Source: Bacillota bacterium
Lineage (GTDB): Bacteria > Bacillota > Sulfobacillia > Sulfobacillales > Sulfobacillaceae
NCBI GenBank assembly: GCA_021784595.1
Contig: JAJYHT010000001.1
Coordinates: 1-43,131 of the forward strand
DNA length: 43,131 nt
Reading direction: 5' to 3'
Part shown: positions 1-43,131 of the stretch, in pieces
Layout of the letters: each line of letters starts with the position of its first letter
Position numbering within the stretch: position 1 is the stretch's first letter
The notes under the pieces: model-generated
The model's input: only the letters and a program-made list of their open reading frames with translations
The model's database searches: none
What the model was told of the DNA's origin: nothing
Program-made: the position numbers and the translations under genes

Positions 1-45
1 ACGCCGCCAGCGTTCGTCCTGAGCCAGGATCAAACTCTCCATGAC
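1..45 (-). rRNA. 16S rRNA, 5' end only (partial)
   Basis: The reverse complement of positions 19-38 is the universal 16S primer site near the 5' end (AGAGTTTGATCCTGGCTCAG), followed by GACGAACGCTGGCGGC. The gene reads leftwards out of the window, so only about the first 45 nt are present. The mature 5' end is estimated from the usual 7-8 nt before the primer site. Confidence 0.95.
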
Positions 46-138
46 TCAATCTCATCGTTGGCACTACTTGCATTGCAATACTTTGATACTTCTGCGTGAC
101 TGACGATATAGTTTTCAAGGACCGGGTCGCAAGACGTA

Positions 139-167
139 ATTGTATCACCTGACCACTATCTTGTCAA
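139..167 (-). promoter_or_regulatory. rRNA operon promoter
   Basis: On the minus strand a -35 box TTGACA (162-167) and a -10 box TACAAT (139-144) are separated by exactly 17 nt, about 95 nt upstream of the 16S start. The leader in between contains CCTTGAAAACTATAT, similar to the leaders seen in Bacillota rRNA operons. This is probably the last promoter before 16S; others may lie upstream. Confidence 0.8.
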
Positions 168-297
168 GGATTGCTCGATGTTGATTTTGCCTTGCGGCAG
201 TGCCGCTTGAAAAGCAGCTTAGTGATAATATCACGCTAAAATTGCGTTAGCAAGGGTCAACGATAGAAAAACTGATAACATTTTAAAGACTATAAAA

Positions 298-327
298 CTG
301 GCAAACACCGCTTAACTATGATATAGT
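298..327 (+). promoter_or_regulatory. Probable promoter of the ABC-F gene
   Basis: CTGGCA (298-303) and TATAGT (322-327) are 18 nt apart. Transcription would start near 334 and give a leader of about 120 nt before the ABC-F start codon. The -35 box matches consensus at 4 of 6 positions and the -10 box at 5 of 6. Confidence 0.5.
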
Positions 328-373
328 CACACCATAAAAAAGAAGAAACAGGTTCAAAAAAGGAGTCCTTTTC

Positions 374-400
374 ATGGTGGTTCTTCAGCTGCAGCAGTAA
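374..400 (+). CDS. Putative 8-residue leader peptide (MVVLQLQQ)
   Basis: A short frame ATG...TAA encodes MVVLQLQQ inside the ABC-F leader. It has its own AAGGAG Shine-Dalgarno at 360-365. That site lies within a perfect palindrome, AAAAGGA-g-TCCTTTT (358-372). Short peptides in leaders of antibiotic-resistance ABC-F and erm genes act as ribosome-stalling sensors, so this could control the gene starting at 458. I do not see a clear downstream terminator hairpin, so the mechanism is open and the peptide itself is unproven. Confidence 0.4.
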   Translation: MVVLQLQQ

Positions 401-457
401 TTCCCGGGCATTATTATGCTCTCTAGCTGATGACTACACTTTTGAGGAGGATTTTTT

Positions 458-2059
458 ATGTCGTGGATTTCGGTACAAGATGTGACGTTAGCCATGGGCG
501 AGCGTAATCTATTTTCTAATGCGACCTTTACCATCAATCCGGGAGACCGCATTGGCATTGTGGGTCCCAATGGCCTAGGCAAGACGTCGCTACTAAATCT
601 TTTATCTGGAGATTTAGATGCTGTCCATGGCCACATAGATCATTTCGGCCAGCATGATCTGGCTCGCCTTGAGCAGTGGCGATCACTTCCTTATCAAACT
701 TTGTGGGATGCCGCCTATCATGCCAATACCCGCATCATCTCGTTAGCTGCGCAATTGACAGCGCTCGAAACACAAATGGGACAAGCGGGCGTCGATCCCG
801 ACCTATTGTCACAATGGGCGCAAGAGTGGGGCATCCTATCCGAAGAATTTTCACATCGGGGCGGCTATGAGTGGGAAACCTCGGTAAAAACAGGATTGCT
901 CGGCATCGGCTTTAGTGTGGAGCGATGGCAGGATTCGCCTATGAGCCTATCGGGCGGAGAAACGCATCGCCTGGCGTTATTGCGGGTGATGCTGTCTGGA
1001 GCCGATATTTGGTTATTAGACGAACCCACCAACCATTTAGACATTCTCACCATAGAATGGGTGGAAGAGCAACTGCGCAAGTTTTCTGGCGCTGCCTTAA
1101 TCGTATCGCATGATCGCACCTTTTTAGAACACATCTGCAATCGCATCATGGCTTGGGAAGATGGCTTCTTTTGGGTAACGAGCGGATCATATGCCCAATA
1201 CCAAAATTTGCGCCGCGAACGGCTCGCCCAGGAATCCTTAAAGTATCAACGCTATTTAGAAGAACAGTCTCGGATTAATGAATATATCAACAAATGGCGG
1301 GCAGGCACTAGGGCGCGGCAGGCTCAAAGCCGCGCCAAGAGCTTAGATCGACTGAATCGCTCAATGTCCAACCATGTTGTCCCACGAAAAACCGAGACGC
1401 TGTCTCTTGTTCATCAAGGCTCTGGTCGCGGCGGGGCGCTGCCTGCGCTGATCGTCGATCAATTGGCACTGAGCCAAGGTGAAAGGCAGTGGGCGCCGTT
1501 TTCTGCCAAAGTGCCCGTCGGGGCCCGAATCGCATTGGTCGGCCCCAATGGCGCTGGCAAGACCACCCTACTGGAAGCGCTGCTGATTCGCAACGCACGC
1601 GTGCGTTGGAGAGAAGACATTACCGTGCGGTACCTTCCCCAAACCGCAGTGACCCAGTTGCCCGACGATATGACGGGTCTTGAGTATGCCTATGAATTAG
1701 GCTTGGAACGAGAGGAAATATATTATATCGGCGCACGATTTGGGCTGCCTTTTGCATTATGGGAAAATCGGCTCGAAGGCTGGTCGGGAGGTGAGCGCAC
1801 CCGCCTTAAGCTCATCGAGACCTTAATGGCTCCTTCGCAGTGCTTGTTGCTTGATGAACCCACCAACCACCTAGACATCACCATGCGGGAAGCTTTGGAA
1901 GATCTTCTGGTCAATTATCCTGGTACTCTGATGATTGCATCGCATGACCGCACTTTGTTATCCAACGTTTCTACACATACCTTGTGGGCCACGGGCGATA
2001 CCTATCTTTGGGAATCGAGCCCCTTCCGAGAAGGGCGCGTTGCTCTGCTTAAGAAATGA
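458..2059 (+). CDS. ABC-F family ATPase (ribosome-acting, non-transport)
   Basis: A protein of 533 aa with two ABC nucleotide-binding domains and no membrane segment, the layout of ABC-F proteins, which bind the ribosomal E site and act in translation or in resistance to ribosome-targeting antibiotics. Domain 1 has Walker A GPNGLGKTS (residues 36-44), signature LSGGE (164-168) and WLLDEPTNHLD. Domain 2 has GPNGAGKTT, WSGGE and LLLDEPTNHLD. A charged linker rich in Arg, Lys and Gln lies between them, as expected for the P-site tRNA interaction motif. The start has a strong GAGGAGG 7 nt upstream. The gene points away from the rRNA operon. The subfamily (housekeeping or resistance) cannot be decided from sequence alone, but the leader peptide favours an inducible resistance type. 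Confidence 0.9.
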   Translation: MSWISVQDVTLAMGERNLFSNATFTINPGDRIGIVGPNGLGKTSLLNLLSGDLDAVHGHIDHFGQHDLARLEQWRSLPYQTLWDAAYHANTRIISLAAQLTALETQMGQAGVDPDLLSQWAQEWGILSEEFSHRGGYEWETSVKTGLLGIGFSVERWQDSPMSLSGGETHRLALLRVMLSGADIWLLDEPTNHLDILTIEWVEEQLRKFSGAALIVSHDRTFLEHICNRIMAWEDGFFWVTSGSYAQYQNLRRERLAQESLKYQRYLEEQSRINEYINKWRAGTRARQAQSRAKSLDRLNRSMSNHVVPRKTETLSLVHQGSGRGGALPALIVDQLALSQGERQWAPFSAKVPVGARIALVGPNGAGKTTLLEALLIRNARVRWREDITVRYLPQTAVTQLPDDMTGLEYAYELGLEREEIYYIGARFGLPFALWENRLEGWSGGERTRLKLIETLMAPSQCLLLDEPTNHLDITMREALEDLLVNYPGTLMIASHDRTLLSNVSTHTLWATGDTYLWESSPFREGRVALLKK

Positions 2060-2119
2060 ACTAACTGTGCTCGAACATCGCTACCATGCGCTTATGGCGT
2101 TATTTCCCGCTGACCCTTT

Positions 2120-2155
2120 ATAAAAAAGGCGCTGCCAAGATAAAAAAGCAGCGCC
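2120..2155 (-). terminator. Rho-independent terminator of the P5C dehydrogenase gene
   Basis: An 8-bp GC-rich stem (GGCGCTGC 2128-2135 with GCAGCGCC 2148-2155) is followed on the minus strand by TTTTTTAT. The T-run is only on the minus side, so it serves the leftward gene ending at 2183. The rightward ABC-F gene would meet the stem without a T-run. Confidence 0.8.
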
Positions 2156-2182
2156 CTCGCGATAAGACTATTGACACATGGC

Positions 2183-3733
2183 TCAGTATTTTTCCGCCAC
2201 CGCTTTCATCTGCATGAAGAGCAAAAGGTACTCAGGGCTTCCTGTCTTGGAGTCGGTCCCGGACATGTTAAATCCACCAAACGGGTGGGAGCCCACCACC
2301 GCCCCCGTGCATTTGCGGTTGATATAGAGATTGCCGACCTCAAAGTCTTCAATCGCCGTCTCAATACGGTCACGAAGACGCGAATACACGGAGCCGGTTA
2401 ATCCGTACTCGGTATCGTTGACAATCTCCAAGCCGTGGGCAAAATCACGCGCGCGGATGACAGACAACACAGGGCCAAAAATTTCCTCTTGTTCCAACTT
2501 GCTGCCCGGTTCGACCTCCGAAAACACGGTAGGTTGGATGAAATGGCCCCCCTCCAGTCCTCTCTGGCCTCCTGCCCGCAACGACGCATTCTTCTTACCC
2601 CAATCAATGTAGCCCATTATTTTTTCATAGGCTTTTCCATCAATTACAGGGCCTATATTAACCCCAGGATCTGCGGGATCTCCGATGATCAAGTTATGAG
2701 TCCTCTCAAGCACTTTGTCTAGCACCGCATCGTAGACACTATCCACCACTACTGCACGGGAACAGGCAGAGCATTTTTGGCCTTGAAATCCAAATGCCGA
2801 CGCTACAATACCTTCAGCCGCCGCGTCGAGATCCGCCGTTTCATCCACCAGGATGGCATCTTTTCCACCCATTTCCGCCACTACGCGTTTGACCCACTTT
2901 TGTCCGGGTCCTGCTTCAGCAGCTAATTTGTTTATCCGCAACCCCACTTCGCGCGATCCAGTAAAGCTGATAAATCTTGTCATAGGATGCGTGACCATAT
3001 GGTCGCCAATTGCACTGCCATCCCCAGGCACGAAATTCAATACTCCGGGTGGCAAACCGGCAGCTTCCATAATTTCTGCAAATTTGGCGCCAATAACCGG
3101 CGTCGCCGAAGCGGGCTTTAAGACGACGGCATTGCCCGCCACAATAGCCGACGCCGTCATTCCGGCCAGTATCGCCAAAGGGAAGTTCCAGGGCGGAATA
3201 ATGGCCCCGACACCTAGCGGCACATAAAATGCCGTATCTTCCTCGCCCGGCAGCGGTGTCAACTCCACTCCTTGCGACAACCGCTCCATCTGTCGGCCGT
3301 AGTACTCCAAGAAATCAATGGCTTCCGCTACATCAGCGTCCGCTTCACTCCAAGTCTTGCCGGCTTCAAACACTTCCCACGCCGACAGCTCAAACTTTTG
3401 CCGTCGCATAATGGCTGCCGCTTTATACAAATAGCGGGACCGTTTAGGTCCAGGCACCTTTTTCCACTCAGACCAAGCTTTCCACCCAGCATCCAATGCC
3501 CGGTCAATCAGTGGCTTGGTCGCTTTAGACACCTGTCCTATGATTTCCACCGGATTGGCTGGATTGCTGGAAATCGTTTTGTCAGCCGTTTCAATACGTT
3601 CCCCACCAATGATCAGGGGATATGTTTGGCCCCATAATGACCGGACCTTCGCTAAGGCTTGCTCCATTGCTTGCTGATTCTTAGCGTGGCCGAAGTCGGT
3701 TAATGGCTCGCTTTGATATGTTTGTACTGGCAT
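2183..3733 (-). CDS. rocA: L-glutamate gamma-semialdehyde (1-pyrroline-5-carboxylate) dehydrogenase
   Basis: A 516-residue aldehyde dehydrogenase of the RocA/PutA type that oxidises glutamate semialdehyde to glutamate with NAD+ in proline and arginine catabolism. Visible motifs are PPWNFPLAI at the cofactor fold, FTGSREVG, the general base Glu in VVAEMGGKD and the catalytic Cys in FGFQGQKCSACSR. Length and the N-terminal extension before the ALDH core match stand-alone P5C dehydrogenases. A GAGGAGG lies about 11 nt before the start. No proline dehydrogenase is next to it. The thioesterase gene lies 56 nt upstream on the same strand and may be co-transcribed. Confidence 0.92.
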   Translation of the reverse strand: MPVQTYQSEPLTDFGHAKNQQAMEQALAKVRSLWGQTYPLIIGGERIETADKTISSNPANPVEIIGQVSKATKPLIDRALDAGWKAWSEWKKVPGPKRSRYLYKAAAIMRRQKFELSAWEVFEAGKTWSEADADVAEAIDFLEYYGRQMERLSQGVELTPLPGEEDTAFYVPLGVGAIIPPWNFPLAILAGMTASAIVAGNAVVLKPASATPVIGAKFAEIMEAAGLPPGVLNFVPGDGSAIGDHMVTHPMTRFISFTGSREVGLRINKLAAEAGPGQKWVKRVVAEMGGKDAILVDETADLDAAAEGIVASAFGFQGQKCSACSRAVVVDSVYDAVLDKVLERTHNLIIGDPADPGVNIGPVIDGKAYEKIMGYIDWGKKNASLRAGGQRGLEGGHFIQPTVFSEVEPGSKLEQEEIFGPVLSVIRARDFAHGLEIVNDTEYGLTGSVYSRLRDRIETAIEDFEVGNLYINRKCTGAVVGSHPFGGFNMSGTDSKTGSPEYLLLFMQMKAVAEKY

Positions 3734-3789
3734 GATGATCTTCGCCTCCTCAGAAGGTCCCTGAACTAGGATCTCCTGCTCTTAGTGTT

Positions 3790-4221
3790 TCATCCCAAAT
3801 CGGAATTGGCTGCTTGACGAAATTGAGTTAAAAGTTCCGGCGCATAGCGATCCAACCTTTTGGCTCGCCCACCCACAACAAATGCATGGTCAGTCGACCC
3901 GATAACAGCCAGTGTGCCAGGGCGGCCGGGTGCGTCTATCAGGTAGCTAAAAGCACACCGCGTGGCCGATATTTCCGTCAATCTGGCCGTAACCGCCACC
4001 ACATCGCCCAATTGCAAAGCATGAAAAAACTTTGCATGAGCGTCCTTGACCAGAAGTTCGACGTTAACCTGGCGCAACACAGTGTAATAATCGAGAAGGT
4101 GCTCGTGAAGCCATGCGATTCGGGTTTCGCTGAACCAATCAAAAACATGGGCATGATAGATGATCCCCGCTGCATCCACTTCCGACCATCGAACCACTGA
4201 ATTCCAGGTCGCCATTAACAT
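3790..4221 (-). CDS. Acyl-CoA thioesterase, 4-hydroxybenzoyl-CoA thioesterase type (hotdog fold)
   Basis: A protein of about 143 aa with the hotdog-fold signature of the 4HBT family. The N-terminal VRWSEVDAAGIIYHAHVFDWF carries the conserved D-x-x-G-x-x-Y-H motif with the catalytic Asp. It would hydrolyse an acyl- or aroyl-CoA in the cytoplasm; the substrate cannot be told. Two close starts (M1 and M3) share a GGGAGGG ribosome site. The gene sits between a tRNA pair and rocA. Confidence 0.8.
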   Translation of the reverse strand: MLMATWNSVVRWSEVDAAGIIYHAHVFDWFSETRIAWLHEHLLDYYTVLRQVNVELLVKDAHAKFFHALQLGDVVAVTARLTEISATRCAFSYLIDAPGRPGTLAVIGSTDHAFVVGGRAKRLDRYAPELLTQFRQAANSDLG

Positions 4222-4242
4222 TCCCTCCCACTAAAATCTTAA

Positions 4243-4267
4243 CAAAAAAACCGTCGCGTGCGACGGT
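4243..4267 (-). terminator. Terminator downstream of tRNA-Glu
   Basis: The stem CCGTCG (4251-4256) with CGACGG (4261-4266) and a 4-nt loop is followed on the minus strand by seven T residues. It lies 5 nt after the CCA end of tRNA-Glu and ends the tRNA-Gln/tRNA-Glu transcript. Confidence 0.85.
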
Positions 4268-4271
4268 CAAA

Positions 4272-4347
4272 TGGTAGCCCCAAGCGGATTCGAACCGCTG
4301 TTTCCGGAATGAGGGTCCGGCGTCCTAGGCCTCTAGACTATGGGGCC
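4272..4347 (-). tRNA. tRNA-Glu (CTC), with an unusual C33
   Basis: A 76-nt cloverleaf: acceptor GGCCCCA with TGGGGCT, encoded CCA, T arm AGCGG-TTCGAAT-CCGCT, anticodon stem CCGGA with TCCGG. The seven-base anticodon loop reads CCCTCAT, which puts CTC at positions 34-36 (Glu) but places C at position 33, where U is nearly universal. The rest is regular, so it does not look like a decayed gene. Confidence 0.9.
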
Positions 4348-4362
4348 ATGTTGAATGGCTCT

Positions 4363-4436
4363 TGGCTGGGGGACCAGGATTCGAACCTGGGCGAGATGAT
4401 CCAGAGTCACCTATGCTACCGCTACATCATCCCCCA
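4363..4436 (-). tRNA. tRNA-Gln (CTG)
   Basis: A 74-nt cloverleaf: acceptor TGGGGGA with TCCCCCA, discriminator G, encoded CCA, T arm CCAGG-TTCGAAT-CCTGG, anticodon loop CTCTGGA between GGTGA and TCATC, giving CTG. It is transcribed before tRNA-Glu in the same unit. Confidence 0.93.
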
Positions 4437-4448
4437 ACAGCACTGCTT

Positions 4449-4477
4449 ATTATAGCGGCGGTGGCCACGATATGCAA
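4449..4477 (-). promoter_or_regulatory. Promoter of the tRNA-Gln/tRNA-Glu unit
   Basis: On the minus strand TTGCAT (4472-4477) and a perfect TATAAT (4449-4454) are 17 nt apart, 12 nt before the 5' end of tRNA-Gln. Confidence 0.75.
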
Positions 4478-4534
4478 TATCTCTGCAACGACGATATTTT
4501 CCAGCGTTCATGGTATGCTGTTTTTAAGTTAAAC

Positions 4535-4563
4535 TTGAGCAGGCTATGCCAAGAACATACACT
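4535..4563 (+). promoter_or_regulatory. Promoter of htpX-pspAB
   Basis: TTGAGC (4535-4540) and TACACT (4558-4563) are 17 nt apart, with the htpX start codon 27 nt downstream of the -10 box. Confidence 0.6.
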
Positions 4564-4590
4564 ATTATAAGAGAGAAAGGAGCTACTGTC

Positions 4591-5508
4591 ATGTCAAAGA
4601 CAACTCGCCCGTGGTATGGTCATGATTTTGGCCTATCATTTCGGATGTTCATCACCATGCTGTTGCTCGCCGCCCTCTACTTGGGGTTTGTTGCGATACT
4701 CATTGCTATGCGGGTAGGGATCCCATTGTTGATTGTCATCATCGGCGCTCTGGCTTTTAGCCAGTTCTTCTTTTCCGATCAATTGGTGCTGCTGTCTACG
4801 GGCGCCCGCCGGGTCACAGCCCAGGCGGCTCCTGAATTGCATAAGACTGTGGAGCGATTAGCGCAAATCGCAGACTTGCCCAAACCATCAATTGCGATTA
4901 TGCCGACTCGCATGCCCAATTCATTTGCCACCGGACGCAGTCCTAAGACCGCGGTGATCACCGTAACCCAAGGATTGTTAGATCGTCTTGATGCTCCCGA
5001 ATTAGAGGCGGTGCTCGCGCATGAAATGACCCATATCAAAAATCACGACGTGGCGGTCATCACCATTGCAAGCTTTTTTGCCATGATCGCGTCCTTTATT
5101 GTCCAACAGTTTTTCTTCTTTGGGTTTGCCATGGAGGAGGACCGTGGCCGAGGTCGCGGCAATGGGGGCCAAGCCATCATGATCATTTGGCTGGCTTCCA
5201 TTGTGGTATGGGCTATTAGTTACGTGCTGATTCGCACCTTGTCCCGCTACCGCGAATATGCCGCTGATCGTGGATCAGCGATTTTGACCGGTCACCCTGG
5301 CTATTTGGCTAGCGCTTTGCAAAAAATCAACCTCAGCATGGCGCGGTCATCGCAGCGCGATCTACGCAAGGCGGAGGCTTTTAACGCCTTTTTTATCTTT
5401 CCGGCCGTGCGTAAGGATAGTTTTATGGAGATGCTTTCGACCCATCCGAGTCTAGAGCATCGCATTCGGTATTTAGAGAAGCTGCAAAGCGAGATCGACA
5501 AAAAATAA
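4591..5508 (+). CDS. htpX: Zinc metalloprotease HtpX homolog (M48)
   Basis: A membrane-bound M48 protease that degrades damaged or misfolded membrane proteins. The ATG at 4591 is chosen because AAAGGAG lies 8 nt before it; it gives 305 aa starting MSKTTRPWYG. An upstream in-frame ATG at 4546 lies within the promoter. Two hydrophobic segments (about residues 18-65) precede the zinc motif HEMTH (144-148), two further membrane segments follow, and the third ligand lies in the EYAADRG region. The pspAB gene starts 11 nt after its stop, so the two form an operon, and that operon converges on pspA-pspAA. This pairing points to a role in envelope stress. Confidence 0.92.
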   Translation: MSKTTRPWYGHDFGLSFRMFITMLLLAALYLGFVAILIAMRVGIPLLIVIIGALAFSQFFFSDQLVLLSTGARRVTAQAAPELHKTVERLAQIADLPKPSIAIMPTRMPNSFATGRSPKTAVITVTQGLLDRLDAPELEAVLAHEMTHIKNHDVAVITIASFFAMIASFIVQQFFFFGFAMEEDRGRGRGNGGQAIMIIWLASIVVWAISYVLIRTLSRYREYAADRGSAILTGHPGYLASALQKINLSMARSSQRDLRKAEAFNAFFIFPAVRKDSFMEMLSTHPSLEHRIRYLEKLQSEIDKK

Positions 5509-5519
5509 GGAGGACCCCG

Positions 5520-6074
5520 ATGGGATTTTTTGATTCACTCTTTGGGCGGACTAAAATCCCGTCCGGAAAAACCGATCAATTGTTTGCGCTATCGACCGCC
5601 TTGCTGGACATCGAGACACGGCTATCCACACCGTTTGCCAAAAGGGCTGGCGTCGTCCTGCGAACCGTAGACAACAGCAGTTACGAATCCATCGAAAAAG
5701 ATGTCAATGATGTGTTGCATTTAGGTGGGAAAGACATTCCCGTGACCGCCCGCCACGTGGACGACGCCGAGGGATTTCGGTGGATCCTGTTGGAGGGTGA
5801 GCAGGCGGATGACGTCATTAACGCCATGCATCTGACCGCCGACTTAACTCTGCAAGCGGGGTACGGGGATAGTTTGCTCGCGGCCATGTTTGACTTTGGG
5901 AGTTGGTACCTCATCTATAGTTACCGTCGCGGCACATTTTATCCTTTTGTCCCCACCGCACGGCGCGAACGCAATGAGGCTAGGGAATTCCGAATATCTG
6001 AGACGTTAAAACCCTATATGCCGATCGAAAAGGATCCCGAGCGACGTTACGCGCTATGGGACCCCCCGTTTTAG
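5520..6074 (+). CDS. pspAB: PspA-associated protein PspAB
   Basis: A 184-aa soluble protein starting MGFFDSLFGRTK and ending in a conserved RRYALWDPPF-like tail. It resembles the PspAB family found with PspA and HtpX in Actinobacteria and some Bacillota; its molecular function is unknown. The start has AAGGAGG 7 nt upstream. Its stop codon overlaps the convergent pspAA stop by 4 nt (6071-6074). The family call rests on the N-terminal motif, the length and the neighbourhood. Confidence 0.75.
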   Translation: MGFFDSLFGRTKIPSGKTDQLFALSTALLDIETRLSTPFAKRAGVVLRTVDNSSYESIEKDVNDVLHLGGKDIPVTARHVDDAEGFRWILLEGEQADDVINAMHLTADLTLQAGYGDSLLAAMFDFGSWYLIYSYRRGTFYPFVPTARRERNEAREFRISETLKPYMPIEKDPERRYALWDPPF

Positions 6075-6340
6075 TCTATCGGATGTTCACTAAATAACTT
6101 TTTGGCCTCGCTCAACGTGGTATCTGGAGCTGGCAAAATTAAATCGGATTCCGATAGTTGGTGGTGCTCGAGCGCAGTGCCCGAGCGCACCAACTCCACC
6201 ACTTCATGAAATCTCTGATTGAAGATGGTCTCGTCGTTGCGTTCGATGGCACGCATCACTTCTTCGTCTAACATGTTGATGCGCTCCAATGTGTCGCCAT
6301 CAACATCATATTGGCCTTCAGAAAGTATGCGGATTATCAT
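6071..6340 (-). CDS. pspAA: PspA-associated protein PspAA
   Basis: A small 89-aa acidic protein beginning MIIRILSEGQYDV, the usual start of PspAA, which is found directly after pspA in many Bacillota and Actinobacteria. Its ATG overlaps the pspA stop (ATGA, 6337-6340), so translation is probably coupled. It has no membrane segment and no catalytic motif. It likely binds PspA or tunes its membrane-protecting activity, by context. Confidence 0.8.
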   Translation of the reverse strand: MIIRILSEGQYDVDGDTLERINMLDEEVMRAIERNDETIFNQRFHEVVELVRSGTALEHHQLSESDLILPAPDTTLSEAKKLFSEHPID

Positions 6341-7053
6341 GAGGACGTATCCTCCTTCGCCACCTCAGCCTTCAGCCGAGCTAACTCGTCCGACACCCCC
6401 GACTGTGCTTTGATGCGATTCAATTCGTCGCGCACGGCATCTCCGGTAGACATCGGGCCGGAATCTAGGGCCATAGTGCCCGATAGTTCATCAATCGCTT
6501 GAGCCCGGGCCTGCAAGGATTGTGTCTTGTCCTGCGCTCGCTGAATCGCCATGTGGACGTCTGCCATGTCTTCGCCCAAACCAGAAAAGGCTTCCCCAAT
6601 TTTGACTTGCGCTTGGGCGGCGGAGTATTGCGCTTTGATGACTTCTTTTTGGGTCCGGAAGGTTTCTACTTTTGTTGTAAGTTTTTGCTGCAATTCGGTT
6701 AACCGTTGTTCTTCGCGCGCCAGATCATTGATTTGCGTGCTCAATCCATCCATCTGGCTCATGAGCGCCTGCTTGCTGTTCAACGCTTGTTGAGCCAAAT
6801 CGTCTCGGCCCGCCTTGACTGCATCGCGCGCATCTTCATCATATTGATGCGCTGATTGCTCAAGACGATTGAGTTGGAGTTCAATCCGTTTTTTGGAGGT
6901 GACCACTTCCGCAACCCCGCGACGCACATTTTGCAGTTGCTCGACCTGTTTTTGATAGGAATACTCCAATGTCTCGCGTGGGTCCTCTGCCTTGTCCAGA
7001 ACATTGTTTACTTTGGCTTTGAAAATCGTGGATACCCGTGAGATCAAGCCCAT
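6337..7053 (-). CDS. pspA: Phage-shock protein A / IM30 family (ESCRT-III-like)
   Basis: A coiled-coil protein of about 238 aa beginning MGLISRVSTIFKAKVN, with the amphipathic N-terminal helix that binds stressed membranes and long Glu/Gln/Arg-rich helices of the PspA/IM30/Vipp1 fold. It protects the membrane against leakage. The ATG at 7053 is chosen because GGAGGAGG lies 7 nt upstream; an ATG six codons earlier would put this site inside the gene. It is translationally coupled to pspAA. A clear promoter lies 27 nt upstream of the start. Confidence 0.92.
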   Translation of the reverse strand: MGLISRVSTIFKAKVNNVLDKAEDPRETLEYSYQKQVEQLQNVRRGVAEVVTSKKRIELQLNRLEQSAHQYDEDARDAVKAGRDDLAQQALNSKQALMSQMDGLSTQINDLAREEQRLTELQQKLTTKVETFRTQKEVIKAQYSAAQAQVKIGEAFSGLGEDMADVHMAIQRAQDKTQSLQARAQAIDELSGTMALDSGPMSTGDAVRDELNRIKAQSGVSDELARLKAEVAKEDTSS

Positions 7054-7079
7054 GGTAAATCCTCCTCCCATTTGACCTC

Positions 7080-7109
7080 AGTATATTCCCACCCGGAAAA
7101 CGTTGTCAA
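7080..7109 (-). promoter_or_regulatory. Promoter of pspA-pspAA
   Basis: On the minus strand TTGACA (7104-7109) and TATACT (7080-7085) are 18 nt apart. This is a vegetative-type promoter; I see no sigma-54-type -24/-12 element as in proteobacterial psp operons. Confidence 0.75.
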
Positions 7110-7187
7110 AGATGCCTCAAGGCCTAGAGCAAGAATTATGGAATTTAGGGCATGCTAACTTCCAACCATCTTTAGGGGGGTATATTT

Positions 7188-9066
<1,879 letters not shown>

Positions 9067-9113
9067 TCATTACGCCCCCTGCTGTATTGATAGCCTTTGG
9101 TGCACGTAAACCT

Positions 9114-9158
9114 TTATAAAAGGAGGAGGAGTCCGCGGGGACTAGCCCTCGTCCTCCT
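9114..9158 (-). terminator. Terminator or attenuator between rpoE and pyrG
   Basis: On the minus strand an inner hairpin AGTCC/GGACT (9130-9134 with 9139-9143) is nested in an outer pairing of the GAGGA repeats (9152-9157 with 9122-9130), followed by TTTTATAAA. The inner stem overlaps the rpoE stop codon. In Bacillus pyrG is controlled by transcription attenuation between rpoE and pyrG, so this hairpin is a candidate for that control here. Confidence 0.5.
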
Positions 9159-9429
9159 CAAGATCTTCTGCCTCGTCGTCATCCCGTTCGCGCGCTGTAG
9201 TGGCACTTAACCTACTAGCGGTTTTGGGAAGCCACTCTTTTAAACTCCATTGAGAATTTCCTCGATACTGAAAACGCACATCGAGGTTTAGATCGGTATA
9301 GAGCTTTGCTGCCTTACGGGGTTCCCGATCCAGCCCCAGCAAAGCCAAGGCTTCATCCAGCAAATCATGGATATCCATCGCCTGGCCATGCTTTTTCAAT
9401 ACTTCATAGGCAGCGTCCGTTGTCTGCAT
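9142..9429 (-). CDS. rpoE: DNA-directed RNA polymerase delta subunit
   Basis: A protein of 95 aa with a winged-helix HARE-HTH domain (DAAYEVLKKHGQAMDIHDLLDEAL) and a short, highly acidic C-terminal tail (DDDEAEDLEEDEG), the two-part layout of the Gram-positive delta subunit that destabilises RNA polymerase-DNA complexes and sharpens promoter selectivity. The start at 9429 is chosen for GGAGG 6-8 nt upstream; the frame is open 17 codons further but has no ribosome site there. The tail is shorter than in Bacillus. It is upstream of pyrG, as in Bacillus. Confidence 0.88.
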   Translation of the reverse strand: MQTTDAAYEVLKKHGQAMDIHDLLDEALALLGLDREPRKAAKLYTDLNLDVRFQYRGNSQWSLKEWLPKTASRLSATTARERDDDEAEDLEEDEG

Positions 9430-9516
9430 GGATCTACCTCCATCATCGTAAATATCGTTATAGGTCCGTATTATTCCCACCTGAGTGATTGAATTGCCGA
9501 AGTCTAGTTCCCGAGT

Positions 9517-9525
9517 ATTATATCA
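9517..9525 (-). promoter_or_regulatory. Extended -10 promoter of rpoE-pyrG
   Basis: On the minus strand TGATATAAT forms an extended -10 element with a perfect TATAAT (9517-9522). No good -35 box is at the expected distance. It lies about 90 nt before the rpoE start. Confidence 0.5.
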
Positions 9526-9659
9526 CCTCTCTTCGCAAAACCTCATCTTCTAGAATTGATTCTGAAATTTTTCCCTTTCCACGTTTCGCCATACATCTTA
9601 AACGACCTTGTTTAGATAATCCTCCTATTCGAATTTCGTCACAAAACCCTATTATTTCC

Positions 9660-9688
9660 TTGACGTAGTCAACTTATACTTCTAGACT
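9660..9688 (+). promoter_or_regulatory. Promoter of the riboswitch-controlled hydrolase
   Basis: TTGACG (9660-9665) and TAGACT (9683-9688) are 17 nt apart. Transcription would begin about 10 nt before the conserved riboswitch core. Confidence 0.5.
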
Positions 9689-9702
9689 GAAAACATGTAA
9701 TA

Positions 9703-9863
9703 ATACGCCGAATCCTTAGCCTAGCCTAAGGTACGGGGGATCCCAGAGCTATGCTCTGGGTAGGTGAATCTGACATATTATGTCGGTAGGGGGCTCCTTC
9801 TCCCCCGAACCACGGGCCTGCCCGATACTAACCTCGAAGGCAGTATCAGAAGGAAGGATGTAT
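9703..9863 (+). promoter_or_regulatory. c-di-AMP riboswitch (ydaO-yuaA type)
   Basis: The core matches the ydaO motif in order: CCGAATCC (9708 on), GGTACGGGGGA, GGTGAATC, a variable hairpin, AGGGGGCTCCTT, CCCCCGAACCACGGG, CTAACCTCGAAGGC and a final GAAGGAAGG. This RNA senses cyclic di-AMP and usually turns off cell-wall hydrolase and potassium-transport genes when the ligand is high. The outer stem can pair ATAC (9703-9706) with GTAT (9860-9863), which contains the last base of the ATG at 9858. No terminator hairpin follows. This suggests control at translation start, which is an inference. Confidence 0.9.
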
Positions 9864-11129
9864 AGGCGATTGAAACCGTCAAATTATCGTAACTTGGCCC
9901 CCTTTGCGGCGGCGCTGGCAGTTATCGCCGTGCCTACGTTGTCTCAAGCGGTCCAAGCCCAAACTGCCGTGAATTCGACGATTTCCTATGGCTCCAAAGG
10001 TTCTGCAGTGTATACTGCCGAAACATATCTTCAAAATTTAGGATATTACCACGGTCGAATTGACGGGATTTTTGGTCCCCTAGTCCTCCAAGCGGTAAAG
10101 GAGTTTCAAACTGCTCATCAATTGACTCCAGATGGCGTTGTGGGCCCTTTAACCTGGGCAAAACTTAACGCCATGCTGCATACCTCGACTAATGGAGGTC
10201 AAGCATCCGCCGCCACTTCTCCGACGTTTGAATCGACGGTCCCAATGTTGCACTTAGGCAGCACGGGTCCCATGGTCGTCCAATTGCAATCGCTTTTGGA
10301 TCACCAAGGATTTCATCTTGCTACCGATGGCGATTTTGGCCCGTTGACTTACGCCGCGGTCCGCAGTTTCCAGGCTGACCATAGACTGGCAGTGGACGGA
10401 ATTGCCGGACCCGCAACCTTAGCCGCATTGCATCAAGTGGGTCAAGCCCAAGCGTCAGCGACACCAACTGCTATGGCAGCCCCCGAAGCTCCCCCGGGAT
10501 ATCTTCACGAGGGTGACTCTGGCTCATCGGTGGCCACATTGCAAGCGGACTTAACCAAACTAGGCTACAACACCTACGGCATCGATGGAATATTTGGTCC
10601 TGACACGCAAAACGCCGTGGTGGCGTTTCAAAAAGCTAGTGGCTTGCCGTCCTATGGCTTAGTCGGCTCACTCACCTGGGGCGCGCTGAACCGCGATTTA
10701 AGCACTGCAGGCGGTGCATCTAGCTCCTCAGTCAACCGCGGAAGCGGGTCAGCCACGGGAGAAGCCGTAGCGGGCTTAGCCCTTAAATATGAGGGCTATC
10801 GCTATGTTTTTGGAGGAGCGTCCCCAGCCGAGGGATTTGACTGCTCAGGCTTTACTCAGTGGATATATGGCCAGTTTGGGATCGGTCTGCCGCGCACTTC
10901 ATACGCTCAATGGGATGCTGGAACGCATGTTGCCTATAGCGACTTGACCCCTGGCGATCTCGTATTTTTTACTATCGACGGTGTGTTCGCGGCACATGTA
11001 GGCGTTTATTTAGGCAATGGGGAATTTATCTCGGCAGCCACTCCATCGCAAGGCGTTGTGGTCCAAAATCTGGCGAGCGCCTATTGGGCGCAAAGCTACG
11101 ATGGAGCCATACAGCTTGCAGGTTCGTAA
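9858..11129 (+). CDS. Secreted cell-wall hydrolase: three peptidoglycan-binding domains plus NlpC/P60
   Basis: A protein of 423 aa. A signal peptide (hydrophobic APFAAALAVIAVPTLSQAVQA) is followed by three PG_binding_1 repeats, each with the pattern DGIFGP or DGDFGP ... AVxxFQ, then an NlpC/P60 domain with catalytic Cys in EGFDCSGF and His in AAHVGVYLG. It would cut peptide stems of peptidoglycan outside the cell. The c-di-AMP riboswitch ends directly at the ATG. An alternative TTG start at 9870 is possible because the ATG abuts the GGAAGG sequence without the usual spacing. Wall-hydrolase control by c-di-AMP fits known biology. Confidence 0.9.
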   Translation: MYRRLKPSNYRNLAPFAAALAVIAVPTLSQAVQAQTAVNSTISYGSKGSAVYTAETYLQNLGYYHGRIDGIFGPLVLQAVKEFQTAHQLTPDGVVGPLTWAKLNAMLHTSTNGGQASAATSPTFESTVPMLHLGSTGPMVVQLQSLLDHQGFHLATDGDFGPLTYAAVRSFQADHRLAVDGIAGPATLAALHQVGQAQASATPTAMAAPEAPPGYLHEGDSGSSVATLQADLTKLGYNTYGIDGIFGPDTQNAVVAFQKASGLPSYGLVGSLTWGALNRDLSTAGGASSSSVNRGSGSATGEAVAGLALKYEGYRYVFGGASPAEGFDCSGFTQWIYGQFGIGLPRTSYAQWDAGTHVAYSDLTPGDLVFFTIDGVFAAHVGVYLGNGEFISAATPSQGVVVQNLASAYWAQSYDGAIQLAGS

Positions 11130-11133
11130 AAAA

Positions 11134-11170
11134 GGGATTCCCGCATGACTCATGTATCATCCGGGAATCC
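11134..11170 (+). terminator. Inverted repeat after the NlpC/P60 gene
   Basis: GGATTCCCG (11135-11143) pairs with CGGGAATCC (11162-11170), a perfect 9-bp stem just after the stop codon. There is no T-run, so it may be a weak terminator or an mRNA 3'-end stabiliser. Confidence 0.45.
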
Positions 11171-11203
11171 TCCAGGTTATCTGATTGATGTGGAGGACAC
11201 ATT

Positions 11204-12739
11204 GTGACACCTAGGGATATTGGACAATTGTTGACCGTCGGGTTTGATGGGCTTCAAGCTTCTCCGGCTTTGCTCGCGGCAATTCGCCAGGGCAGAGTCG
11301 GAGGAGTTGTCCTATTTGGGAGAAATGTGCGGGATGCGGTACAGTTGCGCCATCTAACGGCAGAACTCCAAGAGGCGGCACAACTTGGGGGCCAGCCGCC
11401 GCTTTTCATCTCGATAGATCAAGAAGGGGGATCTGTACGCCGCCTGCGCGACACCTTTGTTCCACTTCCGAGCGCCATGGCCATGGCTGCCAGCGGTCAA
11501 ACCGAGGCCGCTGCACGTTTAGTGCATTTATCCGCTCTTGAGATGATGGGTCTAGGAATCAATCAAAATTACGCTCCCGATCTCGATGTCAACAATAATC
11601 CTCTTAATCCGGTGATTGGAATTCGTTCGTTTGGCGAAGACCCCGACTCCGTGGCGCGTTGGGGCCAATTATATGTCGAGGCTATGCAGTCTGCTGGCAT
11701 GATAGCCACGGGCAAGCATTTCCCAGGCCATGGGGATACTGACCAAGATTCTCATACGTCATTGCCGCTTGTCGCTCATCAGCGCCCGCGGCTGGAAGCG
11801 GTCGAACTTTTGCCGTTTCGTGTTGCGATTGCTGCAGGCATTCGCGCTATTATGAGCGCTCACGTGGTATTCCCTGCATTTGATCCCGTCCCCCATCGAC
11901 CGGCAACCGTCTCGCCGACCATTTTAGGCCATCTGATGCGTCAAGAATTAGGCTTCTCGGGACTGTTGGTAACCGATTGCATGGAAATGGATGCCATCAA
12001 AAAAGGGATAGGCACTGCCGAAGGCACATTTCTGGCCATTGAAGCCGGCGCCGACCAGGTTCTCATCTCGCATACCACGACCCTTCAAGATGCCAGTTTC
12101 GAGCGCTTAACGCGGGGTGCGATACAGGGCGAACTGTCGCCCACTCGATTAAGAGAAGCTCTAAGAAATGTGGCCCACACCAAATCACTCATTGGCCAAT
12201 CCTCCTCGATGGTGGATCGCGAACTAGCGCTGCAGTTGGCATCGGGCATTTGGGAGTCAGCAGTGGCCGGAGTTGGCGCACTAGAGCGTCTACCTATTGC
12301 AGACCCGATCACATTGGTGACATTTCATAACACCCAAAGGACACCAGCTGACGACCTGGGAGCTGCGCACGCCAGCCCCTTGAAACAATTTTTAGGCCCA
12401 CAAGTGCATAACCATTTTACATTAGGCCAAAGTCCCTCGGCCACTGACATCCAAACTGTGCACACCGCGGCCAAAGGCATGCCTTTGGTTGTAGCTTTAG
12501 ACAACGCGGTCCAACATCCCGATCAAATGCATGTTTTGAATAGGGCATGGACCGACGGACTTGTCGTAGCGTTAGCCCTAAGCTCCCCCTACGATTTGCG
12601 CCGCATCCCGGTGGGAAGCATTGGGCTGACTGCTTTTGATCCCAGCACAGAGGCACAGCAAGCGCTAGCCAAAGCGTTACACGGCGAAATTTCTGTCGCA
12701 GCCCGGTGGCCCATTACTTTGGAGGTGCGTAACCGATGA
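11204..12739 (+). CDS. Glycoside hydrolase family 3, beta-N-acetylhexosaminidase (NagZ-like)
   Basis: A protein of 511 aa with a GH3 catalytic domain: the family motif KHFPGHGDTDQDSH and the nucleophile Asp in LLVTDCMEMDAI. NagZ-type enzymes release N-acetylglucosamine from peptidoglycan fragments. A C-terminal region of about 170 aa follows the catalytic barrel, as in the two-domain Gram-positive enzymes. No signal peptide is visible. The start is GTG at 11204 with GGAGG 8 nt upstream. It follows the wall hydrolase, and its stop overlaps the next start (12736-12739), consistent with a muropeptide-turnover operon. Confidence 0.88.
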   Translation: MTPRDIGQLLTVGFDGLQASPALLAAIRQGRVGGVVLFGRNVRDAVQLRHLTAELQEAAQLGGQPPLFISIDQEGGSVRRLRDTFVPLPSAMAMAASGQTEAAARLVHLSALEMMGLGINQNYAPDLDVNNNPLNPVIGIRSFGEDPDSVARWGQLYVEAMQSAGMIATGKHFPGHGDTDQDSHTSLPLVAHQRPRLEAVELLPFRVAIAAGIRAIMSAHVVFPAFDPVPHRPATVSPTILGHLMRQELGFSGLLVTDCMEMDAIKKGIGTAEGTFLAIEAGADQVLISHTTTLQDASFERLTRGAIQGELSPTRLREALRNVAHTKSLIGQSSSMVDRELALQLASGIWESAVAGVGALERLPIADPITLVTFHNTQRTPADDLGAAHASPLKQFLGPQVHNHFTLGQSPSATDIQTVHTAAKGMPLVVALDNAVQHPDQMHVLNRAWTDGLVVALALSSPYDLRRIPVGSIGLTAFDPSTEAQQALAKALHGEISVAARWPITLEVRNR

Positions 12740-13203
12740 CATCCATGCAACTTCGCATCAAACGGCGGCCTCAAGCCAAGAACAAGACGACCCGCCGCGT
12801 CAATCCCGTGGGTCTGGGCCGTCTTATCATCATGGCTCTCGTATTTGGGCTGTTGACCTTTGCCCAAGGCCTATTCTGGTGGACAGGTTTTGGCTTTTTG
12901 GGCGTCATTCTCGTGACGCTGTCTGTCCGTACCGCACGTCGGGCAGTGCCTTGGACCGCAGCTGCAGCCGAGAGCTTGCTTGCCTTTACCCACACCGGCA
13001 TCGTTCCTTTTGGCTGGGGCATGCTAGGCCTGTCGATTGCCTTTACGGTGTATTTGGTGTTGCTGTTGGCTCCTCGCCACGAGCCTCCGCTCGCAGTACC
13101 CGGCGCAAGATCTTACCGACCGCCGACTTGGGTAGGGTATCCACCACTTCATAAAAACGCGGAACTTTATACGCGGCCAAACGCTGGCGGCAAAAAGCGT
13201 TAA
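12736..13203 (+). CDS. Small membrane protein, function unknown
   Basis: A 155-aa frame whose start overlaps the nagZ-like stop (ATGA). An Arg/Lys-rich N-terminus precedes hydrophobic segments at about residues 27-45, 47-65 and 92-112. After residue 115 the sequence becomes polar and proline-rich. The last 161 nt run antisense through the 3' end of the acyl-CoA ligase gene, so either the tail is recent stop-codon read-through or the overlap is real. I do not recognise a family. Confidence 0.5.
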   Translation: MTSMQLRIKRRPQAKNKTTRRVNPVGLGRLIIMALVFGLLTFAQGLFWWTGFGFLGVILVTLSVRTARRAVPWTAAAAESLLAFTHTGIVPFGWGMLGLSIAFTVYLVLLLAPRHEPPLAVPGARSYRPPTWVGYPPLHKNAELYTRPNAGGKKR

Positions 13204-14686
13204 GATCATCAAGATCCAACAGTGATTGAGGACGACTGACGATGTAGGCCTTGATGGTTTCTCCGCGGTAATCGTCGGGTATCCCTACTACAGATGCTTC
13301 TTGGATTCCTGGATATTGGTAGAGAACCTCTTCCACCTCACGCGGGTAGACGTTGAACCCCGAACAGATAATCACATCTTTTTTCCGATCGACAATCTGA
13401 AAGTAGCCTTCCTGGTCCATGATGGCGATATCCCCAGTAAAGAGCCATCCCTCGCGCAAGACATCCGCCGTTTCCTCCGGCCGATTCCAGTATCCCTTCA
13501 TGACCTGCGGACCGGCCAAGACCAACTCGCCCGGTTCTCCAATCTGCACATCGTGTCCATTGTCATCAACAATCCGCACAGAAGTGCTAGGATAAGGAAT
13601 GCCAATCCCCGATTTGCGCGGCGCTTCATCCCATAAGGGTTGGCAATGGGTAACCGGAGACGCTTCTGAAAGGCCGTATCCTTCCACGAGTTTGCCCCCC
13701 GTCGCGCGTTCAAACTCCTCCTGAACATGAAGCGGCAAAGGCGCTGATCCGCTGATGCAACAGCGAATTGATGATAAATCCAAATGGGTATGCCGGGCAT
13801 AGGCTTCAAGCGCTACATACATCGTAGGCGCACCGGGAAAAATGGTAGGATGATAAGACTGTACCATTTGGGCCGCACTTTCTGGGGTAAATCGAGGCAA
13901 CAACAAGAGGCGCGCGCCGATCAAAAGGCCTAGATTCATCCCGACGGTCATTCCATATACATGAAACAGCGGCAGACCTAAAAGTATAGTGTCCTGTTGT
14001 TCAGACAACAAATGCTGCATCCACCAGCGCGATTGAATTGCATTGGACAATAAGTTCCAATGTGTCAACATGGCCCCTTTCGGAGTGCCGGTCGTGCCGC
14101 CCGTATATTGAAGCACCGCCACATCCTCTGTGGGATTAATTGTGACTGGCGGCGCGGGCGCGTCCAGGTTAAGCCAGTCGCTCAAACAGAGTGCACCCGG
14201 ATAATGGGTTGCCGCCTCGTGCTCGCGGGCACTCTGGCCGGCTATATCAGCGAACACTACTGAGAAGGGCATCCCCACGGGAAGTTTGGACAACCCCTCA
14301 ACGGGCACCACAAGCGCCTTGGGACGAGCGTCCAATAACAATACGGCCAGTTCTGCTGGGGTATACAAAGGATTTAACGCCACGACTATGGCGCCCCGCC
14401 GCAAAATGCCGTAGTACAGTTCTACAAAAGCAAAACAGTTCGGCAACAACAGTGCCACCCGATCCCCCGGCTCGATTCCAAGAGCATCGAGAGCAGCCGC
14501 CACACGTTCGGTGTTTTGTTGAAGTTCACCGTAGGTCATGGTCTCTTCATTAAATACCAGAGCAATGCGTTCGGGGTCTTTTCCCTCTAATACCTGATAC
14601 AAGGACGCTGGCTGCTCCGTAATTTCGTGTGGCACGTCATCGTAAAACCGAAGCCATGGTTTAGCATCCCAGGTCTTCATAGTCAT
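13043..14686 (-). CDS. Long-chain fatty acid-CoA ligase (AMP-forming)
   Basis: A 547-aa member of the ANL superfamily that activates fatty acids with ATP and CoA. Motifs: P-loop YTGGTTGTPKGAM, A5 motif VEGYGLSEASP, GWLFTGDIA, DRKKDVIICSGFNVYP and the catalytic Lys in LPKSAVGKILRR near the end. It is the last gene of a four-gene beta-oxidation operon. Its ATG overlaps the enoyl-CoA hydratase stop (14683-14686). A chain-length preference cannot be read from the sequence. Confidence 0.93.
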   Translation of the reverse strand: MTMKTWDAKPWLRFYDDVPHEITEQPASLYQVLEGKDPERIALVFNEETMTYGELQQNTERVAAALDALGIEPGDRVALLLPNCFAFVELYYGILRRGAIVVALNPLYTPAELAVLLLDARPKALVVPVEGLSKLPVGMPFSVVFADIAGQSAREHEAATHYPGALCLSDWLNLDAPAPPVTINPTEDVAVLQYTGGTTGTPKGAMLTHWNLLSNAIQSRWWMQHLLSEQQDTILLGLPLFHVYGMTVGMNLGLLIGARLLLLPRFTPESAAQMVQSYHPTIFPGAPTMYVALEAYARHTHLDLSSIRCCISGSAPLPLHVQEEFERATGGKLVEGYGLSEASPVTHCQPLWDEAPRKSGIGIPYPSTSVRIVDDNGHDVQIGEPGELVLAGPQVMKGYWNRPEETADVLREGWLFTGDIAIMDQEGYFQIVDRKKDVIICSGFNVYPREVEEVLYQYPGIQEASVVGIPDDYRGETIKAYIVSRPQSLLDLDDLNAFCRQRLAAYKVPRFYEVVDTLPKSAVGKILRRVLRAEARGEEPTATPNTP

Positions 14687-15441
14687 TTCCCCTTAAACCG
14701 CGGCCGGCGTTTTTGCATGAATGCCAAGACCCCTTCCATGGCGTCTTGGGTGGTCATCAAACTTAGCAGTTCGGTCGTTTCCCGCTCGCTGGCACCTGGC
14801 GGTTGTGCCTGAGTCAAAAGTCTTTTTATTGCGGCTAATGCCAATGGCGGAAGACTGGCCAATCGATCCGCCTTGTTGACGGCATAGTCCAATAGCAAAT
14901 CCGGCTCGACCACCTGCTCTACCAACCCCAGACGATAAGCGTCAGCAGCTTCAATCGGTTCGCCCGTTAAGATGAGATTGGCAGCGTGTGATCTCCCAAT
15001 TAATTGAGCCATGCGGAAGGTGCCACCCCAACCTGGGATGATTCCCAAATTTACTTCCGGCTGACCAAACCGAGCCCGACTCGAGGCAATGCGGATGTCC
15101 GTAGCCATTGCTAATTCATTGCCCCCACCAAAAGCCACCCCGTTAACAGCAGCTACAATCGGTTTGGCAAACTGTTCCACGCGTGTAAAGATCTGCGTAC
15201 CCAGACGTAAAAAATCCGGTAGTTGTCCACCCATTTTCATAAATCCGGCTACATCAGCTCCAGCCGCGAAGGTGTAGCCCGCTCCGGTAATGACTATCGC
15301 GCGGACCTCATCATTAGTTTGCGCACCATCTAAAAGTTCGCCTAATCGAGTCAGCACATCCATGCTGATCGCGTTCACCGGCGGATGATTCAATGTCCAT
15401 ATTTCCACCCGGTCTCGTTTTACAACCTCAATTATTGCCAT
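14683..15441 (-). CDS. Enoyl-CoA hydratase/isomerase family protein
   Basis: A crotonase-fold protein of 252 aa that hydrates trans-2-enoyl-CoA in beta-oxidation. It shows the oxyanion-hole stretches AAGADVAGF and NGVAFGGGNELAMA and the catalytic Glu region near FGQPEVNLGIIPGWGGTFR. Length is normal for the family. It is followed by the ligase with a 4-nt overlap and preceded by the 3-hydroxyacyl-CoA dehydrogenase genes at a 19-nt gap. Confidence 0.92.
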   Translation of the reverse strand: MAIIEVVKRDRVEIWTLNHPPVNAISMDVLTRLGELLDGAQTNDEVRAIVITGAGYTFAAGADVAGFMKMGGQLPDFLRLGTQIFTRVEQFAKPIVAAVNGVAFGGGNELAMATDIRIASSRARFGQPEVNLGIIPGWGGTFRMAQLIGRSHAANLILTGEPIEAADAYRLGLVEQVVEPDLLLDYAVNKADRLASLPPLALAAIKRLLTQAQPPGASERETTELLSLMTTQDAMEGVLAFMQKRRPRFKGK

Positions 15442-15460
15442 TGTTCTCGCCTCCTCGCGT

Positions 15461-15787
15461 CTATCCCTGGGCTGGAACTAAATGAGCCAGATACCCCCGC
15501 CCCGATTTAACGCCTAACTGACCGCGGGCCACATTGTCAACCAAGGATTTAGGCGGTGTAAATTGATTCCCCACAGTCTCCGACAATACGTTCAGCTGGT
15601 TAAGAATGACATCCAGGCCCGTTTGGTCACCCCATAAAATCGGGCCTATCGGCAACCCTGCTCCAGCCCGCATTGCAATGTCAATGTCTTCAGCACTGGC
15701 AATGCCTTCGTCGTAAAGTCGCACAGCTTCCAAAAATGTCGCTAACTGAAAACGGCTCAACAGTTCCGCTTCCCAAGGTTCGCCCAT
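15461..15787 (-). CDS. Stand-alone 3-hydroxyacyl-CoA dehydrogenase C-terminal domain
   Basis: A protein of 108 aa that matches only the helical C-terminal (3HCDH_C) domain: SRFQLATFLEAVRLYDEGIASAEDIDIAMRAGAGLPIGP ends with GVKSGRGYLAH. There is no Rossmann NAD+ domain. The start at 15787 is set by GGGAGGGG 6 nt upstream; a TTG at 15805 would put this site inside the frame. It follows the complete dehydrogenase by 18 nt, as if the second C-terminal domain of a long 3-hydroxyacyl-CoA dehydrogenase had become a separate subunit. It could complete the dimer or bind substrate. Confidence 0.8.
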   Translation of the reverse strand: MGEPWEAELLSRFQLATFLEAVRLYDEGIASAEDIDIAMRAGAGLPIGPILWGDQTGLDVILNQLNVLSETVGNQFTPPKSLVDNVARGQLGVKSGRGYLAHLVPAQG

Positions 15788-15805
15788 TGTTACCCCTCCC
15801 GCCAA

Positions 15806-16654
15806 TTAACGATATGAGTAAAATCCCTGACCTGTCTTAACGCCTAGATGCCCCTGAAGGACCAACTGTTTTAGTTCGTCGCTAGGTTTAAAGCGCTCAC
15901 CCAACGTTTGATACAAGGTTTGGGCCACTTCATAGGCCACGTCGAGGCCTAACGCATCCGCCAACATGAACGGACCCATAGGTGCAATCTTATTTTTTGT
16001 CACGACTTGGTCAATGGTTGCCGCATCAATTCCACGCTCTTCTTTAAACCGCAAAACCTCGGCCATGGAGGCCATCAGCACACGATTGACCACAAAGCCT
16101 GGACATTCTTTCACTTTGACCGGAATCTTGCGGATTTCCTCTGCCAGTCGCATAACGGTGTAAAGCGTCTCATCACTGGTTTTTTCTCCGGCAATCACTT
16201 CAACCAATTTCATCATGTGCGCAGGGTAAAAAAAGTGCATACCGGCTACTCTTTCGGGGCGTCTGGTAGCTTGGGCAAGTTCGGTGATGCTCAAGGCTGA
16301 GGTGTTGGAAACGATTAGGGCCATCGGTGCTAAGATTTGGTCCAACTCGCGAAACACGGCTTGCTTAACTTTCATTTTTTCAGTGACCGCCTCGATAGCT
16401 ACCGTCACATCTTTCATGTCATCCAGATTGGAACTAAAGACTATAAAGCTCATGCGGTCAAGCGCGTCTGCCGCACTCATCTTATTGCGAGCCACTCGTC
16501 CATCAAAAAGCTCCTGAATATGCTGGCGCGCCCGCGTCAACACATCCTCACTTACGTCACGCAATACCACGGGTATTCCTGCGGTGGCGATGGAGTAGCA
16601 GATATCAGCTCCCATCGTTCCCGCGCCGATTACAGCGACTTTTTTGATATACAT
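15806..16654 (-). CDS. 3-hydroxyacyl-CoA (3-hydroxybutyryl-CoA) dehydrogenase
   Basis: A protein of 282 aa with an N-terminal Rossmann fold (VAVIGAGTMGADICYSIA) and a C-terminal helical domain ending GHLGVKTGQGFYSY. It oxidises 3-hydroxyacyl-CoA with NAD+ in beta-oxidation or acts in the reverse direction. Motifs SNTSALSITELA and GMHFFYPAHMMKLVEV are typical. GAAGGAG precedes the ATG at a good distance. It is first in the operon with the C-domain protein, enoyl-CoA hydratase and acyl-CoA ligase; the divergent MarR gene is the likely regulator. Confidence 0.94.
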   Translation of the reverse strand: MYIKKVAVIGAGTMGADICYSIATAGIPVVLRDVSEDVLTRARQHIQELFDGRVARNKMSAADALDRMSFIVFSSNLDDMKDVTVAIEAVTEKMKVKQAVFRELDQILAPMALIVSNTSALSITELAQATRRPERVAGMHFFYPAHMMKLVEVIAGEKTSDETLYTVMRLAEEIRKIPVKVKECPGFVVNRVLMASMAEVLRFKEERGIDAATIDQVVTKNKIAPMGPFMLADALGLDVAYEVAQTLYQTLGERFKPSDELKQLVLQGHLGVKTGQGFYSYR

Positions 16655-16700
16655 CGTCTACTCCTTCTGGCACTCCGCACGACAAAAATACGCTTCGGAC

Positions 16701-16766
16701 CTAGCCCAAAGCGCGGACAATACTTTTCAGAGTGTCCATTTTATAGGGATGGCGGTTTGTGACCAT
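16701..16766 (-). CDS. Possible 21-aa upstream ORF of the beta-oxidation operon
   Basis: A short frame, MVTNRHPYKMDTLKSIVRAL plus Gly and TAG, lies in the leader between the operon promoter and the 3-hydroxyacyl-CoA dehydrogenase. It has GGGAGGT 7 nt before its ATG. I recognise no family. It may be a leader peptide or chance. Confidence 0.3.
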   Translation of the reverse strand: MVTNRHPYKMDTLKSIVRALG

Positions 16767-16821
16767 GGCGATACCTCCCATGCACGTTTGCCTGGTCAGT
16801 GTAATCCCAGGTCGCAATATT

Positions 16822-16850
16822 TGTCAATGGCAAGTGTTTTGCCATGACGA
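16822..16850. promoter_or_regulatory. Putative MarR operator and divergent promoter region
   Basis: A palindrome TGGCAA-gtgtt-TTGCCA (16828-16844) lies between the beta-oxidation operon and the MarR gene. On the minus strand it directly abuts a TTGACA -35 box (16822-16827) with a weak TTACAC 17 nt further. A bound dimer could block both promoters. The regulator assignment rests on position only. Confidence 0.5.
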
Positions 16851-16904
16851 TCTCGCCAACATTTGTTATCATGGATCCACACCTTATTGAGAAGGAGATC
16901 GCAC

Positions 16905-17384
16905 ATGGACGAGGGAGATATCCAATCATTTGTCGATCAGATTCAGCACCTGTTTCCCCGCATCATGCGGTATTTGGATGCCGAAGCTACGCGTGAGCTA
17001 ATTGGTCTAGAAGTCACTCCTTCTCAAATGAACGCGTTGGTCTCTCTGTATGGCGCCGATGATTTGCCGATGGGAGAACTGGCCGAACTGCTCGGACTGA
17101 CTGAATCGGCCGCAACGCGGCTGGTGGATCGGCTCATCAATATGAATTTAGTCCGACGCGGTCGTGATGATACGGACCGCCGCATCGTACGAGTGCGCTT
17201 GTCATCTTATGGCACCCAATTGGCGGAGTTGGTCCTAGCCCGACGCCAGGAACAATTTACGCGATTTGCGGCGCGTATGAAATCCAGTGAGCGGTCTAAA
17301 CTAATCGAAGGCTTGTCCGCTTTACTAACCGTATTTGGCGATCTGGAACATGAAGCCAAATCAACGAAAATTTCTACTTTATGA
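16905..17384 (+). CDS. MarR-family transcriptional regulator
   Basis: A protein of 159 aa with a winged-helix DNA-binding domain: LPMGELAELLGLTESAATRLVDRLINMNLVRRGRDDTDRRIVRVRLS gives the recognition helix and the wing with the conserved DRR. The start at 16905 is set by AAGGAGAT 6 nt upstream. It is divergent from the beta-oxidation operon and most likely represses it in response to an acyl-CoA or fatty acid. The ligand is an inference. Confidence 0.88.
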   Translation: MDEGDIQSFVDQIQHLFPRIMRYLDAEATRELIGLEVTPSQMNALVSLYGADDLPMGELAELLGLTESAATRLVDRLINMNLVRRGRDDTDRRIVRVRLSSYGTQLAELVLARRQEQFTRFAARMKSSERSKLIEGLSALLTVFGDLEHEAKSTKISTL

Positions 17385-17412
17385 TTGAACATTTCGGTAA
17401 ATAACGTATAAT
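17385..17412 (+). promoter_or_regulatory. Promoter of the IscA/ErpA-like gene
   Basis: TTGAAC (17385-17390) and a perfect TATAAT (17407-17412) are 16 nt apart, directly after the marR stop codon. Confidence 0.75.
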
Positions 17413-17460
17413 AGCATCTAAGAAGGTTGCTCATATGCGCCCAAGGAGGTGGTCCTCAGT

Positions 17461-17817
17461 TTGGTTACTCTTACAGATTCAGCCGCAGATAAAGTGAAGG
17501 AGTTCATGGTTTCAAAGGACCGTGATGATCTTGCTCTGAGGATTTACATCAGCAAGGGCGGATGTAGCGGATTCAGCTACGGGATGGCATTGGATGCGCC
17601 CCAGACCGATGATAGCCAATATGACTTTGGCGGCATCAAAGTCGTTATCGATCCAGAAAGCGCGCCTTATCTCGAAGGCATTGAAGTCGACTATGTGAAC
17701 TCTCTCATGGGGGGCGGTTTCTCCATTAACAACCCCAATGCGGTATCTTCGTGCGGTTGTGGTAATTCTTTCCGAACCAAGGAAGACTCCGGATCTGCGA
17801 ACGCCTGCAGCCATTAA
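17461..17817 (+). CDS. Iron-sulfur cluster assembly/insertion protein, IscA/ErpA (HesB) family
   Basis: A protein of 118 aa with the three Cys of A-type Fe-S carriers: GGCSGFSYGMALD in the middle and SSCGCGNSF near the C-terminus. It receives and delivers Fe-S clusters to apo-enzymes. The start is TTG at 17461 with AAGGAGGT about 9 nt upstream; a GTG at 17449 falls inside this ribosome site. It is monocistronic, with its own promoter and a strong terminator. Confidence 0.9.
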   Translation: MVTLTDSAADKVKEFMVSKDRDDLALRIYISKGGCSGFSYGMALDAPQTDDSQYDFGGIKVVIDPESAPYLEGIEVDYVNSLMGGGFSINNPNAVSSCGCGNSFRTKEDSGSANACSH

Positions 17818-17830
17818 CCTCTCGGGGAAT

Positions 17831-17866
17831 GTGAGGTCTCCATAATCTGGAGGCCTCACTTTTTTT
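17831..17866 (+). terminator. Rho-independent terminator of the IscA-like gene
   Basis: GTGAGGTCTCC (17831-17841) pairs with GGAGGCCTCAC (17849-17859), followed by seven T residues. It is a classic intrinsic terminator. Confidence 0.92.
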
Positions 17867-17938
17867 GACCGGAAAGCTCGAAGATAGCGGGATCTAAACA
17901 ACCTAAACCAATGAGGCATTAGGCTCGAATCATGATGC

Positions 17939-18970
17939 TCAATGAAATAGCGGACGCAAGTCTCGCGCAATATCCTCAGGATATATGGTGGTAAACGGCT
18001 CATCATACAACTGGCGAATCGCGGACACATCCGCCGAATGAAGCACGGGATTAAACATGCCTCGAAACGATACCCGTGCGTGAACCCACGTGTCGTCATC
18101 GGGCCCGTGGCCGGGAAAGAATGCTACGTTAAAACTGTAAATGTGACGCTTTTCCATAAATCGGCACACCGCCGTCATCCCGTGCCCAAATTGTTCTAGA
18201 TCGCCATCGGTTAAATCTAAAATCGAAAACCTATGGGGAAAAATCACTTGCACGTCGCCGATAAAGCTTTGGGGCACAAAGGGAACTAACCACTCTGTGT
18301 TCCCAACCGCTCCCAAATATCGTTCGCCCCGTGTGATCTCCTCGGTCACCAGGTCTTGCCAAAAAAGTCTACCGGTCTCTTGCCGATATGCCTTGGCCGC
18401 TTTGATCTCTGCGCCTAGAAAGTTGCCGGGATGGTCTGTAGCATAAATTTGCAGGTGGGGATGCAGCAAACTAGCACCAGCCATCGGCATATAGTTCCAT
18501 GAAATCAACCCGTATCCCATATGTTGGTCAGTTCGGTAGATGGCACGAAAATATTCCAGAGATACCCCAAAAGCATTCTTCAGTCTCTCGATGCTTAAAT
18601 CTCGAACCGGCACCAGGTGTGCCGCAGACATTACCGTGACCGCACTGTGCGTGTCATAAGGAGAAAGATTGGGAAACACCGTAGCTTCCCCGCGATGGAA
18701 TCGTCCTTGAGGTTCAATCTCTGGCAAAAATTTCGGTGTGACCTTTTCTACAAGATCTGGACAAAACGGGCAGGGTCCACGCGACAGAGATAGGCGGGAT
18801 AATTCTTCGAGATCCAATTCTGGATATTGCGCCCCCGCGAAATGGGCAATGCGACCTGTCATTTTGGTTAAAGGATCGCGACGGATTTCGCTCTCAATAG
18901 TGGTCTCGCGATAGTCTTGACGAGGATCAAGAAAGCGCGTGGTCCGGGGCATGCGTTCAAACTCCATCAT
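17939..18970 (-). CDS. Galactose-1-phosphate uridylyltransferase-like protein (HIT superfamily)
   Basis: A 343-aa protein with the GalT-type active site: SLLHPHLQIYA corresponds to the HPHxQ motif with the nucleophilic His, and a CPFC pair (about residues 67-70) matches the structural zinc site. It would transfer a nucleotidyl group between sugar phosphates. Other Leloir genes (galK, galE) are absent nearby, so the physiological substrate is uncertain and an ADP- or UDP-sugar phosphorylase role is possible. GAAAGGAG precedes the ATG. Confidence 0.7.
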   Translation of the reverse strand: MMEFERMPRTTRFLDPRQDYRETTIESEIRRDPLTKMTGRIAHFAGAQYPELDLEELSRLSLSRGPCPFCPDLVEKVTPKFLPEIEPQGRFHRGEATVFPNLSPYDTHSAVTVMSAAHLVPVRDLSIERLKNAFGVSLEYFRAIYRTDQHMGYGLISWNYMPMAGASLLHPHLQIYATDHPGNFLGAEIKAAKAYRQETGRLFWQDLVTEEITRGERYLGAVGNTEWLVPFVPQSFIGDVQVIFPHRFSILDLTDGDLEQFGHGMTAVCRFMEKRHIYSFNVAFFPGHGPDDDTWVHARVSFRGMFNPVLHSADVSAIRQLYDEPFTTIYPEDIARDLRPLFH

Positions 18971-19139
18971 GGTGCTCCTTTCTGTTGCAATATGCTCAAT
19001 CGGCCTTCGAGCGAATTCTTATAGGAGGCGGCCAATTTTAGGACAGCGCATCGACCGTCTGTTTAGGTGCTGGGGAACAGTTTTCGCTATGACTAGCCAA
19101 TATCCCTGCTAACCGCTGAGCTCTAGTTATTTGGGCACG

Positions 19140-19169
19140 TAAAAACGCGCCTAGCGATCGAGGCGCGTT
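19140..19169 (-). terminator. Terminator of the MFS transporter gene (19188-20618)
   Basis: AACGCGCCT (19144-19152) pairs with AGGCGCGTT (19161-19169), and TTTTT follows on the minus strand. It lies 19 nt after the transporter stop. Confidence 0.85.
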
Positions 19170-19187
19170 AACATTATCTGCTGTCCG

Positions 19188-20618
19188 TTATTTAACTGCC
19201 GCGTGACTTAAGTCTTGACTTTTAAACGCAGGCCGAGCGATAGTTTCCTCGCTTCCGGTGTCCTCCAGTGAACGCCCCGTAGTTTCCACTCCAAACAACC
19301 AAGTAATCATCAAACCGAGGAATGAGGCCACGGCCACCATGGCTAGGGTATACCCAATGCCAAAATTCTTTTCTATCAGCGGCAGCAGGAAAATTCCCAC
19401 CGCAGCTCCAAATTTTCCAGATGCCGCTGCCAAACCATGTCCCGATGCGCGCAGACTGGTGGGAAACACTTCAGTAGGCAATATCCATGTCGTCGCATTG
19501 GGTCCCATGTTGACCATAATGTTAAAGAGGGCGAACCCAAAGAACACAATTCCTACCGTTATTCCGCTCGCTCCTTTGGGAACACCCACAAAAGCCAACA
19601 GTACCATCGCCACCGTCATCCCAAAGAAACCCAGCCACTGAAGCCTAATTCGTCCCCATTTATCAATGAGCAAAATACTGAGAGCAAATCCCACCACCAA
19701 AAAGACATCGAGGAATACCGCACCTTGGGTGGACAAAATGTCTTTGTGAATAAAGGAACCATGTCCAGCAAAAGCCATCACGGCCAAAATTGTGGGGGTA
19801 AACACCCCAATTCCGTATAAGCCAATATCCATCAGGAACCAGGGAACCGTCGCCAATATCGTGCGGCGAATGTACTGGCGGCTAAAAAGCTTCGAGTAGC
19901 GCAATTTCGATTCCTTGGGGGCAGATAAGGTAACCGTCTGACCCGTTAGTTGCGAAGCAATCTCCATGGCTTTTTCGCGATTGCCTTGTGCCATGTGCCA
20001 TCTCGGGCTCTCAGGCACCGTAGTTCGCAGCAGCATCACGATGACGGCGGGGATGACTCCGATGGCCAACATATACCGCCATGCATCGGGGCTCGGATGA
20101 AACATTAAGATGCCCAACCCAACAGCCGCTCCGAATAAGGCCCCCAGAGCCTGAAAGCTGAAAGCTCCCGACAACATGCGGCCGCGAATTTTTTTCGGCA
20201 TGAATTCTGAAACGTAGGTGGACGATATCGGGTAATCCGCACCAATGCCAATCCCCAATAAAAATCGAAAGATCAGTAAAGAGGAGACGTTCCACGATAT
20301 GGCGGATAAGCCAGCGAACACCACAAAAAACAGCAAATCAAACAGATACATGGCCTTGCGTCCCAATTTGTCGGTGTATCGTCCCAAGGTAAAAGCACCA
20401 ACCATGGCTCCTAGGGGCGCTGCCGCTCCCACCAACCCAATCCAGCTTTTCGAAATCCCCATGCTGTGCGCAATAAGCGGCAATGCTACGCCGATAATAA
20501 AGAGGTCGAATCCGTCCAGAAAAACTCCCATGGCAGACAAAAACCAGACTTTCCAGTGGGTCGGCCCAAGTTTGGCGTTATCCAGCGCTCCGTGTAGATT
20601 TTCCGAATCGGTTGGCAT
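19188..20618 (-). CDS. MFS transporter (sugar/metabolite:H+ symporter family)
   Basis: A 476-aa, 12-helix major facilitator protein. Signatures are MGVFLDGFDLFIIGVALPL in helix 1, GRYTDKLGRKAMY between helices 2 and 3, LLGIGIGADYPISSTYVSEF in helix 4 and PESPRWH before the central loop. These resemble the phosphate and aromatic-acid symporter branches. The start at 20618 is set by AGGAGG 6 nt upstream; the frame is open 21 codons further without a ribosome site. It is a paralog of the transporter at 25050. Substrate unknown. Confidence 0.88.
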   Translation of the reverse strand: MPTDSENLHGALDNAKLGPTHWKVWFLSAMGVFLDGFDLFIIGVALPLIAHSMGISKSWIGLVGAAAPLGAMVGAFTLGRYTDKLGRKAMYLFDLLFFVVFAGLSAISWNVSSLLIFRFLLGIGIGADYPISSTYVSEFMPKKIRGRMLSGAFSFQALGALFGAAVGLGILMFHPSPDAWRYMLAIGVIPAVIVMLLRTTVPESPRWHMAQGNREKAMEIASQLTGQTVTLSAPKESKLRYSKLFSRQYIRRTILATVPWFLMDIGLYGIGVFTPTILAVMAFAGHGSFIHKDILSTQGAVFLDVFLVVGFALSILLIDKWGRIRLQWLGFFGMTVAMVLLAFVGVPKGASGITVGIVFFGFALFNIMVNMGPNATTWILPTEVFPTSLRASGHGLAAASGKFGAAVGIFLLPLIEKNFGIGYTLAMVAVASFLGLMITWLFGVETTGRSLEDTGSEETIARPAFKSQDLSHAAVK

Positions 20619-20738
20619 GATGTTCCTCCTGAATTGGTGTGAGATGCAGTGTGCCCATTTGTCATCTCCATCATGCCTCACGATAATTATGGCGTGTTTA
20701 ACACTGGGTTAAGATTACGTTAACAACAGACAGACTAT

Positions 20739-21911
20739 TTATACACCCACCTCGAGAATGAGGCACTTGAGATACCGGGATTCAGGCAACGCAGCCAACA
20801 TTGGATGGTCCGGCGCTTGTCCTCGTATTTCCATAATCTTCACGTGCCGTTTGGCATCATAGGCGGCTTGACCCACCACGTTGATAAAATCGGATTCTGA
20901 AACATGGTACGAGCAGCTAGAAGTGACCAATATGCCCCCGGGACGAATCAATTTAATTCCCCGAAGATTAATTTCCTTATAGCCCTTGAGCGCTTCAGCC
21001 ACCCTATCGCGCGACTTGGTAAAAGCCGGCGGGTCTAAGATGCCCAGGTCGTACTGCGGTCCCTGATCGCTGGCTTGACGCAGCCAATCAAACGCGTTGG
21101 CGGTCACAAAGGTCATGCGATCGGTCAACGAGTTGTCCGCGGCATTTTGCTGAGCGTGCTCTACAGCATGCGCATCAATATCAATCTCGGTAACCGCTGT
21201 CGCACCGTGGCGGGCTGCCACCAATCCAAATCCTCCGGTGTGGGAAAAAGCGTCAAATACCTTCTTGCCAGCTGCTAACATTCCCACTCGACCCCGGTTT
21301 TCGTATTGGTCCAAGAAATGTCCGGTTTTTTGGCCTCCCGCCAAGTCAATGCTGAGTGTCACACCGTGTTCGTGAATGTATACCGGAGACTCAAGGCGGC
21401 CAAACAACAATTGGTCGACTCGTGGCAAGCCCTCGCGATCCCTGACCGGAATGTCTCCCCGCTCGTAAATTCCTGTGGGTTTGAACTGCTGGGCCAAAAC
21501 ATCCAGGACAATCGGCATAAATTGTGAAAGTCCTAAACTGAGCACTTCCACCACCAACATCGGTCCATATTTGTCGACGATCAGTCCCGGGAGTCCGTCC
21601 GCTTCAGAATTAACCACTCGGTATGCGTCGCGAGATCCCACCCATGGTGCACGACTGTCGATGGCCGATTGGATTTTTTTAGCAAACCAATCCGCATCGA
21701 TTTTTTCATCACGTCGGCGTGACAACAACCGTATCGCGATGATGGATCGCGGGTTATAAAATCCGCGTCCTACAAATCGTCCCTGTCTGTCCAGCACGGC
21801 CACGACCGTATTAGGAGCACTAGACACCGCCGGGGCATCAAATTGCCCTTTGTAAATCCACGGAGAACCTTCAAGCACTCGTGCAGTTTTGGCGTTCAAT
21901 CGAACCGTCAT
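20739..21911 (-). CDS. Class I rRNA large-subunit methyltransferase, RlmI-like (PUA plus SAM domain)
   Basis: A protein of about 390 aa: an N-terminal PUA domain (MTVRLNAKTARVLEGSPWIYKGQ) and a C-terminal Rossmann methyltransferase with FDAFSHTGGFGLVAARHGATAV (motif I), DPPAFTKS (motif IV) and the Cys motif TSSCSYHVS. This is the layout of 23S rRNA m5C1962 methyltransferase. The start at 21911 is set by GGGAG 5 nt upstream and by family N-termini; an ATG four codons earlier is also possible. It is divergent from selD. Confidence 0.88.
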   Translation of the reverse strand: MTVRLNAKTARVLEGSPWIYKGQFDAPAVSSAPNTVVAVLDRQGRFVGRGFYNPRSIIAIRLLSRRRDEKIDADWFAKKIQSAIDSRAPWVGSRDAYRVVNSEADGLPGLIVDKYGPMLVVEVLSLGLSQFMPIVLDVLAQQFKPTGIYERGDIPVRDREGLPRVDQLLFGRLESPVYIHEHGVTLSIDLAGGQKTGHFLDQYENRGRVGMLAAGKKVFDAFSHTGGFGLVAARHGATAVTEIDIDAHAVEHAQQNAADNSLTDRMTFVTANAFDWLRQASDQGPQYDLGILDPPAFTKSRDRVAEALKGYKEINLRGIKLIRPGGILVTSSCSYHVSESDFINVVGQAAYDAKRHVKIMEIRGQAPDHPMLAALPESRYLKCLILEVGV

Positions 21912-22239
21912 CTCGGCTCCCATACGTCATACAACTCCCTCTTCATTTTCCCTACGGCGTTGACGCCAGGGCTTCTCTTCCTGGCTTAAGTATATCCGAG
22001 CATCTTAGCCCACGCCAAATTACTCTCGGCGACAAACAGCCAGCCTTTTCCCAAATCAAAACCTTTCAGTTTGCCCAGCGACAATAGAATCCAGCGGCTG
22101 CTATGCGACTCGCCATAAATTGGTCGGATCTTATGCATCCTTTCTATATGACCTTGTGCCGCAGGGATTCTGCGGTATATAACGGGTACAGGCTCTGGAC
22201 TGACTGCGTCAATCGGATAAGAGTAAGGAAGTGAGAATT
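21912..22239 (+). other. Intergenic region between the RlmI-like gene and selD
   Basis: 328 nt without a gene. It holds a CCAGG/CCTGG hairpin near 21966-21985 and the probable selD promoter at 22154-22181. I looked for a tRNA-Sec cloverleaf here and did not see one. Confidence 0.5.
22154..22181 (+). promoter_or_regulatory. Probable selD promoter with an inverted repeat in the spacer
   Basis: TTGTGC (22154-22159) and TATATA (22176-22181) are 16 nt apart. The spacer contains CCGCAG-ggatt-CTGCGG (22159-22175), a perfect 6-bp inverted repeat that could be a repressor site. The selD ATG is 59 nt beyond the -10 box. Confidence 0.45.
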
Positions 22240-23283
22240 ATGGCCAAACGTCTAACCCAAATGACCACCAAGTCGGGGTGAGGCTGTAAGCTAGGTCCGG
22301 AGGACCTTGCCGAAGCGTTAAGTTTTTTGGTACCGCCAATAGTTCCCAATTCCCGTGTGCTAGTCGGGAATGAAACACACGATGATGCTGGCGTCTACTT
22401 ATTGGATGACAGTCGCGCACTGGTGCATACGGTAGATTTTCTGACACCGGTGGTGGATGATCCCTATATATACGGTCAAGTTGCGGCGGTTAATTCATTG
22501 TCGGATATTTATGCTATGGGCGCCACGCCTTTGTCAGCCCTCAACTTGCTCGCGGTGCCCGACGGGGTGTTGAGTCCCCAAGTCATTGGCCAAATGTTAA
22601 GAGGCGGCCAATCCATTTTAGAGCTAGCAGAAACGGCTCTCATTGGCGGACATTCCATAGACGACCCGGAGCCGAAAATGGGATATGCGGTGACCGGCAT
22701 TGTGCATCCTGACAAAATATGGCGCAATAGCACCGCGCAGCCTGGGGATCGGTTGTTTTTGTCTAAACCCATCGGCAGTGGCGTCGTGATCAAAGCGATT
22801 AAAGATGGAGATGCCACGGGGGAAATAGCCAACGCTGCGGTGGCCATGATGACCACCTTGAATCGTTATGCTAAAGAGGCCCTAGAGGCCGCATCCACGC
22901 CTACCGCGGTCACCGATGTAACAGGTTTTGGATTATTGGGACATGCCTGGGAAATGGCTTTGGGCGCAGGCGTTGAAATTCACTTGTCCGCGTTGTCAGT
23001 GCCATTGCTGCCGGGAGCATGGGAGTTGGCTCAATCCAACAAATTCCCGGCTGGCAGCCGACGCAACCTGGATTACGTCCGTCCTCATTTGGCCTCCACC
23101 GACATCGAAGAATGGTTTCTTACGCTGTTAACGGACGCTGTCACCTCTGGTGGGTTGTTGTTTACGATAAAAGCAGAGGACGAAGGAGAGGTGCGGCAAA
23201 GTTTTCATGACCGCAACCTCCCTTTGTACGCCATCGGCCATGTAGCATCTGCTCAGGCACCAAAACTAGTCGTTAGCCGATAG
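22240..23283 (+). CDS. selD: Selenide, water dikinase containing selenocysteine (selenophosphate synthase)
   Basis: It makes selenophosphate, the selenium donor for Sec-tRNA, from selenide and ATP. Read through the in-frame UGA at 22279-22281, the protein has 347 aa. The N-terminus MAKRLTQMTTKSG-U-GCKLGP puts Sec14 at the position of catalytic Cys17 in Escherichia coli SelD (GAGCGCK). The ATP-binding Lys follows at position 17. Other motifs: VGNETHDDAGVY, TVDFLTPVVDDPY, GGHSIDDPEPKMGYAVTG, TDVTGFGLLGH. The ATG at 22240 has AAGGAAG 7-8 nt upstream. Without recoding the first usable start lies after the active site and would give a dead enzyme. It overlaps gltX 3' ends by 11 nt. Confidence 0.93.
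22293..22307 (+). promoter_or_regulatory. SECIS-like hairpin of selD
   Basis: AGGTCC-gga-GGACCT forms a perfect 6-bp stem with loop GGA, starting 12 nt after the UGA. The loop begins at +18. Two further G-C pairs extend it past a T-T mismatch. It fits the bacterial SECIS pattern: a short hairpin with G-rich loop 16-37 nt after UGA. Confidence 0.7.
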
Positions 23284-24745
23284 GATGCTCCAATTTGAGA
23301 GCCCCGCGAGATAAAGCCGTGGCGACGGTCAAAAGGCGTGCCACGGTTTCTTCTTGTCCTAGAACCACCACTAATTCAAAGAGTCCCGGACCCACTGTTC
23401 GTCCCGTTAGGGCCAGTCGGCATGGATGAATTAGTTCAGCCCGCTTAATGCCCAACTGGGTTGCCAGTTGGTCAAAAGCTTGCACCAAGCCGTCATGATG
23501 CCACTGATCTTTAGACAGTTGCTCCATTGTTTCTGCCAGCGCTTGCAATCGGGCAACCACCTCAGGGTTGGAGAAATGTTTGTCCACCCCTTTGGCATCA
23601 TACTCCTCAGGATTTTGCCATAAAAAGCGCATTCCTTCCGCAAGATCCTGCAGTGTATGTGCTCTCTCCCGCACCAGTTCAACCCCTTCCTCCAAGCTCG
23701 GGCCGTGTTCCATGGTTATCCCTAACTTTTCCACAAAGGGCCGAACTGCTTGGGCTACGGTTGTGACCGGCAGAGATTTCAAATATTGGGCATTCATCCA
23801 TTCGAGCTTTTTCTGATCGTAGACCGCCGCAGTATGTTGCACCCGATCTAAGCTAAACAATGGGATAGCGTCCGCCACCGTCATGAATTCACGCCCATCC
23901 GGTGCCGACCATCCCAAAAGCAGTAGATAGTTTGCCAGTGCTTCTGGCAAGATGCCTTGGGCGGCATATTCTTCTACCGAAGTTGCTCCGTGGCGTTTGG
24001 ATAATTTGGATCGATCGGGCGCCAAGACCATCGGAATATGGGCAAATTGAGGCAATGAGAAATTCAAGGCCTCATACACCAAAATTTGTTTTGGTGTATT
24101 CGATAGATGTTCTTCGGCTCGAATCACATGGGAAATATGCATAGCCCAATCATCAATGACCACCGCAAAGTTATAGGTGGGTGTTCCGTCGGTCTTCACG
24201 ATCACAAAATCATCCAAAATGGCGTTGTCAAAGCTGACATGGCCCCGAATCATATCATCCACCACAGTGACTCCGCTCAAAGGAATCTTAAGCCGCAACA
24301 CATATGGCTTATGGGTTTGATGAATTGGGTCATCCACCGTGATTTTACGGCAGGTCCCCATGTAGCGGGGCGGCAAGCCCTGAGCTTGGCGCGCCTTGCG
24401 CGCGGCATCCAACTCCTCTGGGGTGCAGTAGCAGCGATACGCCTTGCCTTCGTCCAGCAGTTGCGCCGCATAGCGCTGATGTTCGACTAAACGCTCTGAC
24501 TGGCGATAGGGCCCATAGGGACCACCAACATCCGGCCCTTCGTCCCATAGAATTCCCAATGATTCCATAGACCTCATCAAGGCCTCTTCGGATCCGCTCA
24601 CCAGCCGTGCCCGATCGGTATCCTCCACCCGCAATACAAAATCCCCGCCATAGTGTTTCGCAAACAGAAAACTAAAAAGCGCAGTCCTAGCCCCACCAAT
24701 GTGCAATGTACCGCTAGGACTGGGCGCATAACGTGTTCTAACCAA
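23273..24745 (-). CDS. gltX: Glutamyl-tRNA synthetase
   Basis: A class I aminoacyl-tRNA synthetase of 490 aa that charges tRNA-Glu. HIGH motif TLHIGGARTALF near the N-terminus, KMSKS motif DRSKLSKRHGA near residue 250, and a C-terminal helical anticodon-binding domain. The start is TTG at 24745: AGGAGGGG lies 6 nt upstream and the protein begins MVRTRYAPSPSG. A TTG at 24763 would place that ribosome site within the coding sequence. It has its own promoter at 24781-24809. In an organism lacking GlnRS it would also serve tRNA-Gln. Confidence 0.95.
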   Translation of the reverse strand: MVRTRYAPSPSGTLHIGGARTALFSFLFAKHYGGDFVLRVEDTDRARLVSGSEEALMRSMESLGILWDEGPDVGGPYGPYRQSERLVEHQRYAAQLLDEGKAYRCYCTPEELDAARKARQAQGLPPRYMGTCRKITVDDPIHQTHKPYVLRLKIPLSGVTVVDDMIRGHVSFDNAILDDFVIVKTDGTPTYNFAVVIDDWAMHISHVIRAEEHLSNTPKQILVYEALNFSLPQFAHIPMVLAPDRSKLSKRHGATSVEEYAAQGILPEALANYLLLLGWSAPDGREFMTVADAIPLFSLDRVQHTAAVYDQKKLEWMNAQYLKSLPVTTVAQAVRPFVEKLGITMEHGPSLEEGVELVRERAHTLQDLAEGMRFLWQNPEEYDAKGVDKHFSNPEVVARLQALAETMEQLSKDQWHHDGLVQAFDQLATQLGIKRAELIHPCRLALTGRTVGPGLFELVVVLGQEETVARLLTVATALSRGALKLEHPIG

Positions 24746-25049
24746 GAAAGGCCCCTCCTGCAACCAGTTGTCGTATCCCCAGTGTAGTCAAGGGACCCTT
24801 GCCGGTCAACTCGCCCTGTCACGCCATTGACTAATTGACGTGAGATTGCGGACGGTAGGGTGCATGCCGCTGGAGCAAAAATGCCATGAAAGTTTTCGGA
24901 ACAACCAAAATCAACCCGTGTAAAACGTTAATCGCAGCGTAACTCAACATTCACACGATGATCTCAGGCCCGCTATACCATCAACGTGCGGGGTTCAAAC
25001 GCCTTACGGCTCCGACGACTTCGACACACTAATCGAGGAGGCAAACTCT
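24746..25049. other. Intergenic region between gltX and the second MFS transporter
   Basis: 304 nt. Apart from the gltX promoter at its left end and GAGGAGG before 25050, I see no conserved RNA, hairpin or gene. Confidence 0.5.
24781..24809 (-). promoter_or_regulatory. Promoter of gltX
   Basis: On the minus strand TTGACC (24804-24809) and TACACT (24781-24786) are 17 nt apart, with the TTG start 36 nt downstream. Confidence 0.7.
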
Positions 25050-26405
25050 ATGTCGGCTATGGACGCGATGCTCGACTCCGGCCATTTACGGGGATTCCTC
25101 CGGCGACTCACCATTTTGTCCGCCGCTGGAATGTTTTTAGATGGGTTTGATCTGACCGTGATTGCCGTGGCATTGCCCTTATTGGTGAAGCAGTGGCATA
25201 TCGGGGCAGCGATGACGGGATTAGTAGCGGCTTCGGCTGTCATCGGCATGCTCGTGGGATCCCTCGTGCTGGGTCATTTGACTGACCGATTGGGACGCCG
25301 AGCAATGTATCTGTTCGATCTCATTTTCTTTGTGGTGTTCGCCGTGCTGACGGCATTGTCTCAAAACGTCTGGGAGTTATTGATTTTCCGCTTCCTTCTG
25401 GGAATCGGGATCGGAGCGGACTATCCGATTTCATCGACCCTTCTCTCCGAGTTTAGCCCCCCCAAAACGCGAGGCCGTTTTCTTACGCTGCTATCCGTGA
25501 TTTGGTTTGTGGGATCCGTAGCGGCCTATCTAGTGGGCAGCGCGTTGCTCCCTTTGGGTGCGCAGGGGTGGCGGTGGATGCTCGTCATTGGAGCCGCGAT
25601 TGCCGTAGTGGTGATATTGTTTCGCTCATCCATTCCTGAATCACCACGGTGGCTCGTCCATCAGGGCCGCGATACTGAAGCCTCTGCTGTGCTCACCCAT
25701 CTGTCGGGACAGTCTATCGCATTGCCAGAACAACCATCGCAATCATCCCCATGGCTCCAATTATTTTCTAAAACCCTATGGAAAAGCACCGTTTTTGTCT
25801 GCGGTTTTTGGTTTGCGTATGATGTGGCCTATTACGGCATTTCGATTTATACGCCCACGATTCTCAAACCATTCATTGAAGGATCCCAATCGGGGGCGGA
25901 CTTCGGCGCGGCTATCATCAGTTTGGTCGGGGTGGCAGGGGCAGTTTTAGGCGTAATCCTTGTAGACCGCTGGGGTCGTCGACCGCTGATTCTTGTGGGA
26001 TTTGGCGGATTAACAACGGCTTTGGTCATCTTATCATTGACGCATGACCCAGCGTTCAGCGTGTTGCTCATTCTCTTTTCGGCCGCTATTCTTTTTGGTA
26101 ATTTTTCCGGGATTCTGGATTTTGTCTATGCTACGGAACTCTTTCCCACAGGTCTGCGTGCGGGCGCTTCCGGTTTAGGTACCGCGGTCAGCCGAGTGGG
26201 AGCCATCTTGAGCATTGTGGTCTTTCCGTCACTGGTCAAATCATGGGGACTTCAGCACGCGTTGTGGCTTTTTGCTGGAGCGGGCCTCCTGGGTTTCCTC
26301 ATCTCGCTGTTGATGGCCCCGGAAACCAAAGGACGCAGTCTAGAGGCCATAACGCCCATACCTGTCGCAATAGGGTCTCTGCAGCCGGAATCAGAACGCT
26401 TATAA
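25050..26405 (+). CDS. MFS transporter (paralog of the one at 19188)
   Basis: A 451-aa, 12-helix major facilitator protein with GMFLDGFDLTVIAVALPL, GHLTDRLGRRAMYLFDL, LLGIGIGADYPISSTLLSEF, IPESPRWLV and DRWGRRPLI before helix 8. It ends in APETKGRSLE, the sugar-porter signature. The stretch around AMYLFDL...GIGIGADYPISS is nearly identical to the 19188 transporter, so the two are paralogs with probably related substrates. GAGGAGG lies 9 nt before ATG. It has no obvious operon partner. Confidence 0.88.
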   Translation: MSAMDAMLDSGHLRGFLRRLTILSAAGMFLDGFDLTVIAVALPLLVKQWHIGAAMTGLVAASAVIGMLVGSLVLGHLTDRLGRRAMYLFDLIFFVVFAVLTALSQNVWELLIFRFLLGIGIGADYPISSTLLSEFSPPKTRGRFLTLLSVIWFVGSVAAYLVGSALLPLGAQGWRWMLVIGAAIAVVVILFRSSIPESPRWLVHQGRDTEASAVLTHLSGQSIALPEQPSQSSPWLQLFSKTLWKSTVFVCGFWFAYDVAYYGISIYTPTILKPFIEGSQSGADFGAAIISLVGVAGAVLGVILVDRWGRRPLILVGFGGLTTALVILSLTHDPAFSVLLILFSAAILFGNFSGILDFVYATELFPTGLRAGASGLGTAVSRVGAILSIVVFPSLVKSWGLQHALWLFAGAGLLGFLISLLMAPETKGRSLEAITPIPVAIGSLQPESERL

Positions 26406-26576
26406 CGACCTGCCCCGCGAAGAATTGACTTGAGCTGTGATCAGACTCCATTGGAAACACTGTTTGGGGAGTTTGGGCACCGGCCCTAATTAGACCAAAG
26501 GTTGTGGCATTGGCGCTAAAAAAGTTTGCAACGGTCACGCTTGATCACTCTGCAAGTTTACTACGGAGGGAAAATC

Positions 26577-27449
26577 ATGTATCAACACGTGAAAATTTTA
26601 CACATTTCAGATCTCCACATTGAAGGTCTCCCAGCCCGACGATATGCAGAAGTTGAGAAATCCCTCGCTGTTGTCAAGGCACGCCTCATCGCTGCGCGAC
26701 CTGACTTGGTCGTCGTCACGGGCGACTTAACTACACACGGGAGCGCCAAAGTAGAGGATTTAGTGTTGGCCAAGGATTGGTTAGACGCGCTGGACATGCC
26801 GTACCTGGTGGTTGGGGGTAATCACGACCTCGGATCGAATCAAAGCCGCGGGATGGATTACCCCGAAACGGAGTTTTATGAAGAGCTCCCCTTTCATCAT
26901 ACGGGATTCGCCCAAGTGTTTGGCACCCATATGGTGGAGACGGCAGACCTCGGAGTGGTGGAAGTCATGACGATTAATATACGCAACGGGGATCCCGATG
27001 GGACCATTCCCATTCTTCAGAAACTGGTTGAGGCGGGCACCAAGCCGCTGTTAATCTTTGGCCACTATCCATTGGTTAACGTCAGAGAGCGCGGCATTTT
27101 AGCCAACTTTGGGTTTGATGAATTTATCCCTGACAGTGTTGACCTGTTACGCCAGGCGATCATCGGTTCATCGAGAATCAGAGTTTATGGGTGTGGACAT
27201 GTCCATGCCAATACCGTAAGGGCTCTTTCCTCAGAGTGTCTGCAAATGTCGGCAGGGGCGTTGGGACCTGGGTCAAGCAGCTATCGCGTATTATCGATAG
27301 ATCAAAACCAATTGCACTATGAGACAGTCATCGGGGACGGACCCTTGGGGTTTTGGGAGCGACTGGTCGTTGATTTTCATGAGGATGTTGAGTACCACTT
27401 AGGTGAGCCCTGGGAACGGAGCGGAGTCTGGAACCTCTTCACTTCATGA
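26577..27449 (+). CDS. Calcineurin-like metallophosphoesterase
   Basis: A protein of 290 aa with the metal-binding blocks of the family in order: ILHISDLHIEG, VVVTGDLTTHG, VVGGNHDLGS, LIFGHYPLV and YGCGHVHANT. It would hydrolyse a phosphodiester or phosphomonoester with two bound metals; cyclic nucleotides are one possibility. No signal peptide is visible. The start at 26577 is set by GGAGGG 6 nt upstream. Confidence 0.85.
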   Translation: MYQHVKILHISDLHIEGLPARRYAEVEKSLAVVKARLIAARPDLVVVTGDLTTHGSAKVEDLVLAKDWLDALDMPYLVVGGNHDLGSNQSRGMDYPETEFYEELPFHHTGFAQVFGTHMVETADLGVVEVMTINIRNGDPDGTIPILQKLVEAGTKPLLIFGHYPLVNVRERGILANFGFDEFIPDSVDLLRQAIIGSSRIRVYGCGHVHANTVRALSSECLQMSAGALGPGSSSYRVLSIDQNQLHYETVIGDGPLGFWERLVVDFHEDVEYHLGEPWERSGVWNLFTS

Positions 27450-27475
27450 CACTTCCTATTGGGCGCCAGAGGGGA

Positions 27476-27607
27476 ATGAACGATTCGACTCGCCCACAGG
27501 GCAACATGAGAAAGGAATTGGGAGACATGGGCAAAGTGGCAACAGGGAAGCTTTCTCGCTCACAACGCATTGAGGGCGGACGTATGAACAACAGATCACG
27601 CAAATAG
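27476..27607 (+). CDS. Possible small basic protein (43 aa)
   Basis: A frame MNDSTRPQGNMRKELG... ending RMNNRSRK, strongly basic and without hydrophobic stretches. Internal ATGs, one with GGGAG just upstream, may be the true start. Small basic proteins near bofA could be spore components, but I recognise no family. It may be non-coding. Confidence 0.3.
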   Translation: MNDSTRPQGNMRKELGDMGKVATGKLSRSQRIEGGRMNNRSRK

Positions 27608-27654
27608 GGACGCGCCGGGATGCATAGATCATCCGGCGGCTACGAGCAGAACCC

Positions 27655-27927
27655 TCACCAGCCCAGCGTCAAGGCACGGGCGGCCAATACCAACAAAAAT
27701 CCCGGCACCCCCAAAAGGCCCACGACAGCGGCAGTGACCGGATTAACGCCAATGTAAAAACCGGTAAAACCCATCAAACGGTCCCACGCCCACAACACGA
27801 TCACTGCAACCGCAACATTGACCGCGTTGCGCGCGATCCAACGCAGCGGACTACCCACCATCCGCCCCAGTAAATACAACATCAACACACCGAAAACACC
27901 AGCCAAAATTTCCTTCGGTTGCAACAT
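27655..27927 (-). CDS. bofA: BofA-family protein (pro-sigma-K processing inhibitor)
   Basis: A membrane protein of 90 aa with three hydrophobic segments and the BofA C-terminal signature GVNPVTAAVVGLLGVPGFLLVLAA. In Bacillus BofA anchors the complex that holds back SpoIVFB cleavage of pro-sigma-K during sporulation. The start at 27927 has GGGGGGA 5 nt upstream; a longer frame would cover that site and the yaaL-like 3' end. It is the last gene of the recR cluster, as in Bacillus, and indicates a spore-forming host. Confidence 0.85.
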   Translation of the reverse strand: MLQPKEILAGVFGVLMLYLLGRMVGSPLRWIARNAVNVAVAVIVLWAWDRLMGFTGFYIGVNPVTAAVVGLLGVPGFLLVLAARALTLGW

Positions 27928-27968
27928 GGCGATCCCCCCACCATTACCGTATGCGGGCAGGACAACCC

Positions 27969-28187
27969 CTAGAAGCCTCCGTGTTGACGGCGGCGCTTCA
28001 AACATTGCCGATAGCGGACCTCTGCTTCATGCCATAGCAAGATGGCTTGGTCCACTACAGCCGGATCGGTAGCCTCGTCAAAAAATGCCTGCTGCTGGAT
28101 CCAATTGCGGTAAGCCTCCTGCAACTCATCTTCCGCCCAACCGGGCGGCGTTATGGGCTCACGGCTCTCTCGCTCGGGTTGTTCCAT
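27969..28187 (-). CDS. YaaL/DUF2508-like small protein
   Basis: A 72-aa acidic-to-basic helical protein ending RYRQCLKRRRQHGGF. It lies between recR and bofA, where Bacillus has yaaL (DUF2508), and the AEVRYRxxLKR tail resembles that family. Function unknown. It overlaps the preceding gene by 29 nt. Confidence 0.65.
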   Translation of the reverse strand: MEQPERESREPITPPGWAEDELQEAYRNWIQQQAFFDEATDPAVVDQAILLWHEAEVRYRQCLKRRRQHGGF

Positions 28188-28515
28188 CGGTCTCTACTCC
28201 TTGTGGAGATATTTGATTTATATTATGGCATATATTGGCATTTTGGTAGTCGGTCGCAAACTTTCTTTCTGCAGCCGATAAAGGGTGTCCCATGTTCTCC
28301 AACATGATTGCCAGTTTGCCCGATGGATTGACTTCTCCTTGCCGAATGGCGACATCAAGGTAGGCCACCAGAGCCTCCCGCCGGTAGTGTGCGGTAACCC
28401 ACCATAAGCTGTCACGCAAAATGTGGCGGTGGCGATACAACTGCAAAAGCCACAAAAACATCAAACTGCTTATGCCCAAATCCAGCCATTCCGTGATTAC
28501 AACAAAAAAATCCAT
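28159..28515 (-). CDS. Hypothetical protein with an N-terminal membrane helix
   Basis: A 118-aa frame with one hydrophobic segment at about residues 5-25 (VVITEWLDLGISSLMFLWLLQLY), followed by a soluble part. GAAGGA lies upstream of the ATG. It sits inside the recR-yaaL-bofA cluster, in a place that has no gene in Bacillus. I recognise no family. Confidence 0.55.
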   Translation of the reverse strand: MDFFVVITEWLDLGISSLMFLWLLQLYRHRHILRDSLWWVTAHYRREALVAYLDVAIRQGEVNPSGKLAIMLENMGHPLSAAERKFATDYQNANICHNINQISPQGVETDGTTRAREP

Positions 28516-28598
28516 GTTGCCACATCCTTCTACAAGTTACTGGCAGTATATTCCTGCCGTGTCAGGACGCTACATGGATCACACTCGTATTCAGTTAG

Positions 28599-29195
28599 TT
28601 AAATTTCTTGGCGACCTTCCAAGGCCTTGGATAGAGTAACCTCATCCGTATAGTCCAGGTCCCCGCCCATTGGGAGACCGCGGGCGATGCGGGTCACAGT
28701 CAATCCCATCGGTTTTAACAGTCGCCCCAGGTATAGGGCAGTCGCTTCACCCTCTAGATTAGAACTTGTCGCCAGCACAATCTCGACTGGCGACTCGCGT
28801 TCAATCCGTCCGAGTAGTTCCTTGACTTTGAGGTCTTCCGGCCCAATACCCTCCATAGGAGAGATGGCTCCATGCAGCACATGGTAGCGACCTTTAAATT
28901 CGCGCGTCTTTTCCATCGCGACGACATCTTTAGGCTGTTCAACCACCATAATGATTTTTGCGTCCCGGCTCGGATGGCGGCAAATGGCGCAGGGATCCTG
29001 ATCCGTGAAGTTGAAGCACACCGAGCAATAGCGGATACGGTTGCGTGCCGCTACGATGGCGCTGGACAAAAGCTCCGCCTCTCCTTTGGGCATGTTGAGC
29101 AAGAAAAACGCCAGACGTTGCGCCGTCTTGGGTCCTACGCCTGGCAATTTTGCCAGTTCGTTGACCAAATCTTGAATGGGCGTCGGATAAAGCAT
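28599..29195 (-). CDS. recR: Recombination mediator protein RecR
   Basis: A protein of 198 aa that loads RecA with RecO/RecF on gapped DNA. An N-terminal helix-hairpin-helix ([20 protein letters not shown]), a four-Cys zinc finger ([16 protein letters not shown]) and a Toprim domain ([30 protein letters not shown]) are all present. The gene follows ybaB directly (start codon adjoining the ybaB stop at 29196). Confidence 0.97.
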
Positions 29196-29525
29196 TTAGA
29201 AAATTCCCGGCATTCCCGGGATATTCATATTCCCAGTCACTGCTGATAGTCGGCTGGATGCCAGCTCTTGCGCCTTTTTTTGGCCCTCGCGCACCACCGT
29301 CAAAATCAGATCTTGGAGCATCTCGATGTCGGAGGGATCTAGTGCTTGCGGATCGATGACAATTGATTCAATGTCCCCATGTCCGTTAAACACCGCTTTG
29401 ATTACCCCACCGGACTGCACTTCGACCGTTTCAGTCCGTAATTCCTCCTGCACCCGGGCCATATCTTCTTGCATCTTTTGCACCTGTTTCATCATCTTCT
29501 GCATGTTGTTCGGATTAAATCCCAT
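29196..29525 (-). CDS. ybaB: Nucleoid-associated protein YbaB/EbfC family
   Basis: A small DNA-binding protein of 109 aa, with N-terminal MGFNPNNMQKMMKQVQKMQEDM and the conserved stretch VEVQSGGVIKAVFNGHGDI. The start at 29525 has GGGGAGAG upstream. It sits between dnaX and recR, the nearly universal position of this family. Confidence 0.93.
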   Translation of the reverse strand: MGFNPNNMQKMMKQVQKMQEDMARVQEELRTETVEVQSGGVIKAVFNGHGDIESIVIDPQALDPSDIEMLQDLILTVVREGQKKAQELASSRLSAVTGNMNIPGMPGIF

Positions 29526-29597
29526 CGTAATCTCTCCCCACAATAAATTTTTTTAAAGTTGTGCCTGGCATAGAGCAATCAATCAGTGCAGTGCCCC

Positions 29598-31184
29598 CTA
29601 GTCGAACCCCACCAAATGCACCTCATCTCCAAACCATTCCCGCACCTCTTGTGCGAGGTCGCTTGCCCTAATTTTAGGCGCCAGGTCTGCCATCGGAGAA
29701 CTTTTCTGTTCCATCTGGCCATCGCTGCCCGCTGTGGTCAGCGCATACGAAATCTCCGCTCCATAAGCGCTTTGCAATGCCCGTTGCAATAAGTCATGAT
29801 GAATGCTCGATTTGATGAGGTCCAGGTGAGCTGGGAAAGCAAAACACAACTCGATGCCTGTCCCCTTTTCCGTACATTGGGCATCCTTGACCAGCGCGTA
29901 CGTGGTAGGCCGCTCACGGCGTATGAACTCCAGAACCTGCTGAAATCGTCCACTACCGCCAACGGGGGAGCTGCTAGGACGTGGCGGTGGAGATGATGCT
30001 TTAGAGGCAGCTGGCGGCGGCGCCGACACTTCCGTCAAGGACGCCGCGGCAGGTGTTGCTGACATTGCCGAGGCTTCTCTAACAGAGTCCTCGACCATCA
30101 AACATTGCCGTGTCTTGAATAATGCCAATTCAAGAACCAATTGAGGGGGAAACCCCCCTTTTAAGCGCCCCTCGCCCTCCGTCAAAATATCTAGGGCTTC
30201 AAACCAATCGGTTGCATCGACCGCGCGCGACACCTGCGCATCTAAACGCGCAAGCCATTCGCGACGATAACTGGGAAACAAGTCGGGACCGGCTTGTCTC
30301 CAGACCACCAGGTTGCGCAGCTCGCGCGCCACATCGCGCAACATTTGCCGCGGATCCCGCCCCGATTGCAAAGCTTGGTCGATAGCTACCAGCAACGCGC
30401 TCAATTCCTTGTCCGTCAACGCCAGAATAATGCGTTCCAGCAATGCTGGGCTGAGTGCACCCACCATATCTTCGATGCGCGCTCGTGTGATTTCTTCGTC
30501 TAAGGCAGCAGCCTGGTCCAGTAAACTTAACGCATCGCGGAGAGCGCCGTCCCCAAATTCGGCAAGCAGCTCCAACGCATCCGGAGCTATCGCTATTCCT
30601 TCCGATTTTGCGACTTGACGCAACCGATCTTGAATTTCCGCCACTCGAAAGCGTTGAAATTCGTACCGTTGACATCGTGACAGCACGGTAATCGGCAACT
30701 TGTGGGCCTCAGTGGTGGCAAGGATAAAGAGCACGTGTTCAGGGGGTTCTTCGAGTGTCTTTAATAATGCATTAAAGGCTGCTTCAGTCAGCATATGCAC
30801 TTCATCAATGATGTATACCCGCTGTTTTCCCATCACGGGAGACTGGCCTAAGTGCTCTCGCAAATCGCGAATTTCATCAATGCCGCGATTGGAGGCGGCA
30901 TCGATTTCAATCACGTCCAGATGGTTGCCCCGTTCCAGAGCAACACACGATGCGCATTGCAAACAAGGCTCCCCATGCGGGGTAGGCGCAGCACAGTTCA
31001 CCGCTTTAGCCAAAATTCGAGCCATGCTGGTCTTGCCAGTGCCCCTCGGGCCAGAAAACAAGTAGGCATGCGTCAGCCGATTTTGGCGCACCGATTCCTG
31101 CAAGGTTGACACGACACGGGATTGGCCCACTACTTCAGAAAAGGTGCGGGGACGATATGCCCGATACAGCGCTTGCCGTGACAT
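29598..31184 (-). CDS. dnaX: DNA polymerase III subunit gamma/tau
   Basis: A clamp-loader ATPase of 528 aa. Walker A SGPRGTGKTSMARILAKA, a four-Cys zinc module (CAAP...GEPCLQCASC), Walker B IIDEVHML and the SRC motif VLSRCQRYEF. A Pro/Ser/Ala-rich linker at about residues 375-415 leads to the tau-specific C-terminal domain that contacts the polymerase. GAAAGGAA precedes the ATG. It heads the dnaX-ybaB-recR cluster. Confidence 0.96.
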   Translation of the reverse strand: MSRQALYRAYRPRTFSEVVGQSRVVSTLQESVRQNRLTHAYLFSGPRGTGKTSMARILAKAVNCAAPTPHGEPCLQCASCVALERGNHLDVIEIDAASNRGIDEIRDLREHLGQSPVMGKQRVYIIDEVHMLTEAAFNALLKTLEEPPEHVLFILATTEAHKLPITVLSRCQRYEFQRFRVAEIQDRLRQVAKSEGIAIAPDALELLAEFGDGALRDALSLLDQAAALDEEITRARIEDMVGALSPALLERIILALTDKELSALLVAIDQALQSGRDPRQMLRDVARELRNLVVWRQAGPDLFPSYRREWLARLDAQVSRAVDATDWFEALDILTEGEGRLKGGFPPQLVLELALFKTRQCLMVEDSVREASAMSATPAAASLTEVSAPPPAASKASSPPPRPSSSPVGGSGRFQQVLEFIRRERPTTYALVKDAQCTEKGTGIELCFAFPAHLDLIKSSIHHDLLQRALQSAYGAEISYALTTAGSDGQMEQKSSPMADLAPKIRASDLAQEVREWFGDEVHLVGFD

Positions 31185-31240
31185 GACAATTCCTTTCTTC
31201 GGAGAAACCGTTTTGATTTATTGTAACATCTTATGTTGAA

Positions 31241-31372
31241 AGGCCATAGAGCGGCACCGATTAGGTTGGCCGCGGCACCACAACGTGCCCGCTTACCGCT
31301 GCTCCCTTCCGGGCCTGACGGGGTTCACAGGTGTTGTCCGCGCGGGACCCAATCGATGCGGCGCCATGGCCT
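31241..31372 (-). ncRNA. ffs: Signal recognition particle RNA, small (4.5S-like) type
   Basis: The reverse complement contains the SRP domain IV core GTCAGGCCCGGAAGGGAGCA followed by GCGGTAAG. Flanking strands (GGCGCCGCATCGATTGG and CCAACCTAATCGGTGCCGC) pair into the long helix. The ends are estimated from the limit of pairing (GGCCATGG with CTATGGCC). With tRNA-Ser at 31385 and dnaX at 31184 there is no room for a Bacillus-type Alu domain. It lies between tadA and dnaX, as scr does in Bacillus. Confidence 0.92.
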
Positions 31373-31384
31373 CATCGTAATGGA

Positions 31385-31477
31385 TGGCGGAGGAGGAGGG
31401 ATTCGAACCCTCGAGGCAGGTTCAGCCCACCAACACGCTTTCCAGGCGTGCGCCTTAAACCGCTCGGCCACCCCTCC
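31385..31477 (-). tRNA. tRNA-Ser (GGA)
   Basis: A 93-nt class II tRNA with acceptor GGAGGGG, encoded CCA, a long variable arm and the anticodon loop CTGGAAA between CACGC and GCGTG. Confidence 0.95.
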
Positions 31478-31493
31478 GCGTTTAACACATTCA

Positions 31494-31587
31494 TGGCGGA
31501 GAGGGTGGGATTCGAACCCACGAGACGGGGATAAACCGCCTACCCGATTTCGAGTCGGGCTCCTTCGACCAACTCAGACACCTCTCC
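31494..31587 (-). tRNA. tRNA-Ser (CGA)
   Basis: A 94-nt class II tRNA with acceptor GGAGAGG, encoded CCA, a long variable arm and the anticodon loop CTCGAAA between CCCGA and TCGGG. It is 16 nt from tRNA-Ser(GGA), so the two are probably co-transcribed. Confidence 0.95.
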
Positions 31588-31596
31588 GTGTTCTAT

Positions 31597-32055
31597 TCAG
31601 TTTTTTCGGCGTCTCTGTTGAAAGAACTCTGACAACAGTTGCTGGCACCGACCTTGCAATACTCCTTCGATGACCTCAAAACGGTGGTTCAACCGTACAT
31701 CGCTACCAATCTGATAAAGACTTACTAGCGCGCCGCCCTTGGGATCAGGCGTACCAAACACCACACGTGACACTCTACTGAGAATCAATGCTCCCGCACA
31801 CATGGTACACGGTTCGAGAGTCACATACAAGGTCGACCCTTCCAACCGCCACCCACCTTCAACATGTGCTGCTTCACGCAACACCAGCATTTCCGCGTGA
31901 GCGGTGGGATCTTGGTCAGATTCTCTTCGATTATGGTTGCGCGCCATTATTAGACCGTCTGCACGTACTAAGACCGCTCCTACCGGAACCTCTCCGGATC
32001 GAGCGGCGTCCTCAGCCTCGGCCACCGCGATGGCCATATATTCACTATGGTCCAT
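31597..32055 (-). CDS. tadA: tRNA-specific adenosine deaminase
   Basis: A protein of about 152 aa that converts A34 to inosine in tRNA-Arg(ACG). Zinc deaminase motifs: TAHAEML with the catalytic Glu and LEPCTMCAGAL with the two Cys ligands. The ATG at 32055 has GAGAG upstream; a GTG two codons earlier is an alternative. It is upstream of tRNA-Ser and SRP RNA, as in Bacillus. Confidence 0.93.
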   Translation of the reverse strand: MDHSEYMAIAVAEAEDAARSGEVPVGAVLVRADGLIMARNHNRRESDQDPTAHAEMLVLREAAHVEGGWRLEGSTLYVTLEPCTMCAGALILSRVSRVVFGTPDPKGGALVSLYQIGSDVRLNHRFEVIEGVLQGRCQQLLSEFFQQRRRKN

Positions 32056-32075
32056 TCGCACTCTCTAACCTTGAG

Positions 32076-32151
32076 TGGTGCGCCCGGGAGGACTCGAACC
32101 ACCGACACAAGGTTTAGGAAACCTCTGCTCTATCCCCTGAGCTACGGGCGC
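32076..32151 (-). tRNA. tRNA-Arg (CCT)
   Basis: A 76-nt cloverleaf with acceptor GCGCCCG and CGGGCGC, discriminator A, encoded CCA and the anticodon loop TTCCTAA between GAGGT and ACCTT, giving CCT. Confidence 0.93.
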
Positions 32152-32260
32152 ACAAAATTTTAAATCGCAACGGCCTATTTTAACGCCCGAATGAAAATTA
32201 GTCAATTTAAGACTAATAACAGCATATCAAATTAACATTTCCCACGCAATCGCAATCCGG

Positions 32261-32290
32261 TTGCTTCCCATGGCAATCCATGGCTATAAT
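32261..32290 (+). promoter_or_regulatory. Promoter of the selenoglutaredoxin gene
   Basis: TTGCTT (32261-32266) and a perfect TATAAT (32285-32290) are 18 nt apart. The spacer holds CCATGG-caat-CCATGG, a repeated palindrome. The start codon is 34 nt beyond the -10 box. Confidence 0.6.
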
Positions 32291-32323
32291 GGGTAATAAT
32301 TTTTTGTTGCCGGAGGTGTCCTG

Positions 32324-32566
32324 TTGCCAGAGATCGTCGTATACACGCAACCCGGATGACACGCCTGCGAAGAGCAGAAAGCGTGGCTTTCTCAACGAGG
32401 GGTGCCCTTTGAAGAACGCAACATTCGAAAAAACGTCGCATGGATCGATGAAGTCGTAAATCTCGGCTCGCAAGCTACACCCACGAGCGTTGTCAAAAAC
32501 GGCGAGACCGCCCAAGTGATCATCGGATTTCGCCGTGCAGAGCTTGAAAAAGCGCTAGGCCTTTAG
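32324..32566 (+). CDS. Glutaredoxin-like selenoprotein with a U-x-x-C active site
   Basis: An 80-aa thioredoxin-fold protein when the UGA at 32357-32359 is read as selenocysteine. The N-terminus MPEIVVYTQPG-U-HAC gives a redox motif Sec12-x-x-Cys15 after the first strand, as in VxxYxxPxCPxC of glutaredoxins. The cis-Pro motif is ATPTSVV (Pro53), and the end GFRRAELEKAL matches the NrdH/glutaredoxin C-terminal helix. The start is TTG with GGAGGTG 5 nt upstream. Downstream of the UGA no stop occurs until a full domain is complete. It would reduce disulfides or peroxides in the cytoplasm; its partner is unknown. Confidence 0.88.
32376..32392 (+). promoter_or_regulatory. SECIS-like hairpin of the small selenoglutaredoxin
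   Basis: AGAAAGC-gtg-GCTTTCT is a perfect 7-bp stem with loop GTG at +24 to +26 from the UGA. Both distance and the GU in a small loop fit bacterial SECIS elements. A competing outer pairing CACGC/GCGTG starts right after the UGA. Confidence 0.75.
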
Positions 32567-32605
32567 TCGGGGAGCCATATGTTTTGGCGTCCCCGAGTTT
32601 TGTCT

Positions 32606-33409
32606 TTACAAGGGAATTTGCGAAGCCAAAAATTGAAGCGTTTTAGCCCAGGCGTCACGGGCAGCATTCACATCGTATGAACTCCGCGAATCATTAAAAA
32701 ACGCATGGCCTGCTTCTGGGTATATCTCATAGAAATATGTCTTTCCCGCCTCTTTCATCGCACTATCTACTTGCGGTACCTGGTCCGTGATGCGGTGGTC
32801 CGTTCCTCCATAGAATCCAAAGACCGGGCATTGTATCGCCGTCATGGATTCAGAGCTGGGAGCGACCCCATAATTACATACTGCCGCTTTCAAATCGGGC
32901 AATTCAGTGGCCAGAGCAAAAGACAATGCTCCTCCCATGCAATACCCAATGCTTGCTACTTCACGTCCCTGGTCACGAAGGTATTGCGCCCAGGCCTTTA
33001 GATCTGACACCATGGCGTCGGTGTCGCGAGGTCCAAACAGCACTCCCAAGGTTTGACGAATTCGCGCTCCCTCATCGGCAGGCAACTGGTTTAAATATTG
33101 TTCCCGCAACGTGTTGTCCATCCAAGCAGCCTGAGGCAACGTGTCAAAAAAACGCTTGACGGCCTCGATCCGGGCAAACGAAAGAACATCGGGCCGTCCA
33201 CCGCGAGAATATAGATCGGGCGCCAATGCCACATACCCAGATTCGGCAAATCGGCGGGCCATATCTTGGATGTGTTCGTCAGGGCCCCAAATTTCTTGAA
33301 TCACTAAAACACTTGGTGTATGGTCCGTAGCCTTTGGAGGCATGACTTGATACGCTTTCATTTCCTGGCCATCTTTCCAATGAGAGACCCACTCAATGCT
33401 GAGTTCCAT
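32606..33409 (-). CDS. Dienelactone hydrolase family protein
   Basis: An alpha/beta hydrolase of 267 aa. Catalytic triad motifs: nucleophile Cys in IGYCMGGALS, Asp in GFYGGTDHRI and His in EAGHAFFND. This is the carboxymethylenebutenolidase type. Possible substrates are dienelactones from aromatic breakdown, but many such proteins have other ester substrates. The start at 33409 has AAAGGGGG upstream. It converges on the selenoglutaredoxin gene with a 39-nt gap. Confidence 0.88.
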   Translation of the reverse strand: MELSIEWVSHWKDGQEMKAYQVMPPKATDHTPSVLVIQEIWGPDEHIQDMARRFAESGYVALAPDLYSRGGRPDVLSFARIEAVKRFFDTLPQAAWMDNTLREQYLNQLPADEGARIRQTLGVLFGPRDTDAMVSDLKAWAQYLRDQGREVASIGYCMGGALSFALATELPDLKAAVCNYGVAPSSESMTAIQCPVFGFYGGTDHRITDQVPQVDSAMKEAGKTYFYEIYPEAGHAFFNDSRSSYDVNAARDAWAKTLQFLASQIPL

Positions 33410-33469
33410 GGTTATTGCCCCCTTTCTTCGACGCTGATTCATCGTTAGTTTACCATTTTTTAGATCAAA

Positions 33470-34723
33470 TTAAGGGAGAATGCCATGGACTGACTCAAGC
33501 GCCTCGCCGTAGCGTTTTTCTCCGCTACGCAAGTATAATTCCAGCGGGGTGACCATGACCTGATTGGCGATTACCGCAGATGCCCCGGGTGTTTGCAAAT
33601 ATCCCACAAATGCGTGAATAGCATAGTGCGATCCATGATACTCCCCCAAATAAAGCAGCACATGGCCCGGCATATAGAGTTCATCTCCAATTTTAGCCGA
33701 CCGCAATGACAGCGCCCAATTTTCACCTAAGGAAACCCGTTTGGCGACCGCATGGCTTTGGGATCGGCTGTTGCGCGGCAATTGGATGCCTACGGTCCGA
33801 TACACATCCATGATGAAACTTGAGCAGTCATGTCGGTTAAAGCTGTCTCCCCAACCGTAACGATCGCCTAATAGCGCAAATGCGCTATTCAATATAGACG
33901 CCCGGTGTGCCGGCAAAAATCCCTCCGACACCGGGGAACTCCGAGACACTAGACGCGATTCAACCGCAAGTTCGCCATCGGATTTGCGGGTGGGGATATC
34001 TACCGAGTAATGCCACAAGGGCGCTTGACGCCCTAGATATTCACTGTCAGCGCTAGATCTTGCCAGCCAAGCGCCAAATTCGAGTTCGCGAGGGAAAGTG
34101 TCCGACCCGTAAGGATTCGGTTCGACATAGACTCCTCGCCCCACAACGACCAAGGGATCACTGACCCGGCGGTACCGCTCAAAGGTTGCCGCATCACACC
34201 AAGCCACATCCGTTTTTCTTATCCACCCCTGGTAGGTGCATGACTGGACCACATACCATTGTCCGTCTTGACTTTCTCCTAGAATAAGCACTGGTTCAAA
34301 AGTATGCAGTGCTGTCTGCTGCACCTGGTCAAACTCTAGGTCTTGCCGTTGGCCAAATATGCGATGTTCGGTAGGCCATGATCCCATTGGAGACCTATGC
34401 ACACTAAAACCAAACTTTTCGTCTACCGGACGGACCTGGCAATTCATTGCTATCTGCTCCTGGGTTAGCGCATCCAAGCGTCGACCGTCATGGAAATAGC
34501 CGCTGTGGATTGGCGGTGAAGGTTCAATCCATTTTAAGGGATCTTCAAAATCGGCTAACATACATCCCAAGTCGACGATCCGCCCGCTTTGAGCAATCTC
34601 GTGGTTTATGGCCGCTACATCAGCCACCTGGGTGGCATCTAGAGCGTTTTGCAGCCAGAATGCCGGGTGCAGCATGTCCGGCGTTAGCCGCAGCGCATCG
34701 GGCAAGGAACCTAGGCTAGTCAT
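33470..34723 (-). CDS. NlpC/P60 murein-peptide endopeptidase (YkfC-like)
   Basis: A protein of 417 aa. The middle has SH3-like stretches (PVLILGESQDGQWYVVQSCTYQGWIRKTDV), and the C-terminal NlpC/P60 domain has catalytic Cys in NRHDCSSFIMDVYRT and His in MPGHVLLYLGE. There is no signal peptide, so it acts in the cytoplasm on imported peptides, like YkfC, cutting gamma-D-Glu-diaminopimelate bonds. The ATG at 34723 has GGAGGAGGGAG upstream and overlaps the epimerase stop by 8 nt, which couples the two steps of murein peptide use. Confidence 0.85.
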   Translation of the reverse strand: MTSLGSLPDALRLTPDMLHPAFWLQNALDATQVADVAAINHEIAQSGRIVDLGCMLADFEDPLKWIEPSPPIHSGYFHDGRRLDALTQEQIAMNCQVRPVDEKFGFSVHRSPMGSWPTEHRIFGQRQDLEFDQVQQTALHTFEPVLILGESQDGQWYVVQSCTYQGWIRKTDVAWCDAATFERYRRVSDPLVVVGRGVYVEPNPYGSDTFPRELEFGAWLARSSADSEYLGRQAPLWHYSVDIPTRKSDGELAVESRLVSRSSPVSEGFLPAHRASILNSAFALLGDRYGWGDSFNRHDCSSFIMDVYRTVGIQLPRNSRSQSHAVAKRVSLGENWALSLRSAKIGDELYMPGHVLLYLGEYHGSHYAIHAFVGYLQTPGASAVIANQVMVTPLELYLRSGEKRYGEALESVHGILP

Positions 34724-35801
34724 CCGCTGCTCCCTCCTCCTCGACAAAACCAACACCCAACCCGGCGCTACGAGGCAATGTCACGGCCCCGCCCGCATAT
34801 TGCAAGCCTCCCACCGCCTTGGGATTTGACAAAAAATATGCCGCATCCAGATCAAGATATGCCGCATCAAAGACCCCCGCAAATATTGCGGCAGCCGTGA
34901 CCGACGCCATTCCTTCCATCATGCTGCCCACCATCAATTTAACGCCAGCCGACTGAATGATCTCGGCCATCGTGCGCGCCATCGCCAGTCCGCCGCATTT
35001 CATCAATTTGACATTAATGATGTCGGCCGCCCGCAAGTCCAAAATTGCCAACAGATTATCTAACCCAAACACGCTTTCGTCCGCCGCAATAGGAATCGGG
35101 CTATGCATCGTTACCTGCTGTAGACCTTTCACGTCATGCGCGGCCACCGGCTGTTCGACGAAGACAATATCAAGACGCCCCAGGGCCTCGCAGGCTGCTA
35201 GACTTTCCCGCACCGACCAAGCTTGATTGGGGTCCAGCCAGATCTGGACGTCATCGGGAAGTTCTTGCCTAATCGACACCACCCGTTCTACATCATGGCC
35301 ATCGCGGCCCCCGAGTTTTAGCTTTAAATGTCTAAATCCCTGCCCCACTAAACTTAACGCTTGGTTTCGCATGGTGGACGCATCAGACAAACTCACAGTA
35401 GCATCGGTCCAAAGCGTGCGCGGGCGTCCACCTAAGTACGTCGTCAACGATTCCTGGCGAGATTTTGCATAAAGGTCATGCAGAGCGATGTCTGCCGCCG
35501 CCTTGGCGGAAAAGTTTCCCACAATCGCTCGTCTGATGAGAGACATGGCCATTGGGGCGTCGTCTAGATCGATAGTGCTCAAGGCCGGCAGGATATGGTG
35601 CTGCAAAGCGGCGGCAATCGAGGCCTCGGTCTCCCCGGTGATGGCGGCCGTAGGAGCCGCGGAGCCGATTCCTTGCAATCCGGTATCCGTTGTAAGGGTG
35701 ACACGAATTTCCTCAACCGTGGTCACAGAGCGCAACGCGGTGTGAAACGGCACCGACAGCGGGAGCAATGTTCGGGTTACTGCATAATGGTCAAGTCTCA
35801 T
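34716..35801 (-). CDS. L-Ala-D/L-Glu (dipeptide) epimerase, enolase superfamily
   Basis: A protein of 361 aa of the muconate-lactonising branch. Motifs: HLKLKLGG (catalytic Lys), WLDPNQAW, FVEQPVAAHD, IAADESVF (metal ligands Asp, Glu, Asp) and NVKLMKCGG (second Lys). It converts L-Ala-D-Glu from peptidoglycan to L-Ala-L-Glu. Coupling with the YkfC-like endopeptidase supports this substrate. The Bacillus equivalent is YkfB. GGGGATG lies before the ATG. Confidence 0.87.
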   Translation of the reverse strand: MRLDHYAVTRTLLPLSVPFHTALRSVTTVEEIRVTLTTDTGLQGIGSAAPTAAITGETEASIAAALQHHILPALSTIDLDDAPMAMSLIRRAIVGNFSAKAAADIALHDLYAKSRQESLTTYLGGRPRTLWTDATVSLSDASTMRNQALSLVGQGFRHLKLKLGGRDGHDVERVVSIRQELPDDVQIWLDPNQAWSVRESLAACEALGRLDIVFVEQPVAAHDVKGLQQVTMHSPIPIAADESVFGLDNLLAILDLRAADIINVKLMKCGGLAMARTMAEIIQSAGVKLMVGSMMEGMASVTAAAIFAGVFDAAYLDLDAAYFLSNPKAVGGLQYAGGAVTLPRSAGLGVGFVEEEGAADD

Positions 35802-35861
35802 GAGAACATCCCCATCTCTACTGGTCTATACAACCAAACCCAGTGTACCATCGGGGATGTC

Positions 35862-35896
35862 GAGAGAAAAGATTCCAACCAATATGCCGATTGGTT
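35862..35896 (-). terminator. Weak terminator after ctaA
   Basis: AACCAAT (35877-35883) pairs with ATTGGTT (35890-35896), a perfect 7-bp stem a few nt after the ctaA stop. On the minus strand GGAATCTTTTC follows, a poor T-run. Confidence 0.45.
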
Positions 35897-35901
35897 AAGG
35901 C

Positions 35902-36882
35902 CTAGCGCTCCGGGTCGCGAGTCGCCTTATCGGTAATCCATTCCGTTTCTCGGGGCACCGGTTTCAATGACTGTACGGCTAAATAGCTAATTAAGGTAAA
36001 CAACAACATCAGGTTTCCCACATGGAGCAGATAGGGTCCGGTCCCTAAGTGACTCAGAGCAAGATTGGCTCCGGTGATGATTTGCAAGATCACAATGATC
36101 AAAAGCCATCCCGCACCGCGATACAGATCGGGACGCGTGTCCCGAACCTGGCGCAGTTGCCACAGCAATTCTATGACTAAAACGGCCAAGCCTATGGCTG
36201 CAACACGATGGGCAAAGTCTAGTCCCACATTGCCCGATAGAGAAGGAATCAGTTGGCCGTTACACAGCGGCCAACCGTAGCAAGCCTCGCCCGCGCTGCG
36301 AAAAGCGACATAAGACCCTAAATAAAGGGCTAAATACGTATAAATCCATACCACCCAAATGCGCCAAGCCAACCCTTTAGAAATTACCCTGGTCCTAAAC
36401 ATCAATCCAGCGTCTTGTCCATCCGCCAGCCGGTCGACTTGCCATAAGAACGCAGTCAAGAGCGCCACACCCTCCATGGCCAAGAATCCAAACCCAAGAT
36501 GCAGTGCCAAGATGGCAGGAGGATTGACAAAGACCACAGCCAATGCCCCTAAAACTGATTGAATCACGATAAAGCCTATACCAATAAGGGAAAACACTTT
36601 GGCCTCCACCCAGCCGCGATAGCGAATCCAGGCCCATACCATAAAGACCGTAGCAATTAATGCAAATCCACCCACAATAACGCGGTGGCCAAACTCAATT
36701 ATCACATGCTCGTTCGTGAGATTCGGCAAGAGTTTGCCATTACATAGAGGCCAATCGGGTCCACACCCGAGCGCAGAACCGGTTTGGGTGTCCAAAAACC
36801 CCACAAGATTAACCAACGCCATACCCAGAGAAGAGATGACGGCCAGAATTTTCAACAGTCGCGGTGGCTTTGACACAATCAC
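35902..36882 (-). CDS. ctaA: Heme A synthase
   Basis: A membrane protein of 326 aa with eight helices in two similar halves. Each half has a Cys pair (GCGPDWPLCNG and ACYGWPLCNG) and heme-ligand His (EFGHRVIVG; DFAHRVAAIG). It oxidises heme O to heme A for cytochrome aa3 oxidase, which implies aerobic respiration. The start is GTG at 36882 with GGGAGGTG 8 nt upstream; longer in-frame extensions would overlap that site. No oxidase genes lie nearby. Confidence 0.92.
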   Translation of the reverse strand: MIVSKPPRLLKILAVISSLGMALVNLVGFLDTQTGSALGCGPDWPLCNGKLLPNLTNEHVIIEFGHRVIVGGFALIATVFMVWAWIRYRGWVEAKVFSLIGIGFIVIQSVLGALAVVFVNPPAILALHLGFGFLAMEGVALLTAFLWQVDRLADGQDAGLMFRTRVISKGLAWRIWVVWIYTYLALYLGSYVAFRSAGEACYGWPLCNGQLIPSLSGNVGLDFAHRVAAIGLAVLVIELLWQLRQVRDTRPDLYRGAGWLLIIVILQIITGANLALSHLGTGPYLLHVGNLMLLFTLISYLAVQSLKPVPRETEWITDKATRDPER

Positions 36883-37139
36883 GTGCGGGCACCTCCCTTG
36901 CGGACGCTGAAACGATTGTACCGCGTGGAGAAAGTTTGTCAAAAACTGTTCTGAGCTTAGATCGATCGAAGGTTTCCATCAAGGTCCAAAATGACTAAAG
37001 AAGGCCAGTGCCCAAATTATGGACCTGCTTGCGGGCCAAGATTCCGTTAAAAGGCCTACAAGTTAAACGCGTTCCAGCAAAATGCACCCGCCGGACAATG
37101 CTAAAATGGAGCAGACATGAGCTGAGGAGAGGGGAACGC

Positions 37140-38021
37140 ATGGCGCATCACCATTCCGATCACATTGGCACCGCGCCCATTGGGAAGACGTTTGCCATCA
37201 CCGCCATTTTATTGGGCATTAAGGTCATCGGTGCCACTTGGTCTGGAAGTTTGGCGCTGTGGGCAGATGCTGGCCACTCGGTGACCGATCTCGCGGCAGT
37301 AGGACTGTCATGGTACGCGTGGCATCAGGCGCAAAAACCTGCCACGGCCACTTTGACTTTTGGATATTTTCGCACCGAAATTCTGGCCGCTTTGGTGAAC
37401 AGCGTACTTCTGCTCATTCTGACTTTGGGATTACTCATTGAAGCCGTCATGCGGTTTTTCGCCCCGGCCCCGGTAAGCCCGCTGCCGATGCTGGCCACTG
37501 CGCTAGTGGCGTTAGGCGTTGATCTTTACTTGGCCCAGGGCCTAAAAAGCCACACCAATGTCAATGTGCGGAGCACTTGGCTGCACATTGTGAGCGATGC
37601 CGCAGGGTCTCTGGCCGTCGCGCTAGGCGCGCTCGTTATTGCATGGACTCATTGGACGCCGATTGACCCCATATTAACCATACTGATTGCTGGCCTCATT
37701 TCGTGGGGTGCATGGCAAATCATTGTTGAAACGGTCGGTGTACTTATGGAAGCGACTCCAAAGCATCTAAACGTTCAGACCTTGGTCCAAACTCTGGAGA
37801 ACATTGCTGGAATAACCCGTGTCCACGACATCCATGTATGGAGCGTAACCACCGGGAAAAACGCCTTGGCATGCCATGTGGTGTTAGACCCTGATGTTTC
37901 CATACACGGCAGTCAAACCATCTTGAAACAAGTCAGCGAAGTGTTGCAAAGCCGCGGGATTGAACATATGACTATTCAAATGGAAACTCATGATGCCAAC
38001 CCCGAAGAACCTCCGTGGTAA
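37140..38021 (+). CDS. Cation diffusion facilitator (zinc/cobalt exporter, CzcD-like)
   Basis: A 293-aa CDF transporter with six membrane segments. A His-rich N-terminus (MAHHHSDH) precedes WADAGHSVTDLAAV, the HxxxD metal site in helix 2; helix 5 carries HIVSDAAGS. The cytoplasmic C-terminal domain has DIHVWSVTTGKNALACHV. It exports divalent metal against protons. The start at 37140 is set by GAGGAGAGGGG upstream. It is upstream of the UGA-containing fusion gene by 47 nt, but that gene has its own -10 box. Confidence 0.92.
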   Translation: MAHHHSDHIGTAPIGKTFAITAILLGIKVIGATWSGSLALWADAGHSVTDLAAVGLSWYAWHQAQKPATATLTFGYFRTEILAALVNSVLLLILTLGLLIEAVMRFFAPAPVSPLPMLATALVALGVDLYLAQGLKSHTNVNVRSTWLHIVSDAAGSLAVALGALVIAWTHWTPIDPILTILIAGLISWGAWQIIVETVGVLMEATPKHLNVQTLVQTLENIAGITRVHDIHVWSVTTGKNALACHVVLDPDVSIHGSQTILKQVSEVLQSRGIEHMTIQMETHDANPEEPPW

Positions 38022-38056
38022 AAACCACTACCTCCGTCACCAAATGTCTTTTCTGA

Positions 38057-38062
38057 TATAAT
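38057..38062 (+). promoter_or_regulatory. Candidate -10 box for the fusion gene
   Basis: A perfect TATAAT. The -35 region 17 nt upstream is poor (CCGTCA at 38034-38039). Transcription would begin about at the GTG at 38069, which suggests a leaderless start. Confidence 0.4.
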
Positions 38063-38068
38063 TTTGTT

Positions 38069-38932
38069 GTGCATAACAGATTTTGGGAGTACTTGTCTTC
38101 AGAACCGATAAAATCAACACATTTAGCGAATGGGGGCCGTATAACGGATAAAATTCCTTTGTTGCCGGTTGATCCACAATTGCACGTCGATTTGTGGTAT
38201 GAGGGTCCGACATTTCTGATCGCCGATAAGCCGCAGGAGATGGCTGTCCATCCGACAGGCGACTCAGCGGTCGGAACCTTGGTCAATGGCTTATTACAGG
38301 CCAATCGATGGCTTGCCGAAATGGAGACCAGCCGGTCTCCGGGTGTAATCCATCTCCTTAGACCACAGGACCGCGGACTCACATTAATTGCCAAGAGTGA
38401 CGAGATGGCTGAGCAGTTGCGCCAAAGCCATCAAGAGGGCGCGTTGCGTTTCAGCTACCGGGTGCAGGTGCCATCTTCGCACACGGTGACGCCGTGCAGT
38501 GCGGTAAGCCTCTTTGACTCTCATCCTTATGGAGAAATTACGGTATATGACTTGGATAGTCCTTGGGGAGACACCGCAAGAATTGCTGCCGATTGGTTAG
38601 GTGACCCCAACGCATCAGCCAACTTCATTTGCTATCAAATAACGGTCCCGACTCCCGCCAAATCCTTTCAAATTGGACTGGGGCGTCGGATCCTGCTGCC
38701 GGACATTGATCTCTATACCGCTCCCACGTGAAGCGTCTGCAATGGGACGAAAGAGTTTCTTTTGTCTTATGGATTTGGCTATATTGACCATTCGCTGTCT
38801 GACCGCGCCCATGTCGAACGTATGAAAATCCTGAGCCGCGGGGAGCGTGGCATCCCAGTGATTGTCCTGAACGGAGGGGTTACCATCGCGTTTGACCGTC
38901 ACCGCATTAAAGAGCAGTTAGGCCTGTACTGA
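38069..38932 (+). CDS. Selenoprotein fusion: degenerate RluA-type pseudouridine synthase domain plus U-x-x-C glutaredoxin domain
   Basis: Read through the UGA at 38729-38731, this is one 287-aa protein. Residues about 30-210 resemble RluA-type pseudouridine synthases (LWYEGPTFLIADKP, MAVHPTGD, GTLVNGLL, PGVIHLL...GLTLIAKS), but the HRLDxxTSG active site reads HLLRPQDRG, so the catalytic Asp is Arg98. Residues about 212-287 form a glutaredoxin-like domain: IDLYTAPT-U-SVC with Sec221 and Cys224, cis-Pro263 in RGIPVIV, and FDRHRIKEQLGL at the end. The frame is continuous on both sides of the UGA. Starts are uncertain: GTG 38069, TTG 38093 (GGGAG close by) or TTG 38162. If UGA were a stop, the product would have 220 aa and no redox domain. 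Confidence 0.82.
38746..38766 (+). promoter_or_regulatory. SECIS-like hairpin of the fusion gene
   Basis: GACGAAAG pairs with CTTTTGTC (8 bp with one G-U) around loop AGTTT, at +15 to +35 from the UGA. Two more G-U pairs can extend the base. The loop has GU at +24/+25, the same distance as in the small selenoglutaredoxin. Confidence 0.7.
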
Positions 38933-38948
38933 TCAAAGAGCCGTATCT

Positions 38949-39329
38949 TCACGAGTTTTCGCGGCAACTCCGTGATTTCTCTAATGTTGACACATCCAGA
39001 GACGATACTTCTTTATGCACTTTGCTTAAGTCTGTATTCATGTGGGCCAGCAGACGATCCAGTTTTTCCACAATTTCAAATTCACGCTTCTCCCGGATCT
39101 CACCCGCCCTATTGAGGACCATCTGGCCTACCGCTAAAATGGGCAGCATAAGGGCTTGAAAAAGATTGACCCAATACAGCATGACAGGAAAGTTCGGCGA
39201 CCTGTCCCAATGGATCAGCGGAGCGAGCCACATCCATAGGCTGATAAAGACCACAAATCCATAAAGAAACCACATCGAGGTTACGACCTGGGTGATTACC
39301 GCAGCCACTTTGTCATTCCATTGTTTCAA
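38949..39329 (-). CDS. DUF1003 membrane protein
   Basis: A protein of about 126 aa starting MKQWNDKVAAVITQVVTSMWFLYGF, the N-terminal pattern of DUF1003 proteins, with two membrane helices (about residues 18-38 and 55-75) and a charged helical tail (GEIREKREFEIVEKLDRLL). The start is TTG at 39329, supported by GAGGGAGG 8 nt upstream; a GTG at 39362 has no ribosome site. Function unknown. Confidence 0.75.
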   Translation of the reverse strand: MKQWNDKVAAVITQVVTSMWFLYGFVVFISLWMWLAPLIHWDRSPNFPVMLYWVNLFQALMLPILAVGQMVLNRAGEIREKREFEIVEKLDRLLAHMNTDLSKVHKEVSSLDVSTLEKSRSCRENS

Positions 39330-39619
39330 CGCAATCGCCTCCCTCAAAATATTCTTTGGCACGAGACATGTATTTTGACATATCCTGTCGTGCTACGCTA
39401 ATTGTCACCCGACGATTCCACTATCCCCGGCCATCCAGGCGTTCTCTCCCTAGCCGCTTGATGATATAGGGTGCCGTTCGCACAGCCATCATTGAACTCG
39501 GCAATCTTCTTCTGGACAGCGGTTTTTTTCTTAACGACACGGTACAATGTAGCTGCTTAGCCTATCTGCGATTTGAGGGCGAGCAATTTGAAATCTAAAC
39601 CTAATTTGAGGGAGAATTT
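39330..39619. other. Intergenic region between DUF1003 and dCMP deaminase genes
   Basis: 290 nt between divergent genes. A TACAAT at about 39543 could be the -10 box for the dCMP deaminase gene, without a clear -35. No other structure was recognised. Confidence 0.4.
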
Positions 39620-40081
39620 ATGCAGCAAGAGCCTCGGGTATCTTGGTCAGAATATTTCAGCCTGATGAGTGTACTGGTGGCCACCCGGTCTACATGTCCA
39701 CGGCGGGCGGTAGGAGCAGTACTAGTACGACAACTTCGCGTGATCGCAACCGGGTACAATGGGTCGCCTGCTGGCCAACCCCATTGCACGGATGTGGGAT
39801 GTCTACTGGAGAACGGCCACTGCGTGCGTACCATCCATGCGGAACTCAATGCTTTGTTGCAATGCGCCAAATATGGCATCTCAACCAGCCAGGTAGACCT
39901 GTATTGCACCGATCTTCCTTGTCGACATTGCGCAAGAGCACTAGTGCAGGCCGACATTCGCTCCATCTATTATCTACGCCACTATGACAGCCCGGAAACC
40001 CTGGCCCTGGTAAAAGATCACGCAATCTCTCTAGTCCAGCTGCCCTGGCCCGCCGTCCCGTACCTTGGCTCTCAAAACTAA
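39620..40081 (+). CDS. dCMP deaminase family protein (ComEB-like)
   Basis: A cytidine/deoxycytidylate deaminase fold protein of 153 aa. Zinc site: HAELNAL with catalytic Glu and LPCRHCARAL with two Cys. The insertion with CTDVGCLLENGHCVRTIHAE is typical of dCMP deaminases, which make dUMP for thymidylate synthesis. GAGGGAG lies 6-7 nt before the ATG. Downstream lies a decayed gene on the other strand. Confidence 0.88.
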   Translation: MQQEPRVSWSEYFSLMSVLVATRSTCPRRAVGAVLVRQLRVIATGYNGSPAGQPHCTDVGCLLENGHCVRTIHAELNALLQCAKYGISTSQVDLYCTDLPCRHCARALVQADIRSIYYLRHYDSPETLALVKDHAISLVQLPWPAVPYLGSQN

Positions 40082-40399
40082 GGCTCACTAAGTGTGGCTA
40101 GGTGGCGAATCTCGTCCTCCATGACTTCTCCCGGGCGGCTTCCTTCCCCGATCACATGTCCCATAAATAGGAGACGCAAAAACCCATCACGAGCGGGTCA
40201 AAAGACTGCGAATCAAGCGATCGTTGTCATCATTGACAGCCGCAAATCCCCCGGGTTGATGCCGTCCATCTACAATGGACTCAATGTGGTAGCGGGGCAG
40301 GGGAAAGTTAGCCACAGGCATCTCCGCTACCACCCTTTGGGCGAGCATCTCGGAATTGGAGTCGCTGCGTGTGCTGCCAGAAATAACCGCGACACCCAT
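40081..40399 (-). pseudogene. NADPH-dependent FMN reductase, truncated and frameshifted
   Basis: The 5' part encodes MGVAVISGSTRSDSNSEML, the FMN phosphate-binding start of the flavodoxin-like reductases, and runs for 70 codons to a UGA (40187-40189). Just past it, still in frame, comes WVFASPIYG, which matches the conserved A-x-P-x-Y strand of the family. After this the frame shifts and a different phase encodes GEGSRPGEVMEDEIRHL up to a stop at 40081. Roughly 80-90 internal codons are missing compared with the usual 180 aa. A stop plus an internal deletion indicates a dead gene. No SECIS-like hairpin follows the UGA. Confidence 0.7.
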
Positions 40400-40430
40400 C
40401 TTTATGTTCGCCCCGAGAAAATGGCGTCCT

Positions 40431-40787
40431 TTAAAAGGTTAACACCGTATATCCTTGTTGCATCCGGTGCGCTACTTCCACCCCACCTTTGACAATACGG
40501 GCTTCAAACATCTGGTCCCGCGTCAAACCCAAATTCTCTAATGACATTTCACATACGGCTAAATCTATTCCGTTCTCTTTGAGCTCGCGCAGCATCTGGC
40601 CAAATTGCGGAGAGTTTTTTTGGTTCGATCGAAAAACTTCTATTCCTGGCCCCAATGCTAAAAGTTCCACCGCAACGTCAGCGGTTTTACGTATCATAAG
40701 AGTCATTTGCAAAATTGCATTGGCCCGTACAAAAGCTTCTTTACCAGTAGTTAACACTACTAACGTAGGTGCTGTCTGTTCCGCCAT
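40431..40787 (-). CDS. DsrE/DsrF-like family protein
   Basis: A 118-aa protein of the DsrE/YchN fold: TLVVLTTGKEAFVRANAILQMTLMI at the start and a conserved Cys in GIDLAVCEMSLENLGLTR, where sulfur-carrying members have their reactive Cys. Members move sulfane sulfur between proteins in sulfur oxidation or tRNA thiolation; many single-copy homologs are uncharacterised. GGAGGAGGGG precedes the ATG. It is 31 nt upstream of the decayed FMN reductase. Confidence 0.82.
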   Translation of the reverse strand: MAEQTAPTLVVLTTGKEAFVRANAILQMTLMIRKTADVAVELLALGPGIEVFRSNQKNSPQFGQMLRELKENGIDLAVCEMSLENLGLTRDQMFEARIVKGGVEVAHRMQQGYTVLTF

Positions 40788-40944
40788 GTCAAACCCCTCC
40801 TCCTTCTCATTGTATCCTACCGATGAGGATAATGCGAAAATCCATCAAAGCAGCCTCCCGCCCGACCTTTTGGGGATCATTACCCGACCGGGCACTTCGT
40901 ATTCGTGGCGCACTATACGATTTTCACAAAGACATGCCCAATGG

Positions 40945-40985
40945 GTACGGCACCGGTCGGAAAGGCCAGTGCCGTACATTTTTTA
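40945..40985 (+). terminator. Strong plus-strand terminator without an assigned gene
   Basis: GTACGGCAC (40945-40953) pairs with GTGCCGTAC (40969-40977), followed by ATTTTTT. The nearest plus-strand gene ends at 40081, 864 nt away. The minus side lacks a T-run, so it does not serve oligopeptidase B well. Confidence 0.75.
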
Positions 40986-41009
40986 AGACCTAGGATTCAG
41001 CAAGACTTG

Positions 41010-43055
41010 TTAGGCGTGCACCCCAATTTTGTCCAGTATAAAGGCAAACTCCTCGGCCAAGTCTCGAACCCGGTTGTAGCGTCCCGAAGGTCCACCATGT
41101 CCCGCACCCATAAGAGTTTTTAAAAGCAAAGTGTGGGAATCGGTTTTGGTGGCCCGTAGTCTAGCCGCCATTTTAGCCGGCTCCCAATAGCCCACCCGCG
41201 GATCGTTTAGACCGGTAAACATCAAGATATGGGGATACGCCTTCGCCTCAATGTTGTCGTAGGGGCTGTATGATCGCATATACGCGTAGTATTGGGCATC
41301 GATGGGGTTGCCCCATTCATCCCACTCAAGACTCGTTAAGGGTATGGTCGCGTCCAACATGGTGGTCAGAACATCGACAAAGGGAACACCGGGCACCACA
41401 ACTTGAAACAAGTCGGGCGCCAGATTTAGTATCGCTCCCATCAAGAGGCCTCCCGCACTGCGCCCGCGGGCCGCTAGTTGACCCGGGGTAGTGTAACCAC
41501 GGTTGATGAGATCTTTGGCTGCGTCAATGAAGTCAGTGAAGGTGTTGCGTTTGTGCAAAAGCTTGCCATTCTCATACCAATGGCGCCCCATCTCCGCTCC
41601 TCCACGCACGTGAGCAGTGACCAAGACAATGCCCCGATCCATGAGAGGAATCTTTTTGGCATCGAAGGTGGGGTCCATGCTAAGGCCGTAAGATCCATAT
41701 CCATATAAGATGAGCGGCGCTGGACCAAGATCCAGCGTGCCCTGCCGATATGAAACCGACAGAGGAATCAATGTTCCGTCCTGCGCGCGAGCCCATAAAC
41801 GCTCCTGATGGTACAAAGTCGGTTCATAATCGCCCGCAACCGGGTCTATTTTGAGCGGCATCACGACACCGGTGGTCAAATCAAGTTGCAATGTCGTCCG
41901 AGGCGTCAGCAGAGACTCATAATATATGAGCGCCTCGGGTGTGTCATAACTTCGGTTGTGTCCTGGGGAGACAGTATAAAGCGGTTCTTCCCAGCTTAGA
42001 GAAGAAAGCGTGTGGTCACGGTAAATCCACAACTGAGTCAGCCCATTTTGCCGTCCCGATAACAACAACGCACTTTGAAACGGATAAACTCCTTCCAGAT
42101 ATCGCGTGGGATCATACGGAAATACTTGGCTCCGCTCCGAAAGGTTTCCAATCGCACAACGCAACAATTGAAAGTTGTCGGCGTCCTCATTGGTCAGAAT
42201 TAAAAAATCGCTGCCCCAATGTTCCACATCATATTTTATGCCACGGCGCCTGCGGTCAAAACACTGAAAGTTCGCCAAAGGCTCATTGGCTGAAACATAC
42301 CACACCTCATCACTCATGGTGCTATGCGATTTTAAAAGCAAATATTGCCCGCTCCGTGATTTTTCAATGGACAGCGAGAAGGTGGCATCAGTTTCTTCAA
42401 AAAGCATGGTGTCAGGGCCAGAATCACCCAATTTGTGCCGCCATAGTTGAGAGGGCCTCTGACTGGAATCTACGGTGACATAATAAAGATACTCTCCTTG
42501 TGCGTCCCATTCTAAACTACCGTGTAAAAACACATCGTGTATCCGCTCAGAATACCACTGGCCCGTTGTCAAGTTTTTTACCAACAGGACGTAGCGATCG
42601 CTGCCATCCCGATTTTCCAAGTAAGCCAGTTTGTCATGCCCTGGACTAACTCGCTGCACCGTAACGCTTAAATATTGGCTGTCATCCGTTAATTTATTCA
42701 GGTCTAAAATTTCCTCTTCCCGAGCCCCATCCAACTCGCTGCGATGGGATGCCATACTTCTAAGATAGGTGGGATATTGTTTACCCTCGGCCGTACGGGA
42801 AAAATAAAAATAGGGCCCGTCCTGGACTGGTACCTCCTCCTCCGACGGAGGAATGCGGTCAATCATATCCTGGTAGATTTGATTCACCAAAGGCTCAAGT
42901 GGCCTCATAGTGTCTTCCCAATAACGATTTTCATCTTCTAAGTACTGCACCACTTCTGGGTCCGTTCGATCTCGCAGCCAGTAATAGTCGTCGGGTCGGA
43001 TATCGTTGTGCAATACGTGTGGATGTGGGATCCGTTTGGCAATCGGTGCAATCAT
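41010..43055 (-). CDS. Oligopeptidase B (prolyl oligopeptidase family, S9A)
   Basis: A serine peptidase of 681 aa that cleaves short peptides after basic residues. The N-terminal beta-propeller spans about residues 70-400. The C-terminal alpha/beta-hydrolase domain has PLILYGYGSYGLS, HVRGGAEMGRHWYENGK, nucleophile Ser in ARGRSAGGLLMGA, Asp in TGLNDPRVGYWEPAK and His in MGAGHGGPSGRY. The NDPRV and GAGHGGPSGR motifs match oligopeptidase B rather than prolyl oligopeptidase. No signal peptide. GGGAGGT precedes the ATG. Confidence 0.92.
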   Translation of the reverse strand: MIAPIAKRIPHPHVLHNDIRPDDYYWLRDRTDPEVVQYLEDENRYWEDTMRPLEPLVNQIYQDMIDRIPPSEEEVPVQDGPYFYFSRTAEGKQYPTYLRSMASHRSELDGAREEEILDLNKLTDDSQYLSVTVQRVSPGHDKLAYLENRDGSDRYVLLVKNLTTGQWYSERIHDVFLHGSLEWDAQGEYLYYVTVDSSQRPSQLWRHKLGDSGPDTMLFEETDATFSLSIEKSRSGQYLLLKSHSTMSDEVWYVSANEPLANFQCFDRRRRGIKYDVEHWGSDFLILTNEDADNFQLLRCAIGNLSERSQVFPYDPTRYLEGVYPFQSALLLSGRQNGLTQLWIYRDHTLSSLSWEEPLYTVSPGHNRSYDTPEALIYYESLLTPRTTLQLDLTTGVVMPLKIDPVAGDYEPTLYHQERLWARAQDGTLIPLSVSYRQGTLDLGPAPLILYGYGSYGLSMDPTFDAKKIPLMDRGIVLVTAHVRGGAEMGRHWYENGKLLHKRNTFTDFIDAAKDLINRGYTTPGQLAARGRSAGGLLMGAILNLAPDLFQVVVPGVPFVDVLTTMLDATIPLTSLEWDEWGNPIDAQYYAYMRSYSPYDNIEAKAYPHILMFTGLNDPRVGYWEPAKMAARLRATKTDSHTLLLKTLMGAGHGGPSGRYNRVRDLAEEFAFILDKIGVHA

Positions 43056-43131
43056 ATGTTGACCTCCCTGTCGTCTATGTCACACGGTAAAATGAGCTTT
43101 TAATTGTTCGCGAAGAACACACGTGAATCCT

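Follow-up and report, generated by a model that had tools for sequence, protein, structure and literature searches.

The stretch of DNA analysed here, 43,131 nucleotides long and referred to below as the window, is contig C10 of a genome assembly of 3.79 Mb in 101 contigs. It carries a gene in which a domain with the pseudouridine-synthase fold of RluD is joined, across an in-frame UGA, to a glutaredoxin domain, and also a gene for selenophosphate synthase (Table 1). The nearest genomes with the fusion gene include a Sulfobacillus benefaciens MAG, and the host is thus a relative of Sulfobacillus. The upstream neighbour of the fusion gene in the window is a cation-efflux gene. A second full copy of the fusion, likewise with a UGA, is encoded in the same genome (C46:84344-85126), and a separate, free-standing UGA glutaredoxin is found on C29. 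The window also contains a c-di-AMP riboswitch aptamer (9696-9857, + strand; Rfam RF00379, 44.6 bits).

Table 1. Positions of the fusion gene, its parts and related features (window coordinates unless a locus is named)
Feature	Position	Strand	Remarks
selD (selenophosphate synthase), itself a selenoprotein	22240..23283	+	UGA at 22279-22281, KSGUGCK
Predicted selenoprotein gene, whole	38144..38932	+	putative ACG start, Sec UGA, stop TGA 38930-38932
Probable ACG start	38144..38146	+	weak purine-rich GGGGG 5'; in-frame alternatives TTG 38093 and GTG 38069
RluD-like (pseudouridine-synthase fold) domain	38147..38698	+	catalytic Asp replaced (Arg here), acidic
Glutaredoxin domain, active site U-S-V-C	38699..38929	+	nearest solved relative cGrx1 (7c10, 32% identity)
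Predicted Sec codon UGA	38729..38731	+	first position of the UxxC active site
Bacterial SECIS hairpin	38743..38769	+	12 bp, loop GUU at 38755-38757, 23 nt after UGA, -10.8 kcal/mol
Free-standing UGA glutaredoxin directly 5' of a UGA CoA-disulfide-reductase-like gene, sister family	L183:4882-5097, L184:5597-5800		

Past the TGA at 38729-38731 the same frame stays open for 66 codons, up to the TGA at 38930-38932. An earlier note on this DNA had taken the extension for a glutaredoxin domain, and profile comparison agrees, the C-terminal part scoring 27.5 bits against Pfam PF00462 (cutoff 22.9). The active-site residues Cys/Sec195 and Cys198 and the cis-proline pair Ile236-Pro237 are invariant in the family. 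In a structure predicted from a 28-row alignment (pLDDT 94.4, pTM 0.90), residues 186-259 superimpose on the glutaredoxin cGrx1 with a Z score of 13.1. The cGrx1 protein of Clostridium oremlandii (OhILAs), which is a selenoprotein in its natural form (ref. 85 of PMC13188914), shares the glutaredoxin fold and the C/UxxC motif with the fusion (32% identity to 7c10; Z 12-13 over 72-74 residues), but is a free-standing protein of 84 residues, whereas here the glutaredoxin makes up the C-terminal third of a larger polypeptide.

Searches covering 60 relatives, together with named genomes, yielded 29 loci of the fusion, full-length or nearly so. The family is confined to Sulfobacillia apart from two Bacillaceae isolates, the latter family being represented by the three genomes reached, and some relatives lack the fusion. 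The UGA form occurs in three named isolates, S. harzensis DSM 109850, Terrihalobacillus insolitus and Bacillus pinisoli, and the Cys form in S. thermotolerans Kr1. At the column of the presumed selenocysteine the codon is TGA in 23 loci and TGC in six, with no other codon in any of the 29, which places the UGA at the first Cys position of the CxxC motif, as had been proposed, and led to the rejection of Trp as its reading. In the six Cys members the RluD-like part runs into the glutaredoxin in an unbroken frame; homologues that end at the same stop and encode the glutaredoxin in a separate gene, which according to the earlier note would speak against a fusion, were sought and not seen. In almost all pairs, protein identity is no lower after the UGA than before it (82% and 66%, respectively, between the window copy and L006), and the third codon position takes 60-86% of the nucleotide differences after the UGA in pairwise comparison. 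In a sample of 398 genomes of the phylum, the full-length matches, among the matches listed, all fell in the window's own family, the others listed spanning the first ~115-170 residues, as would be expected of ordinary RluA enzymes. A search of plasmids for the fusion gave no match. Several Sulfobacillia genomes encode a conserved protein of ~106 residues, with no NCBIfam match, just 3' of the gene on the same strand (+802..+1120 relative to the gene in L061).

The UGA is followed by a hairpin, in which the earlier note had seen a SECIS-like element at the right distance. Published criteria for bacterial SECIS elements comprise a loop of 3-9 nt with G in one of its first two positions, a distance of 16-37 nt from the UGA and a minimum free energy of -7.5 kcal/mol or lower (PMC13188914), and the window hairpin lies within all of these limits (loop GUU, 23 nt, -10.8 kcal/mol). 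When the peptide is recoded with synonymous codons, the resulting folds are weaker (p = 0.002). Under the codon-shuffle null, p is 0.001-0.05 for most Sec members, values that are not independent of one another because the members are related, and among the Cys members L011 alone reaches 0.05 or below (0.04), with a different fold. Across 21 Sec members 95.2% of the hairpin cells are paired and five cells are changed on both sides, a result reached by none of 500 shuffles; in another two Sec members the hairpin is retained with different bases and a displacement of 1 nt. In the six Cys members the proportion of paired cells is 64.6%, indicating decay. The SECIS assignment is thus upheld by the published limits, by the recoding comparison and by covariation in the Sec members.

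Besides selD, the genome encodes an intact selB (C12) and a tRNA-Sec with anticodon UCA (C7). The selA gene on C33 (L161:239-1663) scores 541 bits and contains an in-frame TAA at a position occupied by Gln in most relatives and by Ala in two; selA is free of internal stops in all 12 other genomes that have it. The TAA may stem from an error in the sequence or mark a gene lost recently in the strain; unless the former applies, it makes Sec synthesis in this strain uncertain. Absence of selA, selB and selC had been named as grounds for abandoning the selenoprotein reading: selB, tRNA-Sec and selD are in place, and selA is present but carries the in-frame TAA in this assembly. Sec-containing formate dehydrogenases have been reported in Sulfobacillus genomes (PMC4378227). 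The genome also has a second long tRNA (C1:18026-18117; L046:4029-4118) that scores 51.7 bits, above the tRNA-Sec cutoff, and bears the Cys anticodon GCA; long GCA-anticodon tRNAs resembling it occur in several relatives (L074, L075, L076). In a neighbouring genus (G007, G016) UAG was considered as a Sec codon and rejected: the TAG sits 5' of an ordinary Cys glutaredoxin, and the genus lacks selA as well as any selB match above cutoff.

Were the UGA an ordinary stop, the gene would yield a truncated RluD-like product, and the downstream glutaredoxin would be either a remnant or a separately started protein; the TAA in selA and the lack of the fusion in some relatives are in keeping with such termination. 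Both an ordinary stop and two separate genes were rejected on account of the unbroken Cys homologues and the purifying selection past the UGA. In addition, the covarying hairpin is confined to the Sec members, and no start was found from which a glutaredoxin could be made with both its first strand and its active site, so that termination at this codon is hardly credible. Judged from these sequence comparisons, the family is almost certainly UGA-decoded, and a single selenoprotein of about 262 residues is the best explanation of the gene product.

The beginning of the gene was revised. Conservation in the family starts at a column where most members have ATG, GTG or TTG and ten, among them the window copy, have ACG. 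Where Thr stands in the start column it is encoded by ACG in 10 of 10 cases, compared with 31% of the Thr codons in these genes, and in five of the ten ACG members the stretch from the preceding in-frame stop to the ACG is without an in-frame ATG, GTG or TTG. The simplest reading is that several members start at ACG. For the window copy the GTG at 38069, given earlier as the coding start, probably has to yield to the ACG at 38144, where conservation begins; this start is probable rather than proven because a TTG and the GTG also lie further 5'.

The N-terminal part had been described as RluA-like, and this is confirmed by the predicted model, in which residues 5-212 match E. coli RluD with a Z score of 15.9 (rmsd 3.1, 177 residues aligned). 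The profile match to solved synthases covers only residues 10-109, and the scores lie under the family cutoffs, with 22.9 against 26.8 bits for PF00849 (PseudoU_synth_2) and 36.9 against 192.7 bits for TIGR00005. Catalysis in the RluA family depends on the Asp of the HRLDxxTSG motif. The HRLDKDTTG of RluD aligns with H-x-L-[R/M/A/H/E]-x-x-D-R-G in the fusion family, where R, M, A, H or E stands in place of the catalytic Asp in 27 of 28 members, the Terrihalobacillus copy alone having kept it. The domain is acidic in all 28, its net charge ranging from -2 to -15, against a range from -3 to +11 among the ten catalytic RluA-type relatives measured. Compared with RluD and the RluA-family 23S rRNA pseudouridine synthases, whose fold it retains, the domain is also shorter (~184 residues, against ~250 in RluD), lacks the S4 domain and is joined to a redoxin. 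Owing to the loss of the Asp and the acidic character, it is unlikely to work as a pseudouridine synthase; very probably, as far as sequence and predicted fold can tell, it is a dead synthase.

Two other roles for this domain were weighed. It might still be a pseudouridine synthase acting through a displaced Asp (HxLxxxDRG), the glutaredoxin then serving as its redox switch, given that an Asp three positions past the catalytic site is invariant in 28 of 28 members. The alignment with RluD sets this residue at a Thr position, however, and the established dependence on the Asp of the motif, the reduced length and the acidic charge of the domain all make this very unlikely. Alternatively, the protein may be a genuine selenoprotein whose N-terminal domain still binds rRNA, tRNA or mRNA, in line with the redox-regulated RNA-binding protein suggested in the earlier note. 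The RluD fold is clear, Asp75 and Gly77 are invariant and one Bacillaceae member has Asp in the catalytic column, all of which would suit RNA binding. It is disfavoured, and we regard it as unlikely, in view of the almost general loss of the catalytic Asp, a negative charge unlike that of most of the ten catalytic relatives, a profile match to solved synthases that stops after the first ~105 residues, and informative neighbours that are redox rather than RNA genes. The N-terminal domain is therefore probably a protein scaffold and not an RNA-modifying unit. The other suggestion of the earlier note, a glutaredoxin with a substrate-recruiting domain, fits better, a linked Sec flavin reductase being the likely electron donor.

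This reductase, a CoA-disulfide-reductase-like flavoprotein, is encoded just 5' of the fusion on the same strand in eight loci. In the present genome it lies ~140 nt before the second fusion copy (C46:82860-84206) and contains a UGA of its own (SYSAUSVPYY), followed by a hairpin; such a hairpin follows the UGA in all four Sec copies of the reductase. The linked gene is a full-length relative of CoA-disulfide reductase (TIGR03385), with Sec or Cys in the active site SYSA[U/C]S[VI]PYY, but at 425.8 bits it stays under the equivalog cutoff of 578.8 and is a relative rather than an assigned member, which leaves its substrate unproven. Fusion and reductase are matched in state in all eight loci, with Sec in both genes in four and Cys in both in the other four. 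Since only three Sec/Cys changes fall on the tree, so that the eight loci are not eight independent events, and since two of them (L052, L101) look frame-shifted, the match is supportive and not decisive.

Of 16 order-level genomes with a close reductase 14 have the fusion, as do 9 of the 26 in which no reductase is close (Fisher p = 0.001, uncorrected for kinship); nine Sulfobacillia genomes have the fusion and no close reductase. The two genomes with the reductase and without the fusion (G036 and G037, of a sister family) encode a free-standing UGA glutaredoxin directly 5' of a UGA reductase (Table 1). A thioredoxin-like gene terminates a short way 5' of the fusion in Bacillus pinisoli. The window copy is not beside a reductase, and the case for a partnership consequently rests on the paralogue and the relatives; from this gene order it appears reasonably likely that the glutaredoxin of the fusion is partnered with the reductase.

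The glutaredoxin half matches the profiles of two described selenoprotein families, with 40.1 bits for NF041212 and 21.5 bits for NF045501, and the fusion might accordingly belong to the UXX-star or HUGP/GUXX-star proteins, the latter also having a fused glutaredoxin-like C-terminal domain. These scores are far under the cutoffs of 66 and 325 bits, and the NF045501 match is confined to the C-terminal segment 169-230 of 236, the N-terminal part of the fusion remaining unmatched. Moreover, HUGP/GUXX-star proteins contain two Sec residues according to the catalogue (PMC13188914), as against one here, and membership is a most improbable reading. No carrier of HUGP/GUXX-star was found in the 398-genome phylum sample, in which the control gave no match either, so that absence is not implied. 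The catalogue, published in 2026 and covering 119 prokaryotic selenoprotein families, lists glutaredoxin and CoA-disulfide reductase separately, together with several glutaredoxin-like families and fusions; it includes the Sec form of CoA-disulfide reductase, and its table does not hold a pairing of this enzyme with a selenoglutaredoxin (PMC13188914). A fusion with an RluA or pseudouridine-synthase domain is absent from its 119 families, and NCBIfam has no model spanning the full fusion protein. A literature search, conducted mostly outside subscription journals, found no paper on a pseudouridine-synthase-fold/selenoglutaredoxin fusion. The statement of the earlier note that no selenoprotein with this architecture had been described thus agrees with the most recent catalogue found (PMC13188914), and the fusion is a new selenoprotein architecture. 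Standard gene prediction would be inclined to render such a gene in two pieces or cut short, owing both to the UGA and to the likely ACG start.

On balance we favour the view that the protein is a Sec-containing thiol carrier of the glutaredoxin type, which would be served by the reductase and would use its dead RluD-like domain as a recruiter. Directed by the hairpin (38743-38769), SelB and tRNA-Sec would insert selenocysteine at the UGA (38729). This residue would be the nucleophile of the glutaredoxin UxxC and attack a mixed disulfide or selenosulfide in which a substrate protein or a small thiol is bound, and the second Cys of the motif would resolve the intermediate. An NAD(P)H:FAD disulfide reductase of the CoA-disulfide-reductase type, itself a selenoprotein where it adjoins a Sec copy of the fusion, would then recycle the glutaredoxin. 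The RluD-like domain, having lost pseudouridylation, may serve as an acidic docking or substrate-selection module.

In the YpdA/bacilliredoxin and glutathione reductase/glutaredoxin pairs, a flavin disulfide reductase and a dedicated redoxin serve one low-molecular-weight thiol. The same logic is proposed here, with a thiol that is unproven; unlike in those pairs, both partners contain Sec in several genomes and the redoxin is carried on a dead pseudouridine-synthase fold. The family of the reductase suggests CoA as the thiol of the cycle, an assignment that we hold to be possible rather than probable. Equally tentative is the full relay that can be drawn for the acidophilic Sulfobacillia, in which electrons might pass from a Sec flavin reductase to an ACG-started Sec glutaredoxin on a dead, substrate-selecting synthase fold, in a cycle of a CoA-type thiol (protein de-CoAlation).

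The fusion represents a pseudouridine-synthase fold that has been turned into an apparent protein module of a redox enzyme. The presence of its second copy beside a Sec flavin disulfide reductase is suggestive of a dedicated thiol redox pair built on selenium, and from the linkage one may propose the reductase by which the redoxin is served in these acidophiles. The linked genes that are matched as Sec with Sec or Cys with Cys make the proposition that partner enzymes co-adopt selenium testable with purified proteins.
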